A stretch of 60,174 nt of DNA from assembly GCA_904390925.1 (NCBI GenBank), contig CAJFMB010000011.1:1-60174 (forward strand), given 5' to 3'. Of this stretch, positions 1 through 60,174 are shown piece after piece. A program made the translations under genes and the position numbers. The stretch comes from an uncultured Subdoligranulum sp. (GTDB lineage Bacteria > Bacillota > Clostridia > Oscillospirales > Ruminococcaceae). Position 1 is the stretch's first letter; the number at the start of each line of letters is the position of its first letter. Under the pieces are notes generated by a model, which saw only the letters and a program-made list of their open reading frames with translations, made no database searches and had not been told where the DNA came from.

Positions 1-64
1 TATTGTGCAGAGCCTCTTTCTTGGCCTGGACAACGCGGTCCTTCTGAGATTTAATGTTAGGCAT
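1..64 (-). CDS. rpsT: 30S ribosomal protein S20, N-terminal fragment
   Basis: Only the first 21 codons are inside the window. The reverse strand reads MPNIKSQKDRVVQAKKEAL from an ATG at 64..62, which matches the conserved N-terminus of bacterial S20 (MPNIKS.KKRV...). S20 is a small primary-binding protein of the 30S subunit that contacts 16S rRNA. An optimal GGAGGTGG ribosome binding site lies at 70-77, five nt before the start. The gene runs off the left edge, divergent from spoIIP. In related clostridia rpsT often sits close to sporulation genes (gpr, spoIIP), so this neighbourhood fits. The identification is confident despite the short fragment because the N-terminus is so characteristic. 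Confidence 0.85.
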   Translation of the reverse strand, partial: MPNIKSQKDRVVQAKKEALHN

Positions 65-102
65 TCGTTCCACCTCCTTGGTTCCCCATAACAGTATTAC
101 AT

Positions 103-131
103 ATGATACCATAGTCTGCCGAATGATGCAA
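103..131 (-). promoter_or_regulatory. Sigma-A promoter for rpsT
   Basis: On the minus strand a TTGCAT -35 box (131..126) and a TATCAT -10 box (108..103) are separated by exactly 17 bp, about 40 bp upstream of the rpsT start. The spacing and both boxes fit the vegetative consensus. Confidence 0.7.
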
Positions 132-289
132 GTGCTTTTTGCCAAAAAACGCGAAAGATTTTTAGACAATACGGCACTTTTGTTTTGTGCAGCATGGCTA
201 AAGCCAACCCCCGGCGCATATCCATGGAATTGTGGGCGGGGCCCTGCCGGCCCCGCGGACAAGAACGTATGGGAAGGGGATGCGGGCAG

Positions 290-1420
290 GTGAAGCTTTT
301 CTACCGGCTTGTGGCAGGGGCTGCGGCTGCGGTGTTGACAGCGGCATTTGGTCTTGCCTGCCTGCTGGCTGCTTCGCAGCTGCCGCCGGGCGGATGGCTG
401 GATGCGGCGGCCGTCCTGCTGGTTCAGCCGGGGGCGCTTCCGCTGCTGGCGGAAAAGACCTCCCGGCCGGACGCAGCGCCGCTGCCCTCCATCACCACGG
501 CGGGGGAAGCCCCTACGGCAACCGCCTCCCCGACGCCGTTGCCCACCCCCACCGCATCCCCCGGACAGCCCGACCCCACCCCCGCACCCGCCGTCTCTCC
601 CGCCCCGGAAAAACCGGCCGATGCCGGCCTTGTGACGGTACAGTCCTTCCCCCAGGGCAGCGGCACCGGATATGTGACACTGCCGGCGGGCAGCATCAAA
701 AACAGCACCCAGAATGCCGACGATGTCCTTGCCGAGGCGGCGGATGACGGGCTGCCCTTCTCGGTGGAGGTGGACAGCGACCAGCCCCAGGTGCTGATTC
801 TGCACACCCACGCCACCGAGTGCTACCAGCCTTGGGAGGATCTCTGGTATGACCCGGACTTTTCCGCCCGGGATCTGGACACCAGCGTCAACATGTGCGC
901 GGTGGGGACCCGGATGGCGGAGATCCTCAACCAGGCGGGCATCTGCACGCTGCACGACGAGACCTTGCACGATTCCCCCAGCTATACCGAAAGCTACAGC
1001 CGCAGCGCCCAGACCGCCCGGGCCTATCTGGAACAGTATCCCAGCATCAAGGTGATTCTGGATGTCCACCGGGACGCCATCGAGAGCAACGGCACTCGGA
1101 TCAAACCGCTGACCACCATTGACGGGCAGGACACCGCCCAGGTCATGATCATCGCCGGCTGTGACAACGGCAGCACGGTGTCCCTGCCCGACTGGAAACA
1201 GAATCTGGCCTTTGCCGCTGCCTGGGAGACCGAAATGGAAACCCGCTATCCCGGGCTGACCCGGCCGGTATTGTGCGGGTACCGGTTTTACAATCAGGAC
1301 ATCACCACCGGCAGCCTGCTGATTGAAATCGGCGGCCACGCCAACACGCTAGCCGAAGCGGTTCGGGGCGGAGAATACGCAGCCAGGGCGCTGGCTGCAT
1401 TGCTGGGGGGCCGAGTCTAG
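290..1420 (+). CDS. spoIIP: Stage II sporulation protein P (SpoIIP), peptidoglycan amidase/endopeptidase
   Basis: SpoIIP is the membrane-anchored peptidoglycan hydrolase that, with SpoIID and SpoIIM, thins septal wall and drives forespore engulfment. The protein (376 aa) has one N-terminal membrane segment (VAGAAAAVLTAAF region). A Pro/Thr/Ala-rich linker of roughly 80 residues follows, then the SpoIIP catalytic domain with its metal-site signatures LILHTHATE, LDVHRDAI and IEIGGHANT. I chose the GTG at 290 because an AAGGGGA ribosome binding site lies nine nt upstream and translation then begins just before the membrane segment. In-frame ATGs at 185 and 269 would add a poorly plausible N-terminus. 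No conserved sporulation promoter was recognised. The Pro-rich spacer presumably carries the enzyme across the wall, which is inference. Confidence 0.9.
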   Translation: MKLFYRLVAGAAAAVLTAAFGLACLLAASQLPPGGWLDAAAVLLVQPGALPLLAEKTSRPDAAPLPSITTAGEAPTATASPTPLPTPTASPGQPDPTPAPAVSPAPEKPADAGLVTVQSFPQGSGTGYVTLPAGSIKNSTQNADDVLAEAADDGLPFSVEVDSDQPQVLILHTHATECYQPWEDLWYDPDFSARDLDTSVNMCAVGTRMAEILNQAGICTLHDETLHDSPSYTESYSRSAQTARAYLEQYPSIKVILDVHRDAIESNGTRIKPLTTIDGQDTAQVMIIAGCDNGSTVSLPDWKQNLAFAAAWETEMETRYPGLTRPVLCGYRFYNQDITTGSLLIEIGGHANTLAEAVRGGEYAARALAALLGGRV

Positions 1421-1431
1421 GGCAGGCACCC

Positions 1432-1460
1432 TTGCATCCGCCAATATGGATGTTTATAAT
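1432..1460 (+). promoter_or_regulatory. Sigma-A promoter for the YfhO-like gene
   Basis: TTGCAT (1432-1437), a 17-bp spacer and a perfect TATAAT (1455-1460) lie 68 bp before the ATG at 1528. A GAGAGG ribosome binding site precedes the start. Confidence 0.8.
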
Positions 1461-1527
1461 ATACAATGTACAATTATAGCCGCCTGGCGTGCTTTTCTGT
1501 GGGCGGCAGTTTTGAGAGGTACATTGT

Positions 1528-4350
1528 ATGGATAAAAATTCAGCTGTGGCAATTTCCCCACGCGGTTTTTCAAAACGGCACCCGGCCCTCTGGCTGTGTC
1601 TGGCCTTTACTGGAATTTTTGCCCTGCTGGCCGGGGTGTGGATTGCCATTTTTGCGGCCAACGGCAAATCCTTCATCTGGTATGCCGACGGCATCAAGCA
1701 GCATTACCCGGCGCTGGTCTATTATGGGCGCTGGCTGCGGGAGGCCGCCCGTGGCTTGCTGACAGGAAACGCCATCCCCACCTGGGACATGAGCATCGGC
1801 CTTGGCGCGGATGTGGTGGGAACCCTCAGCTATTATGTGATGGGGGACCCGTTGAATCTGCTGGCGGCACTGGTGCCCAGTCAGTACGGAGAACTGCTGC
1901 TGGAAGGACTAATGCTTTTGCGCATCTACCTGGCCGGCCTGGCATTTCTCCCTTTCAGCCTGCACCATGGCAACAGCCGCTTCGGCACTTTGCTGGGGGC
2001 GGTGGCTTACGCCTTCTGCGCGTGGTCGGTCCAGACAGCCCTGACCGAGCCGCTGTTCATTATTCCGATGTACTGCTTCCCATTGGTGCTTCTGGGGGCG
2101 GACTATCTGTTTGAAGGACGCCGTCCCACCCTGTACATCGTTGCCATTGCGCTGTCGGCCTTGTCCAACTTTCTGTTCTTCTACATGATCGCCGTGCTGC
2201 TGGTGCTGTATGCGGTGGTGCAGTATTTCCGCCGGTACGGCGTCGGCCGGCTGCGCACCCTTTGGCCGTTGTTGGCAAAATTTGTCGGGTTCAGTCTGGC
2301 GGGCATTGCCATTGCCGCAGTGACCATGCTGCCCACCGTGATGGAAATGTTCGGCAGCGCAAGGTTTTCGCTGGACCGGCAGGTGACCAGTTACCCCTTC
2401 ACCATGTACTGGAATCTGATCGCCAACCTGACCACCGCCGGCAAGGTGGACGAGTATTCCACCTACTGCGGGATCTCGGCAGTGGCGGTGTTGGCCGTGA
2501 TGATTCTGTTTGCCCGCCGGCGGCAGAACACCGTGCTGAAAGCCGCCTGGCTGGTCTTTCTGGCCATGCTGATGACCCCCTGGGCGGGCAAGATCCTGAA
2601 CGGCTTTTCTTACATGCAGAACCGCTGGGTGTGGGCCTTTGCCATGCTGGAAGCCTTTATTCTGGCACGGGTCTGCCCCGACATGACAAAGCTGACCGGC
2701 CGGGAAAAACTGACGCTGGCGGTCTTGATGACGCTGTACTGTGGGCTTGCCTTCTGGAACCGGGATGTCCGCAGTGAATGGTCACTGCTGGACACGGTGA
2801 TCATGCTGTTGCTGGCAGTGTTTGTGCTCTGCGGGGATGCTGCCGGCCGCCGGGTCAACCGTGCAGTACTGCTGATTGGCTGCTGCCTGAGCATTGTGGC
2901 AAATCTGGGGTACCAGTACGGCGCCGATGAAAGCTCCACCCTGGTGGAATATGAGCCGAATGGGTATGCCTGGCAGGCAACAGTCCAGAACAATCCTGCC
3001 AACCTGCTGAAACAGCTGGATGATTCTTCCCTTTGGCGATATGATACCTCCATGAATGTCCTTGTCAACAGCGCCATGTTGATGGACCTGCATGGTGTCA
3101 GCTACTTTTTCAGCCTGAACAACGGCTATCTTTCCCAGTGGATGGCCGAGATGGGCTACAATACACCGGAAGAATACAACTTTGTGGGCTTGCATGGCCG
3201 CAGTGTGCTGGACGATCTTTTGGGGGTCAAGTATTTCCTGGCAGGCACCGACAGCACCGGAACCCTGCCCCACGGGTATGAAAAACAGCCGTCGCTTGCC
3301 ATGGATGTGGCGGGCGTGAATGTGGGAGCCTATCCCAGCGAGGATGCGTTGCCCATCGGTTACACCAGCGCTGTGCGCCTGAACCGTGACAGCTATGAGG
3401 CATTGACTCCGGTGCAGCGGCAGGATGCGCTGCTCAGCGGCGTTCTGCTGGAGGATGGTGACGGGGAAGACCTGCCGTCGGCGGACACCACCGGGGATGT
3501 GGTCTTCCCCGAGGCGGAAGTCACGCTGAACGGCGTGGAAAAGCTGGATGACAACACCTACTATTCTCCCAAGGACGGGGGCAGCATTGTGTTTACCGTA
3601 GCAAATCCGGTGCCGGACGCCGAGACCTATCTGGTGGTGGAGGGCATGGATTATGTTGCCACCAACCCGATGGATGCCATGACGGCCGAGGAACTGGCGG
3701 CCCTTTCGCCCGCAGACCGGCTTGCCATGCACAAGCAGTATGCCAACTTCTGGTGCAAGGAGAAAGTCTATCTGAATCTGGTGTCGGATATCGGCAACGG
3801 CCGTATTGATTACGCCATGCGCAACAACCAGTATTATTGCGGCCGCCACGATTTTGCCTACAACTTCGGCTACACCGAGCAGGGCCTGACCACGCTGACG
3901 GTGGTGCTGCCCTACGCCGGGTACTACACTTTTGACCGGATCGACCTGGAGTGCCAGACCTTCGCCACCGTGTCGGCCAGATCGGAAGTGCTTTCGTCGG
4001 AAGGTCTGCAGAACACCGTTTTGGGGACCAACAGCCTGACCGGGGAGATCACGGTCAGCAAACCAAAGGTGCTGGTCATTCAGATCCCGTATTCTTCCGG
4101 ATGGAGCGCTCAGGTGGACGGACAGCCGACAAAGCTGCTGCGGGCAAACACCGCCTTCCTGGGCCTGGAACTGGAGCCGGGCAGCCACACCATCACCTTG
4201 CAGTATCGCACGCCGGGACTGACGGCAGGCCTTGTCATCAGTCTGGTGGGAATCCTGGCATTTGTTGCAATCGTGGTATGGTATCGCCGGCGCGGGACCC
4301 GGGCTGCCCGATCGGAGGTCCCGGTGCTGGAATACGGCCGTGCGGGCTGA
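1528..4350 (+). CDS. YfhO family polytopic membrane protein
   Basis: A 940-aa protein whose first ~450 residues contain about a dozen hydrophobic segments. A large hydrophilic extracytoplasmic region (about residues 470-890) follows, then a final membrane span (GLVISLVGILAFVAIVVWY) and a basic tail. The early sequence SFIWYADGIKQHYPALVYYG, with acidic residues in the first outer loop, is typical of YfhO/GT-C-fold proteins. YfhO members are thought to glycosylate lipoteichoic acid or other envelope polymers using lipid-linked sugars, but the substrate cannot be read from sequence. The length fits the family (about 850-950 aa). The gene is monocistronic: it has its own promoter, and asnS downstream has another. 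The family call is confident; the function is inferred. Confidence 0.85.
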   Translation: MDKNSAVAISPRGFSKRHPALWLCLAFTGIFALLAGVWIAIFAANGKSFIWYADGIKQHYPALVYYGRWLREAARGLLTGNAIPTWDMSIGLGADVVGTLSYYVMGDPLNLLAALVPSQYGELLLEGLMLLRIYLAGLAFLPFSLHHGNSRFGTLLGAVAYAFCAWSVQTALTEPLFIIPMYCFPLVLLGADYLFEGRRPTLYIVAIALSALSNFLFFYMIAVLLVLYAVVQYFRRYGVGRLRTLWPLLAKFVGFSLAGIAIAAVTMLPTVMEMFGSARFSLDRQVTSYPFTMYWNLIANLTTAGKVDEYSTYCGISAVAVLAVMILFARRRQNTVLKAAWLVFLAMLMTPWAGKILNGFSYMQNRWVWAFAMLEAFILARVCPDMTKLTGREKLTLAVLMTLYCGLAFWNRDVRSEWSLLDTVIMLLLAVFVLCGDAAGRRVNRAVLLIGCCLSIVANLGYQYGADESSTLVEYEPNGYAWQATVQNNPANLLKQLDDSSLWRYDTSMNVLVNSAMLMDLHGVSYFFSLNNGYLSQWMAEMGYNTPEEYNFVGLHGRSVLDDLLGVKYFLAGTDSTGTLPHGYEKQPSLAMDVAGVNVGAYPSEDALPIGYTSAVRLNRDSYEALTPVQRQDALLSGVLLEDGDGEDLPSADTTGDVVFPEAEVTLNGVEKLDDNTYYSPKDGGSIVFTVANPVPDAETYLVVEGMDYVATNPMDAMTAEELAALSPADRLAMHKQYANFWCKEKVYLNLVSDIGNGRIDYAMRNNQYYCGRHDFAYNFGYTEQGLTTLTVVLPYAGYYTFDRIDLECQTFATVSARSEVLSSEGLQNTVLGTNSLTGEITVSKPKVLVIQIPYSSGWSAQVDGQPTKLLRANTAFLGLELEPGSHTITLQYRTPGLTAGLVISLVGILAFVAIVVWYRRRGTRAARSEVPVLEYGRAG

Positions 4351-4383
4351 CCGTCAAAAATGTGCATTTTGTCTGAGGATCAG

Positions 4384-4412
4384 TTGCAGGAAGGCAAAAA
4401 ACGGGGTATAAT
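4384..4412 (+). promoter_or_regulatory. Sigma-A promoter for asnS-mutY
   Basis: TTGCAG (4384-4389), a 17-bp spacer and TATAAT (4407-4412) lie about 70 bp before asnS. Confidence 0.8.
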
Positions 4413-4483
4413 GAAAAAATACCGGGCGCAGGGCACTGCTTTTTGGCAGAATCCCGCCCGCCAGACTTTGAGGAGTGGACAAC

Positions 4484-5869
4484 ATGGAAAGAACCGAGAT
4501 CGTATCGCTGTACCGCCAGACCCCGGCGGACGGCACTGTCGTGACTGTCTGCGGCTGGGCCAAGACGGTACGCGACTCGAAAAAGATCGGCTTTATCTCG
4601 CTGACCGACGGCAGCTGCTACAAGCCGGTGCAGGTGGTGTTTGAGGCCGACAAGCTGGCCAATTACGCCGAGGTTGCCAAGAGCGGTTTGTACACCAGCT
4701 TTGAGGTCACCGGCCGTCTGGTGCTGACCCCCGACGCCAAGCAGCCCTTTGAGATCAATGCCGACAGCATTACTGTCCTGGGCCCCTGCGGTCCGGAATA
4801 TCCGCTGCAGAAAAAGCGCATGAGCGTGGAGTACCTGCGTACCATGCCCCATCTGCGTCCCCGCACCAACACCTTCAATGCCGCTTTCCGTGTCCGCGGC
4901 GAGGCTGCCTTTGCACTGCACAGCTTCTTCCACGAAAACGGCTTTACCTATGTGCATACCCCGCTGTTCACCGGTTCCGACTGTGAGGGCGCCGGCGAGA
5001 TGTTCCAGGTGACCACGCTGGATCTGGCCAATGTCCCCAAGACCGAGGACGGCAAGGTGGATTATTCCAAGGACTTCTTCAAGAAGCCAGTCAACCTGAC
5101 GGTGTCCGGCCAGCTGGAGGCCGAGGCCATGGCCATGGCGCTGGGCAAGGTGTACACCTTCGGACCCACCTTCCGCGCCGAGGAAAGCTATACCCCCCGC
5201 CATGCCGCCGAGTTCTGGATGATTGAGCCGGAGATGGCCTTTGCCGACCTGAACACCTACATGGACACTGCCGAGGCGATGACCAAGTATGTCATCCGGC
5301 ACCTGCTCAAGACCTGCCCCGACGAGCTGGCCTTCTTCAACCAGTTCATGGACAAGGGCCTGATCGAGCGCCTGCAGCTGGTGGAAAGCAGCGACTTCGG
5401 CCGCATCAGCTACACCGATGCTGTCGAGATCCTGAAAAAGAACAATGACAAGTTCCAGTACAAGGTCGAGTGGGGTACCGACATCCAGACCGAGCACGAG
5501 CGCTACCTGACCGAGCAGATCTTCCACAAGCCGGTGTTTGTCACCGACTACCCCAAGGAGATCAAGAGCTTCTATATGCGCATGAACGACGACGGCAAGA
5601 CGGTGGCCGCAGCGGATATGCTGGTGCCGGGCATCGGCGAGCTGATCGGCGGCAGCCAGCGTGAGGAGCGCCTGGATGTTCTGACCGCCCGCATGGACGA
5701 GCTGGGCATGCGCCGCAGCGACTACGAGTGGTACCTGGATCTGCGTCGGTTCGGCAGCGTCAAGCATGCCGGCTACGGTCTGGGCTTTGAGCGGCTGATC
5801 ATGTACGTGACCGGCATTGCCAACATCCGCGACGTGCTGCCCTTCCCGCGCACCTGCGGCGGCTTCTGA
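4484..5869 (+). CDS. asnS: Asparagine--tRNA ligase
   Basis: Class II aminoacyl-tRNA synthetase that charges tRNA-Asn with asparagine in the cytoplasm. The 461-aa length is typical. It has an N-terminal OB-fold anticodon-binding domain (about residues 10-110), then a class II core with motif 2 ([19 protein letters not shown]) and motif 3 near the C-terminus ([18 protein letters not shown]). The absence of the AspRS insertion and the [10 protein letters not shown]-type flipping-loop region support AsnRS over AspRS. The ATG at 4484 is preferred because an AGGAG site ends eight nt upstream; a GTG at 4475 overlaps that site. It overlaps mutY by one base, so the two are translationally coupled. Confidence 0.95.
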
Positions 5870-6915
5870 TGCCGGCCCTTGCAGAAAAACTGCTGCCATG
5901 GTTTGAAGTAAATCGTAGGGTCCTGCCGTTTCGGCAGGACCCTACGCCGTATCATATCTGGATCAGCGAGATCATGCTGCAGCAGACACGGATGACGGCC
6001 GCTGTGCCGTATTACCAGCGCTTTGTGACCGAGCTACCTGACCCTGCCGCCCTGGCTGCCTGCGATCCTGACCGGTTGCGCAAGCTGTGGCAGGGGCTGG
6101 GCTATTACAGCCGGGCCGCCAATCTGCAAAAAGCGGCCAAAATCCTCTGCGAGCAGTACGGCGGTGCACTGCCGGCCAGTTTTGACGAACTGCGGGCATT
6201 GCCCGGCATCGGGGATTACACGGCCGGGGCCATTGCCAGCATCGGGTTCGGGTTGCCGGTGCCGGCGGTGGACGGCAATGTGCTGCGGGTCTTTGCCCGG
6301 CTGTACAATGACGATTCCGACGTGACCCTCCCCGAGACCAAACGGCTGTTTACCGCCCGGGTGGTGCAGCAGCTGCCCGCCGACCGGCCCGGGGACTTCA
6401 ACCAGGCGCTGATGGAGCTGGGGGCGCTGGTCTGCCTGCCCAACGGCGCACCGCAGTGTGACAGCTGCCCGGTGGCGTCGCTCTGCCTGGGAAGGGCTGC
6501 CGGACGGGCGGAACAACTGCCGGTCAAGCCCGCCAAAAAGCCCAAGCCGGTGCTGCCGCTGACTGCGGTGGTCCTGCGCGGGCCGCAGGGCGTCCTGTTA
6601 CAAAAACGCCCCGACAGGGGCCTGCTGGCAAAACTCTGGCAGCCGCTTCTGTGGGAGGGGACACTTTCCCGACAGGAAGTTGCCGACCGGCTGGAACAGC
6701 TGGGGTTGCCTGCCTCCCGCCTGGAACCGCTGGGCGAGGCAAAACACATCTTTACCCACAAAGTCTGGCAGATGCAGGGCTGGCTGGCCGAGACGGAAGC
6801 CGACACGCTGCCCGGGCGCTGCGTCTGGGCCACAACGGAGGAACTGGAAACTGTCTACTCGGTCCCCAGTGCCTTCTCAGCTTTCCGGCAGGCTATGGCC
6901 GGCGGAAACAAATAA
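5869..6915 (+). CDS. mutY: A/G-specific adenine DNA glycosylase
   Basis: MutY removes adenine mispaired with 8-oxoguanine or guanine, starting base-excision repair. The 348-aa protein shows the MutY pattern. It has LPFR...PYHIWISEIMLQQT with catalytic Glu34, the helix-hairpin-helix LPGIGDYTAGAI, the catalytic Asp in VPAVDGNVLRV, and the Fe-S cluster cysteines in the CLPNGAPQCDSCPVASLC stretch. A C-terminal NUDIX-like 8-oxoG recognition domain follows (about 225-345). The ATG overlaps the asnS TGA (TGATG), so it is probably expressed by reinitiation. Codons 16-26 form a perfect 15-bp inverted repeat, listed separately. Confidence 0.93.
   Translation: MPALAEKLLPWFEVNRRVLPFRQDPTPYHIWISEIMLQQTRMTAAVPYYQRFVTELPDPAALAACDPDRLRKLWQGLGYYSRAANLQKAAKILCEQYGGALPASFDELRALPGIGDYTAGAIASIGFGLPVPAVDGNVLRVFARLYNDDSDVTLPETKRLFTARVVQQLPADRPGDFNQALMELGALVCLPNGAPQCDSCPVASLCLGRAAGRAEQLPVKPAKKPKPVLPLTAVVLRGPQGVLLQKRPDRGLLAKLWQPLLWEGTLSRQEVADRLEQLGLPASRLEPLGEAKHIFTHKVWQMQGWLAETEADTLPGRCVWATTEELETVYSVPSAFSAFRQAMAGGNK
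5914..5946. repeat. Perfect 15-bp inverted repeat inside mutY
   Basis: Positions 5914-5928 and 5932-5946 are exact reverse complements around a TTT loop. The repeat covers mutY codons 16-26 (R16 to T26) in the conserved LPFR region, 45 nt after the start codon. Such a perfect, tight hairpin is unusual in coding DNA. Its CGTAGGG...CCCTACG ends give it the look of a REP/MITE-type palindrome. Confidence 0.85.
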
Positions 6916-7026
6916 ATTCGACATTGCAAAAATGGAAACGCCATCATGACGACCCGCGGAAGGACACGGGCGGCATGGGGCGTTTGTTGCACCCGGAACC
7001 GGAAAAACCGGGAGCATCCTGCAACA

Positions 7027-7068
7027 AAAACGAACAGGCAAAGCCCACTGGCTTTGCCTGTTCGTTTT
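7027..7068. terminator. Bidirectional terminator between mutY and the flippase gene
   Basis: A perfect 19-bp inverted repeat (arms 7027-7045 and 7050-7068) with a CACT loop and A-run/T-run ends on both sides, placed between convergent genes. The rest of the 6916-7097 gap shows nothing else recognisable. Confidence 0.85.
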
Positions 7069-7097
7069 CCAATCGGATGATATGTTTTGGCAGGGAT

Positions 7098-8534
7098 TTA
7101 TTTCCGGCGCAGGGCGGGAACAAAGCGGCCGAGCAGCAGCATGGCCATGTGCCACACATCCCGGAAGTTGATGGCAATGATGATGGCGGTGGGGATGATA
7201 CACAGCCAGAAGGACTGTTCCGGGAAGAAATAGAGCAGACCGATTTCCACCAGGACCAGAGCCAGGTTCAGCCCCATCCAGCCGGGACGGAAGTCGATCT
7301 CCAGCAGGCCGCGGGTGGAGTAGGTACGCAGCACAAAGACCAGGGCCAGCGACAGGAAGCTGGCCACTGTCACGCCCACCGGGCCGATCCAGAGGATGAA
7401 GAAGTAGTTGAGGATCACATTCAGCACAGCGCCGGCCAGCATGGTGTACAGCGAGCTGAAACTGCGCTTGAACACCACATAGACGCTGTTGGTGAACTGG
7501 TTCAGACAGGTGCACATTGAGCTGAGCACCAGAAACGGCACAAACTGCCAGGCATCAAAGTAGCTTTGCTGGAAAATGTTCATCAGCGGGCGGCAGAGCC
7601 AGACAATGCCCGCCGCACAGCAGAACAGCACGCTGCCGTAGACCCGGAACACCTTGGAGAAGAAGGCCTCCCGGTCGGTTTCCTCGCTGACGGCGGAAAG
7701 CTGCCAGGCTTCGTAGAAGATCTGACCCAGTATCGTCAATATCTGGGGCAGGAAGTACCCGGTGGAAAGCAGACCGGCCCATTCGTTGCCGGTGCGTCCG
7801 TCCATGCCCTCACACATGCCCTGCACAAAGAACATGTCGGAGGCATTGATGACCCAGAAACTGATGGAGGCCGGAATCATCGGCACGCAGTATTTCAGCA
7901 TGTCCTTCCACAGGCTCAGGCTGAACTTTTTGAAATGGAAGAACCGGTAACAGCCGCCGACAAAAAAGACAAACAGGGTGGACAGGGCATCGCTCACCGC
8001 CATGGCCAGCAGATAACCCACAGCGCCCAGATGCATGACGTTGAGGAAAACCACATAACCGCCCAGCAGTTCGGCCATGGTCAGTACGCCGTCCACCGCC
8101 ACCAGCCGGTTGAGCATCCGCGACCGGATGAACTGGGTGCACAGGGTGCGCAGACAGCTCATCAAGACGCACAGGTACAGAAGCAGCAGATAATCGCCTG
8201 CATTGGGGATCAGCGCCACCAGCGGCCAGCATAGCACCATCGCCATAAATCCGGTGCCGATGGTGGCCAGACCGTTCATGAACACCGAGCTCTTGTCCTG
8301 GGTCTTATCCAGGCCAAAGCGGATCACCGCATAGCTTACGCCCAGGCTGACCACCGGGATCAGCAGATTGGCCACCTGCTGCATCAGCTTGGTGACGCCC
8401 ATCACGTCGGGACCGTCCAGCACGTAGCTCAGGTAGGGCTGGCTGATCAGGCTCAGCAGCTTGGAACTGAAATTGCTGATGGCAAACAGCAGGGTGTTGT
8501 TCATCAGCGTCGAATAACGTTTGTTGTCGGGCAA
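7098..8534 (-). CDS. Polysaccharide/oligosaccharide flippase family membrane protein
   Basis: A 478-aa, almost wholly hydrophobic protein with about 14 predicted membrane segments. The N-terminal pattern (LMNNTLLFAISNFSSKLL...SQPYLSYVLDGPDVMGVTKL) is characteristic of the Wzx/MATE-like polysaccharide flippase superfamily. Such proteins flip undecaprenyl-linked oligosaccharides across the membrane. Translation probably starts at TTG (8534..8532), with GGGAGGT six nt upstream; the next in-frame ATG has no comparable site. It lies 56 nt downstream of the YgjP-like gene on the same strand and probably shares its promoter. The substrate is unknown, and no glycosyltransferase cluster is adjacent. 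Confidence 0.8.
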   Translation of the reverse strand: MPDNKRYSTLMNNTLLFAISNFSSKLLSLISQPYLSYVLDGPDVMGVTKLMQQVANLLIPVVSLGVSYAVIRFGLDKTQDKSSVFMNGLATIGTGFMAMVLCWPLVALIPNAGDYLLLLYLCVLMSCLRTLCTQFIRSRMLNRLVAVDGVLTMAELLGGYVVFLNVMHLGAVGYLLAMAVSDALSTLFVFFVGGCYRFFHFKKFSLSLWKDMLKYCVPMIPASISFWVINASDMFFVQGMCEGMDGRTGNEWAGLLSTGYFLPQILTILGQIFYEAWQLSAVSEETDREAFFSKVFRVYGSVLFCCAAGIVWLCRPLMNIFQQSYFDAWQFVPFLVLSSMCTCLNQFTNSVYVVFKRSFSSLYTMLAGAVLNVILNYFFILWIGPVGVTVASFLSLALVFVLRTYSTRGLLEIDFRPGWMGLNLALVLVEIGLLYFFPEQSFWLCIIPTAIIIAINFRDVWHMAMLLLGRFVPALRRK

Positions 8535-8590
8535 AACAGTACCTCCCTTGGTGCGGGCAGCGCCGCACAGATTCCGGGTATTCGGTTTGT

Positions 8591-9142
8591 TCAGCGGCCG
8601 GAAGGAGCGCGCAGCATGGCGCGCCGGGCCTTGTAGTCAGGCAGACAGCGGGCAACCTCCGCCCAGAAAGCGGGGGAGTGGTCGGGGTGCAGCAGGTGGC
8701 ACAGCTCGTGTACCGCCACATATTCCCGGGCGGCGGGCGGCATCCCCCACAGCCGCAGCGCAAAACACAGCGTATGGGTGTGCAGGCTGCAGCTGCCCCA
8801 GCGGGTGTGCATATCCCGTACCCGGACGGCCGGCATGGGTCCCGGGCAGCGGGGTGCAAAGGCCGGCCACCAATAGGCCACCAAATCCCGCATTCCCGCC
8901 AGTGCCTCAGCTTTGTCGGGGGTGGGCATCCGGGCTTCCGCCTCCCGGCGGGCGGCCATCCGCTGACGGGCGTGGTCCACCCAGCCGGCATGGGATGCCA
9001 CAAAGGCATCCACCTCGCCCAGCGGTGTCCGCATGGGGGCGGATACCGCCACGCTGCCGTCCAGCCGGACCCGCAGATTCAGGTTTTTGACCCGGCGTCG
9101 GGTCAGCGTGAAGGTCACGCCGCCTGCTTTACGCTGCTGCAA
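8591..9142 (-). CDS. YgjP-like zinc metallopeptidase domain protein (M48/SprT-like)
   Basis: A 183-aa protein of the YgjP/DUF45 family. The zinc-binding HELCH motif in YVAVHELCHLLHPDHSPAFW, plus the downstream acidic region, marks a gluzincin-like active site. The N-terminal basic strand (RRRVKNLNLRVRLDGSVAVSAP) is also family-typical. The biological substrate of these small cytoplasmic proteins is not established. The start is set at TTG (9142..9140), preceded by GAGGAGGG eight nt upstream. The in-frame ATG at 9199 lies only five nt after the -10 box of the promoter at 9205-9233, so it cannot be the start of a leadered transcript. Confidence 0.8.
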   Translation of the reverse strand: MQQRKAGGVTFTLTRRRVKNLNLRVRLDGSVAVSAPMRTPLGEVDAFVASHAGWVDHARQRMAARREAEARMPTPDKAEALAGMRDLVAYWWPAFAPRCPGPMPAVRVRDMHTRWGSCSLHTHTLCFALRLWGMPPAAREYVAVHELCHLLHPDHSPAFWAEVARCLPDYKARRAMLRAPSGR

Positions 9143-9204
9143 TGTCCGGTCCCTCCTCTGCCACTCTGTCCCGGCCGGGATTCCGCCGGACAAATACATT
9201 GTCT

Positions 9205-9233
9205 ATTATATACGCAATTGCCTCAAACCGCAA
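9205..9233 (-). promoter_or_regulatory. Sigma-A promoter for the YgjP-like gene and flippase
   Basis: Minus-strand TTGCGG (9233..9228), 17-bp spacer and TATAAT (9210..9205). It fixes the downstream start codon at 9142. Confidence 0.8.
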
Positions 9234-9267
9234 CGCAGCGGCAGGTGAAATGTTTGTAGCCAGCTGT

Positions 9268-9302
9268 CAAAAAAAGCCGCCGGTCCCGGGGGACCGGCGG
9301 CT
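9268..9302 (-). terminator. Intrinsic terminator of the cupin gene
   Basis: A 13-bp GC-rich stem (arms 9275-9287 and 9290-9302) followed on the minus strand by a run of seven or eight T, about 20 bp after the cupin stop codon. Confidence 0.85.
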
Positions 9303-9323
9303 GCCGTATACAATTTTACCGGA

Positions 9324-9737
9324 TCAGTCCAGCTTGCCGTACTGGCTGTCATCCACCGGCTCCAGCCATTCGTTGCGGGTCTCCACACCGGGAACCTCCA
9401 CCGCCAGATGGGCAAACCAGCTGTCTTTGGCGGCGCCGTGCCAGTGCTTCACCCCGGCGGGGATCACCACCACATCGCCGGCATGCAGCTGGCAGGCAGG
9501 CTGACCCCACTCCTGATACCAGCCCCGGCCGCCGGTGACCAGCAGAATCTGGCCGCCGCCCTCCTTGGCATGATGAACGTGCCAGTTGTTGCGGCAGCCC
9601 GGCTCAAAGGTCACGTTGCCGATGGTCACTCCCTCGGTGGTCAGCATATTCAGATAGGAGGTACCGATGAAGGATTTCGCGTAGGCGGTATTCTCGCCGC
9701 CGCGGGGGAAAATTTCATGCTCGATGGTATTTGCCAT
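9324..9737 (-). CDS. Cupin domain-containing protein
   Basis: A 137-aa single-domain cupin. The metal-binding motif 1 is visible as NNWHVHHAKEGGGQILLVTGG (two His, one Glu/Gln position). Motif 2 is PAGVKHWHGA. The layout resembles small cupins linked to quinol or carboxymuconolactone metabolism, but no enzyme partner is nearby, so a reaction cannot be assigned. It is monocistronic, with its own promoter, a palindromic operator over the transcription start, and a strong terminator. This suggests an individually regulated, possibly inducible gene. AGGAGCGG precedes the ATG. Confidence 0.85.
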   Translation of the reverse strand: MANTIEHEIFPRGGENTAYAKSFIGTSYLNMLTTEGVTIGNVTFEPGCRNNWHVHHAKEGGGQILLVTGGRGWYQEWGQPACQLHAGDVVVIPAGVKHWHGAAKDSWFAHLAVEVPGVETRNEWLEPVDDSQYGKLD

Positions 9738-9772
9738 ACAAAATCCGCTCCTTTGCCCTGTCAGTCACTGCT

Positions 9773-9791
9773 GATACCAACTGTTGGTATC
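9773..9791. promoter_or_regulatory. 19-bp palindromic operator at the cupin promoter
   Basis: A perfect palindrome with 9-bp arms (GATACCAAC / GTTGGTATC) around a single central base. It lies directly downstream of the -10 box and covers the expected transcription start. Its position fits repression by steric block. No regulator gene is adjacent, so the binding protein is unknown. Confidence 0.7.
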
Positions 9792-9794
9792 TGT

Positions 9795-9823
9795 ATTGTA
9801 CCGCGGGCCGGAGGCAAAGTAAA
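9795..9823 (-). promoter_or_regulatory. Sigma-A-like promoter for the cupin gene
   Basis: Minus-strand TTTACT (9823..9818), 17-bp spacer and TACAAT (9800..9795). The predicted start site near 9788 falls inside the 19-bp palindrome. Confidence 0.6.
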
Positions 9824-9874
9824 ATACCTGTTTTGCAGTTCTGGCGATACCTTCCGGGCATAAAATGGCGGCTG

Positions 9875-10750
9875 TCATAGGCCACGGCTCAGATACTGCT
9901 GCAAAGCCGGCAGGGTGGTCTTGGCCTCCTCGCGGCCCTCGTTCACAAGGGCCAGCAGTTTGGTGCGGTCCTTTTCCATCCGGTCCACCGTCACCGGCCG
10001 CTGCGGGCGGACCACAAAGATGCGGCCCTCCGCTTCCAGACGGTCGATCTGGTCCATCAGGGCATTGTAGCGCAGATCCTGGGCCAGCAGCGCTGCCAGA
10101 AACCGGGGATGCGCCGCATAGAAGTCGCTGAACAGATCCACCATCCGCTGGCTGGTCATGGGCTTGCGGTAGCCTTTCTCCCGGGTGGTTACCACCACAA
10201 TGCGGCGGTAACCCTGTTTCAGCGCCCAGTCCAGCGGGATGGGGCAGGAGCAGCCGCCGTCCAGGTAGGCTTTGCCGTCAATCTTCACCGGCCAGCTCAC
10301 CAGCGGCATGGAGGCCGAGGCGATCACGGCACGGGTAAAGTCGCTGCAATGTCCCTTTTCAAAAAAGGCGGGCTGTCCGGTGTCCACACTGGTGGCCACC
10401 ACAAACAGCTGCTGCGGGCTGGCGGCATAGGTGGCGGCGTCAAAGGGTTCGCGGCCGGTCAACCCGTTGATGATGAAATCCAGCCCGAACAGTCCCTTGT
10501 TGCGAAACAGCGCCAGCGGTCCGGCATAGCGGGGGTCCTTGCGGTAATGCAGATTGATCCGGGCGCTGCGTCCCGGCTGCCGGGCCAGATAGTTGACCGC
10601 ATTCAGCCCGCCGGCCGACACGGCGGCCACCACGGGAAAATAAAGGTTGTGCTCCATCCATACATCCAGCACGCCGCTGGTAAAGACGCCGCGCAGCGCA
10701 CCGCCCTCCAGAAGCAGTACGCTGTCCGCAGGCATTTCAAAATCGGACAT
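9875..10750 (-). CDS. Patatin-like phospholipase family protein
   Basis: A 291-aa cytoplasmic protein of the patatin/YjjU type. It has the oxyanion Gly-rich loop LLEGGALRGVFTSG (residues 13-26), the nucleophile-elbow serine at about residue 45 (AVSAGG, one residue different from the usual GxSxG) and the catalytic Asp in YLDGGCSCPIP. It is probably a lipid acyl hydrolase; the substrate is unknown. The start is set at ATG 10750..10748 with AGGAGGTG seven nt upstream; a longer reading frame upstream lacks a ribosome binding site. It has its own promoter at 10794-10822. Confidence 0.85.
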   Translation of the reverse strand: MSDFEMPADSVLLLEGGALRGVFTSGVLDVWMEHNLYFPVVAAVSAGGLNAVNYLARQPGRSARINLHYRKDPRYAGPLALFRNKGLFGLDFIINGLTGREPFDAATYAASPQQLFVVATSVDTGQPAFFEKGHCSDFTRAVIASASMPLVSWPVKIDGKAYLDGGCSCPIPLDWALKQGYRRIVVVTTREKGYRKPMTSQRMVDLFSDFYAAHPRFLAALLAQDLRYNALMDQIDRLEAEGRIFVVRPQRPVTVDRMEKDRTKLLALVNEGREEAKTTLPALQQYLSRGL

Positions 10751-10793
10751 ATCCGACACCTCCTGACAAAAGCGGGAAACACCCGTACGGTCC

Positions 10794-10822
10794 ATTGTAT
10801 TCCACCTTTTCCAAAATGGCAA
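10794..10822 (-). promoter_or_regulatory. Sigma-A promoter for the patatin-like gene
   Basis: Minus-strand TTGCCA (10822..10817), 17-bp spacer, TACAAT (10799..10794). Confidence 0.7.
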
Positions 10823-10904
10823 AGACATCATTGGGTCAAGTGTTCAAAAATAGCCATTTCTGCCGGCAAAAGCCGGACAAATGTTTCCGAAAACAAGGAA
10901 AACA

Positions 10905-10946
10905 GAAAACGCCCCGCCGCTTCCCATCAGGAAAACGGCAGGGCGC
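10905..10946 (-). terminator. Probable terminator of the dnaK-like gene
   Basis: About 34 nt beyond the stop codon a 10-bp stem (one G-U pair, 16-nt loop) is followed on the minus strand by TTTT. It is weaker than other terminators in the window. Confidence 0.55.
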
Positions 10947-10979
10947 TGCAAATGCAATGGTATGGGCGTCCGGCGGCGG

Positions 10980-12770
10980 TTACGGCCGGGCCTTGCTGGC
11001 CTGTTCGGCCTCCCAGCGGCTGACCAGTACCGAGGATACCGACTCCAACGCCTGGCGGGCATCGTTCAGGCGGGTGGTGTCGTCGGGGGTCATCTTTTCC
11101 GGGGTCTTGTGTTTCATGGCCCGTTCCAGCTGGCGTTCGGCCTCCTTGATGCGGTTTTTCTCCTCCCGCTCCCAGGACTTGCCCAGCTTGCTGCCCAAAG
11201 CCGAATGCACCCGGTAGGCGGCTGCCTGGGCGGCGTTGATCGCCTCAAACGCGGCCTTTCGGGTCTGATCCTGCCCGGCATACATCGCTGCGTCGTGCAT
11301 GGCGCGGCGGATCTCCTCCTCGCTCAGGTTGGAGCTGCCGGTGATGGTGATGCCCTGTTCCTTGCCGGTGTCCAGATCCCGGGCACTGACCTTGACAATG
11401 CCGTTGGCGTCGATGTCAAAGGTAACCTCGATCTGGGGTACGCCGGCCCAGGCACGCTTGATGCCCCGCAGCGTGAAATTGCCCAGCAGCTTGTTGTCCC
11501 GGGCGAACTCCCGCTCGCCCTGCAACACCTTGATCTCGACGGTGCTCTGGAAGGGGGCGGCGGTGGTGAAAATCTTGGAAAACCGGGTGGGAATGGCCGA
11601 GTTGCGGCTGATCAGATGGGTGGCCACCCCGCCCACCGTCTCAATGGACAGGGTCAGCGGGGTCACGTCCAGAAGCAGCAGATCCTGCCCGCCGGTCATG
11701 ACCTCTCCGCCCAGACGCCCGCCCTGGACGGCGGCGCCCAGCGCCACGCATTCGTCGGGGTTCAGGCTCTTGGAAGGTTCCAGGTCGATCATCCGCATGA
11801 CCTTGGCCTGCACGGCGGGAATCCGGGTGGACCCGCCCACCAGCAGCACCTGGTCCAGGTCGTTGGCGGCCAGCCCCGCATCGCCCAGGGCGTTTTTCAC
11901 CGGCAGTGCGGTGCGCTCCACCAGGTCAGCGGTCATGGCGTCGAACTCCGCCCGGGTCAGGGTGGCCTCCAGATGCAGCGGGCCGTTGGGACCTGTGGCA
12001 ATGAAAGGCAGGTGAATCTCGGCAGAACGGGTGGAGGACAGCTCCTTCTTGACCTTTTCCGCTTCCTCCCGGATACGCTGCATCGCCACCATGTCACAGG
12101 AAAGATCGATGCCGTACTGCCCGGCAAACTGTTTCAGCAGCCAGTCGGCAATGCGGGCGTCAAAGTCGTCGCCGCCCAGATGGTTGTCGCCGCAGGTGGC
12201 CAGCACCTGCACCACGCCGTCGCCGATCTGGATCAGCGACACGTCAAAGGTACCGCCGCCCAGGTCGTAGACCATCACCTTCTGGGCACGGCCATTGTCC
12301 AGGCCGTAGGCCAGCGCTGCGGCGGTGGGTTCGTTGATGATGCGCCGGACATTCAGCCCGGCAATGCGCCCGGCATCCTTGGTGGCCTGGCGCTGGGCAT
12401 CGTTGAAGTAGGCCGGCACCGTGATGACGGCCTCGGTGACCGGTTCGCCCAGGTAGGCTTCCGCGTCGGATTTGAGTTTTTGCAGGATCTGGGCGCTGAT
12501 TTCCTGGGGAGAATACTGCCGCCCGTCAATGGTGATGCGGGTATCCTCGCCCATTTTGCGCTTGATGCTGCTGATGGTGCGCCTTGCGTTGGTGACGGCC
12601 TGGCGCTTGGCAGGTTCCCCCACCAGGCGTTCCCCGTTGTCGGTGAATGCCACAATCGACGGGGTGGTCCGCTGGCCTTCCGCGTTGGGAATCACCACCG
12701 GCTTGCCGCCCTCGATGACCGCGACACAGCTGTTTGTCGTGCCCAGGTCGATTCCAATGATTTTGCTCAT
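10980..12770 (-). CDS. dnaK: Hsp70 family chaperone (DnaK paralogue)
   Basis: A 596-aa Hsp70. ATPase-domain signatures are intact: [15 protein letters not shown] (phosphate 1), [16 protein letters not shown] (phosphate 2) and [13 protein letters not shown] (adenosine). The substrate-binding beta-domain is present ([13 protein letters not shown] region). The C-terminal lid region is short and ends [10 protein letters not shown], without the Gly-rich tail and EEVD-like end of housekeeping DnaK (usually 610-640 aa). It stands alone, with no grpE, dnaJ or hrcA nearby and no CIRCE element. It is therefore more likely a specialised second DnaK than the main chaperone; that is inference. The start is ATG 12770, with GGAAAGGA upstream. 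A 7-bp inverted repeat lies in its 5' leader (12798-12841). Confidence 0.9.
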
Positions 12771-12797
12771 AAGAATGGATGTCCTTTCCAAAAAGCA

Positions 12798-12841
12798 AGA
12801 GTGGAGCGGCCAACACCCGCATAATCATGGAGAACCACTCT
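12798..12841 (-). other. Inverted repeat in the 5' leader of the dnaK-like gene
   Basis: AGAGTGG and CCACTCT arms (12798-12804, 12835-12841) are separated by 30 nt. A TACAAT -10-like box lies just upstream on the minus strand (12855..12850), with no convincing -35 box. The repeat would fold near the 5' end of the transcript, before the ribosome binding site. Confidence 0.4.
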
Positions 12842-12962
12842 GCGTTTTTATTGTAGCGCGCCGACATACAGAAGTTGTTGCGAAATCGTAAACTATCTTT
12901 GAAAACCATGCCACAAAATGTTGAAGCTTCTCCCGGCGAATTGCACAAACTACCCCAAACAG

Positions 12963-12991
12963 TTGACGATGCCCGCTGCAGATGCTATGAT
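12963..12991 (+). promoter_or_regulatory. Sigma-A promoter for hisB
   Basis: TTGACG (12963-12968), 17-bp spacer and TATGAT (12986-12991), about 43 bp before the hisB ATG. Confidence 0.8.
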
Positions 12992-13034
12992 TTAGAGGTA
13001 TAAATCGCCGTCAGGCGGAAAGAAGGAGATTCCC

Positions 13035-13622
13035 ATGGCACGCACAGTGACGGTCACCCGCAAAACCCGGGAAACGGACATTACCCTGACCCTGAACCTG
13101 GACGGGACCGGCAAGGCTGAGCTGGACACCGGCATCGGCTTTTTCGATCACATGCTGGACGGATTTGCCCGCCACGGACTGTTTGATCTGTCGGTCTGCT
13201 GCAAGGGGGACCTGCAGGTGGACTGCCACCACACCATCGAGGATGTGGGCATTGTGCTGGGCACCGCCATCCGCCAGGCGCTGGGGGACAAACAGGGCAT
13301 TGCCCGCTTCGGCAGCTGCCTGCTGCCCATGGACGAAACCCTGGCCATGTGTGCGGTGGATCTGGGCGGGCGGCCCTATTTTGTCTATGACGCCGCCTTT
13401 GCCGGACAGAGCTGCGGCGGCATGGACACCCAGATGGCCCGGGAGTTTTTCTACGCCGTCAGCTATTCCGCGGCGATGAACCTGCACCTGAAGGTGCTTT
13501 ACGGCGAAAACGATCACCACAAGCTGGAAGCCATGTTCAAGGCCTTTGCCAAGGCTCTGGACGCGGCCTCCCGCCCCGATCCCCGCATTCAGGGGGTGCT
13601 GTCCACCAAGGGTACGCTGTGA
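13035..13622 (+). CDS. hisB: Imidazoleglycerol-phosphate dehydratase
   Basis: Catalyses the Mn-dependent dehydration of imidazole glycerol phosphate to imidazole acetol phosphate in histidine synthesis. The 195-aa monofunctional form lacks the phosphatase domain of the enterobacterial fusion. Both metal-binding motifs are visible: GIGFFDHMLDGFARHG and DCHHTIEDVGIVLG in the N-terminal half, and the imperfect second repeat FFYAVSYSAAMNLH/NDHHKLEAMFKAFA in the C-terminal half. AGAAGGAGA precedes the ATG. It is separated from the rest of the his genes by about 8.5 kb and has its own promoter. The dephosphorylation step is provided by hisJ at 29128. Confidence 0.95.
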   Translation: MARTVTVTRKTRETDITLTLNLDGTGKAELDTGIGFFDHMLDGFARHGLFDLSVCCKGDLQVDCHHTIEDVGIVLGTAIRQALGDKQGIARFGSCLLPMDETLAMCAVDLGGRPYFVYDAAFAGQSCGGMDTQMAREFFYAVSYSAAMNLHLKVLYGENDHHKLEAMFKAFAKALDAASRPDPRIQGVLSTKGTL

Positions 13623-13765
13623 CCCTTGCCCAGGAGCGCCGGCGGGTTGCCCTGCCGGCGGATTCCGGTTTCCTGTTTCCCCCGCAGGGCGCGGCTCTGC
13701 ATTTCGCATACAAACCCGTTACCCACCGGCCGGGTCAGGCCGGATAGAGAGGAGTGTCGAAAGTT

Positions 13766-14988
13766 ATGTATCAGGAAATGATGGATACCATCGGCTTTGT
13801 CAGCCAGTACGACCCCGAGCTGGGCGCTGCCATGAACCGTGAACTTGGCCGCCAGCGCCAGAACATTGAGCTGATCGCCAGCGAGAACATTGTCTCGCCC
13901 GCGGTCATGGCTGCCATGGGCAGCGTGCTCACCAACAAGTACGCCGAGGGCTACCCGGCACACCGCTATTACGGCGGCTGCCAGTTCGTGGACGAGGTGG
14001 AAAACCTGGCCATCCAGCGTGCCTGCCAGCTGTTCGGCGCCAAGTACGCCAATGTGCAGCCCCATTCCGGCGCACAGGCCAACCTGGCGGTCTACTTTGC
14101 CCTGCTCAACCTGGGCGATACCGTCATGGGCATGGACCTGTCCCAGGGCGGCCATCTGACCCACGGCTCTCCCGCCAACATGAGCGGCAAAAACTACAAC
14201 TTTGTCGCCTACGGTGTGGACGAGAACGGCTTCATCGACTACAAGGCCCTGGCCAAGCAGATCGCCAAGGTCCGGCCCAAGCTGCTGGTGGCAGGTGCTT
14301 CCGCCTATCCCCGCGCCATCGACTTTGAAAAGCTGGCCGAGATCGCCCACGGCTACGGCGCCATGCTGATGGTGGATATGGCCCACATTGCCGGCCTGGT
14401 TGCCGGCGGCCAGCACCAGAACCCGGTGCCCTACGCCGATGTGGTCACCACCACCACCCACAAAACGCTGCGCGGACCCCGCGGCGGCCTGATCCTGACC
14501 AACAATGAGTATCTGGCCAAGCGCATCAATTCGGCCATCTTCCCGGGCACCCAGGGCGGCCCGCTGGAGCATGTCATCGCTGCCAAGGCAGTCTGCTTCG
14601 GCGAGGCACTCAAGCCCGAGTTCAAGGACTACGCCAAGAAGATCGTGGACAACGCCCAGGCACTGTCCGCAGCGCTGCTGGCCCGCGGCGTCAAGCTGGT
14701 ATCCGGCGGCACCGACAACCACCTGATGCTGATTGACCTGCTGGACGAGGAGTGCACCGGCAAGGAGCTGGAGCACAACCTGGACGAGGTGCACATCACC
14801 GCCAACAAGAACACCGTCCCCGGCGAGAAGCGCGCACCCCGGCGGTCACCACCCGCGGTATGGGCCCCGAGGAGATGAAGGTCATCGCTGACTGCATCGC
14901 CGACTGCATCTTCGACTTCGAGGACAAGAAGTCGGAGGTTGCCGCCCGCGTGGAGGAACTGACCAAGAAGTTCCCGCTGTACCAGTAA
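13766..14988 (+). pseudogene. glyA: Serine hydroxymethyltransferase, frameshifted by a ~31-nt deletion
   Basis: GlyA interconverts serine + THF with glycine + 5,10-methylene-THF. The sequence is typical SHMT through NTVPGEKR, including the PLP lysine in [14 protein letters not shown]. Immediately after codon EKR (14825-14833) the frame breaks. Translation would end at 14878 after a nonsense tail, while the rest of SHMT ([15 protein letters not shown]... to 14988) continues in another frame. Against the conserved family sequence, about 11 residues (SPFVTSGVRIG type, including the substrate-carboxylate Arg) are missing, meaning about 31 nt deleted near 14833-14836. The start is ATG 13766 with GAGAGGAG upstream; a GTG at 13754 overlaps that site. 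It is either a real lesion or an assembly error. Confidence 0.85.
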
Positions 14989-15016
14989 TACACAATCTTA
15001 AAAAGCCAATATCAGG

Positions 15017-15063
15017 ATGCCCGGAGCGTCAGCCCAGACGGTTGATGCCCCGGGCATTTTTTG
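15017..15063 (+). terminator. Intrinsic terminator after glyA
   Basis: An 8-bp GC-rich stem (arms 15017-15024 and 15050-15057) followed by a run of T to 15063, 29 bp after the glyA stop. Confidence 0.7.
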
Positions 15064-15184
15064 GTTTGTCCGGATTTTTCCGCACATGCGGCGGGTGCAG
15101 TGCATAAGCTGGACATGAGGGCAGGGGGTTCCGGCCGGGCAGATCCGCCCGCCGCCCGCCCTTTTGGTGAAAGGAGTGACTTCC

Positions 15185-15670
15185 ATGCCCAGCAATGCAA
15201 CGCCCGCCTACTGGGGCAAACTGTTGGAGAGCGGGTCCCGCGGGCCGGATGTGGCGCTGGTCCAGACCTGGCTCAACGCCGCCCGGCACCGCTGGCCGGT
15301 GATCCGCCCGGTGGTGGTGGATGGCCGGTACGGCACCGCCACCGCCACCGCCGTCAAGACCTTCCAGCAGCTGGCCGGTCTGCGCAGTGACGGCACCGTC
15401 GGCCCGGTCACCTGGGATGCACTGTATGCCGCTGCCCAGTCGGGTGGGGCAGTGTCGGGGTATCCCGGCATCCGGCTGCAGCAGGGGACCGAGGGGGCCG
15501 CGGTCCAGAGTGCCCAGCAGAAACTGCAGGCACTGGTCCCCGGCCTGACCGCCGACGGACAGTACGGCACCAAAACCCGGGAGGCTGTCCGCGCCTTCCA
15601 GACTGTGGAAGGCCTGACGCCCGACGGCATCATCGGGCCCGAAACCTGGGCCAGTCTGTTTGGTCTCTGA
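15185..15670 (+). CDS. Protein with two peptidoglycan-binding (PG_binding_1) domains
   Basis: A 161-aa protein made almost entirely of two PG_binding_1 modules. Repeat 1 covers about residues 15-80 (VALVQTWLN...DGRYGTATATAVKTFQQL...DGTVGPVTWDALY). Repeat 2 covers about residues 95-160 (VQSAQQKLQ...DGQYGTKTREAVRAFQ...DGIIGPETWASLF). These modules normally anchor cell-wall hydrolases to peptidoglycan, yet there is no catalytic domain, signal peptide or membrane segment. It may bind wall material as a regulator or spore/cortex factor, or be exported unconventionally; this is open. The ATG at 15185 is chosen because GAAAGGAG lies just upstream. Confidence 0.85.
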   Translation: MPSNATPAYWGKLLESGSRGPDVALVQTWLNAARHRWPVIRPVVVDGRYGTATATAVKTFQQLAGLRSDGTVGPVTWDALYAAAQSGGAVSGYPGIRLQQGTEGAAVQSAQQKLQALVPGLTADGQYGTKTREAVRAFQTVEGLTPDGIIGPETWASLFGL

Positions 15671-15679
15671 CCGGCGGCA

Positions 15680-15721
15680 AAAAGACCCGGGCACCGCATG
15701 AAACATGCGGTGCCCGGGTCT
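15680..15721 (-). terminator. Terminator of the acyltransferase gene
   Basis: A perfect 18-bp GC-rich hairpin (arms 15683-15700, 15704-15721, AAA loop) with a T-run on the minus strand, between convergent genes. Confidence 0.8.
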
Positions 15722-15730
15722 TGATGTTTG

Positions 15731-16744
15731 TCAGCGCTTTGCCGGCAGATGCTTCAAAATCCATTGGCCCACCCAGGCCGCCGCAAAGGCGCCTGCCAGA
15801 CAAAGGACCAGCCCGGCAGCCCACAGTGCCGGCCCGGCCTGCGCTGCCTGCAAACGGGGGATCAGCACCAGCGTGATACCCACATGGTGGACCAGATACA
15901 CCCCGTAGCAGAGCCGTGCGGCCCGGTGCGCCGCCGCAGCCGCCACGCCGCGCAGCAGCTGACCCAGCGCAAAGGCAGGCCAGAACAGTCCCAGCGCCGC
16001 CGCACTGGTGGTGTAATAGTCAGGCAGGCCTGCCGCGGCGGCTACCCCGGCCAGACAGACAAGCTCTGCCGACACTCCCCAGGGCAGTGCCCGGGGACAG
16101 GAGTCCGGGGCCGCCATCCACCGCCCGAACAGGGTGCCAAGGGCAAAGGCAGGCAGCTGCCCGCAGACGGTGTGATAGACATCCACCGTGGCGGGCAGCA
16201 CAAAGGGGACAGCCGCCCACAAAAGTGCCGGAACCAGCACCGCCAGCACCCGTCCGGCCCGGCTGCGGCGGGCCAGCAGCAACAGCGGAAACAGACAGTA
16301 GAGCAGGATCTGACAGCCCAGATACCATTCGCCGATCTTGTAGAAGGTGGGGGTCCAGGCCTGCAGGTAGCCGTCCAGACCGGCCGCCGAGAAGATCAGT
16401 CGCCAGGGGGCCACTCCGGCGTTATTGTGATGCAGCACATCGCTGTACAGAAACAGCGGAAAGAAAAACAGCCAGAACAGCGGGTAGATGGCCAGAAACC
16501 GGCTTTTGGCATATTCCGGCAGATGCCAGGGGGTTCTGGCATATTTCAGTCCCAGGCAGGCCCCCGACAGGGCAGTCATCCAGAACACCGCCACCTGCAC
16601 CAGCGCCGCGCAGAATGTGGTGGTAAAAAATCCGGGGGAGAACACCCCCGCCGATGTGGTCTCGACGCCGAAATGATAGACCACAATCCAGAGAATCGCC
16701 GCCAGACGGATGCCGTCCAGTCCCGGCAAGGTCTTTCGCTGCAA
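15731..16744 (-). CDS. Acyltransferase 3 family membrane protein
   Basis: A 337-aa protein with about ten membrane segments. It begins with the AT3 signature KTLPGLDGIRLAAILWIVVYHFG, in which the His is the proposed catalytic/acyl-CoA residue. AT3 proteins O-acetylate or otherwise acylate surface polysaccharides, teichoic acids or peptidoglycan. TTG at 16744..16742 is chosen as start, with GGGGTGG just upstream. An in-frame ATG at 16813 lies upstream of the -10 box at 16807..16802 and cannot be used from that promoter. It is transcribed away from the dlt-like cassette. The acyl acceptor is not identifiable. Confidence 0.8.
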   Translation of the reverse strand: MQRKTLPGLDGIRLAAILWIVVYHFGVETTSAGVFSPGFFTTTFCAALVQVAVFWMTALSGACLGLKYARTPWHLPEYAKSRFLAIYPLFWLFFFPLFLYSDVLHHNNAGVAPWRLIFSAAGLDGYLQAWTPTFYKIGEWYLGCQILLYCLFPLLLLARRSRAGRVLAVLVPALLWAAVPFVLPATVDVYHTVCGQLPAFALGTLFGRWMAAPDSCPRALPWGVSAELVCLAGVAAAAGLPDYYTTSAAALGLFWPAFALGQLLRGVAAAAAHRAARLCYGVYLVHHVGITLVLIPRLQAAQAGPALWAAGLVLCLAGAFAAAWVGQWILKHLPAKR

Positions 16745-16801
16745 AGGACCACCCCACGTGTTGAAGTTCCGCCCAGCCCCGCAGGACCGGGAATTGCCCC
16801 T

Positions 16802-16809
16802 ATTATAGC
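16802..16809 (-). promoter_or_regulatory. Extended -10 promoter for the acyltransferase gene
   Basis: Minus-strand TGC-TATAAT, an extended -10 element with no good -35 box. It supports the TTG start at 16744. Confidence 0.5.
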
Positions 16810-16850
16810 ACATCCCATCCGGGCACGGGTGACAAAATCGTCACGCAAAA

Positions 16851-16864
16851 TTTACATCTGTAAA
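16851..16864. promoter_or_regulatory. TACAnnTGTA-type palindrome upstream of the dlt-like cassette
   Basis: TTTACA-TC-TGTAAA, perfect 6-bp arms. The core TACAnnTGTA is the known recognition pattern of CopY/BlaI-family repressors. It lies 131 bp before the first gene of the cassette, in a 181-bp gap that otherwise holds only a weak TATTCT -10-like box at 16943-16948. Binding is a hypothesis. Confidence 0.35.
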
Positions 16865-16994
16865 CTGTGCGATGCCACGCCAAATATTGGATGCGGACCC
16901 GACAAAGTGAAAAATGTTCTATCTTTCGTAACAATTTCATGGTATTCTATGGCAAATTCAGAATGCCGGTCATTCCGGCAGGAAAGGAACCCGC

Positions 16995-18503
16995 ATGCGC
17001 AATCTGTTGGAACTGCTGGATGCCGCGGCCGGGCGCCGGCCGGACGCCCCTGCTTTCTGTGACGAGACCTGCAGCCTGACCTGGGCCCGGGTGAAGGCCG
17101 GGGTGGACGCTGTCGGCACCGCGTTGGCAGCACACCGGGTGCAGCACCGCCCGGTGGCCCTTTATCTGGACCGGAGTGCCGCCTGTCCGGTGGCCATGTT
17201 GGGCGTCCTGGCGGCGGGCGGATTCTATACCGTACTGGATACCTCCCAGCCCGCCGAGCGCATCGGCCGGATTCTGCAGCGGCTGCAGCCGGCGGTGATT
17301 CTGGCCGACAAAGCCAATCTGGACGCCGCCAGGGCGCTGAATGCCGCGCCGGTGCTGGAATATGAACAGGCCGCCGCCACGGCGCCTGACCCGGCATTGC
17401 TGGCTGCGCTGCGGGCCCAGGCCATTGACACTGACCTGGCGTATGTGCTTTTCACTTCGGGGTCCACCGGTGAGCCCAAGGGCGTGGCGATCACCCACCG
17501 CAATGTGCTGGCTTACAGCGAATGGGCGGTGCGGACCTTCGGCTTTACGCAGGATACCGTGTTCGGGGGACAGACACCGTTTTACTTTTCCATGTCGGTC
17601 ACCGACCTGTTCAGCACCTTGCGGGCGGCGGCCCGGCTGGAGATCCTGCCCAGACGGTTGTTTTCCTTCCCGGTGCCGCTGCTGGAATACCTCACCGCCC
17701 GCGGGGTCAATACCCTCTACTGGGTGCCGACGGCGCTGGGGATTGTCTCCAGCTGGAAGGCGCTGGACTACACCGCCCTGCCGCCGCTGACCACCATCCT
17801 GTTTGCCGGCGAGGTCATGCCCACCCCCTGCATGAATTACTGGCGTCAGCATTATCCCCGGGCAACCTTTGCCAACCTGTATGGGCCCACCGAGACCACC
17901 GACATCTGCGCATTTTACCGGGTGGACCGGCCGTTTGCCGACAATGAACCGCTGCCCATCGGCCGCCCCTGTGAAAACTGCGGCATCCTGCTATTGAAGG
18001 ACGGCCGGGCGGCCGCCCCTGGCGAGGAAGGGGAGCTTTGCGCCCGGGGCAGCTTTGTGGCGGCGGGCTACTATGCCATGCCGGACAAGACTGCCGAGCG
18101 GTTTGTGCAAAACCCGCTGCAGCCTAACTACCCGGAAACCATCTACCGCACCGGCGACCTGGCCAGACTGGGACCGGACGGGCTTTTGCACTACTGCGGG
18201 CGGATGGACAGCCAGATCAAGCATCTGGGCTACCGCATCGAGCCGGGGGAGGTGGAGACCGCTGCCCAGAGCCTGCCGGGGGTGGAAGCTGCCGTCTGCC
18301 TGTATGACGCCGACCGGGCGCGGCTGGTGCTTTTCTATCAGTCCCGCCGCAAGCTGGACGAGCCGCTGCGGCAGCACCTGGCCGAGGCACTGCCCGCCTA
18401 CATGCGCCCGGCGGTGCTCTGCCGGCTGCGCAGCATCCCCACCAATGCCAACGGAAAGCTGGATCGCACTGCCCTGAAAGCGCAGCTGGCACAGCTGAAA
18501 TGA
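16995..18503 (+). CDS. Amino-acid adenylating enzyme, DltA-like (D-alanine--carrier protein ligase family)
   Basis: A 502-aa ANL-superfamily adenylation enzyme. It would activate an amino acid (D-alanine in true DltA) as an adenylate and load it on the carrier protein encoded next. Core motifs are all present: A3 LFTSGSTGEPKGVAITH, A5 NLYGPTETTD, A7 YRTGDLARL, A8-like HLGYRIEPGEVE and the A10 lysine in NANGKLDRTALK. The length matches DltA (about 500 aa). AGGAAAGGA precedes the ATG. The carrier protein, MBOAT and SGNH genes follow at short spacing, as in dlt operons. D-alanine specificity is likely but not proven; the gene order (A-C-B-SGNH) differs from dltABCD. Confidence 0.85.
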   Translation: MRNLLELLDAAAGRRPDAPAFCDETCSLTWARVKAGVDAVGTALAAHRVQHRPVALYLDRSAACPVAMLGVLAAGGFYTVLDTSQPAERIGRILQRLQPAVILADKANLDAARALNAAPVLEYEQAAATAPDPALLAALRAQAIDTDLAYVLFTSGSTGEPKGVAITHRNVLAYSEWAVRTFGFTQDTVFGGQTPFYFSMSVTDLFSTLRAAARLEILPRRLFSFPVPLLEYLTARGVNTLYWVPTALGIVSSWKALDYTALPPLTTILFAGEVMPTPCMNYWRQHYPRATFANLYGPTETTDICAFYRVDRPFADNEPLPIGRPCENCGILLLKDGRAAAPGEEGELCARGSFVAAGYYAMPDKTAERFVQNPLQPNYPETIYRTGDLARLGPDGLLHYCGRMDSQIKHLGYRIEPGEVETAAQSLPGVEAAVCLYDADRARLVLFYQSRRKLDEPLRQHLAEALPAYMRPAVLCRLRSIPTNANGKLDRTALKAQLAQLK

Positions 18504-18538
18504 TTCGGTTATTGCTTTTACAAAAAAGGAGAATCTGT

Positions 18539-18775
18539 ATGCACACCAATGAAGAAATCCTGAAGGTCCTGGCCGAGATCAAGCCCGGCCTGCATCCCGC
18601 TGCCGACGACGAACTGATCAAAACCGGGCTGCTGGACTCGGTGGAGGTCATGCAGCTGGTCATGGCGCTGGGGGAGGAGTTTGACGTGGAGATCACCCCC
18701 GCCGACCTGCGGGAGGAAAACTTCCACACGATCGCTGCTCTCTGCGCCATGGTCAACCGTCTGGAAGAAGAGTGA
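18539..18775 (+). CDS. Acyl carrier protein, DltC-like
   Basis: A 78-aa acidic carrier protein. The phosphopantetheine serine lies in the motif ELIKTGLLDSVEVMQLVMAL (DSVE, canonical DS[LMV]). It should carry the aminoacyl group made by the upstream DltA-like enzyme as a thioester and hand it to the MBOAT protein. An AAAAAGGAGA site precedes the ATG by seven nt. It starts 35 nt after the adenylation gene. Confidence 0.88.
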   Translation: MHTNEEILKVLAEIKPGLHPAADDELIKTGLLDSVEVMQLVMALGEEFDVEITPADLREENFHTIAALCAMVNRLEEE

Positions 18776-18834
18776 TTGTGACAGATGGGAAACGGCAGGA
18801 CACCGCTTCCCGCAGATGAAGGGCAGGTGCAAGC

Positions 18835-20403
18835 ATGTCCTATACCTCCTTCGGTTATCTGTTTCTTTTCCTGCCGCTGGTCTGGGTGCTGTGGGCGGTG
18901 CTGCCCCGGCGCGGCCGCCCGGCGGTTCTGCTGGCGGCCAGTCTGCTCTTTTACTGGATCAGCTCCGGCCGCTACCTGATCTGGATGCTGGCGGCGGCTG
19001 CCGTCACTTGGCTGACCGGGCTGCTGCTGGGCCGGCTGGATACTTTGTCCGCCACCACCCGGCCGGAACTTTCCCCCGCCGGACGCAAAACCTTCAAAAA
19101 ACAGCTGACAGGCGCCAAACGTCTGGCGGTTGGGGGCGGCGCAGCGGTTCTGCTGGGGGTCTTTCTCTGGCTGAAATACTGGCCCTTTGCGGCCCGCAGC
19201 ATTGCCGCCCTGCTGGACCGGATGCCGGGCGCCCTTTCGCTGACGGTGCCATCCTATGTGCTGCCGCTGGGCATCAGCTTTGTCACGCTGATGGCGGTGG
19301 GGTATCTGGTGGATGTCTACCGGGGCAGCTGCCGCCCGGCGGCCCATTACTGGCAGGTGCTTTCCTTCCTCTGCTTCTGGCCCCATGTGGTGGAAGGTCC
19401 CTTCGACCGGTGGGACAGCCTGTCCGGGCCGCTTCTGGACCCGCCCCGGCCCTCCTACAAAAATCTCACCTTCGGGGTGCAGCGCGTGGTCTGGGGCCTC
19501 TTCAAAAAAATGGTCATCGCCGACCGGGCCAACATGTATGTCAAGGCGGTCTTTGATGACTATACCCAGTATTCCGGCCTGGCAGTGGTGGTGGGAACCT
19601 TGCTGTACACCTTGCAGCTGTACGCCGAGTTTTCCGGCTGCATGGACATTGTGCTGGGCTCGGCCGAGTGCTTCGGCATTCCGCTGGCCGAAAACTTCCG
19701 TCAGCCCTTTTTCTCCCGCACGGTGGGGGAGTTCTGGCGCCGCTGGCACATCACGCTGGGTGCCTGGCTGCGGGAATACCTGTTCCAGCCGCTGATTCTT
19801 TCCGGCCCCTGGAAGTCGCTGGGCAAGTTCTGCCGCACCCGGTTGGGCGCAGCGGCGGGCCGCAGCCTGCCGGTCTGGGCGGCGCTGGGGGTCACCTGGG
19901 TGGCCATCGGCTGGTGGCACGGCGCCGGGTGGCTGTATCTGGTCTACGGACTGTACTACTTCTTCTGGCAGCTGCTGGGGGAAATCTTCGAGCCGATTTT
20001 CACCGCCCGGATTCCCCGCCTTGCCGAGCTGCGCAGCCGCCGCTGGTACCGGCTGTTTCAGGTGCTGCGCACCTGCCTGCTGGTGCTGGGCGGTATGCTG
20101 ATCTTCCGGGCCAACGGAACCAAGGCTGCCATTGCCATGTTCCGCAGCCTGACGGTACCCTATGCGGGCTCACTGCTGATCCAGCTGGATGCCCGGGATC
20201 TGGCTGTGCTGGCGGTGGGCGCTGTACTGCTGCTGGCGGTGGATCTTCTGCATGAAAAGGGCATTGCCATCCGTCAGCGTCTGGCCGCGGCGCCGCTGGT
20301 TCTGCGCTGGGCCGTCTACATTGCCGGGGTGCTGGCCATCCTGATCTTCGGCGCCTACGGGGACAATTACGACCCTGCCGGCTTCATCTATGCACAGTTC
20401 TGA
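18835..20403 (+). CDS. MBOAT family O-acyltransferase (DltB/AlgI-like)
   Basis: A 522-aa polytopic membrane protein of the MBOAT family. Signatures are FWPHVVEGPFDRWDSL, the conserved FWRRWHITLGAWLREYLFQPL block, and the active-site histidine region IGWWHGAGWLYLVYGLYYFFW. In dlt systems DltB moves the D-alanyl group from the carrier protein across the membrane to the polymer. Here it follows the carrier gene by 59 nt. AlgI-like alginate/cellulose acetylation proteins share this architecture, but the carrier and adenylation partners favour an aminoacyl route. Confidence 0.88.
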   Translation: MSYTSFGYLFLFLPLVWVLWAVLPRRGRPAVLLAASLLFYWISSGRYLIWMLAAAAVTWLTGLLLGRLDTLSATTRPELSPAGRKTFKKQLTGAKRLAVGGGAAVLLGVFLWLKYWPFAARSIAALLDRMPGALSLTVPSYVLPLGISFVTLMAVGYLVDVYRGSCRPAAHYWQVLSFLCFWPHVVEGPFDRWDSLSGPLLDPPRPSYKNLTFGVQRVVWGLFKKMVIADRANMYVKAVFDDYTQYSGLAVVVGTLLYTLQLYAEFSGCMDIVLGSAECFGIPLAENFRQPFFSRTVGEFWRRWHITLGAWLREYLFQPLILSGPWKSLGKFCRTRLGAAAGRSLPVWAALGVTWVAIGWWHGAGWLYLVYGLYYFFWQLLGEIFEPIFTARIPRLAELRSRRWYRLFQVLRTCLLVLGGMLIFRANGTKAAIAMFRSLTVPYAGSLLIQLDARDLAVLAVGAVLLLAVDLLHEKGIAIRQRLAAAPLVLRWAVYIAGVLAILIFGAYGDNYDPAGFIYAQF

Positions 20404-20419
20404 CAAGGAGGCCGGATTC

Positions 20420-21415
20420 ATGAAAGCTTTGAAGGGCCCGGCCCTGCGCATTGTGGCCTTCTGTCTGGCACTGCTGGTCTGTGTACTGCTGACCGGCAAT
20501 TATCTGATGCCCCATTCCAACCGGTATCTGGAAGGCTATACCGCCGGTGGCATTCTGGGCGAGGATTTTGACACCATTGATGTGCTGGTACTGGGGGACT
20601 CCAACGCTGCCCAGGGCATTGCCCCCATGAAATGGTACCAGGACTGGGGCATCACCGGTTATACCTATGGTGCGGCCTGGTTTTCGGTGTTCAATGCCTA
20701 TTACCGGCTCAAGGACATCTATTCCGAGCAAACACCCCGGGTGGTGGTGCTCTGCACCGATATTGTCTACAGCAAGCGGGGCAGCGAGACCTATTTTGAC
20801 AGCGCGGTGAATAACATTTCCGGTGAGTTGTTCCCGCTGCTGCGCTACCATGACAACTGGAAGGAGCTCAACGCCGAAAATCTGCTCCAGCCCCACGATT
20901 ACAGCTGGCGCGACCCCAACAAGGGCTTTATGCCGCTGACCGGCGTGGCGGGCTACGGCGGCGGGGACTATATGTATGACCAGGGCAGGCAGGCCATTCC
21001 GCTGCTGACCGAGCTGTATCTCGACCGGATTGTCCGTCTGTGCGAGGACAAGGGCAGCCAGCTGTTGCTGATCACGGTGCCGGCGGCCACCAGCTGGAAC
21101 CACAGCCGGCACAACGGCATCCAGGCCTATGCCGACGCCCGGGGCCTGACCTACATTGACTACAACCTGGATCCGGCGGGCATGCTGGGTCTCGACTGGG
21201 CCACCGATACCCCCGACAGCGGCAGCCACCTGAATGTGCTGGGGGCAATCAAGCTGACCGATGTGCTGGGCGAATACCTGACCCAGAACTATGACCTGCC
21301 CGACCACCGGGGCAAAGCCGGGTTTGAACACTGGGACGACGATGCCCGGACCTGGACCGATACCATGGACAAGGCGATCCCCAACGCCATGCAGGCCGCG
21401 GGACTGACCCAGTAG
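20420..21415 (+). CDS. SGNH/GDSL-like protein, DltD-position partner
   Basis: A 331-aa protein with one N-terminal membrane segment (IVAFCLALLVCVLLTG, about residues 9-27) and an extracytoplasmic SGNH fold. The block I serine is in DVLVLGDSNAAQG, and the C-terminal DSGSHLNVLGA carries the expected Asp/His pair. Its position matches DltD, the final acyl-transfer partner of DltB, although overall it resembles AlgX/DHHW-type SGNH proteins as much. The ATG at 20420 has AAGGAGG eight nt upstream; it begins 16 nt after the MBOAT gene. It is probably the last gene of the cassette. Confidence 0.75.
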   Translation: MKALKGPALRIVAFCLALLVCVLLTGNYLMPHSNRYLEGYTAGGILGEDFDTIDVLVLGDSNAAQGIAPMKWYQDWGITGYTYGAAWFSVFNAYYRLKDIYSEQTPRVVVLCTDIVYSKRGSETYFDSAVNNISGELFPLLRYHDNWKELNAENLLQPHDYSWRDPNKGFMPLTGVAGYGGGDYMYDQGRQAIPLLTELYLDRIVRLCEDKGSQLLLITVPAATSWNHSRHNGIQAYADARGLTYIDYNLDPAGMLGLDWATDTPDSGSHLNVLGAIKLTDVLGEYLTQNYDLPDHRGKAGFEHWDDDARTWTDTMDKAIPNAMQAAGLTQ

Positions 21416-21447
21416 GGCAAACCTGCCGGTTTTTTGCCCGGATGCCC

Positions 21448-21476
21448 TTGCGAACAGAAAACCGGCGTGGTATAAT
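21448..21476 (+). promoter_or_regulatory. Sigma-A promoter for the Pro/Ala-rich protein gene
   Basis: TTGCGA (21448-21453), 17-bp spacer and TATAAT (21471-21476), 90 bp before the ATG. Confidence 0.75.
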
Positions 21477-21565
21477 AACCGCTGTAGAGGTGTAAAGCGG
21501 CAAATTTCGCACACCCTTGCCGCAGGACGCTGTCCCGCGGTGTAATCTGAACGGGAGGACCTGGC

Positions 21566-22021
21566 ATGGCACGGAAGCATCGTTTCCTGAAGATGGCCGT
21601 TCTGGCGGCAGCTGCGGGCGTGGCACTTTACTGGCTGCGCAGCCGCAAGCAGGAGCACGAGCATACCAAGGGCCCGGCGGCTGACTTCGATGCAGTTGCT
21701 GAGGCCCCGAAACCTGCGCCTGCCTGCGACATCGAAACGCCGGTGCAGCCCGCACCGGCCCCTGAAACGCCCGCCGAACCGGCGGAGCAACCGGCTGAAC
21801 CTGCCCCCGTGCAAGTGGAGGCGGCACCGGCCGCGCAGCCTGAACCTGCCCCCAAGGCCCCGGTCTACCGGCCGGTCCGGCCCCAGGAGGGCGGCCCCAA
21901 CCTGAACCCTGTGGAACACCACAGCCCTGCCCCGCCGGTGGTGGACGGCAAGGTGGACGTGACAAAAATTGCCGCGCCCGAGGATTTCGCAGATTGGGAC
22001 GATCTTGGCTGCCGGGGATAA
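21566..22021 (+). CDS. Hypothetical membrane-anchored protein with Pro/Ala/Glu-rich stalk
   Basis: A 151-aa protein with a basic N-terminus, one membrane segment (MAVLAAAAGVALYWL, about residues 10-24), a charged patch and an extended PAP/EPA-rich low-complexity region (about residues 45-105). A short conserved-looking tail follows (KVDVTKIAAPEDFADWDDLG). No domain is recognised. The Pro-rich stalk may span the wall or tether the acidic tail to a partner. GGGAGGA precedes the ATG. It has its own promoter and a terminator before hisZG, so it is not part of the his operon. Confidence 0.7.
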   Translation: MARKHRFLKMAVLAAAAGVALYWLRSRKQEHEHTKGPAADFDAVAEAPKPAPACDIETPVQPAPAPETPAEPAEQPAEPAPVQVEAAPAAQPEPAPKAPVYRPVRPQEGGPNLNPVEHHSPAPPVVDGKVDVTKIAAPEDFADWDDLGCRG

Positions 22022-22032
22022 ATAGGCATCAT

Positions 22033-22085
22033 TGCAGGCGCAGCTTTGTACCAACGTGCAAAGCGCGTCTGCTTTTTTATTTTAA
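22033..22085 (+). terminator. Terminator before the his operon
   Basis: An imperfect GC-rich stem (GCAGGCGC.../...GCGTCTGC) followed by TTTTTTATTTT, just after the Pro/Ala-rich protein gene. The remaining 22086-22167 stretch has a TAAAAT -10-like box but no convincing -35, so the his promoter is unresolved. Confidence 0.7.
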
Positions 22086-22167
22086 TCCAGACAGGTCCCG
22101 GTACCCGAAGCGCCGGTCTGACCTTGTAAAATATGCCTGTCAGAGGCAAGACAAGAGGGGAAGAAAC

Positions 22168-23745
22168 ATGAATCTCGACGTATCCACCTTTACGCCGGCC
22201 GAGCGCAGCACTCTGCAGCTGCGCCTGCTCTACGAGAAAGCCGGCTACCGCAAATACCGCATGGCCCGGTTTGAGGAGTATTCGCTCTATCAGCAGTACG
22301 AAAGCTTCCTGCCCGACGCCCAGGTGGTCACTTTCACCGATCTGGACGGCAAACTGCGGGCCATCCGCCCCGACGTGACGCTGTCCATTGCCAAAAATGC
22401 CCAGCCTGCGCCCGGCAGCTGCAAGAAGTATTTCTATACCGAGCAGGTCTGCCGTCCCAGCCGGGAAAGCCACGTTTTTACCGAGATCAGCCAGATGGGG
22501 CTGGAATGCCTGGGGGCGGTCGGCGGCGCTGAGCAGGCCGAGGTAGTCCGCCTGGCGGTGCACAGCCTCAACGCCCTTTCCGGCAGCAATGTGCTGGAAC
22601 TGGGCCACATGGGCTTTGTCACCGCATGGCTGGACGGCGTGGGGGTGGCAAAGACCGACCGTCCCGCCCTCATCGCCATGCTGCAGCAGAAAAATCCCCA
22701 CGGCCTGCGCGACGCAGCCAAGACAGCCGGCCTGAGCGACGCCGACGCAAAGGAGCTGACGGACTTTCTGGGGCTGCACGGGCCTCTGTCCGCTACCCTT
22801 TCTGCCGCCCGCAAGCGCTGCCGCTTTGCCGGACAGCGGGATGCCCTGGAGGAGCTGACCGCCCTGCAGAACGACCTGGGCGAGGATGCCCGCGGTGTCT
22901 GCCTGGACCTGAGCCTGGCCGGCGACATGGAGTACTACAACGGCCTGGTCTTTACCGGCTACCTGTCGGGCGCGGCCCGTGCGGTGCTCAAGGGCGGCCA
23001 GTATGATCTGCTGATCCGCCGCTTTACCCCCGGGGCAAGGGCCATCGGCTTTGCCCTCTATCTGGACGAGCTGGACCGTCTGTCCGCACCGCTGCCCCCG
23101 GTCCGTGTGGGGGAGAGCGGCACCTGGCTGAACATCGCGCTGCCCAAGGGCCGCCTGGGCGACAAGGCGTACGCTCTGCTGGCCGGTGCGGGCTACGGCG
23201 CCGGCGACTACACCGACAGCCGCAAACTGGTGGTGGAAAACCCCGACGCCAAGGTCCGGTATTTCCTGGTCAAGCCCAGCGACGTTGCCATTTATGTAGA
23301 GCACGGCGCAGCGGATGTGGGCCTGGTGGGCAAGGACATCCTGGCCGAGAGCAATGCCGATGTCTATGAGCTTCTGGACACCGGAATGGGCCGCTGCCGG
23401 ATGTGCGTGGCGGGTCCCAAGACCTTTGTGGATGACGAAAGCCGGGCACTGCGGGTGGCCACCAAGTTTGAAAACATTGCCCGCGCCCACTACGAGGGGA
23501 CCGGACGGGAGATTGACATCATCAAGCTGAACGGCTCCATCGAGCTGGCCCCGATCCTGGGCCTGTCCGACGTGATCGTGGATATTGTCGAGACCGGCAC
23601 CACCCTGCGGGAGAACGACCTGACGGTGCTGGAGGAGTTCATGCCCATCTCGGCACGACTGATTGCCAACAAGGCAAGCTATAAATTCAAGCAGAGCGCC
23701 ATCACCGCTTTGCAGAATGCCATGAAGGAGGCGCTGGCAAAATGA
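22168..23745 (+). CDS. hisZG: HisZ-HisG fusion: ATP phosphoribosyltransferase, regulatory and catalytic chains
   Basis: First step of histidine synthesis: ATP + PRPP to N1-(5-phosphoribosyl)-ATP. The 525-aa protein joins two normally separate chains. Residues 1 to about 312 are HisZ, the HisRS-like regulatory subunit (RMARFEEYSLYQQYESFL, KLRAIRPDVTLSIAK, VCRPSRESHVFTEISQMG), in the short form without the C-terminal anticodon-like domain. Residues about 318-525 are short-form HisG (LNIALPKGRLGDKAY, the AADVGLVGKDIL region, and PRPP loop DVIVDIVETGTTLREN). The reading frame is continuous through the joint with no stop or internal start signal. The ATG at 22168 has AAGAGGGG upstream. hisD overlaps its end by 4 nt. 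Confidence 0.92.
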   Translation: MNLDVSTFTPAERSTLQLRLLYEKAGYRKYRMARFEEYSLYQQYESFLPDAQVVTFTDLDGKLRAIRPDVTLSIAKNAQPAPGSCKKYFYTEQVCRPSRESHVFTEISQMGLECLGAVGGAEQAEVVRLAVHSLNALSGSNVLELGHMGFVTAWLDGVGVAKTDRPALIAMLQQKNPHGLRDAAKTAGLSDADAKELTDFLGLHGPLSATLSAARKRCRFAGQRDALEELTALQNDLGEDARGVCLDLSLAGDMEYYNGLVFTGYLSGAARAVLKGGQYDLLIRRFTPGARAIGFALYLDELDRLSAPLPPVRVGESGTWLNIALPKGRLGDKAYALLAGAGYGAGDYTDSRKLVVENPDAKVRYFLVKPSDVAIYVEHGAADVGLVGKDILAESNADVYELLDTGMGRCRMCVAGPKTFVDDESRALRVATKFENIARAHYEGTGREIDIIKLNGSIELAPILGLSDVIVDIVETGTTLRENDLTVLEEFMPISARLIANKASYKFKQSAITALQNAMKEALAK

Positions 23746-25028
23746 TCCGTATTATTCCCTTTGATACCCTGAAGCCCGAGGAGATTCTCAACCGCGATAT
23801 CCGTGCCGAGGCCGACGTGGAGGCCACCGTGGACGCCATCATTGCCGATGTGCGTGCCCGGGGTGATGACGCCCTGCGGGACTACGCCCGCAAGTTTGAC
23901 CATGCCGAGATCGGAGATCTGCGGGTCAGCCAGGCTGAGATCGACGAGGCCTTTGCCTCGGTGGAGCCGGAGTTCGTCCGCACCCTGCAGATGGCTGCCG
24001 ACAACATCCGCGCCTTCCATCAGCAGCAGGTCCACAAGGACATTTTGTTTGAGCGGGCGCCCGGCGTGCTGCTGGGCCAGAAGTACACCCCCATCGAAAA
24101 AGCCGGCGTCTATGTGCCCGGCGGCACCGCAGCCTACCCCTCCACCGTGCTGATGGATGTGATTCCCGCCAAGGTGGCCGGCGTCAAGCAGATCGTCATG
24201 ACCACCCCCACCGGCCCGGACGGCAAGGTGAACCCCGCCATCCTGGCGGCGGCCGTCACCGCCGGCATCGACCTGATTTTCAAGACCGGCGGTGCCCAGG
24301 CGGTGGCCGCTCTGGCCTACGGCACCCAGAGCATCCCTGCCGTGGACAAGATCGTCGGCCCCGGCAACATCTTTGTGGCCACCGCCAAGCGCAAGGTGTT
24401 CGGCAAGGTGGGCATTGATATGATCGCCGGCCCCTCCGAGATCCTGGTCCTGGCCGACGGCAAGAGCAACCCCGCCTGGGTGGCGGCTGACCTGCTCAGC
24501 CAGGCCGAGCACGACAAGCTGGCCAGCCCGGTGCTGGTCACCGACAGCATGGAACTGGCCGAGAAGGTCCAGGCCGAGCTGGAACGCCAGATCCCCCAGC
24601 TGCCCCGTGAAGCCATTGCCCGGGCCAGTGTGGACACCAACGGCAAGATCGTGGTGGCGGCCAACCTGGACCTGGCCATCGACGCGGTGAACATCATCGC
24701 CCCCGAGCACCTGGAAATCTGCCTGGACGATCCCTTTGCCGTGCTCAGCCGCATCAAGAATGCCGGCAGCATCTTCATGGGCCGCAACGTGCCGGAGGCA
24801 CTGGGCGATTACTTCGCGGGCCCCAACCACACGCTGCCCACCAGCGGCACCGCCCGCTTCTCCAGCCCGCTGAGCGTGGATGATTTTGTCAAAAAGTCCA
24901 GTTTTATCTATTACACCCGGGACGCCCTGGGCCAGGTGAAGGACCGTATTGCCGACTTTGCCGAGCACGAGGGCCTGCACGCCCACGCCAAGAGCGTGAC
25001 CATCCGGTTTGAGGAGGATGGACAATGA
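23742..25028 (+). CDS. hisD: Histidinol dehydrogenase
   Basis: Zn-dependent, NAD-linked four-electron oxidation of histidinol to histidine, the last two steps of the pathway. The 428-aa length is standard. Clear signatures are EKAGVYVPGGTAAYPSTVLM, VDKIVGPGNIFVATAK, GIDMIAGPSEILVLAD, and the catalytic/zinc residues in LLSQAEHDKLAS and NHTLPTSGTARF. It overlaps hisZG by ATGA (4 nt) and hisC by 4 nt, indicating tight translational coupling. Confidence 0.95.
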   Translation: MIRIIPFDTLKPEEILNRDIRAEADVEATVDAIIADVRARGDDALRDYARKFDHAEIGDLRVSQAEIDEAFASVEPEFVRTLQMAADNIRAFHQQQVHKDILFERAPGVLLGQKYTPIEKAGVYVPGGTAAYPSTVLMDVIPAKVAGVKQIVMTTPTGPDGKVNPAILAAAVTAGIDLIFKTGGAQAVAALAYGTQSIPAVDKIVGPGNIFVATAKRKVFGKVGIDMIAGPSEILVLADGKSNPAWVAADLLSQAEHDKLASPVLVTDSMELAEKVQAELERQIPQLPREAIARASVDTNGKIVVAANLDLAIDAVNIIAPEHLEICLDDPFAVLSRIKNAGSIFMGRNVPEALGDYFAGPNHTLPTSGTARFSSPLSVDDFVKKSSFIYYTRDALGQVKDRIADFAEHEGLHAHAKSVTIRFEEDGQ

Positions 25029-26101
25029 GCCGCTACTTTACTGCGGAGCTGTCCGCGCTGGAACCCTATACCCCCGGCGAGCAGCCCCAGAACCGGAAAT
25101 ACATCAAACTGAACACCAACGAGAGTCCCTATCCGCCGGCACCCGGTGTTGCCGGTGCGGTGGCCGGGGCGGCAGCCCGGCTGGCGCTCTATCCCGACCC
25201 GGAAAGCGGTACCCTGATCCGGGCGGCGGCCGACTGGTTCGGCGTGGAGCCGGAGAACATCCTCTGCGGCAACGGCAGCGACGAAAACCTGATGCTGGCC
25301 ATCCGCGCCTTCTGCGGCAAGGACCGGCCGCTGGCCTTCGCCGATGTGACCTACGGCTTTTACCCGGTCTGGTGCCAGCTGTTCGGCATTCCCCAGGTGG
25401 TGCTGCCGCTGAAGGAGGATTTCACCATCGACCCTGCTGACTACTACGGGCTGGACAAGTCCCAGGGAGTGGGGGCCATCGTCATTGCCAACCCCAACGC
25501 CCCCACCGGCCTGGCACTGCCCGCCGCGGCACTGGCCGAGATTGCCCGCCGCAACCCGGACGCCATTGTCATTGTGGACGAGGCTTATGTGGATTTCGGC
25601 GGCGAGAGCTGTGTCTCCTTTGTGCAGAAGGCTGACCCGGCCAACCTGATGGTGGTGCAGACCTTCTCCAAGTCCCGCAGCCTGGCGGGCGGCCGGCTGG
25701 GCCTCTGCATTGCCCCGGCGGAGCTGATCTCCGACCTGAAACGGGTCAAGTACAGCATGAACCCCTACAACATCAACCGCATGACCGAGGCCGCCGGCAT
25801 CGCCGCCCTGGCCGACCGGGCGTACTTTGAGAAAAACTGTGCCGCCATCCGTGCCACCCGGGCCGACACCACCGCAAAACTGCGGCAGATGGGTTTCACG
25901 GTGCTGGAATCCAGCACCAACTTTGTCTTTGCCTCCACCGCCCGGATGCCCGGCGGGGAACTTTACCGCCGTCTGAAGGAGGCCGGGGTGCTGGTGCGGC
26001 ACTTTGATACCCCGCGGCTGCAAAACTGGCTGCGCATCACCATCGGCTCCCCCGAACAGATGCAGGGCCTGTTTGATGCGCTGAATCAGATTCTGGAATA
26101 A
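25025..26101 (+). CDS. hisC: Histidinol-phosphate aminotransferase
   Basis: PLP-dependent class I/II aminotransferase converting imidazole acetol phosphate + glutamate to histidinol phosphate. The 358-aa length is normal. Visible features are the N-terminal KLNTNESPYPPAPGV, the cofactor-binding CGNGSDENLMLAI, NPNAPTG, IVDEAYVDFG, and the PLP lysine in FSKSRSLAGGRLG. It overlaps hisD by 4 nt. A gap of about 90 nt precedes hisH, with no obvious terminator or promoter. Confidence 0.95.
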   Translation: MSRYFTAELSALEPYTPGEQPQNRKYIKLNTNESPYPPAPGVAGAVAGAAARLALYPDPESGTLIRAAADWFGVEPENILCGNGSDENLMLAIRAFCGKDRPLAFADVTYGFYPVWCQLFGIPQVVLPLKEDFTIDPADYYGLDKSQGVGAIVIANPNAPTGLALPAAALAEIARRNPDAIVIVDEAYVDFGGESCVSFVQKADPANLMVVQTFSKSRSLAGGRLGLCIAPAELISDLKRVKYSMNPYNINRMTEAAGIAALADRAYFEKNCAAIRATRADTTAKLRQMGFTVLESSTNFVFASTARMPGGELYRRLKEAGVLVRHFDTPRLQNWLRITIGSPEQMQGLFDALNQILE

Positions 26102-26190
26102 CCTTGCGTCCGCTGCCGGTGGAAGTCCTGCCGGCGATACCGTTTGCAGGCGCGCGGACAGCGCGCAGAAATACAGGGGAGGGAACAACC

Positions 26191-26811
26191 ATGATCGCCA
26201 TTGTGGATTACGGAGTGGGCAACCTGTTCAGTCTGGCTTCCAGCCTGAAAAGTCTGGGCCTGAACGCGGAAACCACCCGCGACGTGGACAAAATCTGCGC
26301 TGCCACCCACATCATTCTGCCCGGCGTGGGCGCTTTTGCCGACGCCATGGACAAGCTGACCGCCACCGGGCTGGTGCCGGTCATCCGGGAAGAATGCAAA
26401 AAGAAGCCGCTGCTGGGCATCTGCCTGGGCATGCAGCTGTTGTTTGACAAAAGCTATGAGTACGGCGAACATCAGGGCCTGGGCCTGGTGCCCGGCGAGG
26501 TCTGTCCGCTGGCCGATGACCTGAAAAATCCGGCTTTGAAGGTCCCCCACATCGGCTGGAACGCCATGGACATTGTCCCCGGCCGGGAGGATGACCCGCT
26601 GTTCCGCTACGTCAAGTCCGGCGAGTACGTCTACTTCGTGCACAGCTTCTATGCCAAAAACTGCGCCCCCTACACGCTGGCCACCAGCGAGTACAGTATT
26701 CCTGTCACCGGTGCGGTGCGCAACGGGCTGGTCTACGGCACCCAGTTCCACCCCGAAAAGTCCGGCGATACCGGCCTGCGGCTGCTGAAAGCCTTTGCGG
26801 AACTGGGCTGA
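26191..26811 (+). CDS. hisH: Imidazole glycerol phosphate synthase, glutamine amidotransferase subunit
   Basis: Releases ammonia from glutamine and channels it to HisF. The 206-aa class I amidotransferase has the nucleophile Cys in LLGICLGMQLLFD and the His/Glu pair in GTQFHPEKSGDTG. It begins MIAIVDYGVGNLFSL, the standard HisH N-terminus. An AGGGGAGGGA site precedes this ATG, so the longer open frame from 26104 is rejected. Confidence 0.95.
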   Translation: MIAIVDYGVGNLFSLASSLKSLGLNAETTRDVDKICAATHIILPGVGAFADAMDKLTATGLVPVIREECKKKPLLGICLGMQLLFDKSYEYGEHQGLGLVPGEVCPLADDLKNPALKVPHIGWNAMDIVPGREDDPLFRYVKSGEYVYFVHSFYAKNCAPYTLATSEYSIPVTGAVRNGLVYGTQFHPEKSGDTGLRLLKAFAELG

Positions 26812-26854
26812 GCCGCCGATACCATGGAAAAACCTAGAGAGGGAAGGGAAGATC

Positions 26855-27574
26855 ATGAAACTGTTTCCCGCCATTGACCTGCGCGGCGGCAAGGCCGTGC
26901 GGCTGTATCAGGGCGACTATGACCAGATGACGGTCTACAACGACGATCCCGCCGCCCAGGCCCGGGCCTTCCGGGACGCGGGCGCCAGATACCTGCATGT
27001 GGTGGATCTGGACGGCGCCAAGGACGACGACACCGCCAACCTGCCCGCGGTGGCCTCCATTGCGGCCCAGGGCGGACTTTACATCGAGGTGGGCGGCGGC
27101 ATCCGGGACGAGGCCCGCATCCGCCGTTATCTGGATATGGGGGTTGGCCGCTGCATTCTCGGCACCATTGCGGTGCGGGATTTTACCTTCACTGCCCGCA
27201 TGGCCCGGACCTACGGCGACCGCATTGTGGTTGGCGTGGACATGAAGGACGGCTTTGTGGCGGTGGCCGGCTGGCGGGAGGTCACCCCGGAGCCGGGCAT
27301 CGACTTCTGCCGCCGCCTGGCGGACGCCGGAGTCAGGGCCATCATTGCCACCGACATCTCCCGGGACGGTACCATGCAGGGCACCAACCTGGATCTCTAC
27401 CGGCAGCTGCTGCAGATTCCCGGTGTGGAGGTCACCGCTTCCGGCGGTATTGCCGCCATGACAGAACTGGATGCCCTGGTTGCCATGGGCTGTCATGCGG
27501 CGATTCTGGGCAAGTCGGTCTATACCGGAGCCATTGACCTGGCCGAGGCGGTCCGCCGCTTCCCCCAAGAATGA
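26855..27574 (+). CDS. hisA: Phosphoribosylformimino-5-aminoimidazole carboxamide ribotide isomerase
   Basis: Amadori rearrangement of ProFAR to PRFAR. A 239-aa (beta/alpha)8 barrel with the two phosphate-binding half-barrel motifs. The catalytic Asp is in LFPAIDLRGGKAVRLYQGD and the second Asp in IIATDISRDGTMQGTN. AGAGAGGGAAGGG lies before the ATG. It lies 43 nt after hisH and 12 nt before hisF, in the usual H-A-F order. Confidence 0.95.
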   Translation: MKLFPAIDLRGGKAVRLYQGDYDQMTVYNDDPAAQARAFRDAGARYLHVVDLDGAKDDDTANLPAVASIAAQGGLYIEVGGGIRDEARIRRYLDMGVGRCILGTIAVRDFTFTARMARTYGDRIVVGVDMKDGFVAVAGWREVTPEPGIDFCRRLADAGVRAIIATDISRDGTMQGTNLDLYRQLLQIPGVEVTASGGIAAMTELDALVAMGCHAAILGKSVYTGAIDLAEAVRRFPQE

Positions 27575-27586
27575 AAGGAGCGCGCC

Positions 27587-28345
27587 ATGATTACCAAACG
27601 CATCATTCCCTGCCTGGACGTGAAGGATGGCCGGGTGGTCAAGGGAGTCAATTTTGAAGGTCTGCGGGATCTGGCCGATCCGGTGGAGATGGCCCGCTGG
27701 TACAACCAGTCCGGTGCTGACGAGCTGGTATTCTACGACATCACCGCCAGCGTCGAGGGCCGCAACCTGTTCACCGACATTCTGCGCCGGGTCGCCGCCG
27801 AAATTTTTATCCCGCTGACGGTGGGCGGCGGCATCCGTACCCTGGAGGACTTTGACCGGGTGCTCAAGTGCGGCGCCGACAAGGTCAGTGTCAACTCCGG
27901 CGCTATCGCCAACCCGAATATCATCCCGGCGGCCGCCCAGAAATACGGCGACCAGTGTGTGGTCCTCTCCGCCGACATCAAGCGGGTGGACGGAAAATTC
28001 ATGCTGTTTGCCAAGGGCGGCCGGGAAAACACCGGCATCGATGCGCTGGACTGGCTGGAGCAGGGGGTCAAAAACGGCGCTGGCGAACTGGTGGTCAACT
28101 CCATCGACACCGACGGCGTCAAAAACGGCTTTGATCTGGAACTGCTGGACGCGGTGGCCAAGCGCTGCCCGGTGCCCATCATCGCCTCCGGCGGTGCCGG
28201 CTGCATGGAGGACTTCCTGACCCTGTTCCAGGGCCACCCCGGGGTGGATGCAGGCCTGGCCGCCAGCATCTTCCACACCCGGCAGGTGGACATCCGGGAC
28301 CTGAAACGGTATCTGCGGGCCAACGGGGTTGAAATGCGAATCTGA
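27587..28345 (+). CDS. hisF: Imidazole glycerol phosphate synthase, cyclase subunit
   Basis: Forms imidazole glycerol phosphate and AICAR from PRFAR and HisH-derived ammonia. The 252-aa barrel has canonical ITKRIIPCLDVKDGRVVKGVNF with the catalytic Asp, LTVGGGIRTLEDFD, and the second Asp in NSIDTDGVKNGFD. AAAGGAG precedes the ATG. Confidence 0.96.
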   Translation: MITKRIIPCLDVKDGRVVKGVNFEGLRDLADPVEMARWYNQSGADELVFYDITASVEGRNLFTDILRRVAAEIFIPLTVGGGIRTLEDFDRVLKCGADKVSVNSGAIANPNIIPAAAQKYGDQCVVLSADIKRVDGKFMLFAKGGRENTGIDALDWLEQGVKNGAGELVVNSIDTDGVKNGFDLELLDAVAKRCPVPIIASGGAGCMEDFLTLFQGHPGVDAGLAASIFHTRQVDIRDLKRYLRANGVEMRI

Positions 28346-28368
28346 CAAAAATTTTCCCGGGTCCCCCG

Positions 28369-28397
28369 TTGCAAAATGTACAATTACAAGGTAAACT
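28369..28397 (+). promoter_or_regulatory. Possible internal promoter before hisIE
   Basis: TTGCAA (28369-28374), 17-bp spacer and TAAACT (28392-28397) in the 126-bp hisF-hisIE gap, which is AT-richer than the flanking genes. It could allow hisIE-hisJ transcription separate from the upstream operon. Confidence 0.45.
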
Positions 28398-28471
28398 AAT
28401 AAGTATCTTATTCTCTTTTGCAGCATTTGCTGTGGGGGAATGGGATGCGTTTCTGAGAAGGAGAGCATACC

Positions 28472-29128
28472 ATGCAATATCCTGAAACCCAATCGACCCT
28501 CAAATTTGACGCCCACGGCCTGATTCCTGCCATTGTGCAGGATCACTACACCCGTGAGGTGCTGACCCTGGCCTACATGAATGCCGAGACCCTGGCTTTG
28601 ACCATTGCCGAAGGCCGCACCGTCTTTTACAGCCGCAGCCGCCAGGAGATCTGGCGCAAGGGCGAGACCAGCGGCAATGTGCAGCATGTGGTTTCCATCA
28701 CCGCCGACTGCGACAAGGACGCCCTGGTGGTGGAGGTGGTCAAGGATGGCCCCGCCTGCCATACCGGCGCCGAGAGCTGCTTCTTCCATCCGGTCTATGT
28801 GTCGGAGGAGCTCAAGCAGTTCACCTGGCAGGGCCTGTACGAGCTGATCGAAGGCCGCAAGACCAACCCCAAGGAGGGCAGCTACACCAGCTACCTGTTC
28901 GACAAGGGCCTGGAAAAGATCCTGAAAAAGGTCGGCGAGGAGAGCACCGAGGTTGTCATTGCAGGCATGAAGCAGGACAAAGCCGAGACCATTTTCGAGA
29001 TCAGTGACCTGGCCTACCATGTGCTGGTGCTGATGATTGAACTGGGCATCTCGGTGGAGGATATCACCCGCGAACTGGAGAAACGGCACGTCATTGATCA
29101 CAAAGTGAAGCAGGAGAGGATGCAGTAA
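28472..29128 (+). CDS. hisIE: Bifunctional phosphoribosyl-AMP cyclohydrolase / phosphoribosyl-ATP pyrophosphatase
   Basis: Catalyses steps 2 and 3 of histidine synthesis. The 218-aa fusion has an N-terminal HisI domain with metal ligands in [14 protein letters not shown] and [13 protein letters not shown]. The C-terminal HisE domain (about 115-210) contains [17 protein letters not shown] and [28 protein letters not shown] precedes the ATG. The stop overlaps the hisJ start (TAATG). Confidence 0.95.
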
Positions 29129-29955
29129 TGGCAGGCGAATACATGCTCAGCTCGGTGCATGTGCACTCGAAGCTGTGTGACGGAAAGAATACCCTGGAGG
29201 AGCTGGCGGTCACCGCCTGGCACATGGGGCTGAAAACGCTGGGCTTTACCGGCCACAGCCATACCCCCTGCGACCTGGAATACTGCATGAGCCCCAGCCG
29301 CACCGCCCGCTACAAGGGCGATATTGCCAAGCTGAAAAAGCAGTATGAGGGCAAGCTGGATATCCTGTACGGGTTGGAATGGGATCTGTTTTCTGACGAT
29401 GACCCGTCGAAATACGATTACTGGATCGGTTCGGCCCACTATATCCATGGACCCAAGACCGGCAAATATTACGAGATCGACTGGCGGGAAAGCGACCTGG
29501 CCGACTGCATCAACACCGAGTTTGACGGGGATGGGCTGGCCGCTGTGGAGGCCTATTTTGACAATGTCAAAAAGCTGGCCTCCATGCGCCCCACGATCCT
29601 GGGCCATTTTGACCTGATCAAGAAGATCAACAAGGGCAACAAGTTCTTTGACGAGGACGCACCCCGCTACCACAAGGCGGCCAGTGATGCACTGGCTGCG
29701 GCTGCCCGCAACCGCTGTGTACTGGAGATCAACACCAGCGGCGTGGCCCGCGGCTTCCGGGAGGATTTCTTCCCCTCCCAGGCCATCCTGCAGGAGTGGC
29801 TGGCCCTCAGCGGCAATGTGGTCATCACGGCGGATGCCCATGCCGCCGACAAGCTGACCTTCGGCTTTGAGGAGGCTGCCGCCCAGCTGAAAGCCTTGGG
29901 CTATTCCAAGGTCCAGGTCCTGGGCAAGAATGGCTTCACCCCCTGTGAGCTGTAA
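29128..29955 (+). CDS. hisJ: Histidinol-phosphatase, PHP family
   Basis: Removes phosphate from histidinol phosphate. The 275-aa PHP-domain protein shows metal ligands in SSVHVHSKLCDGKNTLEEL, GFTGHSHTP and YGLEWDLF, IGSAHYIHG, and ILGHFDLIKKIN. The C-terminal ITADAHAADKL completes the trinuclear site. It supplies the phosphatase missing from the monofunctional HisB and closes the operon, one base overlapping hisIE. Confidence 0.9.
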   Translation: MAGEYMLSSVHVHSKLCDGKNTLEELAVTAWHMGLKTLGFTGHSHTPCDLEYCMSPSRTARYKGDIAKLKKQYEGKLDILYGLEWDLFSDDDPSKYDYWIGSAHYIHGPKTGKYYEIDWRESDLADCINTEFDGDGLAAVEAYFDNVKKLASMRPTILGHFDLIKKINKGNKFFDEDAPRYHKAASDALAAAARNRCVLEINTSGVARGFREDFFPSQAILQEWLALSGNVVITADAHAADKLTFGFEEAAAQLKALGYSKVQVLGKNGFTPCEL

Positions 29956-29979
29956 GGCTGTGGACAGATTGACTGAATG

Positions 29980-30016
29980 AAAAAAGAACCGGGTGCATTG
30001 CGCCCGGTTCTTTTTT
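29980..30016. terminator. Bidirectional terminator at the end of the his operon
   Basis: AAAAAAGAACCGGG and its exact complement (CCCGGTTCTTTTTT) form a 14-bp stem with a 9-nt loop, with T-runs both ways, between hisJ and the convergent DUF4230 gene. Confidence 0.85.
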
Positions 30017-30039
30017 GCTGCAAACTCTTACGGTAAAAC

Positions 30040-30714
30040 TTATTCGGAATCACTGGATGTACTAGATTCCGGAACTTCGGTCTCGGACGGGGCCTGCTGG
30101 TTATTTCCTGCATCCGTTGCCGTGCCGTCGGATAGATCTACCCACTGGACAGTATAATCCACACCCATTTCGGAACCAATATTTTTGACATAATCTTCCA
30201 GAAGAGATTTGGCTCGTTGCTGCGCTTCTGCCAATAGAGCGGTATCGTTTCGGGCATTGTCTTCCAACTGTTCCTGGGCCTGTGCAAAGGCTTCCGTTTG
30301 ATCTTCGGCGGTCACGTCGGCGGAGTCTTTGTCCACAATAAAGGAATCCTCATTCAGAGAAGCGGAGTCCACCTTGGAGCTCAATACAGTGGCTTCCGGA
30401 ATGGTGATGGTCACATCTGTGCCATCTATTTCAAAGGAAACCTTGGATGCATCAATGCCCAACTGTACGACGCCGCTGTATTCGATCCAGAACTTTTTGT
30501 CCTTGGTCATCCACAAAAAGCTTTCGGCGTCCTCCTGAAAGTACTTTGCCACATTGTGATAATAACAATCCATTGTTGCCAGCTCACAGATATTTTGCAT
30601 CTGCGAGGTCTGAAGCTCCATTTCCGGGGGCTGATCAGCAGCATTGCCGCAGGCAGAACCGCATCCGGCAAAAATCAGAGCAGACAGCAAAATGCTGATG
30701 CTTCTTTTGTTCAT
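30040..30714 (-). CDS. DUF4230 domain lipoprotein
   Basis: A 224-aa protein with a lipoprotein signal peptide (MNKRSISILLSALIFAGC, lipid-modified Cys at residue 18). A DUF4230-type region follows (LATMDCYYHNVAKYF... FWIEYSGVVQLGIDASKV... VTITIPEATVLSSKV), then a coiled, Gln/Glu-rich helix and a Ser/Thr/Glu-rich tail. The function of DUF4230 is unknown. ATG 30714 is chosen (AAAGGGGG upstream). It lies 14 nt after a second DUF4230 gene (30729-31340) and is clearly its paralogue. Both are markedly more AT-rich than their surroundings. Confidence 0.8.
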   Translation of the reverse strand: MNKRSISILLSALIFAGCGSACGNAADQPPEMELQTSQMQNICELATMDCYYHNVAKYFQEDAESFLWMTKDKKFWIEYSGVVQLGIDASKVSFEIDGTDVTITIPEATVLSSKVDSASLNEDSFIVDKDSADVTAEDQTEAFAQAQEQLEDNARNDTALLAEAQQRAKSLLEDYVKNIGSEMGVDYTVQWVDLSDGTATDAGNNQQAPSETEVPESSTSSDSE

Positions 30715-30728
30715 GGTGTGCACCCCCT

Positions 30729-31340
30729 TTACGCGAATGTAACGTTGTATTCCGCATCTGCCTGCTTGACAAAGGGGTCAACCAGAGCAAGTACGGCATT
30801 TTCGGCATTTTGGCGTGCCAATTCCAGAATCTGATCCTGATTCTGGCTTTCTGCCTGGACATCCGCCTCACATGCCTTATAGGCCTGCTCGGAAACGGTG
30901 GAGGTGTTGGCACTGTCATCAAAGAAAATGTAGTCCATAGAGGCAATATCCACGATGACATCGGTCAAACGGACTTCTGGCAGGGAAATGATAACCTGTT
31001 TATTTTCCTGATCCACATCAATCGTGATGGCAGAAAAATCAATGCCGGCTTTTACTTTGGCTTCGTAGGAAACATAATAATCGACTTTTTCTGGATCTTC
31101 CGGGTCGCATACCTCGGCAATGCCATTGTAGACAGAAGTGGAAGTTGATAAATCGCTGAGATTGATGATCTTTTCCAGGGTTGGCACGGTAATGACCTCA
31201 GGCGGCTTCGGAGATGCAGGAACAAGAATGTGCCCGACGCCAATTCCGACAGCGGTCACAAGAAGGACTGCTGCAAGAATCCATATGAATTTGTGTTTCA
31301 AAATTCCAATTGGGACGATTGGTTTTTGCTTGGTTTTCAA
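30729..31340 (-). CDS. DUF4230 domain membrane protein
   Basis: A 203-aa protein with a basic N-terminus, one membrane segment (FIWILAAVLLVTAVGIGVG, about residues 18-36) and an extracytoplasmic DUF4230 domain (NGIAEVCD... YYVSYEAKVKAGIDFSAITIDVD... VIISLPEVRLTDVIVDIASMDYIFFD). A C-terminal helix rich in Gln/Asn/Ala follows. It shares the domain with the next gene downstream, but is anchored by a membrane span rather than a lipid. Function unknown. AAAGGGGAAA precedes the ATG. The pair looks like a duplicated two-gene unit. Confidence 0.8.
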   Translation of the reverse strand: MKTKQKPIVPIGILKHKFIWILAAVLLVTAVGIGVGHILVPASPKPPEVITVPTLEKIINLSDLSTSTSVYNGIAEVCDPEDPEKVDYYVSYEAKVKAGIDFSAITIDVDQENKQVIISLPEVRLTDVIVDIASMDYIFFDDSANTSTVSEQAYKACEADVQAESQNQDQILELARQNAENAVLALVDPFVKQADAEYNVTFA

Positions 31341-31370
31341 AGATAATTTCCCCTTTCAATAATCAGTGAG

Positions 31371-31399
31371 ATGGTATCATGCCTTAACAGTCCATGCAA
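31371..31399 (-). promoter_or_regulatory. Candidate promoter of the DUF4230 pair
   Basis: Minus-strand TTGCAT (31399..31394), 17-bp spacer, TACCAT (31376..31371), about 30 bp before the start. A second extended -10 element (TGC-TATAAT) lies farther upstream, near 31463-31471. Confidence 0.45.
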
Positions 31400-31539
31400 A
31401 AATCGCGTATGTGATATATGAATACAGCTATCAATAAAAAATGGTAATTAAATTGTTTCCTTATTATAGCATAAAGCAAAAATAGATAGATACAGCAACT
31501 TCCTGTATTTTCATTGATATTCTTGTCGGATTTGCCAGA

Positions 31540-31568
31540 TTGACAGCCATCTACTACAAGCGTAGAAT
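31540..31568 (+). promoter_or_regulatory. Sigma-A promoter of the M56 peptidase-blaI operon
   Basis: A consensus TTGACA (31540-31545), 17-bp spacer and TAGAAT (31563-31568). A dyad operator overlaps the spacer/-10 region and a second lies just downstream, so strong repression is expected. Confidence 0.75.
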
Positions 31569-31602
31569 GAAAGCATGGAGATATTCTACAAACGTAGAAT
31601 AT
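31554..31602. promoter_or_regulatory. Twin BlaI-type operators
   Basis: Two dyads with the core CTAC-AAnC-GTAG. Site 1 is 31554-31565, inside the promoter spacer and -10 box. Site 2 is a perfect 9+4+9 palindrome at 31581-31602, just after the transcription start. Cores are 32 bp apart, about three helical turns, so both face the same side. They resemble the TACAnnTGTA family of BlaI/MecI/CopY operators and are the likely targets of the BlaI-like protein encoded by this operon. Confidence 0.7.
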
Positions 31603-31637
31603 ATAGGCATTCTGACTCCATCCATGGAGGTGATCCC

Positions 31638-33605
31638 ATGACTTCCCTGACCAACTGGATGCTGGCCTTTGCCGCCCAGGGCATTCCGCTGGGTATGGTG
31701 ATCCTGTTGCTGTTGGCAATGACCCGCCACTTACGCCGCCGGTACGGAACACGCTGGTTATGCCAGCTGTGGCTGATACTGACAGCGCTTTTGCTTCTGC
31801 CGCTGCGGCTGGTACTGCCCGGCGTCCCGGCCGCCCGGGAAATTATCCCGGCCGCCTGGTCCCAGGTGCAGACCGCTGTGATGGAATCAGAAATGCCGGA
31901 TACCCTGACGGCGGTGTCCGGCAATGTTGCGGCAACCCTTCAGCAGATCGCCGGTACAAGCCCTGCCGACGCCGGGTCAGGGCACATCATCTTGTCGCAG
32001 CTGTCCTTGCTGGAAATTCTGGCGGTCCTGTGGCTGACTGGTGTGGCGACTGTGCTGGCCTGGCAGACGATTGCTTGGTTTGCCTGGCGCCGCCGTGCGG
32101 TGAACGGGGCAGCTTCTGCCGGGGCAGACTGGCAGGAGGCCGGACGGCAGGCAATGCAAGCGGTGCAACTGCGCCGGATGCCGCCGCTGCTGGCAAGCAA
32201 TGCGGTACGGGGCCCGTTGACGGCTGGGGTCCTGCGGCCGGTGTTGCTGGTGCCGGGAAAGGTGCCTGCGCCTGCCGATGCCGCCCTGATGCTGACCCAT
32301 GAGCTGACACATCTGCGCCGCCATGACCTGGCCTTCAAGCTGCTGCTGACGGTGGTCTGCGGGCTGCACTGGTACAATCCGGCAGTCTGGCTGCTGGCCC
32401 GGCGCGCAGGCCGGGATATTGAGACCGCCTGTGACGAGCAGGTGGTGGCGGGGCAGGGTAGCGCCTTCCGTGCAGCTTACAGCGACGCGCTGCTGCATGC
32501 CGCCCGCATGGGGCGCGCCCCTGCCTTGACCACCGGGTTTGCCCTCTCCCGCAAAGACTGGGCGGACCGGTTGCGGCAATTGTGGGATCTGACGCCCAAA
32601 CGACGCGGCCGGATGCCGCTTGCCTGCTTGGCGCTGGCCGCTGTTCTGGCCGGGGGACTGGTGGCATGCGGGACGGCAGAGCCGTCTGACTCCCCGGGGC
32701 AACCCAACCCGGTCGCCACTACTACCAAACCCGATCCCACCCCGCCTGCCACGGCGGAGACTGCCGCCGTGGACTTTTCCGGGGAGCAACCGGTCTGGCC
32801 CGGCCTGATCGGCTGGCCGACCTCGCTTTCGGCGGACCCGCCTGCCGCACTGGCCGACCTGTCCTATGGGCAGGTGGAGGATTACTCGGTGCCGGACATT
32901 GGCCGCACCGGATATGCCGCCGTGGAACAGGGCGGTGTGGCTCTGTACACCACAACCGACGGCGGAGCCTCCTGGCAGCAACAGCATGCTGATCTGACCG
33001 GAATTCTGGGCGGGGAACCTTTCCTGATCACCAACTATCAGATGGTCAGCGACAGCACCGGCTTTCTGGTGCTGCGGATGGGTACCGACGAGGAAACCAT
33101 CCGGGAGTCCGGTTCGCTGGTCTACTGGACCGACGACGATTTTGTCGTGCTGCGCACGGTGGACGGCGGCGACAGCTGGGAACTGACCGGCCGTCACAGC
33201 CTGCCCGAGGGCACGGCACAAGGCCGGTGGCATCTGCAGCCGTTTTTGTGGCTGAACGAGCGGGTGGGCTTCTTTGCGCCACACATCTCGAACACCCACT
33301 TCTGCCTTTGGCGTACGGTGGACGGCGGTGCCAGCTGGCAGGCACTGGACCTGTCCGGGCTGGAAGCGGAACTCCCCGCTGACCGGCCGGGAATCCATAC
33401 CTGCAGTCTTTGGCTGGACCCGGAAACCGCAGGTGGTGTGCAGGTGCGCTGTTCCCTCCATGACAACAGCAGCATGGAGGATGCCTTTGTCATCCGTACC
33501 GCCGATTACGGCGAGACCTGGCGGGTGGATGACCGGGACCCGCAGATCGAAGCATTGCTGTCCGCAACGGAGGCCATGAACCGAGAGGAAGGTGACAATC
33601 CTTGA
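31638..33605 (+). CDS. BlaR1-like M56 metallopeptidase with C-terminal Asp-box (BNR) propeller
   Basis: A 655-aa membrane sensor-protease. The N-terminal membrane part carries the M56 zinc site HELTH (221-225) and the downstream Glu of ETACDEQ (about 262). These are as in BlaR1/MecR1, which cleave signalling partners to relieve BlaI repression. A final membrane span (about 324-343) ends in LVACG. Beyond it there is no penicillin-binding domain but a Pro/Thr linker and a roughly 280-residue region with four Asp-box motifs (TTDGGASW, TVDGGDSW, TVDGGASW, TADYGETW), typical of BNR/sialidase-like beta-propellers. The start at 31638 has GGAGGTGAT upstream. The blaI-like gene overlaps its stop by 4 nt. 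The ligand is unknown. Confidence 0.85.
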   Translation: MTSLTNWMLAFAAQGIPLGMVILLLLAMTRHLRRRYGTRWLCQLWLILTALLLLPLRLVLPGVPAAREIIPAAWSQVQTAVMESEMPDTLTAVSGNVAATLQQIAGTSPADAGSGHIILSQLSLLEILAVLWLTGVATVLAWQTIAWFAWRRRAVNGAASAGADWQEAGRQAMQAVQLRRMPPLLASNAVRGPLTAGVLRPVLLVPGKVPAPADAALMLTHELTHLRRHDLAFKLLLTVVCGLHWYNPAVWLLARRAGRDIETACDEQVVAGQGSAFRAAYSDALLHAARMGRAPALTTGFALSRKDWADRLRQLWDLTPKRRGRMPLACLALAAVLAGGLVACGTAEPSDSPGQPNPVATTTKPDPTPPATAETAAVDFSGEQPVWPGLIGWPTSLSADPPAALADLSYGQVEDYSVPDIGRTGYAAVEQGGVALYTTTDGGASWQQQHADLTGILGGEPFLITNYQMVSDSTGFLVLRMGTDEETIRESGSLVYWTDDDFVVLRTVDGGDSWELTGRHSLPEGTAQGRWHLQPFLWLNERVGFFAPHISNTHFCLWRTVDGGASWQALDLSGLEAELPADRPGIHTCSLWLDPETAGGVQVRCSLHDNSSMEDAFVIRTADYGETWRVDDRDPQIEALLSATEAMNREEGDNP

Positions 33606-33997
33606 AACATCCGCCCAAACGTCTGCCGGATGCCGAACTGGAAGTGATGAAGGCCCTTTGGCAGGCGGATACCCCCCTGACCCGTCCCGAGCTGGAAGCC
33701 CGGCTGGCAAGCCACGGCTGGGCCAGCACCACCCTGCTGGCGCTGCTTTCCCGCCTGGAAACCAAGGACTGCGTAGCGCGGGAAAAGCAGGGCAGGGGAT
33801 ACCTGTACCAGGCAAAACTGTCCCGCAAGGATTATCTGCCGGTGGAAAGCCGCAGCGCCCTGGAACGGCTGTTTGACGGCAGTGCCAGAAACCTGATCGC
33901 CGCCATGGCGGAAAGCGATGCGCTGACGGATCAGGACATTGACGAGCTGGAAGAATACCTGGCAAAGCTGAAAGCCGGCAGGGACGCCGGACACTGA
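33602..33997 (+). CDS. BlaI/MecI/CopY family transcriptional repressor
   Basis: A 131-aa winged-helix repressor of the penicillinase-repressor family. The N-terminal DNA-binding domain reads LPDAELEVMKALWQADTPLTRPELEARL...WASTTLLALLSRLETKDCVAREKQGRGYLYQA. The C-terminal dimerisation helices include ALERLFDGSARNLIAAMAES and DELEEYLAKLKA. The start is TTG (33602), overlapping the peptidase stop as TTGA, with GAGGAAGG upstream. It most likely binds the two dyads in the operon promoter and is inactivated through the M56 protein. Confidence 0.88.
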   Translation: MKHPPKRLPDAELEVMKALWQADTPLTRPELEARLASHGWASTTLLALLSRLETKDCVAREKQGRGYLYQAKLSRKDYLPVESRSALERLFDGSARNLIAAMAESDALTDQDIDELEEYLAKLKAGRDAGH

Positions 33998-34001
33998 CAA
34001 A

Positions 34002-34048
34002 AATACACCCCCGAAGTGCGGACCCTGGTCCAACTTCGGGGGTGTATT
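34002..34048. terminator. Bidirectional hairpin terminator
   Basis: A perfect 16-bp stem (34002-34017, 34033-34048) between the convergent blaI-like and alkD genes. T-runs are weak on both sides. Confidence 0.65.
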
Positions 34049-34050
34049 GG

Positions 34051-34758
34051 TCATTTTCCGGCAGCGCTTTTGCGGCGGAGGGTTTTCAGATAGGTTTTCT
34101 GTTCCGGAGGGATGCGGTAGCTTTCCACCGCTTTCTGGATGGTCTTGTTGTGCACCCAGGTGGAAAGCCGGTTCTGCTGCAGAAATGGCAATGCGGCCTG
34201 CGGCTGTTTGGCCAGTGCCGTGGCGAAGTACCAGGCCAGCATCATGTTGACGTAATATTCCTCGCTGTGCACCTCGGCCACCCAATCCAGGTAAGCCGGG
34301 CGGAAGGCACTGTCCAGATAAAACTGCATCAGCATACCCACGGCAAACCGCACCACGTAGGTGTGGCGGCTGCCCATCCAGCGGTGCAGCTGGGCGGGAA
34401 GTGCATCCGGGTGCCGGGCAAACACCCGGGGACTGATGCAGTCGCAGGTGGCCCAGTTGTCCACAAAGGGCAAAAACTTGTCCAACGCCTGCACCACCAT
34501 GGCATAGTCATTCATGCGGCTGATCAGCAGGCCGTGCAGGGTGTTTTCCTCGTAATACCGGTGGGGCAAGTCGGCCATGAAGGCGACGGCCTCGGGGGTG
34601 GCGGTCAGCTCCCGGGCAAGACGCCGCAGCTGCGGCATCCGCACACCGATGACAGCCTCGGGGCTGACGGTGGGCATCAGCCGGGACTGAAATGCCTTGT
34701 ATTCGGTGTCCTGCAGGGAAAACAGTCGGGCGCGAATTTCCTCCACGGCCTGGCACAT
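34051..34758 (-). CDS. DNA alkylation repair protein, AlkD family
   Basis: A 235-aa all-helical HEAT-repeat DNA glycosylase. Family marks are IGVRMPQLRRLARELT (substrate-binding arm), the DNA-facing residues in FVDNWATCDCIS (invariant W-x-x-x-D), and the C-terminal STWVHNKTIQKAVESYRI. AlkD enzymes excise bulky or cationic alkylated purines without base flipping. AAAGGAG precedes the ATG. It has its own promoter and is not part of a visible damage operon. Confidence 0.9.
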   Translation of the reverse strand: MCQAVEEIRARLFSLQDTEYKAFQSRLMPTVSPEAVIGVRMPQLRRLARELTATPEAVAFMADLPHRYYEENTLHGLLISRMNDYAMVVQALDKFLPFVDNWATCDCISPRVFARHPDALPAQLHRWMGSRHTYVVRFAVGMLMQFYLDSAFRPAYLDWVAEVHSEEYYVNMMLAWYFATALAKQPQAALPFLQQNRLSTWVHNKTIQKAVESYRIPPEQKTYLKTLRRKSAAGK

Positions 34759-34793
34759 GATACGCTTCTCCTTTCCGGCGAAATCTGTGCTCT

Positions 34794-34822
34794 ATTATAG
34801 CGCAACTTTTCCGGCAAGGCAA
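34794..34822 (-). promoter_or_regulatory. Sigma-A promoter for the AlkD gene
   Basis: Minus-strand TTGCCT (34822..34817), 17-bp spacer and TATAAT (34799..34794). Confidence 0.75.
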
Positions 34823-34852
34823 CAGGGACGCCCGGCGGGCGATGGCGGCAAA

Positions 34853-34893
34853 CAAAAAAGCCGGCGGCAGCAAAATGCTGCACAGCCGACTTT
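34853..34893 (-). terminator. Terminator of the 77-aa protein gene
   Basis: A GC-rich hairpin (about 15-bp imperfect stem, short loop) followed on the minus strand by TTTTTT, 10 bp after the stop codon. Confidence 0.75.
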
Positions 34894-34902
34894 TTGGCAA
34901 AA

Positions 34903-35136
34903 TTACTTGCTTTCCTGGATGGTGTAGGTGAAGCCGTACTCTTCCTGCAGCTTCTTGACTGCGGGCTCGCAATCCTCAATGAAGGTGGGGGAGTAAACCG
35001 ACTGGCCGTTGTGGGCCTTCTTGTAATCCTCCACAATGGCCATCAGCTTGCTCCAGCCCTCGTTGGCCTTGGTTTCCGGCACTTCCTTGGGAAAATCGAT
35101 GATGAACTCGCGGTGTTTGGGGATGCGTGCTTTCAT
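34903..35136 (-). CDS. Small hypothetical protein (77 aa)
   Basis: A soluble, charged 77-residue protein starting MKARIPKHREFIIDFP. It has no membrane segment, signal peptide or recognised domain, and no coiled coil is evident. Although short, it is well supported as a gene: a consensus promoter at 35196-35224, AGGAG nine nt before the ATG at 35136, and its own terminator. The in-frame ATG at 35190 falls within six nt of the -10 box and is rejected. Function unknown. Confidence 0.75.
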   Translation of the reverse strand: MKARIPKHREFIIDFPKEVPETKANEGWSKLMAIVEDYKKAHNGQSVYSPTFIEDCEPAVKKLQEEYGFTYTIQESK

Positions 35137-35195
35137 AACATGACACTCCTGAATCTTGAATTTGAATCCGTCGGGGACCTTTTCCGGCACCCCCT

Positions 35196-35224
35196 ATTGT
35201 ATCCTGCAATCGCGGCCAGGTCAA
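35196..35224 (-). promoter_or_regulatory. Sigma-A promoter for the 77-aa protein gene
   Basis: Minus-strand TTGACC (35224..35219), 17-bp spacer, TACAAT (35201..35196). Confidence 0.75.
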
Positions 35225-35269
35225 GCACTGACCCTGCCACGCAGAGGAAACGGCAAAAAACAAAGGGCC

Positions 35270-37006
35270 TCATTTTGCCGCAAGGGCGTTCAGGTCGATG
35301 CCGCCGTCGGCGCAGTAATAGACGCTGTAAGGCTGGGGATCGTTGGTGCTGTATCCGGTTTTGTCCATATACAGCCAGAACTGGGGCAGATCAGTCTTGG
35401 TAAAGCGGGCAGACAATGCCGGGTCCATGGCGGCGTACTGGTCGTCGGTGGCCAGCAGCAGACTGCCGCTCTCCAGGCCGGTGCCGTCCTGATAGTAGGT
35501 GTAGTCGCCGGGGTTGTGGTTGCCGGAAACCATCCGGTAAACCTTGCTGGAATCCGCCAGCCGCAGCACCTTGCGGTCATGGTCGTCCGACACCATGTAG
35601 ACGACGCGGACCTCCGGGTAGGCCTCGTCCAGGGCATCGGTGACTGCCTCGGCGGTGGAAAAGTCGTAGGTGGGGCTGCTCACATAGCCGGCGTCGCAGA
35701 GAAAGGCGTTGGCGGCGGACAACCCCGCCAGCAGCACCACAGCCGGGGCGTACAGTGTGCCGGCACGCTTCAGCCAGGGCAGGCACAGCGTCAGCAGCAA
35801 AGCCCCTGACACAAACAGGAAGATCAGGTACCGGCTTTCATACACCAGTTCCCCGTAGGCCAGTGAGGCGCCGGAGACAATCAGGCTGTTGACAGCCACA
35901 ACCGCCAGAAGGCAGGCAAACAGCAGCCCGCGTTGCGAACCGGCGGCATGGCAGGCATCCAGCGGCCGGTGCAGCAGTCGCCAGACACACAGCACAATAC
36001 CCAGAAGCACCGACATCGCCACCACAAAGGCGATGCCGTATGCGATCCCCCGACCGCTGAGGATGGTCACGCCGCCCTCCGACGGCAGAGCGTTGGTCAG
36101 CTTGAGATAGCCCTGAATCACCTTGGACAGATTGGGCAGAAATTCGGTGTAGCTGTTCCAGGAAATGCCGGCATCCCGGGAAGCAAAATGGATGACAAAG
36201 CGCTGTACCAGGTACCCGGCACCAAAGCCGAACAGGTTCATCACCAGGAAGCCGCCTCCCGGTGTCAGAAACAGCCGGGGCTTTCCGGCAGCCAGTGCCC
36301 GCAGCACAAAGCCCAGCATCACCGGCAGCAACACCAGAAGAAACAGGAACAACCCGCTGGAAAGCCCGATCCAGGCCCCCAGCCCCAGTGTGAACAGCCA
36401 GGTGATCAGGTGGCCGAAGCCCCGCTCCCGCCGTTCCAGCTGCAAAAGTGCGTAGAGCAGATAGACCAGGTAGAGCACCCGCATCAGGTAATGGGCGCTT
36501 TGCACCACCATACAGTTGGCATAGCCCAGGACCTCGGTGTAGCTGTAGGGGGTCAGGATCAGAAACAGTGCCGTCAGCCGCAGCGGAATCGGACAGGATA
36601 CCCGGCGCAGCAATTGCCAAATGGCATAGACAAAGGCGGCCAGCAGCAGAAGATTGCCCGCGCCGTAGGCGATGAAGGCGTTGCCGAACAGCGGCATCAG
36701 CAGCGCCGCCACCATCAGCGGGGTGTCCAGCAGCAGCGAGGTGGTGTCGTTCCAGTTGGGCAGCGACAGTGACCCTGCCTTGGTGATCTCCATCACCTTG
36801 AGAATCTGGGTGGAGGAATCCCCATCCAGATGCCAGGTCCACTGGGTCAGGTTGCACCAGCACAGAAACACCAGCTGTACCAACAGCAGCAAAGCCAGCA
36901 GCAGGGTGCCGGTTTTTGCCGGGCGGGACATGGCGGAAAGCTCCCTCCGCTCCGTGGCAAACCAGCTGCGGGGACGGGGCCGGTGGGGCAGAAAGTCGGA
37001 AATCAT
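35270..37006 (-). CDS. Polytopic membrane protein, GT-C glycosyltransferase-like
   Basis: A 578-aa protein with about eleven membrane segments and a C-terminal extracytoplasmic domain (about residues 455-575). The first outer loop carries acidic residues (WTWHLDGDSSTQILKV), as in GT-C-fold glycosyltransferases and related membrane proteins, but no family-defining motif is certain. AGGGAGTG lies nine nt before the ATG at 37006. It lies 50 nt downstream of tatD and is probably the last gene of the metG operon. A role in transferring lipid-linked sugars is a guess from topology only. Confidence 0.65.
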   Translation of the reverse strand: MISDFLPHRPRPRSWFATERRELSAMSRPAKTGTLLLALLLLVQLVFLCWCNLTQWTWHLDGDSSTQILKVMEITKAGSLSLPNWNDTTSLLLDTPLMVAALLMPLFGNAFIAYGAGNLLLLAAFVYAIWQLLRRVSCPIPLRLTALFLILTPYSYTEVLGYANCMVVQSAHYLMRVLYLVYLLYALLQLERRERGFGHLITWLFTLGLGAWIGLSSGLFLFLLVLLPVMLGFVLRALAAGKPRLFLTPGGGFLVMNLFGFGAGYLVQRFVIHFASRDAGISWNSYTEFLPNLSKVIQGYLKLTNALPSEGGVTILSGRGIAYGIAFVVAMSVLLGIVLCVWRLLHRPLDACHAAGSQRGLLFACLLAVVAVNSLIVSGASLAYGELVYESRYLIFLFVSGALLLTLCLPWLKRAGTLYAPAVVLLAGLSAANAFLCDAGYVSSPTYDFSTAEAVTDALDEAYPEVRVVYMVSDDHDRKVLRLADSSKVYRMVSGNHNPGDYTYYQDGTGLESGSLLLATDDQYAAMDPALSARFTKTDLPQFWLYMDKTGYSTNDPQPYSVYYCADGGIDLNALAAK

Positions 37007-37056
37007 ACAAAATCACTCCCTGTCAGAAGGATGGGGAAAGTCCGGACAATACGGCA

Positions 37057-37848
37057 TCAGACACCAAACACGGCCCGGGCGTTGGCGGCGGTCAAGGTCA
37101 GTACCTCCTGGGCCGACATGCCCCACAGCTCGCCGATGTGTGCCGCCACATGCACGATGTTGCGGCTGTCGTTGCGCCGACCCCGCACCGGTTCGGGGGA
37201 CATATAGGGACAGTCGGTTTCCAGCACCACTGCCTCGTGGGGGATGGCGGCCAGCACCTTCGCCGCCCGCTTGGAGCCCTTGTAGGTGGAGGAACCGCCA
37301 AAGCCCAGGTGCATTCCCTGTGCCACCAGCCAGGCGGCGTCCTCGGCGCTGCCGCTGTAACAGTGCAGCACACCCCGGGGCCGGTATTTTTTCAAAAGCT
37401 CGTAGGTCTCGGCGTGAGCCTCCCGGTCATGGACCGAAACCGGAAGCTCCAGCTCGGCGGCCAGCTGCAGCTGGGCTTCAAACAGGTCGTACTGCTCCCG
37501 GGCGGGCAGCGGCCAGTGATGGTCCAGGCCGATTTCCCCGACGGCAACCACCGTCGGGTCCTCCAACATCGGGCGCAGGACAGCCAGTTCGGCGCGCCAG
37601 TCCCCGTGATAGACGGCCACAGTGGGGGCATCCTCCTCGCCCAGGCTTTCGGGATGGATGCCCAGCGCCGCATGCACAAAGGGGTAGCGCCGGGCCAGTG
37701 CCAGCACCTGCGGCGCATCGCCCGAATGGGTGGCGCATTCCAGCACCCCCACCACACCGCTTTCCGGCAGTGCCTGCATCAGGTCCTCCCGGTCGGCGTC
37801 AAACTGGTGGGAAGAGTAATGGGCATGGGTATCGAAAATATCAGTCAT
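37057..37848 (-). CDS. tatD: TatD family metal-dependent hydrolase / DNase
   Basis: A 263-aa amidohydrolase-fold protein with the TatD metal-ligand set: IFDTHAHYSSHQF, AVGEIGLDHHW (with the Glu), VSVHDREAH, LHCYSG and LETDCPYMSPEP. TatD-type enzymes are 3'-5' DNases and possibly D-aminoacyl-tRNA deacylase-like enzymes. metG-tatD linkage is widespread in Firmicutes (B. subtilis metS-yabD). Here only a transporter gene separates them. Its start overlaps the EamA gene end by 8 nt. Confidence 0.9.
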   Translation of the reverse strand: MTDIFDTHAHYSSHQFDADREDLMQALPESGVVGVLECATHSGDAPQVLALARRYPFVHAALGIHPESLGEEDAPTVAVYHGDWRAELAVLRPMLEDPTVVAVGEIGLDHHWPLPAREQYDLFEAQLQLAAELELPVSVHDREAHAETYELLKKYRPRGVLHCYSGSAEDAAWLVAQGMHLGFGGSSTYKGSKRAAKVLAAIPHEAVVLETDCPYMSPEPVRGRRNDSRNIVHVAAHIGELWGMSAQEVLTLTAANARAVFGV

Positions 37849-38812
37849 GGTGGGCCTCCTTTGACCTTGCAGCGCGCAGATTGACCATCCAGATGCCCGC
37901 GCAGACCAGCGCCAGGGCGGCCAGATACCGCCAGTCCAGCAGCGTCTCGCCGTTGAGCTGTGCCGACAGTAACACCGTCACCACGGGGATCAGCAGCCCG
38001 AACACGGCAATGCGGGAAACCGGGTTGTTCTTCATTAGCAGCGCCCACAGCACATAGCCAGCGCCGGAGATGAAGGCGAGAAACAGCAGCACCGGCACCC
38101 CTGCCGGGCTTTGGGGCTGCAGCCGGCCGCCCATGGCAAAGCCCAGCAGCGCCAGGGCAGCGCCGCCGGCACCCAGATTCAGGCAGCAGACCGAAAAGCT
38201 GTCCGCCCGGTGGGTGACGGATTTGTTCCAGGGCCCGGCTGCAGCAAACACCACGGCGGCTGCCAGCATGGCCAGCATGCCGGGCAGACTGCCGCCCTCG
38301 CCGCCGCTGACACTGGCCAGCAGCACACCGCCAAAGCCCAGAAGGCAGCCCAGCGCCTTGCGCAGCGTCATCCGGTCACTGCCGCCGCAGAGAAAATGCG
38401 CCAGAATGACCCCCAGAAAACTCTGGGTGCTGTTGAGAATGCTGCCCAGCGCGCCGGTCAGCACAGCGGCGGCGGAATAGTACAGCGCATACTGCAACCC
38501 GGTCTGCCAAAGACCCAGCGCACAGCATTCGGCCAGCACACGGCCCCGGGGCATTTGGGGTATCCGCCGGTTCAGCGCCCAGCCGCAGAGCCAGACCATG
38601 ATGGCGGCGATCAGAAACCGCACCCCGGCAAATACCAGGATGGAGGGGGTATCCTCGGATGCAATGTCATACAGCCGGTAACCCAGCTTGATGAAGGGAA
38701 ACGCCGCGCCCCACAGACAGTTGCAAAGCACCGCCAGCCCCACCGCGGCGCCGGGATGGGAAAACAGCGCGTCCAGCCGGGACATCCCGGCCTGATGTAC
38801 AGGTTCAGACAA
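37841..38812 (-). CDS. EamA/DMT superfamily transporter
   Basis: A 323-aa protein with ten membrane helices in two EamA repeats (LAVLCNCLWGAAFPFIKLGY; AGYVLWALLMKNNPVSRIAVFGLLIPVVTVLL), typical of drug/metabolite exporters. The start is TTG (38812..38810) because AGGAGG lies eight nt upstream; the open frame extends farther back to 38908 without a ribosome binding site and into the metG end. It lies 64 nt downstream of metG. The substrate cannot be deduced; the metG context might suggest an amino acid. Confidence 0.82.
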   Translation of the reverse strand: MSEPVHQAGMSRLDALFSHPGAAVGLAVLCNCLWGAAFPFIKLGYRLYDIASEDTPSILVFAGVRFLIAAIMVWLCGWALNRRIPQMPRGRVLAECCALGLWQTGLQYALYYSAAAVLTGALGSILNSTQSFLGVILAHFLCGGSDRMTLRKALGCLLGFGGVLLASVSGGEGGSLPGMLAMLAAAVVFAAAGPWNKSVTHRADSFSVCCLNLGAGGAALALLGFAMGGRLQPQSPAGVPVLLFLAFISGAGYVLWALLMKNNPVSRIAVFGLLIPVVTVLLSAQLNGETLLDWRYLAALALVCAGIWMVNLRAARSKEAHHD

Positions 38813-38876
38813 GCAAAGAACCTCCTGTTGACAAAAATACCGCCGCCGGCAGATGTGCGCCGACGGCGGCAGAAAC

Positions 38877-40892
38877 TCAGTGGATACGGCTTCCGGTCGT
38901 TGCTTCATCGGGGAAGAAGGGGATAATGCAGCCTCCGTCAGGCGTGTCGGCAGCCACGATCATGCCTTCGCTGACATACTTGCCCTTCATCATCGGACGG
39001 GGGGCCAGGTTGGCCACAATGGCCACCTTCTTGCCGATCAGGTCCTCGGGCTTGTACCACTTGGCAATGCCGGACAGGATGCAGCGCTCCCGCTCGCCGT
39101 CAAAAACAGTCAGGTGCAGCAGCTTCTTGCTCTCCTTCATGGCCTCGCAGGCGCGGATCTCGCCCACCCGCAGCTCGGACTTCATAAAGTCGTCAAAGGT
39201 GATCTCCGGCTCGTGGTCGGCGATCTCCACCGGGGCAGCCTCCGTTTTGGGCTGGCCGGCCTTCTCGGCGTCGCTCAGGGCAGCCTGGGCAGCGGCTTTC
39301 TGGGCAGCCTCCATGGCTTCCAGCTCGGCCAGTTCCTTCTTGGCGTCAATGCGGGGGAAGATGTTCTCGCCCTTGTGCAGCGTGCAGGCGGCAGGCATCG
39401 CGCCGAATGCGGCAGCGCTGTCCCAGCTGCGCAGGCTGTCCTCCGTCACGCCCAGCTGGGCAAAGATCTTGTCGCAGGCGGCGGGCATGAAGGGCTGCAG
39501 CAGGGTGGCGCAGAGGCGCAGCGTCTCTGCCAGGTTGTACAGCACCCGGGCCAGACGCGGCTTTTTGGCCTCGTCCTTGGCCAGCACCCAGGGGGCGGTC
39601 TCGTCAATATACTTGTTGGCGCGGGCAATCACCGCAAACACGTCGGCCAGGGCATTCTGGAAGGCGTACTTCTCCATGTCGGCCTCGTACTTGCCGCGCA
39701 GCTCGTTGGCCATGGCAATCAGTTCGGCGTCCTCAGGACCCTCGGCCTGGTCGGCGGGCAGGGTGCCGCCGAAATACTTGTCCGCCATGGCGGTGGTGCG
39801 GGACAGCAGGTTGCCCAGGTCATTGGCCAGATCCATGTTGATGCGGTTGATCAGCAGCTCGTTGGAGAAGTTGCCGTCGGTACCGAAGGGGAAGTCCCGC
39901 AGCAGGAAGTAGCGCAGCGCGTCGGCACTGTACCGCTCGGCCAGAATGTAGGGGTCCACCACGTTGCCCAGCGACTTGGACATCTTGCCGCCGTCCAGCA
40001 GCAGCCAGCCGTGGCCGAAGACATGCTTGGGCAGTGGCATATCCATGCTCATCAGCATGGCGGGCCAGATGATGGAATGGAACCGGACAATCTCCTTGCC
40101 CACAAAATGCACATCGGCGGGCCAGAAGGTTTCATAGTCGCTGTCGGGGTAACGGTCATTCATGAAGCCCAGTGCGGTGGTGTAGTTGAACAGGGCGTCG
40201 ATCCAGACGTAAACCACATGCTTGGGGTCAAAATCCACCGGCACGCCCCAGTTGAAGCTGGTCCGGCTGACGCACAGGTCCTCCAGACCCTTGTCGATGA
40301 AGTTGTTGACCATCTCGTTGACACGGGAGCGGGGCTGCAAAAAGTCGGTATTCACCAGCAGATCGCGTACCCGGTCGGAGTACTTGGAGAGACGGAAGAA
40401 GTAAGCCTCCTCCTCGGCATCCACCACGGGACGGCCACAGTCAGGGCAGCAGCCGTTGACCAGCTGGCTCTCGGTCCAGAAGCTCTCGCAGGGGGTGCAG
40501 TACTTGCCCTTGTAGGTGCCCTTGTAGATGTCACCCTTGTCGTACATCTTCTTGAAGATCTTCTGGATGGCGGCCACATGGTAGTCGTCGGTGGTGCGGA
40601 TGAAGCGGTCGTAGCTGATCTCCATCAGCTTCCACAGATCCTTGACGCCGCGGGGGCCTTCCACGATGTTGTCCACAAACTGTTTGGGGGTGATGCCGGC
40701 AGCCTCGGCTTTCTGCTCGATTTTCAGACCATGCTCGTCGGTGCCGGTCAGGAACATGACCTTGTAGCCCTGCAGCCGCTTGTAGCGGGCCATGGTATCG
40801 GTGGCTACGGTGCAGTAGGTATGGCCGATGTGCAGTTTGCTGCTGGGATAATAAATTGGCGTGGTAATGTAGAATTTCTTCTGATTCTCCAT
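38877..40892 (-). CDS. metG: Methionine--tRNA ligase
   Basis: Class I synthetase charging initiator and elongator tRNA-Met. The 671-aa protein has the HIGH box as SKLHIGHTYCTVATDTMARY and zinc-knuckle cysteines in CTPCESFW...CCPDCGRPV. The KMSKS loop is GGKMSKSLGNVVDP and the anticodon-binding helix bundle follows. The C-terminal EMAPII/Trbp111-like tRNA-binding domain covers about 565-671 (LRVGEIRACEAMKESKKLLHL...GIAKWYKPEDLIGKKV). ATG 40892 with GAGAAGGAGAG upstream is the start. It is preceded by an unusual leader with a small Met-rich peptide and an intrinsic terminator, suggesting transcription attenuation. Confidence 0.96.
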   Translation of the reverse strand: MENQKKFYITTPIYYPSSKLHIGHTYCTVATDTMARYKRLQGYKVMFLTGTDEHGLKIEQKAEAAGITPKQFVDNIVEGPRGVKDLWKLMEISYDRFIRTTDDYHVAAIQKIFKKMYDKGDIYKGTYKGKYCTPCESFWTESQLVNGCCPDCGRPVVDAEEEAYFFRLSKYSDRVRDLLVNTDFLQPRSRVNEMVNNFIDKGLEDLCVSRTSFNWGVPVDFDPKHVVYVWIDALFNYTTALGFMNDRYPDSDYETFWPADVHFVGKEIVRFHSIIWPAMLMSMDMPLPKHVFGHGWLLLDGGKMSKSLGNVVDPYILAERYSADALRYFLLRDFPFGTDGNFSNELLINRINMDLANDLGNLLSRTTAMADKYFGGTLPADQAEGPEDAELIAMANELRGKYEADMEKYAFQNALADVFAVIARANKYIDETAPWVLAKDEAKKPRLARVLYNLAETLRLCATLLQPFMPAACDKIFAQLGVTEDSLRSWDSAAAFGAMPAACTLHKGENIFPRIDAKKELAELEAMEAAQKAAAQAALSDAEKAGQPKTEAAPVEIADHEPEITFDDFMKSELRVGEIRACEAMKESKKLLHLTVFDGERERCILSGIAKWYKPEDLIGKKVAIVANLAPRPMMKGKYVSEGMIVAADTPDGGCIIPFFPDEATTGSRIH

Positions 40893-40921
40893 ACGGTAAC
40901 TCTCCTTCTCACAGTTGGGGG

Positions 40922-40961
40922 ACAAACAAAAACGGCAGCGGCGCGTTCGGCGCCCTGCCGT
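40922..40961 (-). terminator. Leader terminator (attenuator) upstream of metG
   Basis: A 12-bp GC-rich stem with one bulged G (5' arm 40961..40950, 3' arm ending 40932) is followed on the minus strand by TTTTTGTTTGT. It lies between the promoter at 41105-41133 and the metG ribosome binding site, so metG can only be transcribed when this terminator is bypassed. Confidence 0.8.
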
Positions 40962-40984
40962 GAATGCTTTCGGGTTCGCCCGGA

Positions 40985-41065
40985 TTACGGGCAGGGGAAA
41001 GCAGGCGCAGGCTGCCGAAGCGGGCTGCACATGCGCATCATTCCATCACGGTGTTCAGACTGCAT
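40985..41065 (-). CDS. Putative 26-aa leader peptide of metG with Met codon cluster
   Basis: A short ORF, ATG at 41065 to TAA at 40985, with a good GGAAGGAG ribosome binding site nine nt upstream. The peptide begins MQSEHRDGMMRMCSPL, with Met codons at positions 1, 9, 10 and 12. It lies entirely between the metG promoter and the attenuator hairpin. Stalling at the Met cluster would leave the GC-rich stretch of codons 16-22 free. That stretch (CTGCGCCTGC) can pair imperfectly with the 5' arm of the terminator. Translation is not demonstrated. Confidence 0.65.
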   Translation of the reverse strand: MQSEHRDGMMRMCSPLRQPAPAFPCP

Positions 41066-41104
41066 GACAGCACACTCCTTCCCCAGACTGCAGTTTATAG
41101 TTTC

Positions 41105-41133
41105 AGTATACCGGCCGAAAGGCATCCTGTCAA
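41105..41133 (-). promoter_or_regulatory. Sigma-A promoter of the metG operon
   Basis: Minus-strand TTGACA (41133..41128), 17-bp spacer and TATACT (41110..41105). It gives a leader of about 205 nt before metG. Confidence 0.85.
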
Positions 41134-41168
41134 GCAAATTCGGCAAATCCGGAGGCAGGAAACAACCG

Positions 41169-41209
41169 GAAAAAATACGGCGGACCGCCTGAAGAGAGCA
41201 GTCCGCCGC
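41169..41209 (-). terminator. Terminator after the lipoprotein gene
   Basis: CGGCGGAC/GTCCGCCG arms (41178-41185, 41201-41208) followed on the minus strand by ATTTTTT. It separates the lipoprotein transcript from metG. Confidence 0.75.
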
Positions 41210-41224
41210 ACAAATTCAACAAAA

Positions 41225-41710
41225 TCAAAAGTCCACGCCAGGGAAGCCATCCAGAACATCAAAGACCACACTGCCGTCCTGCACGGTGAGCAGCACATAA
41301 TCCGAATCCAGATCGTTGGTCACGGTGAAGGCGATGGATATGTCGTTCAGGCCGGCGTCATCCAGATCACTGCGGATGGTGGAGCAGACGGAGGTCACGC
41401 TGTCGGCCAGAGCCTGCCACTCAGCAACAGCTTCCTCGTCGCCGCTGTCGGCCTTGGAAGCCAGATCACCAACGCCGGTGGAGGACAGACCCACAGACAC
41501 GGAGTTGTCACCGGTGCCAACCTGGATGGTTTCAAAACCGCCGCCCAGGCTGTCGGAAACCGCCTGGGCGACGGTATCCACAGTGGCCTCGCTGCTGTCG
41601 GGCAAAGCCAGCTCACCCATGGTCAGCACCAGTTCATCGGACTGGCCGGAGCAGGCGGCAAGGCCCAGGGCCAACATGGCGGACAAGCTCAGGGAAATCA
41701 GCTTTTTCAT
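41225..41710 (-). CDS. Hypothetical lipoprotein
   Basis: A 161-aa protein with a clear lipoprotein signal peptide (MKKLISLSLSAMLALGLAAC, Cys20 in a LAAC lipobox). An acidic Ser/Asp/Val-rich extracytoplasmic domain follows, with no recognised family. AAAGGAGAAAA precedes the ATG. It lies 100 nt downstream of the racemase gene on the same strand with no obvious promoter between, so it may be cotranscribed. Confidence 0.75.
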   Translation of the reverse strand: MKKLISLSLSAMLALGLAACSGQSDELVLTMGELALPDSSEATVDTVAQAVSDSLGGGFETIQVGTGDNSVSVGLSSTGVGDLASKADSGDEEAVAEWQALADSVTSVCSTIRSDLDDAGLNDISIAFTVTNDLDSDYVLLTVQDGSVVFDVLDGFPGVDF

Positions 41711-41810
41711 AATCGTTTTCTCCTTTCATCCTTTCGGAATCCATTCAGCCACAACCGGACAGACTGCAGCGACAAGGAAATCAGCATGGCAGCTGTCGGT
41801 ATGGCAGAAA

Positions 41811-42542
41811 TTACACAGGGGTATGGGCAAACCCGATGGGCTCGACACCGCAGGCACGCAGAGCCGCCTCACAAAGCACTTCGGTACTGTCGATGAAGAA
41901 GGGGCCCAGGTGTTCGTCCCGTTTGACCAGGCTCAGCTCGGTGCAGCCCAGCACCGCCATGTCACAGCCCTGCCGTTTCAGATCATGGACGGCGGCGCCA
42001 AACTGTGCCATGTCGGCCCGCTGTCCCTGTTTGATCTGGTCGTAAATCACCGAGGTCACATTTTTCTGGTATTCGGGTTCGGGGGCAGCCCAGGCAATGC
42101 CGGCCTGTTCGCACATCAGCTGGTAGGTGCCGGCCAGCAGGGTGCCTTCGGTAGCCAGAATGCCCAGCTTGCGGCAACCCAAAGCCTTGGCTTTTTCCAC
42201 CGTCAGCCGGGGCATGTTCAAAACCGGGACCGGCAGCGCAGCCGCCAGTCGGTCATAAAAGTAATGTGCAGTATTGCAGGGAATGGCCAGCACGGTGGCA
42301 CCGTAGGCTACCAGGCTTTTGCCGTCCTGCTCCATGATGGCAAAGGGATCTTCCTTGCTTTCCCCTTTGATAAAGGCGGTGCGGTCCGGGGTGGAGGCAC
42401 GGGAGGAAATCACCACGTCGATGTGGTCCTGATCCCGCTTGGCCGGTGTGTGGTCGATCAGCATCTGATACAGATAACAGCTGGCAGCCGGACCCAGTCC
42501 ACCCAGTATGCCCAGCACAGGGCGCTTTTCTGTCTGCGCCAT
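41811..42542 (-). CDS. Aspartate/glutamate racemase family protein
   Basis: A 243-aa PLP-independent racemase. The two catalytic cysteines are in the mirrored motifs VLAIPCNTAHYFYD (about residue 80) and AVLGCTELSLV (about 192); the N-terminus is LGILGGLGPAASCYLYQ. This is the amino-acid racemase branch (YgeA/RacX-like) rather than MurI, by N-terminal sequence. It may make D-aspartate or another D-amino acid for the wall. The start at 42542 has GGGAGGTGGG upstream. Confidence 0.87.
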   Translation of the reverse strand: MAQTEKRPVLGILGGLGPAASCYLYQMLIDHTPAKRDQDHIDVVISSRASTPDRTAFIKGESKEDPFAIMEQDGKSLVAYGATVLAIPCNTAHYFYDRLAAALPVPVLNMPRLTVEKAKALGCRKLGILATEGTLLAGTYQLMCEQAGIAWAAPEPEYQKNVTSVIYDQIKQGQRADMAQFGAAVHDLKRQGCDMAVLGCTELSLVKRDEHLGPFFIDSTEVLCEAALRACGVEPIGFAHTPV

Positions 42543-42583
42543 AGTTCCCACCTCCCGGAGTTCCGCTGAAAAATTGCATTCCT

Positions 42584-42612
42584 ATTATAAGCCGGCAAAC
42601 CAAAATATGCAA
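42584..42612 (-). promoter_or_regulatory. Sigma-A promoter for the racemase gene
   Basis: Minus-strand TTGCAT (42612..42607), 17-bp spacer, TATAAT (42589..42584). Confidence 0.8.
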
Positions 42613-43107
42613 GCAAACAAAGAAAGTGCATCGCCGGATAAACGCAGCCATAAAAACAAAAATAAAACGTTTTTTCGATAAAGTTGAATCCTTTCCCCTT
42701 GGTAAAACGAGAAAGAACCGGACAGGTGGAGAACCGTATTTCCCTGCGGATTTTGTCCGATTTGCCTGGTGAACGGAAAAATCAGCAGAAAAAACCGCAA
42801 AAGTTGTTATGAAACATTGGAACAGGAATTTTAGCTTCCCACGTGTGCCAGCCGCAAATCCGTTCAGGGACACTCCGGTACCGCTTGGCTGAATCTGTCT
42901 GACAGGGCGGGGAACCGGGTCCGGGGTCAGTCCCGTTTGCAGAGAAATAAAGGTAATATAAAGACGATAAGACAAAATCCTGAAACTGGAGAGATGCTTC
43001 GGGAACAGAACAAAATGGTACAGGAATCCCCGGCGCACGGTATCTCAAACAGCAATTTAAGCAAAACCAAGACAGCAATGTTCACAAGGAAAAACAGGAA
43101 GCGCGTG
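42613..43107. other. Gene-poor AT-rich stretch
   Basis: About 500 bp between the racemase promoter and the first promoter of the LytTR region. Open frames here (for example minus 42585-42800 and plus 42937-43140) lack ribosome binding sites and protein-like composition. I see no gene, repeat or known RNA motif. Confidence 0.5.
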
Positions 43108-43136
43108 TTGACGGCTTTTTTTGACGATGCTATAAT
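43108..43136 (+). promoter_or_regulatory. Strong promoter P1 upstream of the LytTR gene
   Basis: TTGACG (43108-43113), 17-bp spacer and TATAAT (43131-43136), 294 bp before the LytTR start. This is far more leader than the gene needs. Confidence 0.75.
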
Positions 43137-43142
43137 ATAGAC

Positions 43143-43250
43143 AATCTAATTTGAAGAATACCAGAAAAAGATTGCAATAATTGACAAGATGACAAGCCCC
43201 TTTTTCGGGAAAATGCACGCAGGGGACGCAGCGCAGGCGCTGTTTTGTTT
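43143..43250 (+). ncRNA. Candidate small RNA between P1 and P2
   Basis: From the predicted P1 start to about 43250 there is no ORF with a ribosome binding site. The segment ends in a CAGCGC/GCGCTG hairpin (about 43228-43241) followed by TTTTGTTT, a possible weak terminator. It also holds a CCCC...GGGG stem. It would be about 105 nt. It matches no RNA family I recognise. Confidence 0.3.
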
Positions 43251-43276
43251 GACGGACCTTGACGGCGCGGTATAAT
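43249..43276 (+). promoter_or_regulatory. Promoter P2 for the LytTR gene
   Basis: TTGACG (43249-43254), 16-bp spacer and TATAAT (43271-43276), about 150 bp before the ATG. Close to the gene, TATATC is repeated at 43381-43386 and 43395-43400 (14-bp period), a possible autoregulatory LytTR site. Confidence 0.65.
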
Positions 43277-43429
43277 GGCCAGGCCCATAACCCACAGAAT
43301 AAGAGCGCTCTGACGGATTTTGCAGTCAATTCATCGGTGATTCAGGGAAGTATCATGCAGAATTGAAAATAAATTAAGACTATATCTTAAACGATATATC
43401 GATACTTTTCAGGAAAGGCAGGGCATCGT

Positions 43430-44134
43430 ATGATTCTGATCGGCATTCTCAGTGATGATGCACAGACGGGACCGCTGTTGGAAGAATCTGTGCGGAACTA
43501 TCTGGAAGAAAGCAATATTGCTTACAGGATCCATTCCTTTTGCAAGGGCGTGGAATTTATCCGCAGCCGCAGTACCTACGACATTGTCTTTCTGGATGAC
43601 CGTATCAATGACATGAGCCTGACAGATGCGGTGCATTTTACCCGGATCGTCAGCAAGGATACCAGAATTGTTCTGGTAGCGGAGCAGGAGCAGCTTTCGC
43701 TGTACAACCACGGGCCGGAAGTGTCGGATGTCCTGGCAAAACCGGTGGAAAAAGCTGATGTGGCGCGGGTGCTCCGGCATGTGATGCAGAGTGTGAAAAA
43801 CAAGGAAGGCAAATATTTTGCGCTGAAAACACCGCGGGGGATTGTCAGCCTGTTCACAGGCAGCATCTACTATGTGGAAGTTTACGACCACGAGCTGCTG
43901 TATCATACCGAGATGGGGGACTTCAAGACCTATGGCCGTCTGCTGGATATCCAGCAGAAACTGCAGGGCTATTCCTTTATTCAGTGCAACCGGTCCTACC
44001 TGGTAAATATGCGCCATGTGCAGAGCATGAACAATGACCACCTGATCGTAAACGGGACCAGGATCCAGATCGCCAAGTCCCGCCACAAATCTGTCCAGAA
44101 ACAGTTCATTGACTACCTGGGCGAGTGTATCTGA
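43430..44134 (+). CDS. LytTR family response regulator
   Basis: A 234-aa regulator with an N-terminal receiver domain (acidic D9-D10, phospho-acceptor D56 in DIVFLDDR, conserved Lys in LAKPV). The C-terminal LytTR DNA-binding domain covers about 125-230 (VSLFTGSIYYVEVYDHELLYHT...FIQCNRSYLVNMRHVQSM...TRIQIAKSRHKSVQ). No sensor kinase is adjacent, so it is an orphan. Such proteins usually control surface or peptide-signalling genes. The region is AT-richer than its surroundings. Confidence 0.88.
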   Translation: MILIGILSDDAQTGPLLEESVRNYLEESNIAYRIHSFCKGVEFIRSRSTYDIVFLDDRINDMSLTDAVHFTRIVSKDTRIVLVAEQEQLSLYNHGPEVSDVLAKPVEKADVARVLRHVMQSVKNKEGKYFALKTPRGIVSLFTGSIYYVEVYDHELLYHTEMGDFKTYGRLLDIQQKLQGYSFIQCNRSYLVNMRHVQSMNNDHLIVNGTRIQIAKSRHKSVQKQFIDYLGECI

Positions 44135-44217
44135 AGCTTCTCAAAGTAGCCCCGTCAATGCCAGATAAACAGGATGGCAGTTCCGGTGCAGACGGGCCGG
44201 ACGGTTATCCTGAAAAA

Positions 44218-44260
44218 ACAGCGTCTCGGGAAAAGTTCCCGGGACGCTGTTTGTTTCTTT
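44218..44260 (+). terminator. Terminator of the LytTR gene
   Basis: A long stem (ACAGCGTC...GACGCTGT with inner CGGGAA/TTCCCG) followed by TTGTTTCTTT. Confidence 0.75.
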
Positions 44261-44267
44261 CGCAGAA

Positions 44268-44303
44268 AAAAGCACTGCCCTTCCTGGGAAGGGCAGTGCT
44301 TTT
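44268..44303. terminator. Terminator of pyrG (bidirectional)
   Basis: A perfect 17-bp hairpin with arms 44268-44284 and 44287-44303, A/T-run ends on both sides, 18 bp beyond the pyrG stop. Confidence 0.85.
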
Positions 44304-44320
44304 GAGGTTTTGTTGTTCTG

Positions 44321-45979
44321 TTACAGATGCTCGTGGATTTCAGCCATGTGGGAATGTGCCTTGTTCAGCATTTCTTCCTGGTACTTCAGCGCCGCAGCAA
44401 TGAAGCCCTTGAACAGGGGATGGGCACGGTTGGGGCGGCTCTTGAACTCGGGATGGAACTGCACGCCGATGTGGAAATCCCGGTCGCTCAGTTCCACGGC
44501 CTCCACCAAACGCCCGTCGGGGCTGGTGCCGGCAATGGTCAGGCCCTTTTCCTGCATGACATCGCGGAAATCGTTGTTGAACTCGTAACGGTGGCGATGC
44601 CGCTCGTCAATCTCGGTCTGGCCGTAGCAGGCAGCCATCCGGCTGCCCTGGGTGATGACGCAGGGGTACTTGCCCAGACGCATGGTGCCGCCCTTGGGGA
44701 TGTTGCCCTGCTGGTCCGGCATCAAAGCGATGACATTGTGGGCACCGTCCGGGGTGAACTCGCTGGAATTGGCATCGGCAAAGCCAACCACATTGCGGGC
44801 ATACTCGATCACCATGATCTGCATGCCCAGGCAGATGCCGAAGCAGGGAATCTGATTTTCACGGGCGTACTGGGCAGCCTGGATCATACCCTCGATACCG
44901 CGGTCACCGAAACCGCCGGGAATGATCACGCCATCCACATCCGCCAGTTCCTCAGAGCAGCGCTGCTGGTCCAGCAGATTTTCACTGTCCACCCAGCGGA
45001 TGTCCACCTTGCTCTCATTCTCGAAACCGGCATGGTACAAGCTTTCCATGACGCTCAGGTAGGCGTCATGCAGCTTGACGTACTTGCCCACCAGGGCAAT
45101 GGTGCATTTCTTGCTGCGGGTGGCAATGCGGGAAATCAGACCCTTCCACTCGGTCAGGTCGGACGGCGGCGTCTCCAGATGCAGCTGACGGGCAACCACA
45201 TTGGTCAGGCCGGCGGCCTCCAGCATCAGCGGGCACTCGTACAGGCTGGGCAGGGTCAGGTTCTCAATAACGCAGTCGGGGCGCACATTGCAGAACATGC
45301 TGATCTTGCGCTTGATGTCGGCACCGACGCTGCCGTCGGCACGCAGCACGATCACATTGGGGGTGATGCCCATGCCCTGCAGTTCCTTGCAGGAATGCTG
45401 CGCCGGCTTGGACTTGTACTCATTGGAGCCAGAAATGTAGGGCACCAGAACCACATGGATGTAGCAGCAGTTCTCGGGACCCTGCTCTACGCCCACCTGA
45501 CGGATGGCCTCCAGGAAAGGCTGGCTCTCAATGTCGCCGGTGGTGCCGCCGATCTCGGTGATGACCACATCCGCCTCGGTGCTCTTGGCCAGGTTGTAGA
45601 TGTAGCTCTTGATCTCGTTGGTAATGTGGGGGATGATCTGCACCGTCTGGCCCAGATAGGCACCCTGACGCTCCTTGTGCAGAACGTTCCAGTACACCTT
45701 ACCGGTGGTCAGGTTGGAATATTTGTTCAGGTTTTCGTCGATAAAACGCTCGTAATGGCCCAGATCCAGGTCGGTCTCGGTGCCGTCGTCAGTGACAAAC
45801 ACCTCACCGTGCTGCAAAGGACTCATGGTGCCGGGGTCCACGTTGATGTAGGGGTCAAGCTTCTGCGAGGCGACCTTCAGACCACGGGTCTTGAGCAGTC
45901 GGCCGAGACTGGCCGCCGTGATGCCCTTGCCCAGGCCGGAAACCACGCCGCCGGTGACGAATACGTACTTTGTTGCCAT
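44321..45979 (-). CDS. pyrG: CTP synthase
   Basis: ATP-dependent amination of UTP to CTP with glutamine as ammonia donor. The 552-aa protein has the synthetase domain ([25 protein letters not shown], the [16 protein letters not shown] loop, [11 protein letters not shown]) followed by a class I glutaminase domain. That domain has nucleophile Cys in CFGICLGMQ and the His/Glu pair in [13 protein letters not shown] 45979 with GGAGGAT upstream is the start; the longer open frame to 46144 crosses the promoter. No G-run was seen at the predicted transcript start, so B. subtilis-type reiterative-initiation control is not evident. Confidence 0.97.
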
Positions 45980-46016
45980 ATTGTACATCCTCCGCATCCA
46001 GTATACATACAAATTT

Positions 46017-46046
46017 ATTATACACTTGTCAGGTGCTCCCGCGCAA
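46017..46046 (-). promoter_or_regulatory. Promoter for pyrG
   Basis: Minus-strand TTGCGC (46046..46041), 18-bp spacer and TATAAT (46022..46017). Confidence 0.6.
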
Positions 46047-46115
46047 GGGTTGAACCGAGATTTCGGCACAAATTGCAAAAAAATCAGCCCGCACGTTAGT
46101 TTTGCCGTCAATGCA

Positions 46116-46152
46116 GCAAAAACTCCCTGCGTCATGCAAGACACAGGGAGAA
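46116..46152 (-). terminator. Terminator of the glnA-ANTAR operon
   Basis: An 11-bp stem with one G-U pair (arms 46123-46133 and 46140-46150) followed on the minus strand by TTTTTGCTG, about 140 bp beyond the ANTAR gene. The rest of 46153-46287 holds nothing recognisable. Confidence 0.7.
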
Positions 46153-46287
46153 AAGATCAGATATCGTACAGAAATTCCGGCGGATTACCGCCCGATAAAT
46201 GACGGACGGCCGTACCCGAAAGGAATATTCCTGGAGAAAATTCATGCCGGACTTTTTGACAAGTTCCGCAACAGGAAAAGGACAGCG

Positions 46288-46857
46288 TTATTCTTCCATC
46301 TCCTCAATCAGCGAGGTGGCAACCTCGCCGCGGGTGGCACGGGTATCCATGGCCTGCTTCTCAATCAGCCGGTGGGCTTCCGCCTCGGTCATGCCGCGGC
46401 GCTCGATCAGCAGACACTTGGCCCGGTCCACCAGACGCAGCTGGGCCAGTTTATCGGACAGACGGGCATTCTCCTCCAGAATCACGGCCAGCCGACGATA
46501 GCAGCTGGCAGCGATCTGTACCGCCTGCCGGAACTGTACGCCGGAAAACGGCTTTGCCAGAACCAGAACCCCCTGCTGCTGTACACGGGCAGCCAGATGC
46601 TCAGCGGTGCCGCTTTTTGCCAGCAGCAATACGCCAGCGTGGCTTTTTTCCACCGCATAGGCGCCAAGCTCGTGGCCGAACTCATCGGGCAGCGGCGTGT
46701 TGATCACCACCACCTCGAAGTCCTTTTCGCTCAGACGCCGCCTTGCTTCGCCGCCGCTGGCCGCAATGACCGGACGGGGATAGCCCAGCTCTGTAATGTG
46801 CCGCGCCAGATATTCATTGGCCGTGGTACCGGCCGAGGCAATCAGAGCCAGCGGCAT
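46288..46857 (-). CDS. ANTAR domain response regulator
   Basis: A 189-aa protein with a degenerate receiver-like N-terminus (LALIASAGTTANEYLARHITELG; the phospho-Asp position reads VVINTPLPDEFG) and a C-terminal coiled coil plus ANTAR three-helix domain (about 130-189, RLVDRAKCLLIERRGMTEAEAHRLIEKQAMDTR). ANTAR domains bind paired RNA hairpins and prevent transcription termination, often of nitrogen genes. Its place 47 nt downstream of glnA supports a role in glutamine-synthetase control. Loss of the receiver acidic pocket suggests non-phosphorylation signalling; this is inference. Confidence 0.88.
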   Translation of the reverse strand: MPLALIASAGTTANEYLARHITELGYPRPVIAASGGEARRRLSEKDFEVVVINTPLPDEFGHELGAYAVEKSHAGVLLLAKSGTAEHLAARVQQQGVLVLAKPFSGVQFRQAVQIAASCYRRLAVILEENARLSDKLAQLRLVDRAKCLLIERRGMTEAEAHRLIEKQAMDTRATRGEVATSLIEEMEE

Positions 46858-46904
46858 ACAGGCGACCTCCTTTCAGCAGGGGCGTTCCTCATTGAACACC
46901 CGTA

Positions 46905-48215
46905 TCAGATGATGCCAAAACAATGTTCCCGCTCCCAGGCTTCCTGGTCGGGCGCATTCTCGTAATCCAGGCAAAGCTGGGTCTGGTACTCAAAATACTT
47001 GTTCAGCAGGGCAAGCGGCAGTTCCTTCAGGATAAAATCGCTGGATGCGGCCACCGTGATGGCCTCCCGCAGGGTGGCGGGCAGAGATTCCAGTCCTTCG
47101 GAACCGGAACGGAGAAACAGATTGCGGTTGACCGGCGGGAGCAGCGGCAGCTTGCGCTGAATACCGTCCAGGCCGGCGGCCAGGATCAGGCCGATGGCCA
47201 GGTGCGGATTGCAGGCAGGGTCCGGGCTGCGCATCTCCATGCGGCACAGTTCCCCGTGGGCGCTGGGCAGCCGCACCAGCTGGCTGCGGTTCTGCCGGCT
47301 CCAGCTGATGTAGCGGGGGGCCTCACAGCTGCCGAAACGGGCATAGCTGTTGGGCACCGGATTGCAGAAAGCCGCCAGCTCCCGGGCATGGGCCAGAATT
47401 CCCGCCATAAAGTGCCCCGGCTCACTGTCGGGGGCAATATCCCCCTCGAACAGGTTGACACCGTTGCGCTTGAGTGACAGGTTCACGTGCAGTCCGCTGC
47501 CGGCCTGGTCCAGCAAAGGCTTGGGCATAAAGCTGGCAAACAGACCGTTGCGGCTGGCGATGGCCTTGACCGTGCTTTTGAAGGTGTTCAGATTGTCGGC
47601 CGAGCGCAGGGCAGGCGCATACAGGAAGTCCACCTCGTTCTGACCCGGACCGCTTTCATGGTGGCTGTGCTGGGGTTTCAGGCCCAGGTCCTCCATGGCA
47701 AAGCAGATCTCACGCCGGATGTCCTCGCCTTTGTCCAGGGGGGCAATATCGAAATATCCGCCGTGGTCAAAGGGAATCTTGGTGGGGTTGCCCCGGTCAT
47801 CGGTCTCGAACAGATAAAATTCACACTCGCAGCCCACATTGCAGACCAACCCCATGGCACTGGCCCGGCGCACCACCGACTGCAGATATCCGCGGCAATT
47901 GCCCTCAAAAGGTTTGCCGTCAGGCAGGGTGATGTCACAGTACATGCGCATGACGCGGCCCTCGGCGGGACGCCAGGGAAGAATGCAGACGGTGTCCGGG
48001 TCAGGCCACAGGACCAGGTCGCTTTCCTCGGTGTTCATGAAACCGGCGATGGAGCTGCCGTCGAAACAAACGCCATGCTCGAAGGCGCCGGCCAGTTCGC
48101 TGGCGAACAGCGAAATGTTTTTCTGATTGCCGAAAATGTCGCAGAAAGTCAGGCGTACAAATTTTACGTCATTGTCCTCGGCAAAATTCAGCACATCCTG
48201 TGCAGTATGCTTCAT
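46905..48215 (-). CDS. glnA: Glutamine synthetase, type I
   Basis: ATP-dependent synthesis of glutamine from glutamate and ammonia. The 436-aa class I alpha-type protein starts MKHTAQDVLNFAEDNDVKFVRLTFCDIFG. The active-site marks are FDGSSIAGF, HHESGPGQNEVDF (metal/glutamate site), GSGLHVNLSL and the arginine loop RSQLVRLP. The start at 48215 has GGAGG ten nt upstream; an in-frame extension to 48347 runs through leader structure and is rejected. It is followed by an ANTAR regulator and preceded, 303 nt upstream, by glnN. Confidence 0.94.
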   Translation of the reverse strand: MKHTAQDVLNFAEDNDVKFVRLTFCDIFGNQKNISLFASELAGAFEHGVCFDGSSIAGFMNTEESDLVLWPDPDTVCILPWRPAEGRVMRMYCDITLPDGKPFEGNCRGYLQSVVRRASAMGLVCNVGCECEFYLFETDDRGNPTKIPFDHGGYFDIAPLDKGEDIRREICFAMEDLGLKPQHSHHESGPGQNEVDFLYAPALRSADNLNTFKSTVKAIASRNGLFASFMPKPLLDQAGSGLHVNLSLKRNGVNLFEGDIAPDSEPGHFMAGILAHARELAAFCNPVPNSYARFGSCEAPRYISWSRQNRSQLVRLPSAHGELCRMEMRSPDPACNPHLAIGLILAAGLDGIQRKLPLLPPVNRNLFLRSGSEGLESLPATLREAITVAASSDFILKELPLALLNKYFEYQTQLCLDYENAPDQEAWEREHCFGII

Positions 48216-48255
48216 AAGGGGGAAACCTCCGTGCATGGGGTGTGAGGATGACAAC

Positions 48256-48296
48256 CTCAAACGGCCCGCATGGGGTAAACCTGCGGGCCGCTTGAG
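48256..48296 (-). promoter_or_regulatory. Large hairpin in the glnA leader
   Basis: A 15-bp stem with one G-U pair (arms 48256-48270, 48282-48296) just upstream of the glnA ribosome binding site. There is no T-run, so it is not a classic terminator. It is a possible target for the ANTAR protein or for translational control. Confidence 0.55.
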
Positions 48297-48377
48297 ATTG
48301 CGTAAGAAACCGGAAAAGAGAGAGGCACATCCGCCGCGCTGGCACACGGCATCGTGCTGGGATAATGTCTAAATCAA

Positions 48378-48408
48378 CCTGCCCGGTGCATCTGCACCGA
48401 TGGGCAGG
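48378..48408 (-). promoter_or_regulatory. Second hairpin in the glnN-glnA intergenic region
   Basis: CCTGCCC/GGGCAGG (48378-48384, 48402-48408) enclose an inner CGGTGCA/TGCACCG stem with a two-base centre. No clear promoter was found in the 303-bp gap (48216-48518). Confidence 0.5.
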
Positions 48409-48518
48409 GAAGGCGATGCGGCAAACCCGAATCCTTGTGCGGGAGTCTCAGCGTTGGGGGACGCCGGACCGGATCTGCACTGCCAGAAGGAAATAACAGG
48501 GAAAATGTTGCCTGCCGA

Positions 48519-50609
<2,091 letters not shown>

Positions 50610-50686
50610 ACTTCATACTCCTTTACTAACGGTCGGCGCCTGCATAATATACGCAGGGCCGCCTCTTTCTCCCAATAGGATACAAT

Positions 50687-50701
50687 ACTCCCCTGGGGAG
50701 T
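50687..50701. promoter_or_regulatory. 15-bp palindrome in the glnN leader
   Basis: ACTCCCC-T-GGGGAGT, perfect 7-bp arms, roughly 45-60 nt into the glnN transcript. It could be a DNA operator or an RNA stem. Confidence 0.45.
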
Positions 50702-50710
50702 TATACCACA

Positions 50711-50742
50711 AAGGGCGCTGCGAAATTATTCGCAGCGCCCTT
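50711..50742 (-). promoter_or_regulatory. 5'-terminal hairpin of the glnN transcript
   Basis: A perfect 14-bp stem (arms 50711-50724, 50729-50742) with a four-base loop. Since the glnN promoter lies at 50757-50785, it would form the extreme 5' end of the mRNA, as RNA-stabilising or regulatory hairpins do. Confidence 0.6.
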
Positions 50743-50756
50743 GCTGTTATGTGATC

Positions 50757-50785
50757 ATTATAGTCGCCCCGCCGGCAAAACGCAA
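50757..50785 (-). promoter_or_regulatory. Sigma-A promoter for glnN
   Basis: Minus-strand TTGCGT (50785..50780), 17-bp spacer and TATAAT (50762..50757). Confidence 0.8.
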
Positions 50786-50797
50786 TAGGCGCTTTGC

Positions 50798-50830
50798 CAA
50801 AATCCGGCGGCGGCAATCCACCGGTTTTTT
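50798..50830 (-). terminator. Probable terminator of the GT-C-like gene
   Basis: A 7-bp stem with one G-U pair (arms 50804-50810, 50818-50824) followed on the minus strand by ATTTTGG, just ahead of the glnN promoter. TTTTTT follows on the plus strand. Confidence 0.5.
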
Positions 50831-50878
50831 GGTTGGTTTGGACAGTTTTGCCGCTGCGGCAGGGGATTGCCTGCCGGG

Positions 50879-53179
50879 TCAGGCCTGCGCAGCCCGGACA
50901 CTGCGGCGGCCGCGCCGCCGGCAGAACACCGCCGTCCCCACAATGCCGGCCAGGCTGATCAGGTCTGCCAGCCGCCAGAACCAGAAGCCCACAAATTTTA
51001 CCTGCACCGTGCCGGAGTAGCCAGCCGGCAGGGTCACGGCAATCAGACCGTCCTGCTCGCCCAGTGTTGCGCCGTCGTCGGCAGTCAGCCGGTAGCCGGG
51101 GTAGCTGAACAGTGGCAGCACCGCGGTGGCCTCCTGGTCGGAGGCGTTGGTGCAGGCAAAGCTTGCCTCCAGTGTGCCAAAGGTGTAATCGGACACAGTC
51201 AGGGCATCGTCAAAGGTCGGCTCGGTCACCTCCCAGGCGTTCAGGCTGCCGTCCGCCATGCCGTAGGGCATGTATTCGCCGCCGCCCACCTGCTCCGCCA
51301 GGTTGTCAATGGCCGCCAGACTCTGATAGTTGACTACCTCACTGTTGCGGCTGACCTCGTAGGTCAGGAACCCGGCGGGTATCACCGTCAGAAGCACCAG
51401 CAAGACCGCCGCCGGCCGCAGCCAGCTGGTTTTGCCCCGGCGCAGCACGGCCAGAGCGCAGCAGGCACAGACCGCCAGCAAAATGGTGGCAAGGCCCAGA
51501 AACCGCCAGGCAAACTGCAGCTTGCCCAACAGTTTGGACAGCCATTCCACATTCAGATAAATGGTATACCAGGGGAACAGGGTGCTGGCCATCCAGATCG
51601 CCAGTGCCCCAAAGCCCAGCGTCCAGCCGCCCAGCCTTGTTGCGCCGGGTTCTGCCCGCCGCAGGGCCGGGTCTGCCAGACACAGAACAAACAGCAAAAC
51701 GCCAAACCCCAGCACAGTGCCCACCGTCAGGGGCATCTCTGCGGACAGGCCCATGGTCAGAGACTCGGAATAGCCGCCGCCCTGGCCGAACATCAGGAAG
51801 ATCTGCCCCAGGAATGCCGCACTGTCCCGCAGGGTGGAGGCGTCATATTTGCCGCTGATGCGGCAGGCCTCCGAGACCATATATTGCAGCATCGGCACCA
51901 GGAACCACAGGTTCCAGACCAGGGCCGCCCCGGCCGCCCGCAGCAGGGCAGGCAGCACCGGTTTGCGGAAGGTGCGCTTTGCCATCACCAGACAGAAGAT
52001 CACCGCAAAGATGCCGGCCATCTCGGTGGTCAGCAAGTGGGTCTGCAAAAGCCCGGAAAAGCCCACGGCCAGCGGCAGCCAGGCCAGATGGCTGCCCTGC
52101 TTGGGCTGGGTGTAGATGCGCCAGAAGCCGTACACAACCACCGGCAGGAAGATCATGGCCGAGTATTCACCCACCGCCGCGCGGATAAAAACGTTGGTCA
52201 GCCGGTAGGCGGAAAGCACATACAGCGCAGTGCCTGTCAGGGCGATGCCCTCGCTGGCAAAGATCTTTTTCAGGCAGTAGCGGGTCACCAGTGCGGTGGC
52301 CAAGGTGACTGCCAGCACATACAGCTGGTAGACCTGTTGCAGGCTGAAGCCGATGATGCGCAGGATCGCCGCCGGATACAGCAGCAGGTCCGAGTACATC
52401 AGGCTGAAGGGATACCCCTTGCCGTTGGCGATCTCCGGGTCCATCCGCACCGGGAACTGTCCCGAAAGCAGCCCGGCTTTCAGGCCCTCAATGCGGGTCA
52501 GATGGATGGACATGTCGTGTCCGTAGACCAGATAATCAAATCCCAGCGGCAGGCAGGCCAGCAGCACAATGCCGACAATCACCAGGGCAGAGTACCGCAT
52601 CCGGACCGACCGGATGGGGAAGGGCAGACGCCGCAGCGCCATCAGCAAAATCCAGTCTGCCAGCAGGAAAAAGACGGCCAGCGTCAGAAAGCGTACATAC
52701 GCCCAGGAGTGGGTGGGGGTGATCTCCGCCCCGGTGACGAACATGACGCCGCCGTTGGCGGAAAATTTCAGCTGTGCGTTCTCACATTCGTAGGGCATCC
52801 AGAGGGAAAACACCGTCCGGGTGCGGGAGGAGGACAGCGTCACCGGGTCATATTCGGCGGCGGGCATGATCTCGTCCACAAAGGAAGCCGAGCCGTCCCC
52901 GCCGTTGGTCACATAGGTGATGGAAACCCGGTAACTGCCCGGCTCCAGATCAAACCAGCGGGTGGTGGCAAACACGCCGGTGTAATCCTGCACCTGGGTG
53001 CCGCGGCTGTCGTTGAGGGCCTGGTCCACATAGGGCACAATCTGGTCCGGCGTCAGCGTCACGGCTTTCCCGGCCCGGAAATCCACCGCAAACCGGAAGA
53101 CAAGCACCGCCAGCTCCACCACCAAAAGCAGAACCACCCACCAGTTACGCCGGGTGAACAGTCGTTTCAAATGTTGCAT
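50879..53179 (-). CDS. Large polytopic membrane protein, GT-C/YfhO-like
   Basis: A 766-aa protein. It has one N-terminal span, then an extracytoplasmic beta-rich domain (about 40-150). About twelve membrane helices follow (about 155-560) with the acidic outer loop YGHDMSIHLTRIEGLKAGLLSGQFPVRM, a GT-C-type feature. After them come a second extracytoplasmic domain and a last span near the C-terminus with a basic tail (RRRGRRSVRA). It probably transfers or modifies lipid-linked sugars at the cell surface, without known substrate. It starts 21 nt downstream of the rlmI-like gene, implying an operon. Confidence 0.7.
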   Translation of the reverse strand: MQHLKRLFTRRNWWVVLLLVVELAVLVFRFAVDFRAGKAVTLTPDQIVPYVDQALNDSRGTQVQDYTGVFATTRWFDLEPGSYRVSITYVTNGGDGSASFVDEIMPAAEYDPVTLSSSRTRTVFSLWMPYECENAQLKFSANGGVMFVTGAEITPTHSWAYVRFLTLAVFFLLADWILLMALRRLPFPIRSVRMRYSALVIVGIVLLACLPLGFDYLVYGHDMSIHLTRIEGLKAGLLSGQFPVRMDPEIANGKGYPFSLMYSDLLLYPAAILRIIGFSLQQVYQLYVLAVTLATALVTRYCLKKIFASEGIALTGTALYVLSAYRLTNVFIRAAVGEYSAMIFLPVVVYGFWRIYTQPKQGSHLAWLPLAVGFSGLLQTHLLTTEMAGIFAVIFCLVMAKRTFRKPVLPALLRAAGAALVWNLWFLVPMLQYMVSEACRISGKYDASTLRDSAAFLGQIFLMFGQGGGYSESLTMGLSAEMPLTVGTVLGFGVLLFVLCLADPALRRAEPGATRLGGWTLGFGALAIWMASTLFPWYTIYLNVEWLSKLLGKLQFAWRFLGLATILLAVCACCALAVLRRGKTSWLRPAAVLLVLLTVIPAGFLTYEVSRNSEVVNYQSLAAIDNLAEQVGGGEYMPYGMADGSLNAWEVTEPTFDDALTVSDYTFGTLEASFACTNASDQEATAVLPLFSYPGYRLTADDGATLGEQDGLIAVTLPAGYSGTVQVKFVGFWFWRLADLISLAGIVGTAVFCRRRGRRSVRAAQA

Positions 53180-53200
53180 GGCAAATCCTCCCTGACCTGT

Positions 53201-54433
53201 TTACACCACCTGGAACAGGTAGAATTTCAGATAGTCGGTCTCCGGCACCTCCCACAGGATCGGGTGGTCGGGAGCCTGCTGCCGTGCCTCGATCTGACGC
53301 AGCATCCGGCCGGTGTCCCGGGCGGCGGCGTGCAGCATCCGGACAAATTCCGGCGCCGGGGCAAAGTGGCTGCAGCTGGCGGTGGCCAGATATCCGCCCC
53401 GGGGCAGCAGCCGCATGGCCCGCAGGTTGATCTCCTTGTAGCCACGCAGCGCACTCTGAGTGGTGCTGCGGGACTTGGTGAAGGCCGGCGGGTCGAGAAT
53501 GATAAAGTCGTAGTCGTGGGGTTCGGCCTCCAGCCGGGGCAGCAGGTCAAACACGTCGGCACAGACAAAGTCCATCTTTCCGTCCAGTCCGTTTCGCACA
53601 GCATTGCGGTGGGCCATCTCAATGGCCGAGGCGCTCACGTCCACCGCCGTCACATGGGCGGCACCGCCCTTGGCGGCGTTCAGCGCAAAGCTGCCGGTGT
53701 GGGTAAAACAATCCAGTACCCGGCGTCCGGCAGCCAGCTTAGCCACCGCCCGGCGGTTGTATTTCTGATCCAGGAAAAAGCCGGTTTTCTGACCGTTTTC
53801 CACATCCACCGCATAGTAGATTCCGTTTTCGCAGATCTCGGTCACCGGGCTTTCCGGCAAAGGTTCGCCGGGCAGGGCATACCATCCCTTGCCCCGGGTC
53901 AACCCCTCCTTGTCCCGCAGGGCCAGGTCGTTGCGCTCAAACACACCGTCAATTTTCTGCCCGTCCTCCCGCAGTACCCTGACCAGCAGCGGCAGGATCA
54001 GGTCCTTGATCCGCTCCATGCCCACACTGGTGATCTGTACCGACAGAAGCGGCCCGAACCGGTCCACCGTCAGGCCCGGCATCTGGTCTGCCTCGCCGAA
54101 AATGACCCGGCAGCACTGGCAGTCGGTGTCGCCCATGACCTGTTTGCGGTAGGCCCAGGCATAGGAAATCCGGCGCTGCCAGAAGGCCTCGTCAAACCGG
54201 TCGTTGGCGTTTTTACTGATCACGCGCAGCCGGATACGGCTGGCAGGGCTGTAAAACGCCGTGCCCAGATAGCTGCCCCGGGGGCTCAGCACATCGGCCA
54301 GGGCACCCGGTTCCGGCAGTAGGTCGGGCGCGGCGATGATTTCGTTGTCGTACACCCAGGGGTGGCCGGCAGCCAGGCTGGCGGCGGCTTTTTTGGATAC
54401 GGTGAAGGCGGGCCATTCGCGGGAAGTTTTCAT
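53201..54433 (-). CDS. Class I SAM-dependent rRNA methyltransferase, RlmI/RlmK-like
   Basis: A 410-aa protein with an N-terminal PUA-type RNA-binding domain (FTVSKKAAASLAAGHPWVYDNEI), a central EEHEE-like part, and a Rossmann methyltransferase. The methyltransferase has motif I VLDCFTHTGSFALNAA, acidic VTAVDVSASAIEMA, DFVCADVFDLL, and the catalytic DPPAFTKS. RlmI makes m5C1962 in 23S rRNA. The catalytic-Cys motif near the end (ASCSH) is present. The start is uncertain: ATG 54433 (AGAGGA 12 nt upstream) or ATG 54454. Confidence 0.87.
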   Translation of the reverse strand: MKTSREWPAFTVSKKAAASLAAGHPWVYDNEIIAAPDLLPEPGALADVLSPRGSYLGTAFYSPASRIRLRVISKNANDRFDEAFWQRRISYAWAYRKQVMGDTDCQCCRVIFGEADQMPGLTVDRFGPLLSVQITSVGMERIKDLILPLLVRVLREDGQKIDGVFERNDLALRDKEGLTRGKGWYALPGEPLPESPVTEICENGIYYAVDVENGQKTGFFLDQKYNRRAVAKLAAGRRVLDCFTHTGSFALNAAKGGAAHVTAVDVSASAIEMAHRNAVRNGLDGKMDFVCADVFDLLPRLEAEPHDYDFIILDPPAFTKSRSTTQSALRGYKEINLRAMRLLPRGGYLATASCSHFAPAPEFVRMLHAAARDTGRMLRQIEARQQAPDHPILWEVPETDYLKFYLFQVV

Positions 54434-54496
54434 CGGCAGCTGGATTCCTCTCATTCAAATGCCTTGCAGGCACAGATTTTTCATAATAATACTATC

Positions 54497-54525
54497 AGTA
54501 TACCGTCCGGCGGAAAAATGCGCAA
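54497..54525 (-). promoter_or_regulatory. Sigma-A promoter for the rlmI-like operon
   Basis: Minus-strand TTGCGC (54525..54520), 17-bp spacer and TATACT (54502..54497). Confidence 0.75.
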
Positions 54526-54544
54526 GGCGCGCGGACCAAAACTG

Positions 54545-54553
54545 TGGTATAAT
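54545..54553 (+). promoter_or_regulatory. Extended -10 promoter for the CYTH gene
   Basis: TGG-TATAAT (TATAAT at 54548-54553) without a clear -35 box, about 20 bp from the divergent rlmI promoter. Confidence 0.5.
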
Positions 54554-54592
54554 GGCAGCAGAATCCACAACCGGGAAAGGATGAACGCTCCG

Positions 54593-55087
54593 ATGGAAAT
54601 TGAACGCAAATGGATGGTACAGGGCTGGCCGGAGGGCCTCACCTGCACCGAGGAATATCAGATGGACCAGGGATATTTCAGTGTGCGGCCGACGGTACGC
54701 ATCCGGCGGGAGGCACTTCAGGGCGGTGATACCCACTATGTGCTCTGCTTCAAGGGGGCCGGCACCCTGGCCCGGGAGGAGATCGAAACCGATATTGACC
54801 CGGAGCTCTACGGAAAGCTGAAAAACCTGCTGGGCAAGCCACTGATCGCCAAGGTGCGCCGCGGCTATGCGCTGCCCGGCGGACTGACGCTGGAGGTCAA
54901 CCAGGTGGATGCCGGTCAGCCCGGCGAGTTTTTCTATGCCGAGATCGAGTATCCCACCACCGGGGCAGCGCTGGCCTGGCAGCCGGGCACCGAGGCGCTG
55001 CGTATCTACCTGAGTGACGAGGTCACCGGCCAGCCCGGCGCCAGTATGGGGGAATACTGGCTGCGCACCCGCGGGGAAAACGATTGA
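54593..55087 (+). CDS. CYTH domain protein
   Basis: A 164-aa CYTH/triphosphate tunnel metalloenzyme-fold protein. It begins with the diagnostic EIERK (MEIERKWMVQGW). It carries alternating charged beta-strand residues lining the tunnel (VRIRREAL, YVLCFKG, EEIETDI, KVRRGYAL, LTLEVNQVD, FFYAEIEYP). Family members hydrolyse inorganic tri- or polyphosphate, thiamine triphosphate or cyclise ATP; the substrate here is unknown. The start at 54593 has GAAAGGA 11 nt upstream and gives the expected N-terminus. Confidence 0.85.
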   Translation: MEIERKWMVQGWPEGLTCTEEYQMDQGYFSVRPTVRIRREALQGGDTHYVLCFKGAGTLAREEIETDIDPELYGKLKNLLGKPLIAKVRRGYALPGGLTLEVNQVDAGQPGEFFYAEIEYPTTGAALAWQPGTEALRIYLSDEVTGQPGASMGEYWLRTRGEND

Positions 55088-55157
55088 TTTCCTGCCGGCA
55101 TTCTGAGAATAGGACGATATTGTTCGGAAAATCCGAAAAGTTCAGCCAGAGATTACA

Positions 55158-55202
55158 AAAACGCCGCGGAAACCGTTGTAAAAACGATTTCCGCGGCGTT
55201 TT
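55158..55202. terminator. Bidirectional terminator between CYTH and MFS genes
   Basis: A perfect 15-bp stem (55158-55172, 55188-55202) with A/T-run ends, between convergent genes. Confidence 0.85.
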
Positions 55203-55220
55203 CCGTCGGCTGCAGGCGGA

Positions 55221-56411
55221 TCAATCCGCAGGTTTCATGCTTCGGTTCAAAACGATCAGGCCCGTTACCAGCAGGACCGGGAAAACGGTGGCGACCAGCA
55301 GGCCGGTTTTCAGGTTGCCGCCGGCCAGCTCCGAGATGCTTCCCACCACGGCCGGGCTTACTGTGCCGCCAAAATCCCCGGCCAACGCCAGAAAGGCAAA
55401 CATGGCGGTGCCGCCTTTGGGACATCCCTGGGAGGAAAGGCTGATGGTACCCGGCCACAGAATCCCCACGCTGAACCCGCAAAGTGCGCACCCGATCAGG
55501 CCGAGAACCGGCAAGGGAGACAGGGAAGCCAGCAGATAGCATGCCACGCACAGCAAGCCGCTCAGCAGCATGGTCTTGGCCAGGTTCAGTTTCCTGCTCA
55601 TTTTTCCGTACAGAATACGGGAGATGCCCATAAATACGGCAAACAGACAGGGGCCGGCCAGGTCCCCGATGGTTTTGGACACGCCGAGTGCCGACTCGGT
55701 AAAGGCGGAGGCCCACTGTGCCATCGTCGCTTCGGAGGCACCGGCACAGACCATCAGCAAAATCATCAGCCACAGCAGCGGCAGCCGGAGCAGCTTGCGC
55801 GGCGGCAGCCCCTCGCCGTCTTCCACCAGGCGCTCTATGGGACAGGTGAGAAACTGAAAGACATTCACCAGCGGTACCAGCGCCCAGATCAGTGTGAGAA
55901 TCTGCCAGTGCTCGGTGCCGAACACGGCAAAGAAGAGGGTGGAACCTAAAATCACCCCCACCGCGCCCCAGCAGTAAAAGGAGTGCAGCAAACTCATCGC
56001 GCCATCCTTGTTCTCAAAGGGGCAGGCCTCCACAATGGGACTGACCAATACCTCCACAAGGCCGCTGCCGACGGCGTAAAAAACCACCGCAATCAGAAGC
56101 CCCAGGAAGGGGACGGGAAGCAGTTCCGGAAGAACCGCCAGCATCACCAGCCCTGCCACCGAAACCACCTGCGAGGCCACCACACAGACGCGGTAACCGA
56201 TTTTATCCGCAAACTTGGTTGCCCCCAGGTCGATCAGCAGCTGGGTCAGATAGAAGACGACAGGGATCAGGGCGATCTTGTCCAGCGAAATTCCGTAGGA
56301 ACTCTGGAAGGTCAAAAACAGAAGGGGAGCAAAGTTGGCGGCGATGGACTGGGTGACAAATCCCAGATAGCAGGCCACCAATGTCCTTGTATACTTTCGG
56401 GTTTGCGCCAT
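55221..56411 (-). CDS. Major facilitator superfamily transporter
   Basis: A 396-aa protein with twelve predicted membrane helices and the MFS loop 2-3 signature variant (GATKFADKIGYRVCVVAS). The overall pattern resembles FucP/sugar-type MFS carriers in clostridial gut bacteria. It starts just after the DUF1349 gene stop (2-nt gap between the two), so the two are cotranscribed. With the AraC-type regulator next door, this suggests regulated uptake of a carbohydrate or related compound; the substrate is unknown. Confidence 0.85.
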   Translation of the reverse strand: MAQTRKYTRTLVACYLGFVTQSIAANFAPLLFLTFQSSYGISLDKIALIPVVFYLTQLLIDLGATKFADKIGYRVCVVASQVVSVAGLVMLAVLPELLPVPFLGLLIAVVFYAVGSGLVEVLVSPIVEACPFENKDGAMSLLHSFYCWGAVGVILGSTLFFAVFGTEHWQILTLIWALVPLVNVFQFLTCPIERLVEDGEGLPPRKLLRLPLLWLMILLMVCAGASEATMAQWASAFTESALGVSKTIGDLAGPCLFAVFMGISRILYGKMSRKLNLAKTMLLSGLLCVACYLLASLSPLPVLGLIGCALCGFSVGILWPGTISLSSQGCPKGGTAMFAFLALAGDFGGTVSPAVVGSISELAGGNLKTGLLVATVFPVLLVTGLIVLNRSMKPAD

Positions 56412-56412
56412 A

Positions 56413-57000
56413 TCATTTACCCGCCCGGATGTTCTTCACCGTCTTTTTCTCAATGCTGAGATTTTCATACACGCGGATACCGCCGTCGCCTGTCGGCGCC
56501 TGCGCCAAAAGGCCCACTTTGATGACGGGAAGCGCAGGAAGATGGAAATACCGCATCATATAGAAATTGACGCCGTCCACCGAGTAGTGAAACGCAAAGT
56601 TGTTGCCGACACGGCACACCTGCAGCCAGGTGGTGTTGCCCTCCAGATTGCAGCCGTTGGCATCGTCGGAATCGCCCTTTGTCACCACACTTACCGCCGC
56701 ATGGGTGCCAAAATCCGTCAGCTCAAAGCAGCATTTTGCCCAGCAGGTCTGGTCTTTCATGACCATGACCGAGGCGGAATCGTAGATGTCTTTAAAGTCA
56801 TGGGAGACTTTTACCCGCAGCACAAAGTCTCCTTCCACTTCGGTATAGTAGTAGGGCGCATTGCACAGGGACTCCGGCAGAATCCCCTCCGCGCACTCGT
56901 CGATGCTGCCGCAGAAAAAATCGGTCCTGGCCGGTGCCAGAATCTCGATCCGGCCCTCCGTCTGCTTGACCGAGCTTTCGTTCAACCATTTGAATTCCAT
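56413..57000 (-). CDS. DUF1349 domain protein (concanavalin-like fold)
   Basis: A 195-aa soluble protein of the DUF1349 family (yeast YKL033-like 'regulation of enolase' proteins), predicted to fold as a concanavalin A-like beta-sandwich. Visible family stretches are YYTEVEGDFVLRVKVSHDFKDIYDSASVMVMKD and CWAKCCFELTDFGTHAAVSVVTKGDSDD. There is no signal peptide, so it acts in the cytoplasm, perhaps as a glycan- or metabolite-binding protein. A TATAAT -10 box lies near 57036-57041 upstream. It is AT-richer than the surroundings and is coupled to the MFS gene. Confidence 0.85.
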   Translation of the reverse strand: MEFKWLNESSVKQTEGRIEILAPARTDFFCGSIDECAEGILPESLCNAPYYYTEVEGDFVLRVKVSHDFKDIYDSASVMVMKDQTCWAKCCFELTDFGTHAAVSVVTKGDSDDANGCNLEGNTTWLQVCRVGNNFAFHYSVDGVNFYMMRYFHLPALPVIKVGLLAQAPTGDGGIRVYENLSIEKKTVKNIRAGK

Positions 57001-57087
57001 AATAAATCTTCTTCCGTATTGGAATTTGAAGGTATTATATACTCAAATTCTCCAAAACAAAAGGAACTATGGCACCAGATAAAAGCA

Positions 57088-57978
57088 TTATTTACCCAAA
57101 CCCCGCTTTTCTCCCGGTGAATATCCATATTTCCGGCGAAACTGGCGGCTGAAATAATTGACCGAATGAAACCCGCAGGCAAAACTGATCTCCTGCAACG
57201 TCATGGTGGTCTGCTGCAGCAGATGCCGCGCTGTCTCCAACCGATGCTGGATGAGTGCCTCCACGGGCGAACACCCCAGATAGGCCTGAAAACACCGTCC
57301 CGCTTCACTCCGGCTGATATTGGCGGCACCGGCGATATCGGCCAGGGTGATCGTCCGGGTGTAATTCTCGTAAATATACGACAGCATTTTCTGGAGCCGT
57401 ATCTGGGCATCCAGCTGTACCCGTGATGCTTCGGATTTTGGCAGGGAATCCAGATTGCGAAAGACGGCTTCCAAGATACAGCAGAGACTGCGCTGAACTG
57501 CCAGTTCGTAACAGACGGGCCGTTCCCGCATGGCACAGTAGATGGCGCGGATCTGCCGATGGACCTCGTTCCACAGATCGTTGCCCTGCCGGAACACGAC
57601 GAAGGGCAGGGAGCTGCAGGCAAGAATCGGCTGGATATAGTTCTGGTAAATGGCGCTGTTTTCCGGGGCAACCACCGTGCCGGAAAAAACGATGATCGGC
57701 AGGGGATCGGGTGCGGAGCCGGATACCTGTCGAATCCCGTGGAGCATATTCTGGTTGACAAAGATGCTGTCCCCCGGTTCCAGAATTGTGTGGGTCTGTC
57801 CCACCTGATAGTCCAGAACACCGCTTTGCGCTGTGGCGATTTCAAAATAAGGGTGCCAGTGCATGGGCCCCGCGCGATTTGGCAGATCGGCAAGTTCATC
57901 GCAATAAAAGGCGACAGGAAAATCGAACATGTCACGGGAAATCTGTTCCCGCAATTGATGATCCAGTAGTATGGCCAT
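57088..57978 (-). CDS. AraC family transcriptional regulator with cupin sensor domain
   Basis: A 296-aa regulator. The N-terminal cupin/AraC-ligand domain (about 30-110) contains MHWHPYFEIATAQSGVLDYQVG and LEPGDSIFVNQNMLHGI. The C-terminal double helix-turn-helix (about 195-290) contains ITLADIAGAANISRSEAGRCFQAYLGCSPVEALIQHRLETAR and LQEISFACGFHSVNYFSRQFRRKYGYSPGE, ideal AraC motifs. AAAGGA precedes the ATG at 57978. It lies 87 nt upstream of the DUF1349-MFS pair on the same strand, which it probably activates in response to a sugar or related ligand. Confidence 0.9.
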   Translation of the reverse strand: MAILLDHQLREQISRDMFDFPVAFYCDELADLPNRAGPMHWHPYFEIATAQSGVLDYQVGQTHTILEPGDSIFVNQNMLHGIRQVSGSAPDPLPIIVFSGTVVAPENSAIYQNYIQPILACSSLPFVVFRQGNDLWNEVHRQIRAIYCAMRERPVCYELAVQRSLCCILEAVFRNLDSLPKSEASRVQLDAQIRLQKMLSYIYENYTRTITLADIAGAANISRSEAGRCFQAYLGCSPVEALIQHRLETARHLLQQTTMTLQEISFACGFHSVNYFSRQFRRKYGYSPGEKRGLGK

Positions 57979-58132
57979 AATTTGTTCCTTTGCGCATGGG
58001 AAAGGTTTCACTCTTTCGGGGACGCATTTCCTTTGTGGTTCTTCCATTGTTCTATTGTATTATGGAAGGGGCACCGTCAGCCGGTCCCGTTTCATTATGA
58101 ATTGCCTGCCGGGTGAAATGCAAGCCTTCTGC

Positions 58133-58183
58133 AAAAAAGAAAATCCGAACCCGTCTCCCACAGGGAAGATCAGGTTCGGATTT
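58133..58183 (-). terminator. Terminator of tRNA-Pro
   Basis: AATCCGAACC / GGTTCGGATT stem with an internal loop, followed on the minus strand by TTCTTTTTT, 9 bp after the tRNA. Confidence 0.75.
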
Positions 58184-58191
58184 CTGTCGTT

Positions 58192-58267
58192 TGGTCGGAG
58201 TGGCGAGACTCGAACTCGCGGCCTCCTGCTCCCAAAGCAGGCGCGCTACCAACTGCGCAACACCCCG
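58192..58267 (-). tRNA. tRNA-Pro (anticodon TGG)
   Basis: A complete cloverleaf on the minus strand. The acceptor stem is CGGGGTG/CACTCCG (one G-U), the anticodon stem CCTGC/GCAGG has loop TTTGGGA (TGG anticodon), and the T-arm is GCGAG-TTCGAGT-CTCGC. Discriminator A and an encoded CCA end are present. The mature length is 76 nt. It has its own promoter and terminator. Confidence 0.95.
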
Positions 58268-58302
58268 TCCCGGACAGTGTCCGGAAGAACACCGTATTCT
58301 TT

Positions 58303-58331
58303 ATTATATCGGCAGAGAGCTGTCACGTCAA
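58303..58331 (-). promoter_or_regulatory. Sigma-A promoter for tRNA-Pro
   Basis: Minus-strand TTGACG (58331..58326), 17-bp spacer and TATAAT (58308..58303). Confidence 0.8.
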
Positions 58332-58401
58332 GCAGAACCTGTTGTTGCCGGAAAAAGAAATCGCCCGGTCTGTCAGGACAGACCGGACGATTGCCGCAAA
58401 C

Positions 58402-59541
58402 TCAGTTGGTAATGCCGCGCTCTGCCAGAATTTCGTCCAGAATGGCGTCGTTCTGATCCTCATACTGAGCGGCAACATCATCACTGATGACGTAAACAGT
58501 TACGGGAATCACAGCATTTTTGCAGGACTCGTCATAGGTTTCGTAATACAGGTCAATGAAAGCGTGTCCTGTCATCATGGCGGTGCCGGTATCGGCCGCG
58601 TAGGCGTAGCCGTAAACAAAGCGGCCGTCATCACTGGTTATGTACAGAAGAGTACCGTACGGGATGATATTGGGATTGACGGCCACCGTGCCGTAGCTCA
58701 GCCGCCGTCCCGACGCGCCCCTGGCGGTGGGGGAGGCAGAGTAGCCGGTGGACCGCTGGGAGGTGAATACCTGGGTGACACCCTCGGACGGCTGGCCGTC
58801 CACGACCTCGGGCCCCACAAAGCTGGATACCGGGGCGCCTTCCCCGTACGCTTTGATGATGTTCTGGACCATGCCCACCACAGTGGTTCGGTTCAGCTCC
58901 ACCTTTTCCACCCATTCGCCGTCCACATATTTGTCCCGGTAGGTCACTTCGTCCAACCCGTCGGAACCTTCCTGCATCACCTGCTCGTAGCTCTTCTGCC
59001 GGTAAAACAGGCTGGTGTACTCGTAGACCACCTCGGAGGGAATCACTTCCTCCACCGTATAGGTATCATACCGTACCCGGCGGATGGTGATGGAGTCCCC
59101 TTCCTCAATGACGGTGCCGCGGGCAGGCTCCACTTCGTCATCAGCGCCCAGCGTAATGCCGCCTTCGGCAAGGACTTCCTCCACAGTGCCGCCGGTGGTG
59201 ATGACACTGACCGTCTGGCCGTCTGCCGTCACCGGCACATCGTATGCGCGCAGGATATGGATGGAGTTGCTGTTGGCGCTGGTCTCGGTGACCACCAGCT
59301 CGTCCTCGCTGGAGTTTGGGGTGATGCCCGCCTGGGCGATCAGATCCACGACCTTGCGCTCGGCCGAGACAACGGTGGATTTCTTGCCGTGGGAGTCACT
59401 GACCGTGACCACCTGCAGCTGGGAGGCAGTCACCCCGATCACGCCCGCCAGCACGGCGGCGCAGCCGGCCAGGGTGGCGTATTTGGGCAGGTGCAGACAA
59501 AACCATCGCCGTATGTGTTCTTTTGTTTTTGGCTGAATCAT
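58402..59541 (-). CDS. YabE-like G5/3D domain cell-wall protein
   Basis: A 379-aa exported protein with an N-terminal membrane/signal segment (YATLAGCAAVLAGVIGVTA, about residues 20-40). Two DUF348 ubiquitin-like repeats follow (VVSAERKVVDLIAQAGITP; TTGGTVEEVLAEGGITLG), then a G5 domain (about 160-235). The C-terminal 3D domain (about 285-360) has the three conserved Asp, including YAADTG and AFIDLYY. The 3D domain is the catalytic core of Sps/Rpf-like lytic transglycosylases. In B. subtilis YabE/YuiC relatives remodel peptidoglycan around outgrowth. The start at 59541 has GAGGA six nt upstream. Confidence 0.88.
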   Translation of the reverse strand: MIQPKTKEHIRRWFCLHLPKYATLAGCAAVLAGVIGVTASQLQVVTVSDSHGKKSTVVSAERKVVDLIAQAGITPNSSEDELVVTETSANSNSIHILRAYDVPVTADGQTVSVITTGGTVEEVLAEGGITLGADDEVEPARGTVIEEGDSITIRRVRYDTYTVEEVIPSEVVYEYTSLFYRQKSYEQVMQEGSDGLDEVTYRDKYVDGEWVEKVELNRTTVVGMVQNIIKAYGEGAPVSSFVGPEVVDGQPSEGVTQVFTSQRSTGYSASPTARGASGRRLSYGTVAVNPNIIPYGTLLYITSDDGRFVYGYAYAADTGTAMMTGHAFIDLYYETYDESCKNAVIPVTVYVISDDVAAQYEDQNDAILDEILAERGITN

Positions 59542-59670
59542 AAAGATCCTCATCTTGTGGCAGATGTGTGACTGCCGGAAAAATCGGGCACGCAGCTGCG
59601 ACCGGAACGGACCGCAAAGTACCCTGCCGGAAACCGGAATAACTGGTTTCCTGACGCAAAACTTTCGTCT

Positions 59671-59699
59671 ATTATACATCACATCCGACCAGATGTAAA
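59671..59699 (-). promoter_or_regulatory. Sigma-A promoter for the YabE-like gene
   Basis: Minus-strand TTTACA (59699..59694), 17-bp spacer and TATAAT (59676..59671). Confidence 0.75.
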
Positions 59700-59895
59700 C
59701 AATTTTTTGCTGTACCATCGTAAAACAGGAAGCTTTCCGCAAAACAAAAACACGAAATCAGGCGGAAAATTCTGCGTGTTGGCCAAAAATTATGCCCGCA
59801 GTTGTGCCAAAAGCAAGCCGGGTACACAAAATATCGGCTGCAATTTGTTTTGCAGAAAAATTTGGATTCTGTTCAAAAATGGCTGGGAAAAACAA
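59700..59895. other. AT-rich intergenic stretch
   Basis: About 200 bp upstream of the YabE-like promoter with low GC and A-rich runs. No ORF with a ribosome binding site and no known RNA motif is visible. Confidence 0.5.
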
Positions 59896-59925
59896 AAATC
59901 CCCGGCACCGCAGGTGCCGGGGATA
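59894..59925 (-). terminator. Terminator of the right-edge minus-strand ORF
   Basis: A 10- to 12-bp stem (CCCCGGCACC/GGTGCCGGGG) with a GCA loop, followed on the minus strand by TTTTTGTTTTT. It implies a real transcript ending here. Confidence 0.75.
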
Positions 59926-59939
59926 AGAAGGAAAGCTGG

Positions 59940-60083
59940 TTATGGGGTGGACCTGTTCCGGACAAAGGCGCGGACCCGACGGACAATCGTTCCGGCCGCA
60001 AGACCCAGATAGGAAACACCTGTGCCGAACAACACAAAGGAGAACTCCGGCGGTGCAGGCTTTGTAGCTAGTAGCATAAGCAT
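59940..60083 (-). CDS. Uncertain small membrane ORF (47 aa)
   Basis: From ATG 60083 the frame encodes MLMLLATKPAPPEFSF, a hydrophobic stretch (FVLFGTGVSYLGLAAGTIV) and a strongly basic tail (RRVRAFVRNRSTP). The frame can be extended to a GTG at 60161 but is closed by TAA at 60170. No good ribosome binding site is seen for any start. The strong terminator just downstream suggests a minus-strand gene ends here. It could be a tiny membrane protein or the frameshifted C-terminal anchor of a larger protein beyond the edge. Confidence 0.3.
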   Translation of the reverse strand: MLMLLATKPAPPEFSFVLFGTGVSYLGLAAGTIVRRVRAFVRNRSTP

Positions 60084-60174
60084 GATTGCTTTATTGTCAG
60101 CTCTGAAGGGGAAGTGTTGGCGGATGTATTCACGATCCCCAACACCATCGAAGGGTTCCACTGTCTTTTACAGC

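Follow-up and report, generated by a model that had tools for sequence, protein, structure and literature searches.

A candidate methionine-reading transcription attenuator in the leaders of metG and metQ in Gemmiger

Introduction

How is metG, the gene of methionyl-tRNA synthetase, controlled in the genome from which the window derives (an uncultured Subdoligranulum sp.; the window is the whole stretch of 60,174 nucleotides analysed here)? In Firmicutes, genes of the same kinds are controlled by Met T-boxes and SAM (S-box) riboswitches, often by means of a terminator and an antiterminator. Those RNAs respond directly to uncharged tRNA or SAM and do not require translation. In trp-type attenuators, by contrast, a leader peptide is translated, and the protector, antiterminator and terminator helices exclude one another. 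The evidence assembled below, which is of sequence and predicted structure, makes it very likely that the metG leader is a methionine-reading, ribosome-mediated transcription attenuator, by far the best explanation of its features.

Results

Architecture of the metG leader

The elements of the leader follow one another on the minus strand from the promoter to metG (Table 1). The promoter at 41133-41105, TTGACA-17-TATACT, has 11 of 12 consensus matches, and one such site was found against a shuffle mean of 0.2. The leader ORF of 26 codons is preceded by the ribosome binding site (RBS) AAGGAG and carries Met codons at positions 9, 10 and 12. It is followed by an intrinsic terminator, a hairpin at 40960-40933 with a T-run, with a folding energy of -22.4 kcal/mol. 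The original prediction had named these three elements from the DNA letters and had seen no T-box consensus, and all four statements hold. At its gathering threshold Rfam finds no family in the leader region; at a relaxed threshold it returns only three sub-threshold matches to unrelated families, and neither a T-box (RF00230) nor a SAM riboswitch family is among them. The leader RNA folds better than its shuffles (z -2.63; 1 of 200 shuffles as good). A simple consensus scan for terminators does not list the leader terminator (40960-40928), in our reading because the stem is bulged; a site resembling a terminator is listed by that scan at 41211-41175, behind the upstream ORF. Transcription of metG presumably continues through the EamA transporter gene and tatD.

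Table 1 Features of the metG leader and the downstream genes in the window.
Feature	Position	Strand	Basis
Sigma-70 type promoter, TTGACA-N17-TATACT	41105..41133	-	consensus scan
Leader ORF, 26 codons and stop, encoding MQSEHRDGMMRMCSPLRQPAPAFPCP*	40985..41065	-	translation, homologues
Putative Met control codons ATG ATG CGC ATG, codons 9-12 (Met at 9, 10, 12)	41030..41041	-	
Strand 1, GTGCAG, 5' strand of the 1:2 protector hairpin (partner CTGCGC)	41025..41030	-	covariation
CTGCGC, 3' strand of the 1:2 protector hairpin	41005..41010	-	covariation
Strand 2, CTTCGGCAGCCTGC, antiterminator 5' strand, codons 16-20	41007..41020	-	pairing with strand 3
P2 hairpin, GCTTTC...GAAAGC, containing the leader stop codon, between strands 2 and 3	40966..41002	-	folding
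Strand 3, terminator 5' arm, CGGCAGGGCGCCGAAC	40945..40960	-	folding, covariation
Intrinsic terminator hairpin and T-run	40928..40960	-	folding
metG, methionyl-tRNA synthetase with C-terminal tRNA-binding domain	38877..40892	-	Pfam
EamA transporter gene and tatD, downstream of metG in the same direction	37057..38887	-	Pfam

Leaders before metG and metQ across Gemmiger

A DNA search with the leader gave matches in 27 of 61 relatives and, within Gemmiger, in 24 of 35 genomes at E ≤ 0.01; three matches beyond the genus are short and were judged spurious. The matches that were read stand before two genes, metG and metQ (NlpA lipoprotein family), both of which concern methionine. The gene order is metQ-metN-metI in L044 and metQ-metN in L038, whose contig ends soon after (Pfam), and in the two loci read further the metN behind metQ carries a NIL domain.

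The gene metG was found in 34 of 35 Gemmiger genomes. Of 32 loci examined, one starts inside the gene; the remaining 31, with upstream DNA, were classed by eye. A leader with ORF and terminator precedes metG in seven of them (G000, G012, G002, G024, G003, G007 and G030). The other 24 are without the attenuator: seven have only a different mini-ORF, ending PGFRM or PGFRMC.., and 17 have neither. For metQ, found in 32 of 35 Gemmiger genomes with 30 loci fetched, a Met-rich leader is present at 29 loci and the thirtieth starts inside the gene. The window genome's own metQ has such a leader, MYRRDGMMMCMCSLLRQPVLASLCAFSGV (L088). Wherever the terminator is retained, the ORF is thus retained too, with no fewer than two Met codons in its cluster: all seven metG leaders have two or three (most, the window's apart, only two), and all 29 readable metQ leaders have three in a row. 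One further metG leader (L034, 2409-2560) lies on a contig titled Candidatus Acutalibacter and is identical to Gemmiger L056 over the kept columns of the alignment described below; the contig is probably a mis-binned Gemmiger contig.

The Gemmiger genomes contain 3 to 12 T-box matches each, and 32 of 35 contain one SAM riboswitch match, which in the window genome stands before another gene, presumably metK. In a query directed at methionine auxotrophy, metH-like matches were obtained in 33 of 35 Gemmiger genomes, none above the curated cut-off.

Two alternative helices are conserved and covary

The alignment comprises 36 leaders, 28 of metQ and 8 of metG, with two metG rows identical in the kept columns. 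One Met codon (window 41032-41030), referred to here as the register Met, keeps its register in all of the leaders except L077 (35 of 36). In most leaders, the window's included, it is the last of the Met cluster; one extra Met codon separates it from strand 2 in L010, L015, L020 and L091-L093, and two do so in L108, L112 and L113. Strand 1, GTGCAG, begins at the last base of the register Met codon. Strand 2 reads CTNCGGCARCCTGY in most of the 36 leaders and starts 12 nt past the first base of that codon, except in L007 (13 nt) and in L077 (diverged); in the window (41020-41007) it pairs with 40958-40947 inside the terminator 5' arm.

The protector helix 1:2 shows standard pairs in 97.1% of 207 cells over the 36 leaders, compared with 17-61% when one strand is slid. 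Double-sided changes occur at 2 of its 6 pairs, which 2 of 500 shuffles reach, and no shuffle of 500 reaches its covariation score (because the leaders are related, shuffle figures here and below are not probabilities). The antiterminator helix 2:3 is paired in 96.2% of 346 cells, compared with 35-58% when slid, and neither this percentage nor the covariation score is reached by any of 500 shuffles; an earlier count over 25 rows agrees (95.1% of 288 cells). Two of its ten pairs are changed on both sides (ten cells), a pair count that 349 of 500 shuffles reach, and sliding by -3 and -1 gives 13 and 12 doubly changed cells compared with 10 unslid. Folding predicts the intrinsic terminator in 25 of 25 leaders of the first set, and in nascent RNAs lacking the terminator 3' arm strand 2 lies on strand 3 around an inner hairpin, again in 25 of 25. 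In all 36 aligned leaders the stop codon of the ORF lies within the inner hairpin, P2, whose mean z is -2.11 (31 of 36 below -1); the borders of P2 were set by a script heuristic that is rough for a few rows. In the metG leader of L077 the helices are a poor fit.

Which codon follows the register Met, Cys, Tyr or Arg, depends on the partner base, and the Cys codon looks like a by-product of pairing. A cysteine signal, considered on account of the MCMC run, was therefore ruled out: the Cys codon is replaced by Tyr or Arg with compensating bases, which leaves Met as the steadier residue. Farther upstream and outside the helix, every one of the 29 readable metQ leaders retains three consecutive ATG codons, which favours methionine as the signal.

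These two helices replace the pairings first proposed for the leader. The original prediction had paired CTGCGCCTGC (codons 19-22) with the terminator 5' arm, and CGGCAGC with GCTGCCG in the 3' arm. The CTGCGC within the former belongs to the 1:2 protector, and the latter match is not the pairing found conserved. The proposed search for covarying antiterminator pairs in related leaders leads to the kept and covarying 2:3 helix of the 36 leaders.

Folding with a masked ribosome and the proposed mechanism

With the RBS and codons 1-12 masked and the RNA extending to 40926, the predicted probability P of helix 2:3 is 0.68 and that of the terminator helix 3:4 is 0.05. Masking the RBS and codons 1-27 reverses the outcome, with P(2:3) of 0.00 and P(3:4) of 1.00. 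The switch from antiterminator to terminator that had been anticipated for masked folding is thus obtained with these extended masks, whereas single-footprint masks yield no switch in the full-length RNA: with one 30-nt footprint masked and the 5' UTR free, the terminator is preferred in every state tried (P 0.95-1.00). In a nascent RNA ending at 40942, a single footprint gives P(2:3) of 0.72 with the ribosome at Met9, Met10 or Met12, 0.48 at Cys13 and 0.00 at Leu16 or Pro20; P(2:3) is 0.95 with the ribosome at the stop codon and 0.72 without a ribosome. In the window RNA other folds are favoured over the 1:2 hairpin, whose P is at most 0.01. Since single-footprint masks either keep the terminator or also allow 2:3, the switch rests on timing and on occupancy of the RBS. 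A ribosome at the stop codon would sit inside P2 and part strands 2 and 3, so that the local terminator would win; timing would then decide.

The attenuator is envisaged as follows. RNA polymerase would start at about 41098, and a ribosome would translate the leader peptide. When charged Met-tRNA is scarce, the ribosome would pause within the Met cluster, and its pause at Met12 would be the most telling. A ribosome of the usual footprint stalled there would cover strand 1 and end just before strand 2. The 1:2 protector could then not form, and the freed strand 2 would pair with the terminator 5' arm around P2. The terminator would be blocked and metG would be transcribed, probably with the EamA gene and tatD. 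When Met-tRNA is plentiful, the ribosome would run over strand 2 into P2, where the stop codon lies, and the terminator would form. The original prediction of a trp-type Met attenuator on metG is supported as to mechanism and was mistaken in its pairing details; the response to Met-tRNA charging is inferred.

The same fold switch might be put to a less specific use, namely a constitutive partial terminator with a small ORF that couples metG to overall translation irrespective of methionine. Any mask that spans the RBS to codon 12 brings about the switch, and the response to methionine belongs to the conditional part of the scheme above, both of which accord with such coupling. It is nevertheless highly improbable: the consecutive Met codons of the metQ leaders lie upstream of the pairing region without exception, both target genes have to do with methionine, and in other families, too, there are Met/Cys-rich leaders before metQ (see below).

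RNA pairing persists where the leader peptide differs

A second explanation places the signal in the peptide. According to it, the nascent peptide MxMCSxLRQP arrests the ribosome in response to methionine or SAM, much as TnaC does with free tryptophan. Arrest leaders of this sort exist, as the available part of the TnaC literature attests, and LRQP is kept in most leaders. Past the Met cluster, however, the peptide changes while the pairing is kept or re-registered. In L110, where LWHS stands in place of LRQP, strands 2 and 3 pair through the usual internal loop. In L108, L112 and L113, which read MMRKRP, CGTCCTG can pair with CGGGATG at the cost of two of the ten counted pairs. In L007 the frame is shifted over strand 2 (VFASAIC), yet 2:3 carries a compensating swap of C-G to U-A. 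No arrest peptide independent of the mRNA pairing emerged from these five leaders, and the explanation was rejected, the chance that it is right being very small. Covariation in the two alternative helices, and their survival in leaders with a different peptide or a shifted frame, show that it is the RNA rather than the peptide that is conserved.

Leaders in other genera and a second mini-ORF

The wider sample comprised 394 genomes of the order, which we take to be Oscillospirales, and metQ was found in 120 of them. Ninety-six metQ loci outside Gemmiger were scanned (28 from the family sample, 28 top matches in the order and 40 chosen, 27 of the latter for being permuted) and 95 were classed. 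In many genomes of the order the halves of MetQ/NlpA are swapped by circular permutation (L160, L162-L165 and L222-L248; by Pfam for L160). A Met-rich leader with a ribosome binding site lies within 560 nt of 13 of 32 circularly permuted metQ genes and of none of 63 ordinary ones. The 13 leaders are Met/Cys-rich and span seven families (f1, f10, f13, f14, f16, f19 and f21), for example MKKITAMMMEMCMCGRMCMAFHTPISDMFSETEM (L234) and MRITRRMMEMMMQMRLMCMCMVISVLSAAVLIF (L237). By eye they resemble those of Gemmiger in little beyond the Met/Cys codons. In nine of these 13 leaders a script detected a proper terminator behind the ORF, and possible antiterminator duplexes have raw energies of -7.9 to -20.6 kcal/mol. 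Before permuted metQ in L230 and L232 there is also a palindrome, TATAGATTnAATCTATA, that looks like a transcription-factor site.

A regular expression for the short T-box motif GGTGG(C/T)ACC(A/G)CG matches before 4 of the 32 permuted metQ genes (L241, L244, L245 and L247) and 12 of the 63 ordinary ones (L194-L200, L203, L207 and L211-L213), and metQ is probably under T-box control in these neighbouring lineages. Outside the genus metG was sought in the family, where 75 of 80 genomes have it (two of them Gemmiger), and the upstream regions of 28 metG loci were scanned. Their sole Met-rich ORF, at -761, was judged spurious. Rfam gave no match at 20 of these 28 metG loci and 20 of the 28 family metQ loci, the loci submitted to it.

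Least credible of the alternatives is an unrecognised riboswitch or tRNA-binding leader that senses methionine, SAM or uncharged tRNA directly and in which the ORF is incidental: RNAs of that kind typically control genes such as metG and metQ, and the T-box motif does occur before metQ elsewhere, but Rfam has no match in the leader, whose conserved part is short and lies inside an ORF with a ribosome binding site, and the ATG codons are kept outside the paired region.

A second mini-ORF, ending CGA-ATG-TG(A/C/T) or a few codons longer, was observed between the attenuator and metQ (L086, L089-L104, L106, L108 and L111-L115) or alone before metG (L063, L064, L073, L074, L076, L080 and L081), and in part at L160 and L222-L240. 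The CGA codon is present in 31 of 31 distinct Gemmiger copies, in a search that allowed any CGN and itself set the following ATG-TG; the preceding QPG codons show synonymous variation. Copies in other families encode another peptide (..LVRANFRFGRM), but CGAATGTG is found again. Across the 394 genomes of the order, in which the window's is the only Gemmiger genome, the mini-ORF pattern gave 2 matches compared with 1 in a reversed control, and is therefore at chance level there.

Origin of the metG leader

In a tree of the leaders, seven of the eight metG leaders form one clade (bootstrap 100, SH-aLRT 99), with L077 apart. Under midpoint rooting the clade is nested within the metQ leaders, moderately supported by the values around it (91/79 and 93/76), and the metG attenuator is therefore probably derived from one of metQ. 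The proteins encoded by metG beneath these leaders fall in separated clades, and well-supported branches force three label changes. Leader and coding sequence would therefore have been exchanged independently at least once. The window metG is 93-94% identical to those of G012 and G002, and 66-67% identical to those of G024, G003, G007 and G030. The window gene (38877-40892) and those of two sister species belong to another lineage than the metG under a like leader in four species.

Discussion

The metG leader resembles the trp-type attenuators of trp, his, leu, thr, ilv and phe in having a translated leader with control codons and mutually exclusive protector, antiterminator and terminator. 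It differs from them in its Met control codon and in the targets of such leaders in Gemmiger, a synthetase and an importer. It differs also in layout: the leader ORF contains strand 2, and its stop codon comes later, in the additional hairpin P2.

The accessible part of one survey names attenuators specific for His, Leu, Thr and Trp in Rfam, together with Ile/Val and Phe, and none for Met (PMC3766115). In bacilli a His leader precedes hisS or hisZ, according to the available text the first outside Proteobacteria and Actinobacteria to the knowledge of its authors (PMC2965389). For Actinobacteria, the consulted portion of a further study describes leaders of trp, trpS, leuS, ilvB and cys (Trp, Cys and Leu cases), none for methionine, and sees no conserved RNA structures upstream of the methionine operons (PMC1262725). 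A leucine-rich attenuator peptide appears in the excerpted report on Staphylococcus aureus (PMC5794164). The Gemmiger leaders share with these Gram-positive leader peptides the control of synthetase or amino-acid genes, and in the literature covered, to the extent of the text available, the methionine case occurs only here. None of the literature matches listed, which consist of titles and abstract openings and include few subscription journals, describes a methionine leader-peptide attenuator. The type of mechanism is thus classical, and the partial texts searched contain no methionine-specific form of it, whether on metG or on metQ.

A broader proposal is speculative and rather unlikely to hold in full. 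Met-rich leader attenuation may be widespread and overlooked in the order, evolving anew or moving between methionine genes. The mini-ORF with CGA-ATG-TG(A/C/T) at metQ may be a second sensor, perhaps a stop-proximal arrest or a Rho-type check, which would give two serial ribosome-based methionine sensors per transcript.

If the attenuator on metG is real, methionine would join the list of amino acids that leader peptides are known to read, and there would be an explanation for how a gut genus controls metG and metQ. Neighbouring lineages would then use different means, leader peptide, probable T-box or other, to control one and the same target gene. Methionine alone among the amino acids has tRNAs that serve initiation as well as elongation of every protein, and an attenuator built on Met codons must initiate at the very time that Met-tRNA is short. 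As Met tRNAs serve both purposes, such an attenuator would be a sharp test case for the balance between initiator and elongator charging. Here, very probably, the ribosome itself reports a shortage of methionine and thereby raises the expression of the methionyl-tRNA synthetase gene, and the same switch stands before the methionine importer gene metQ.
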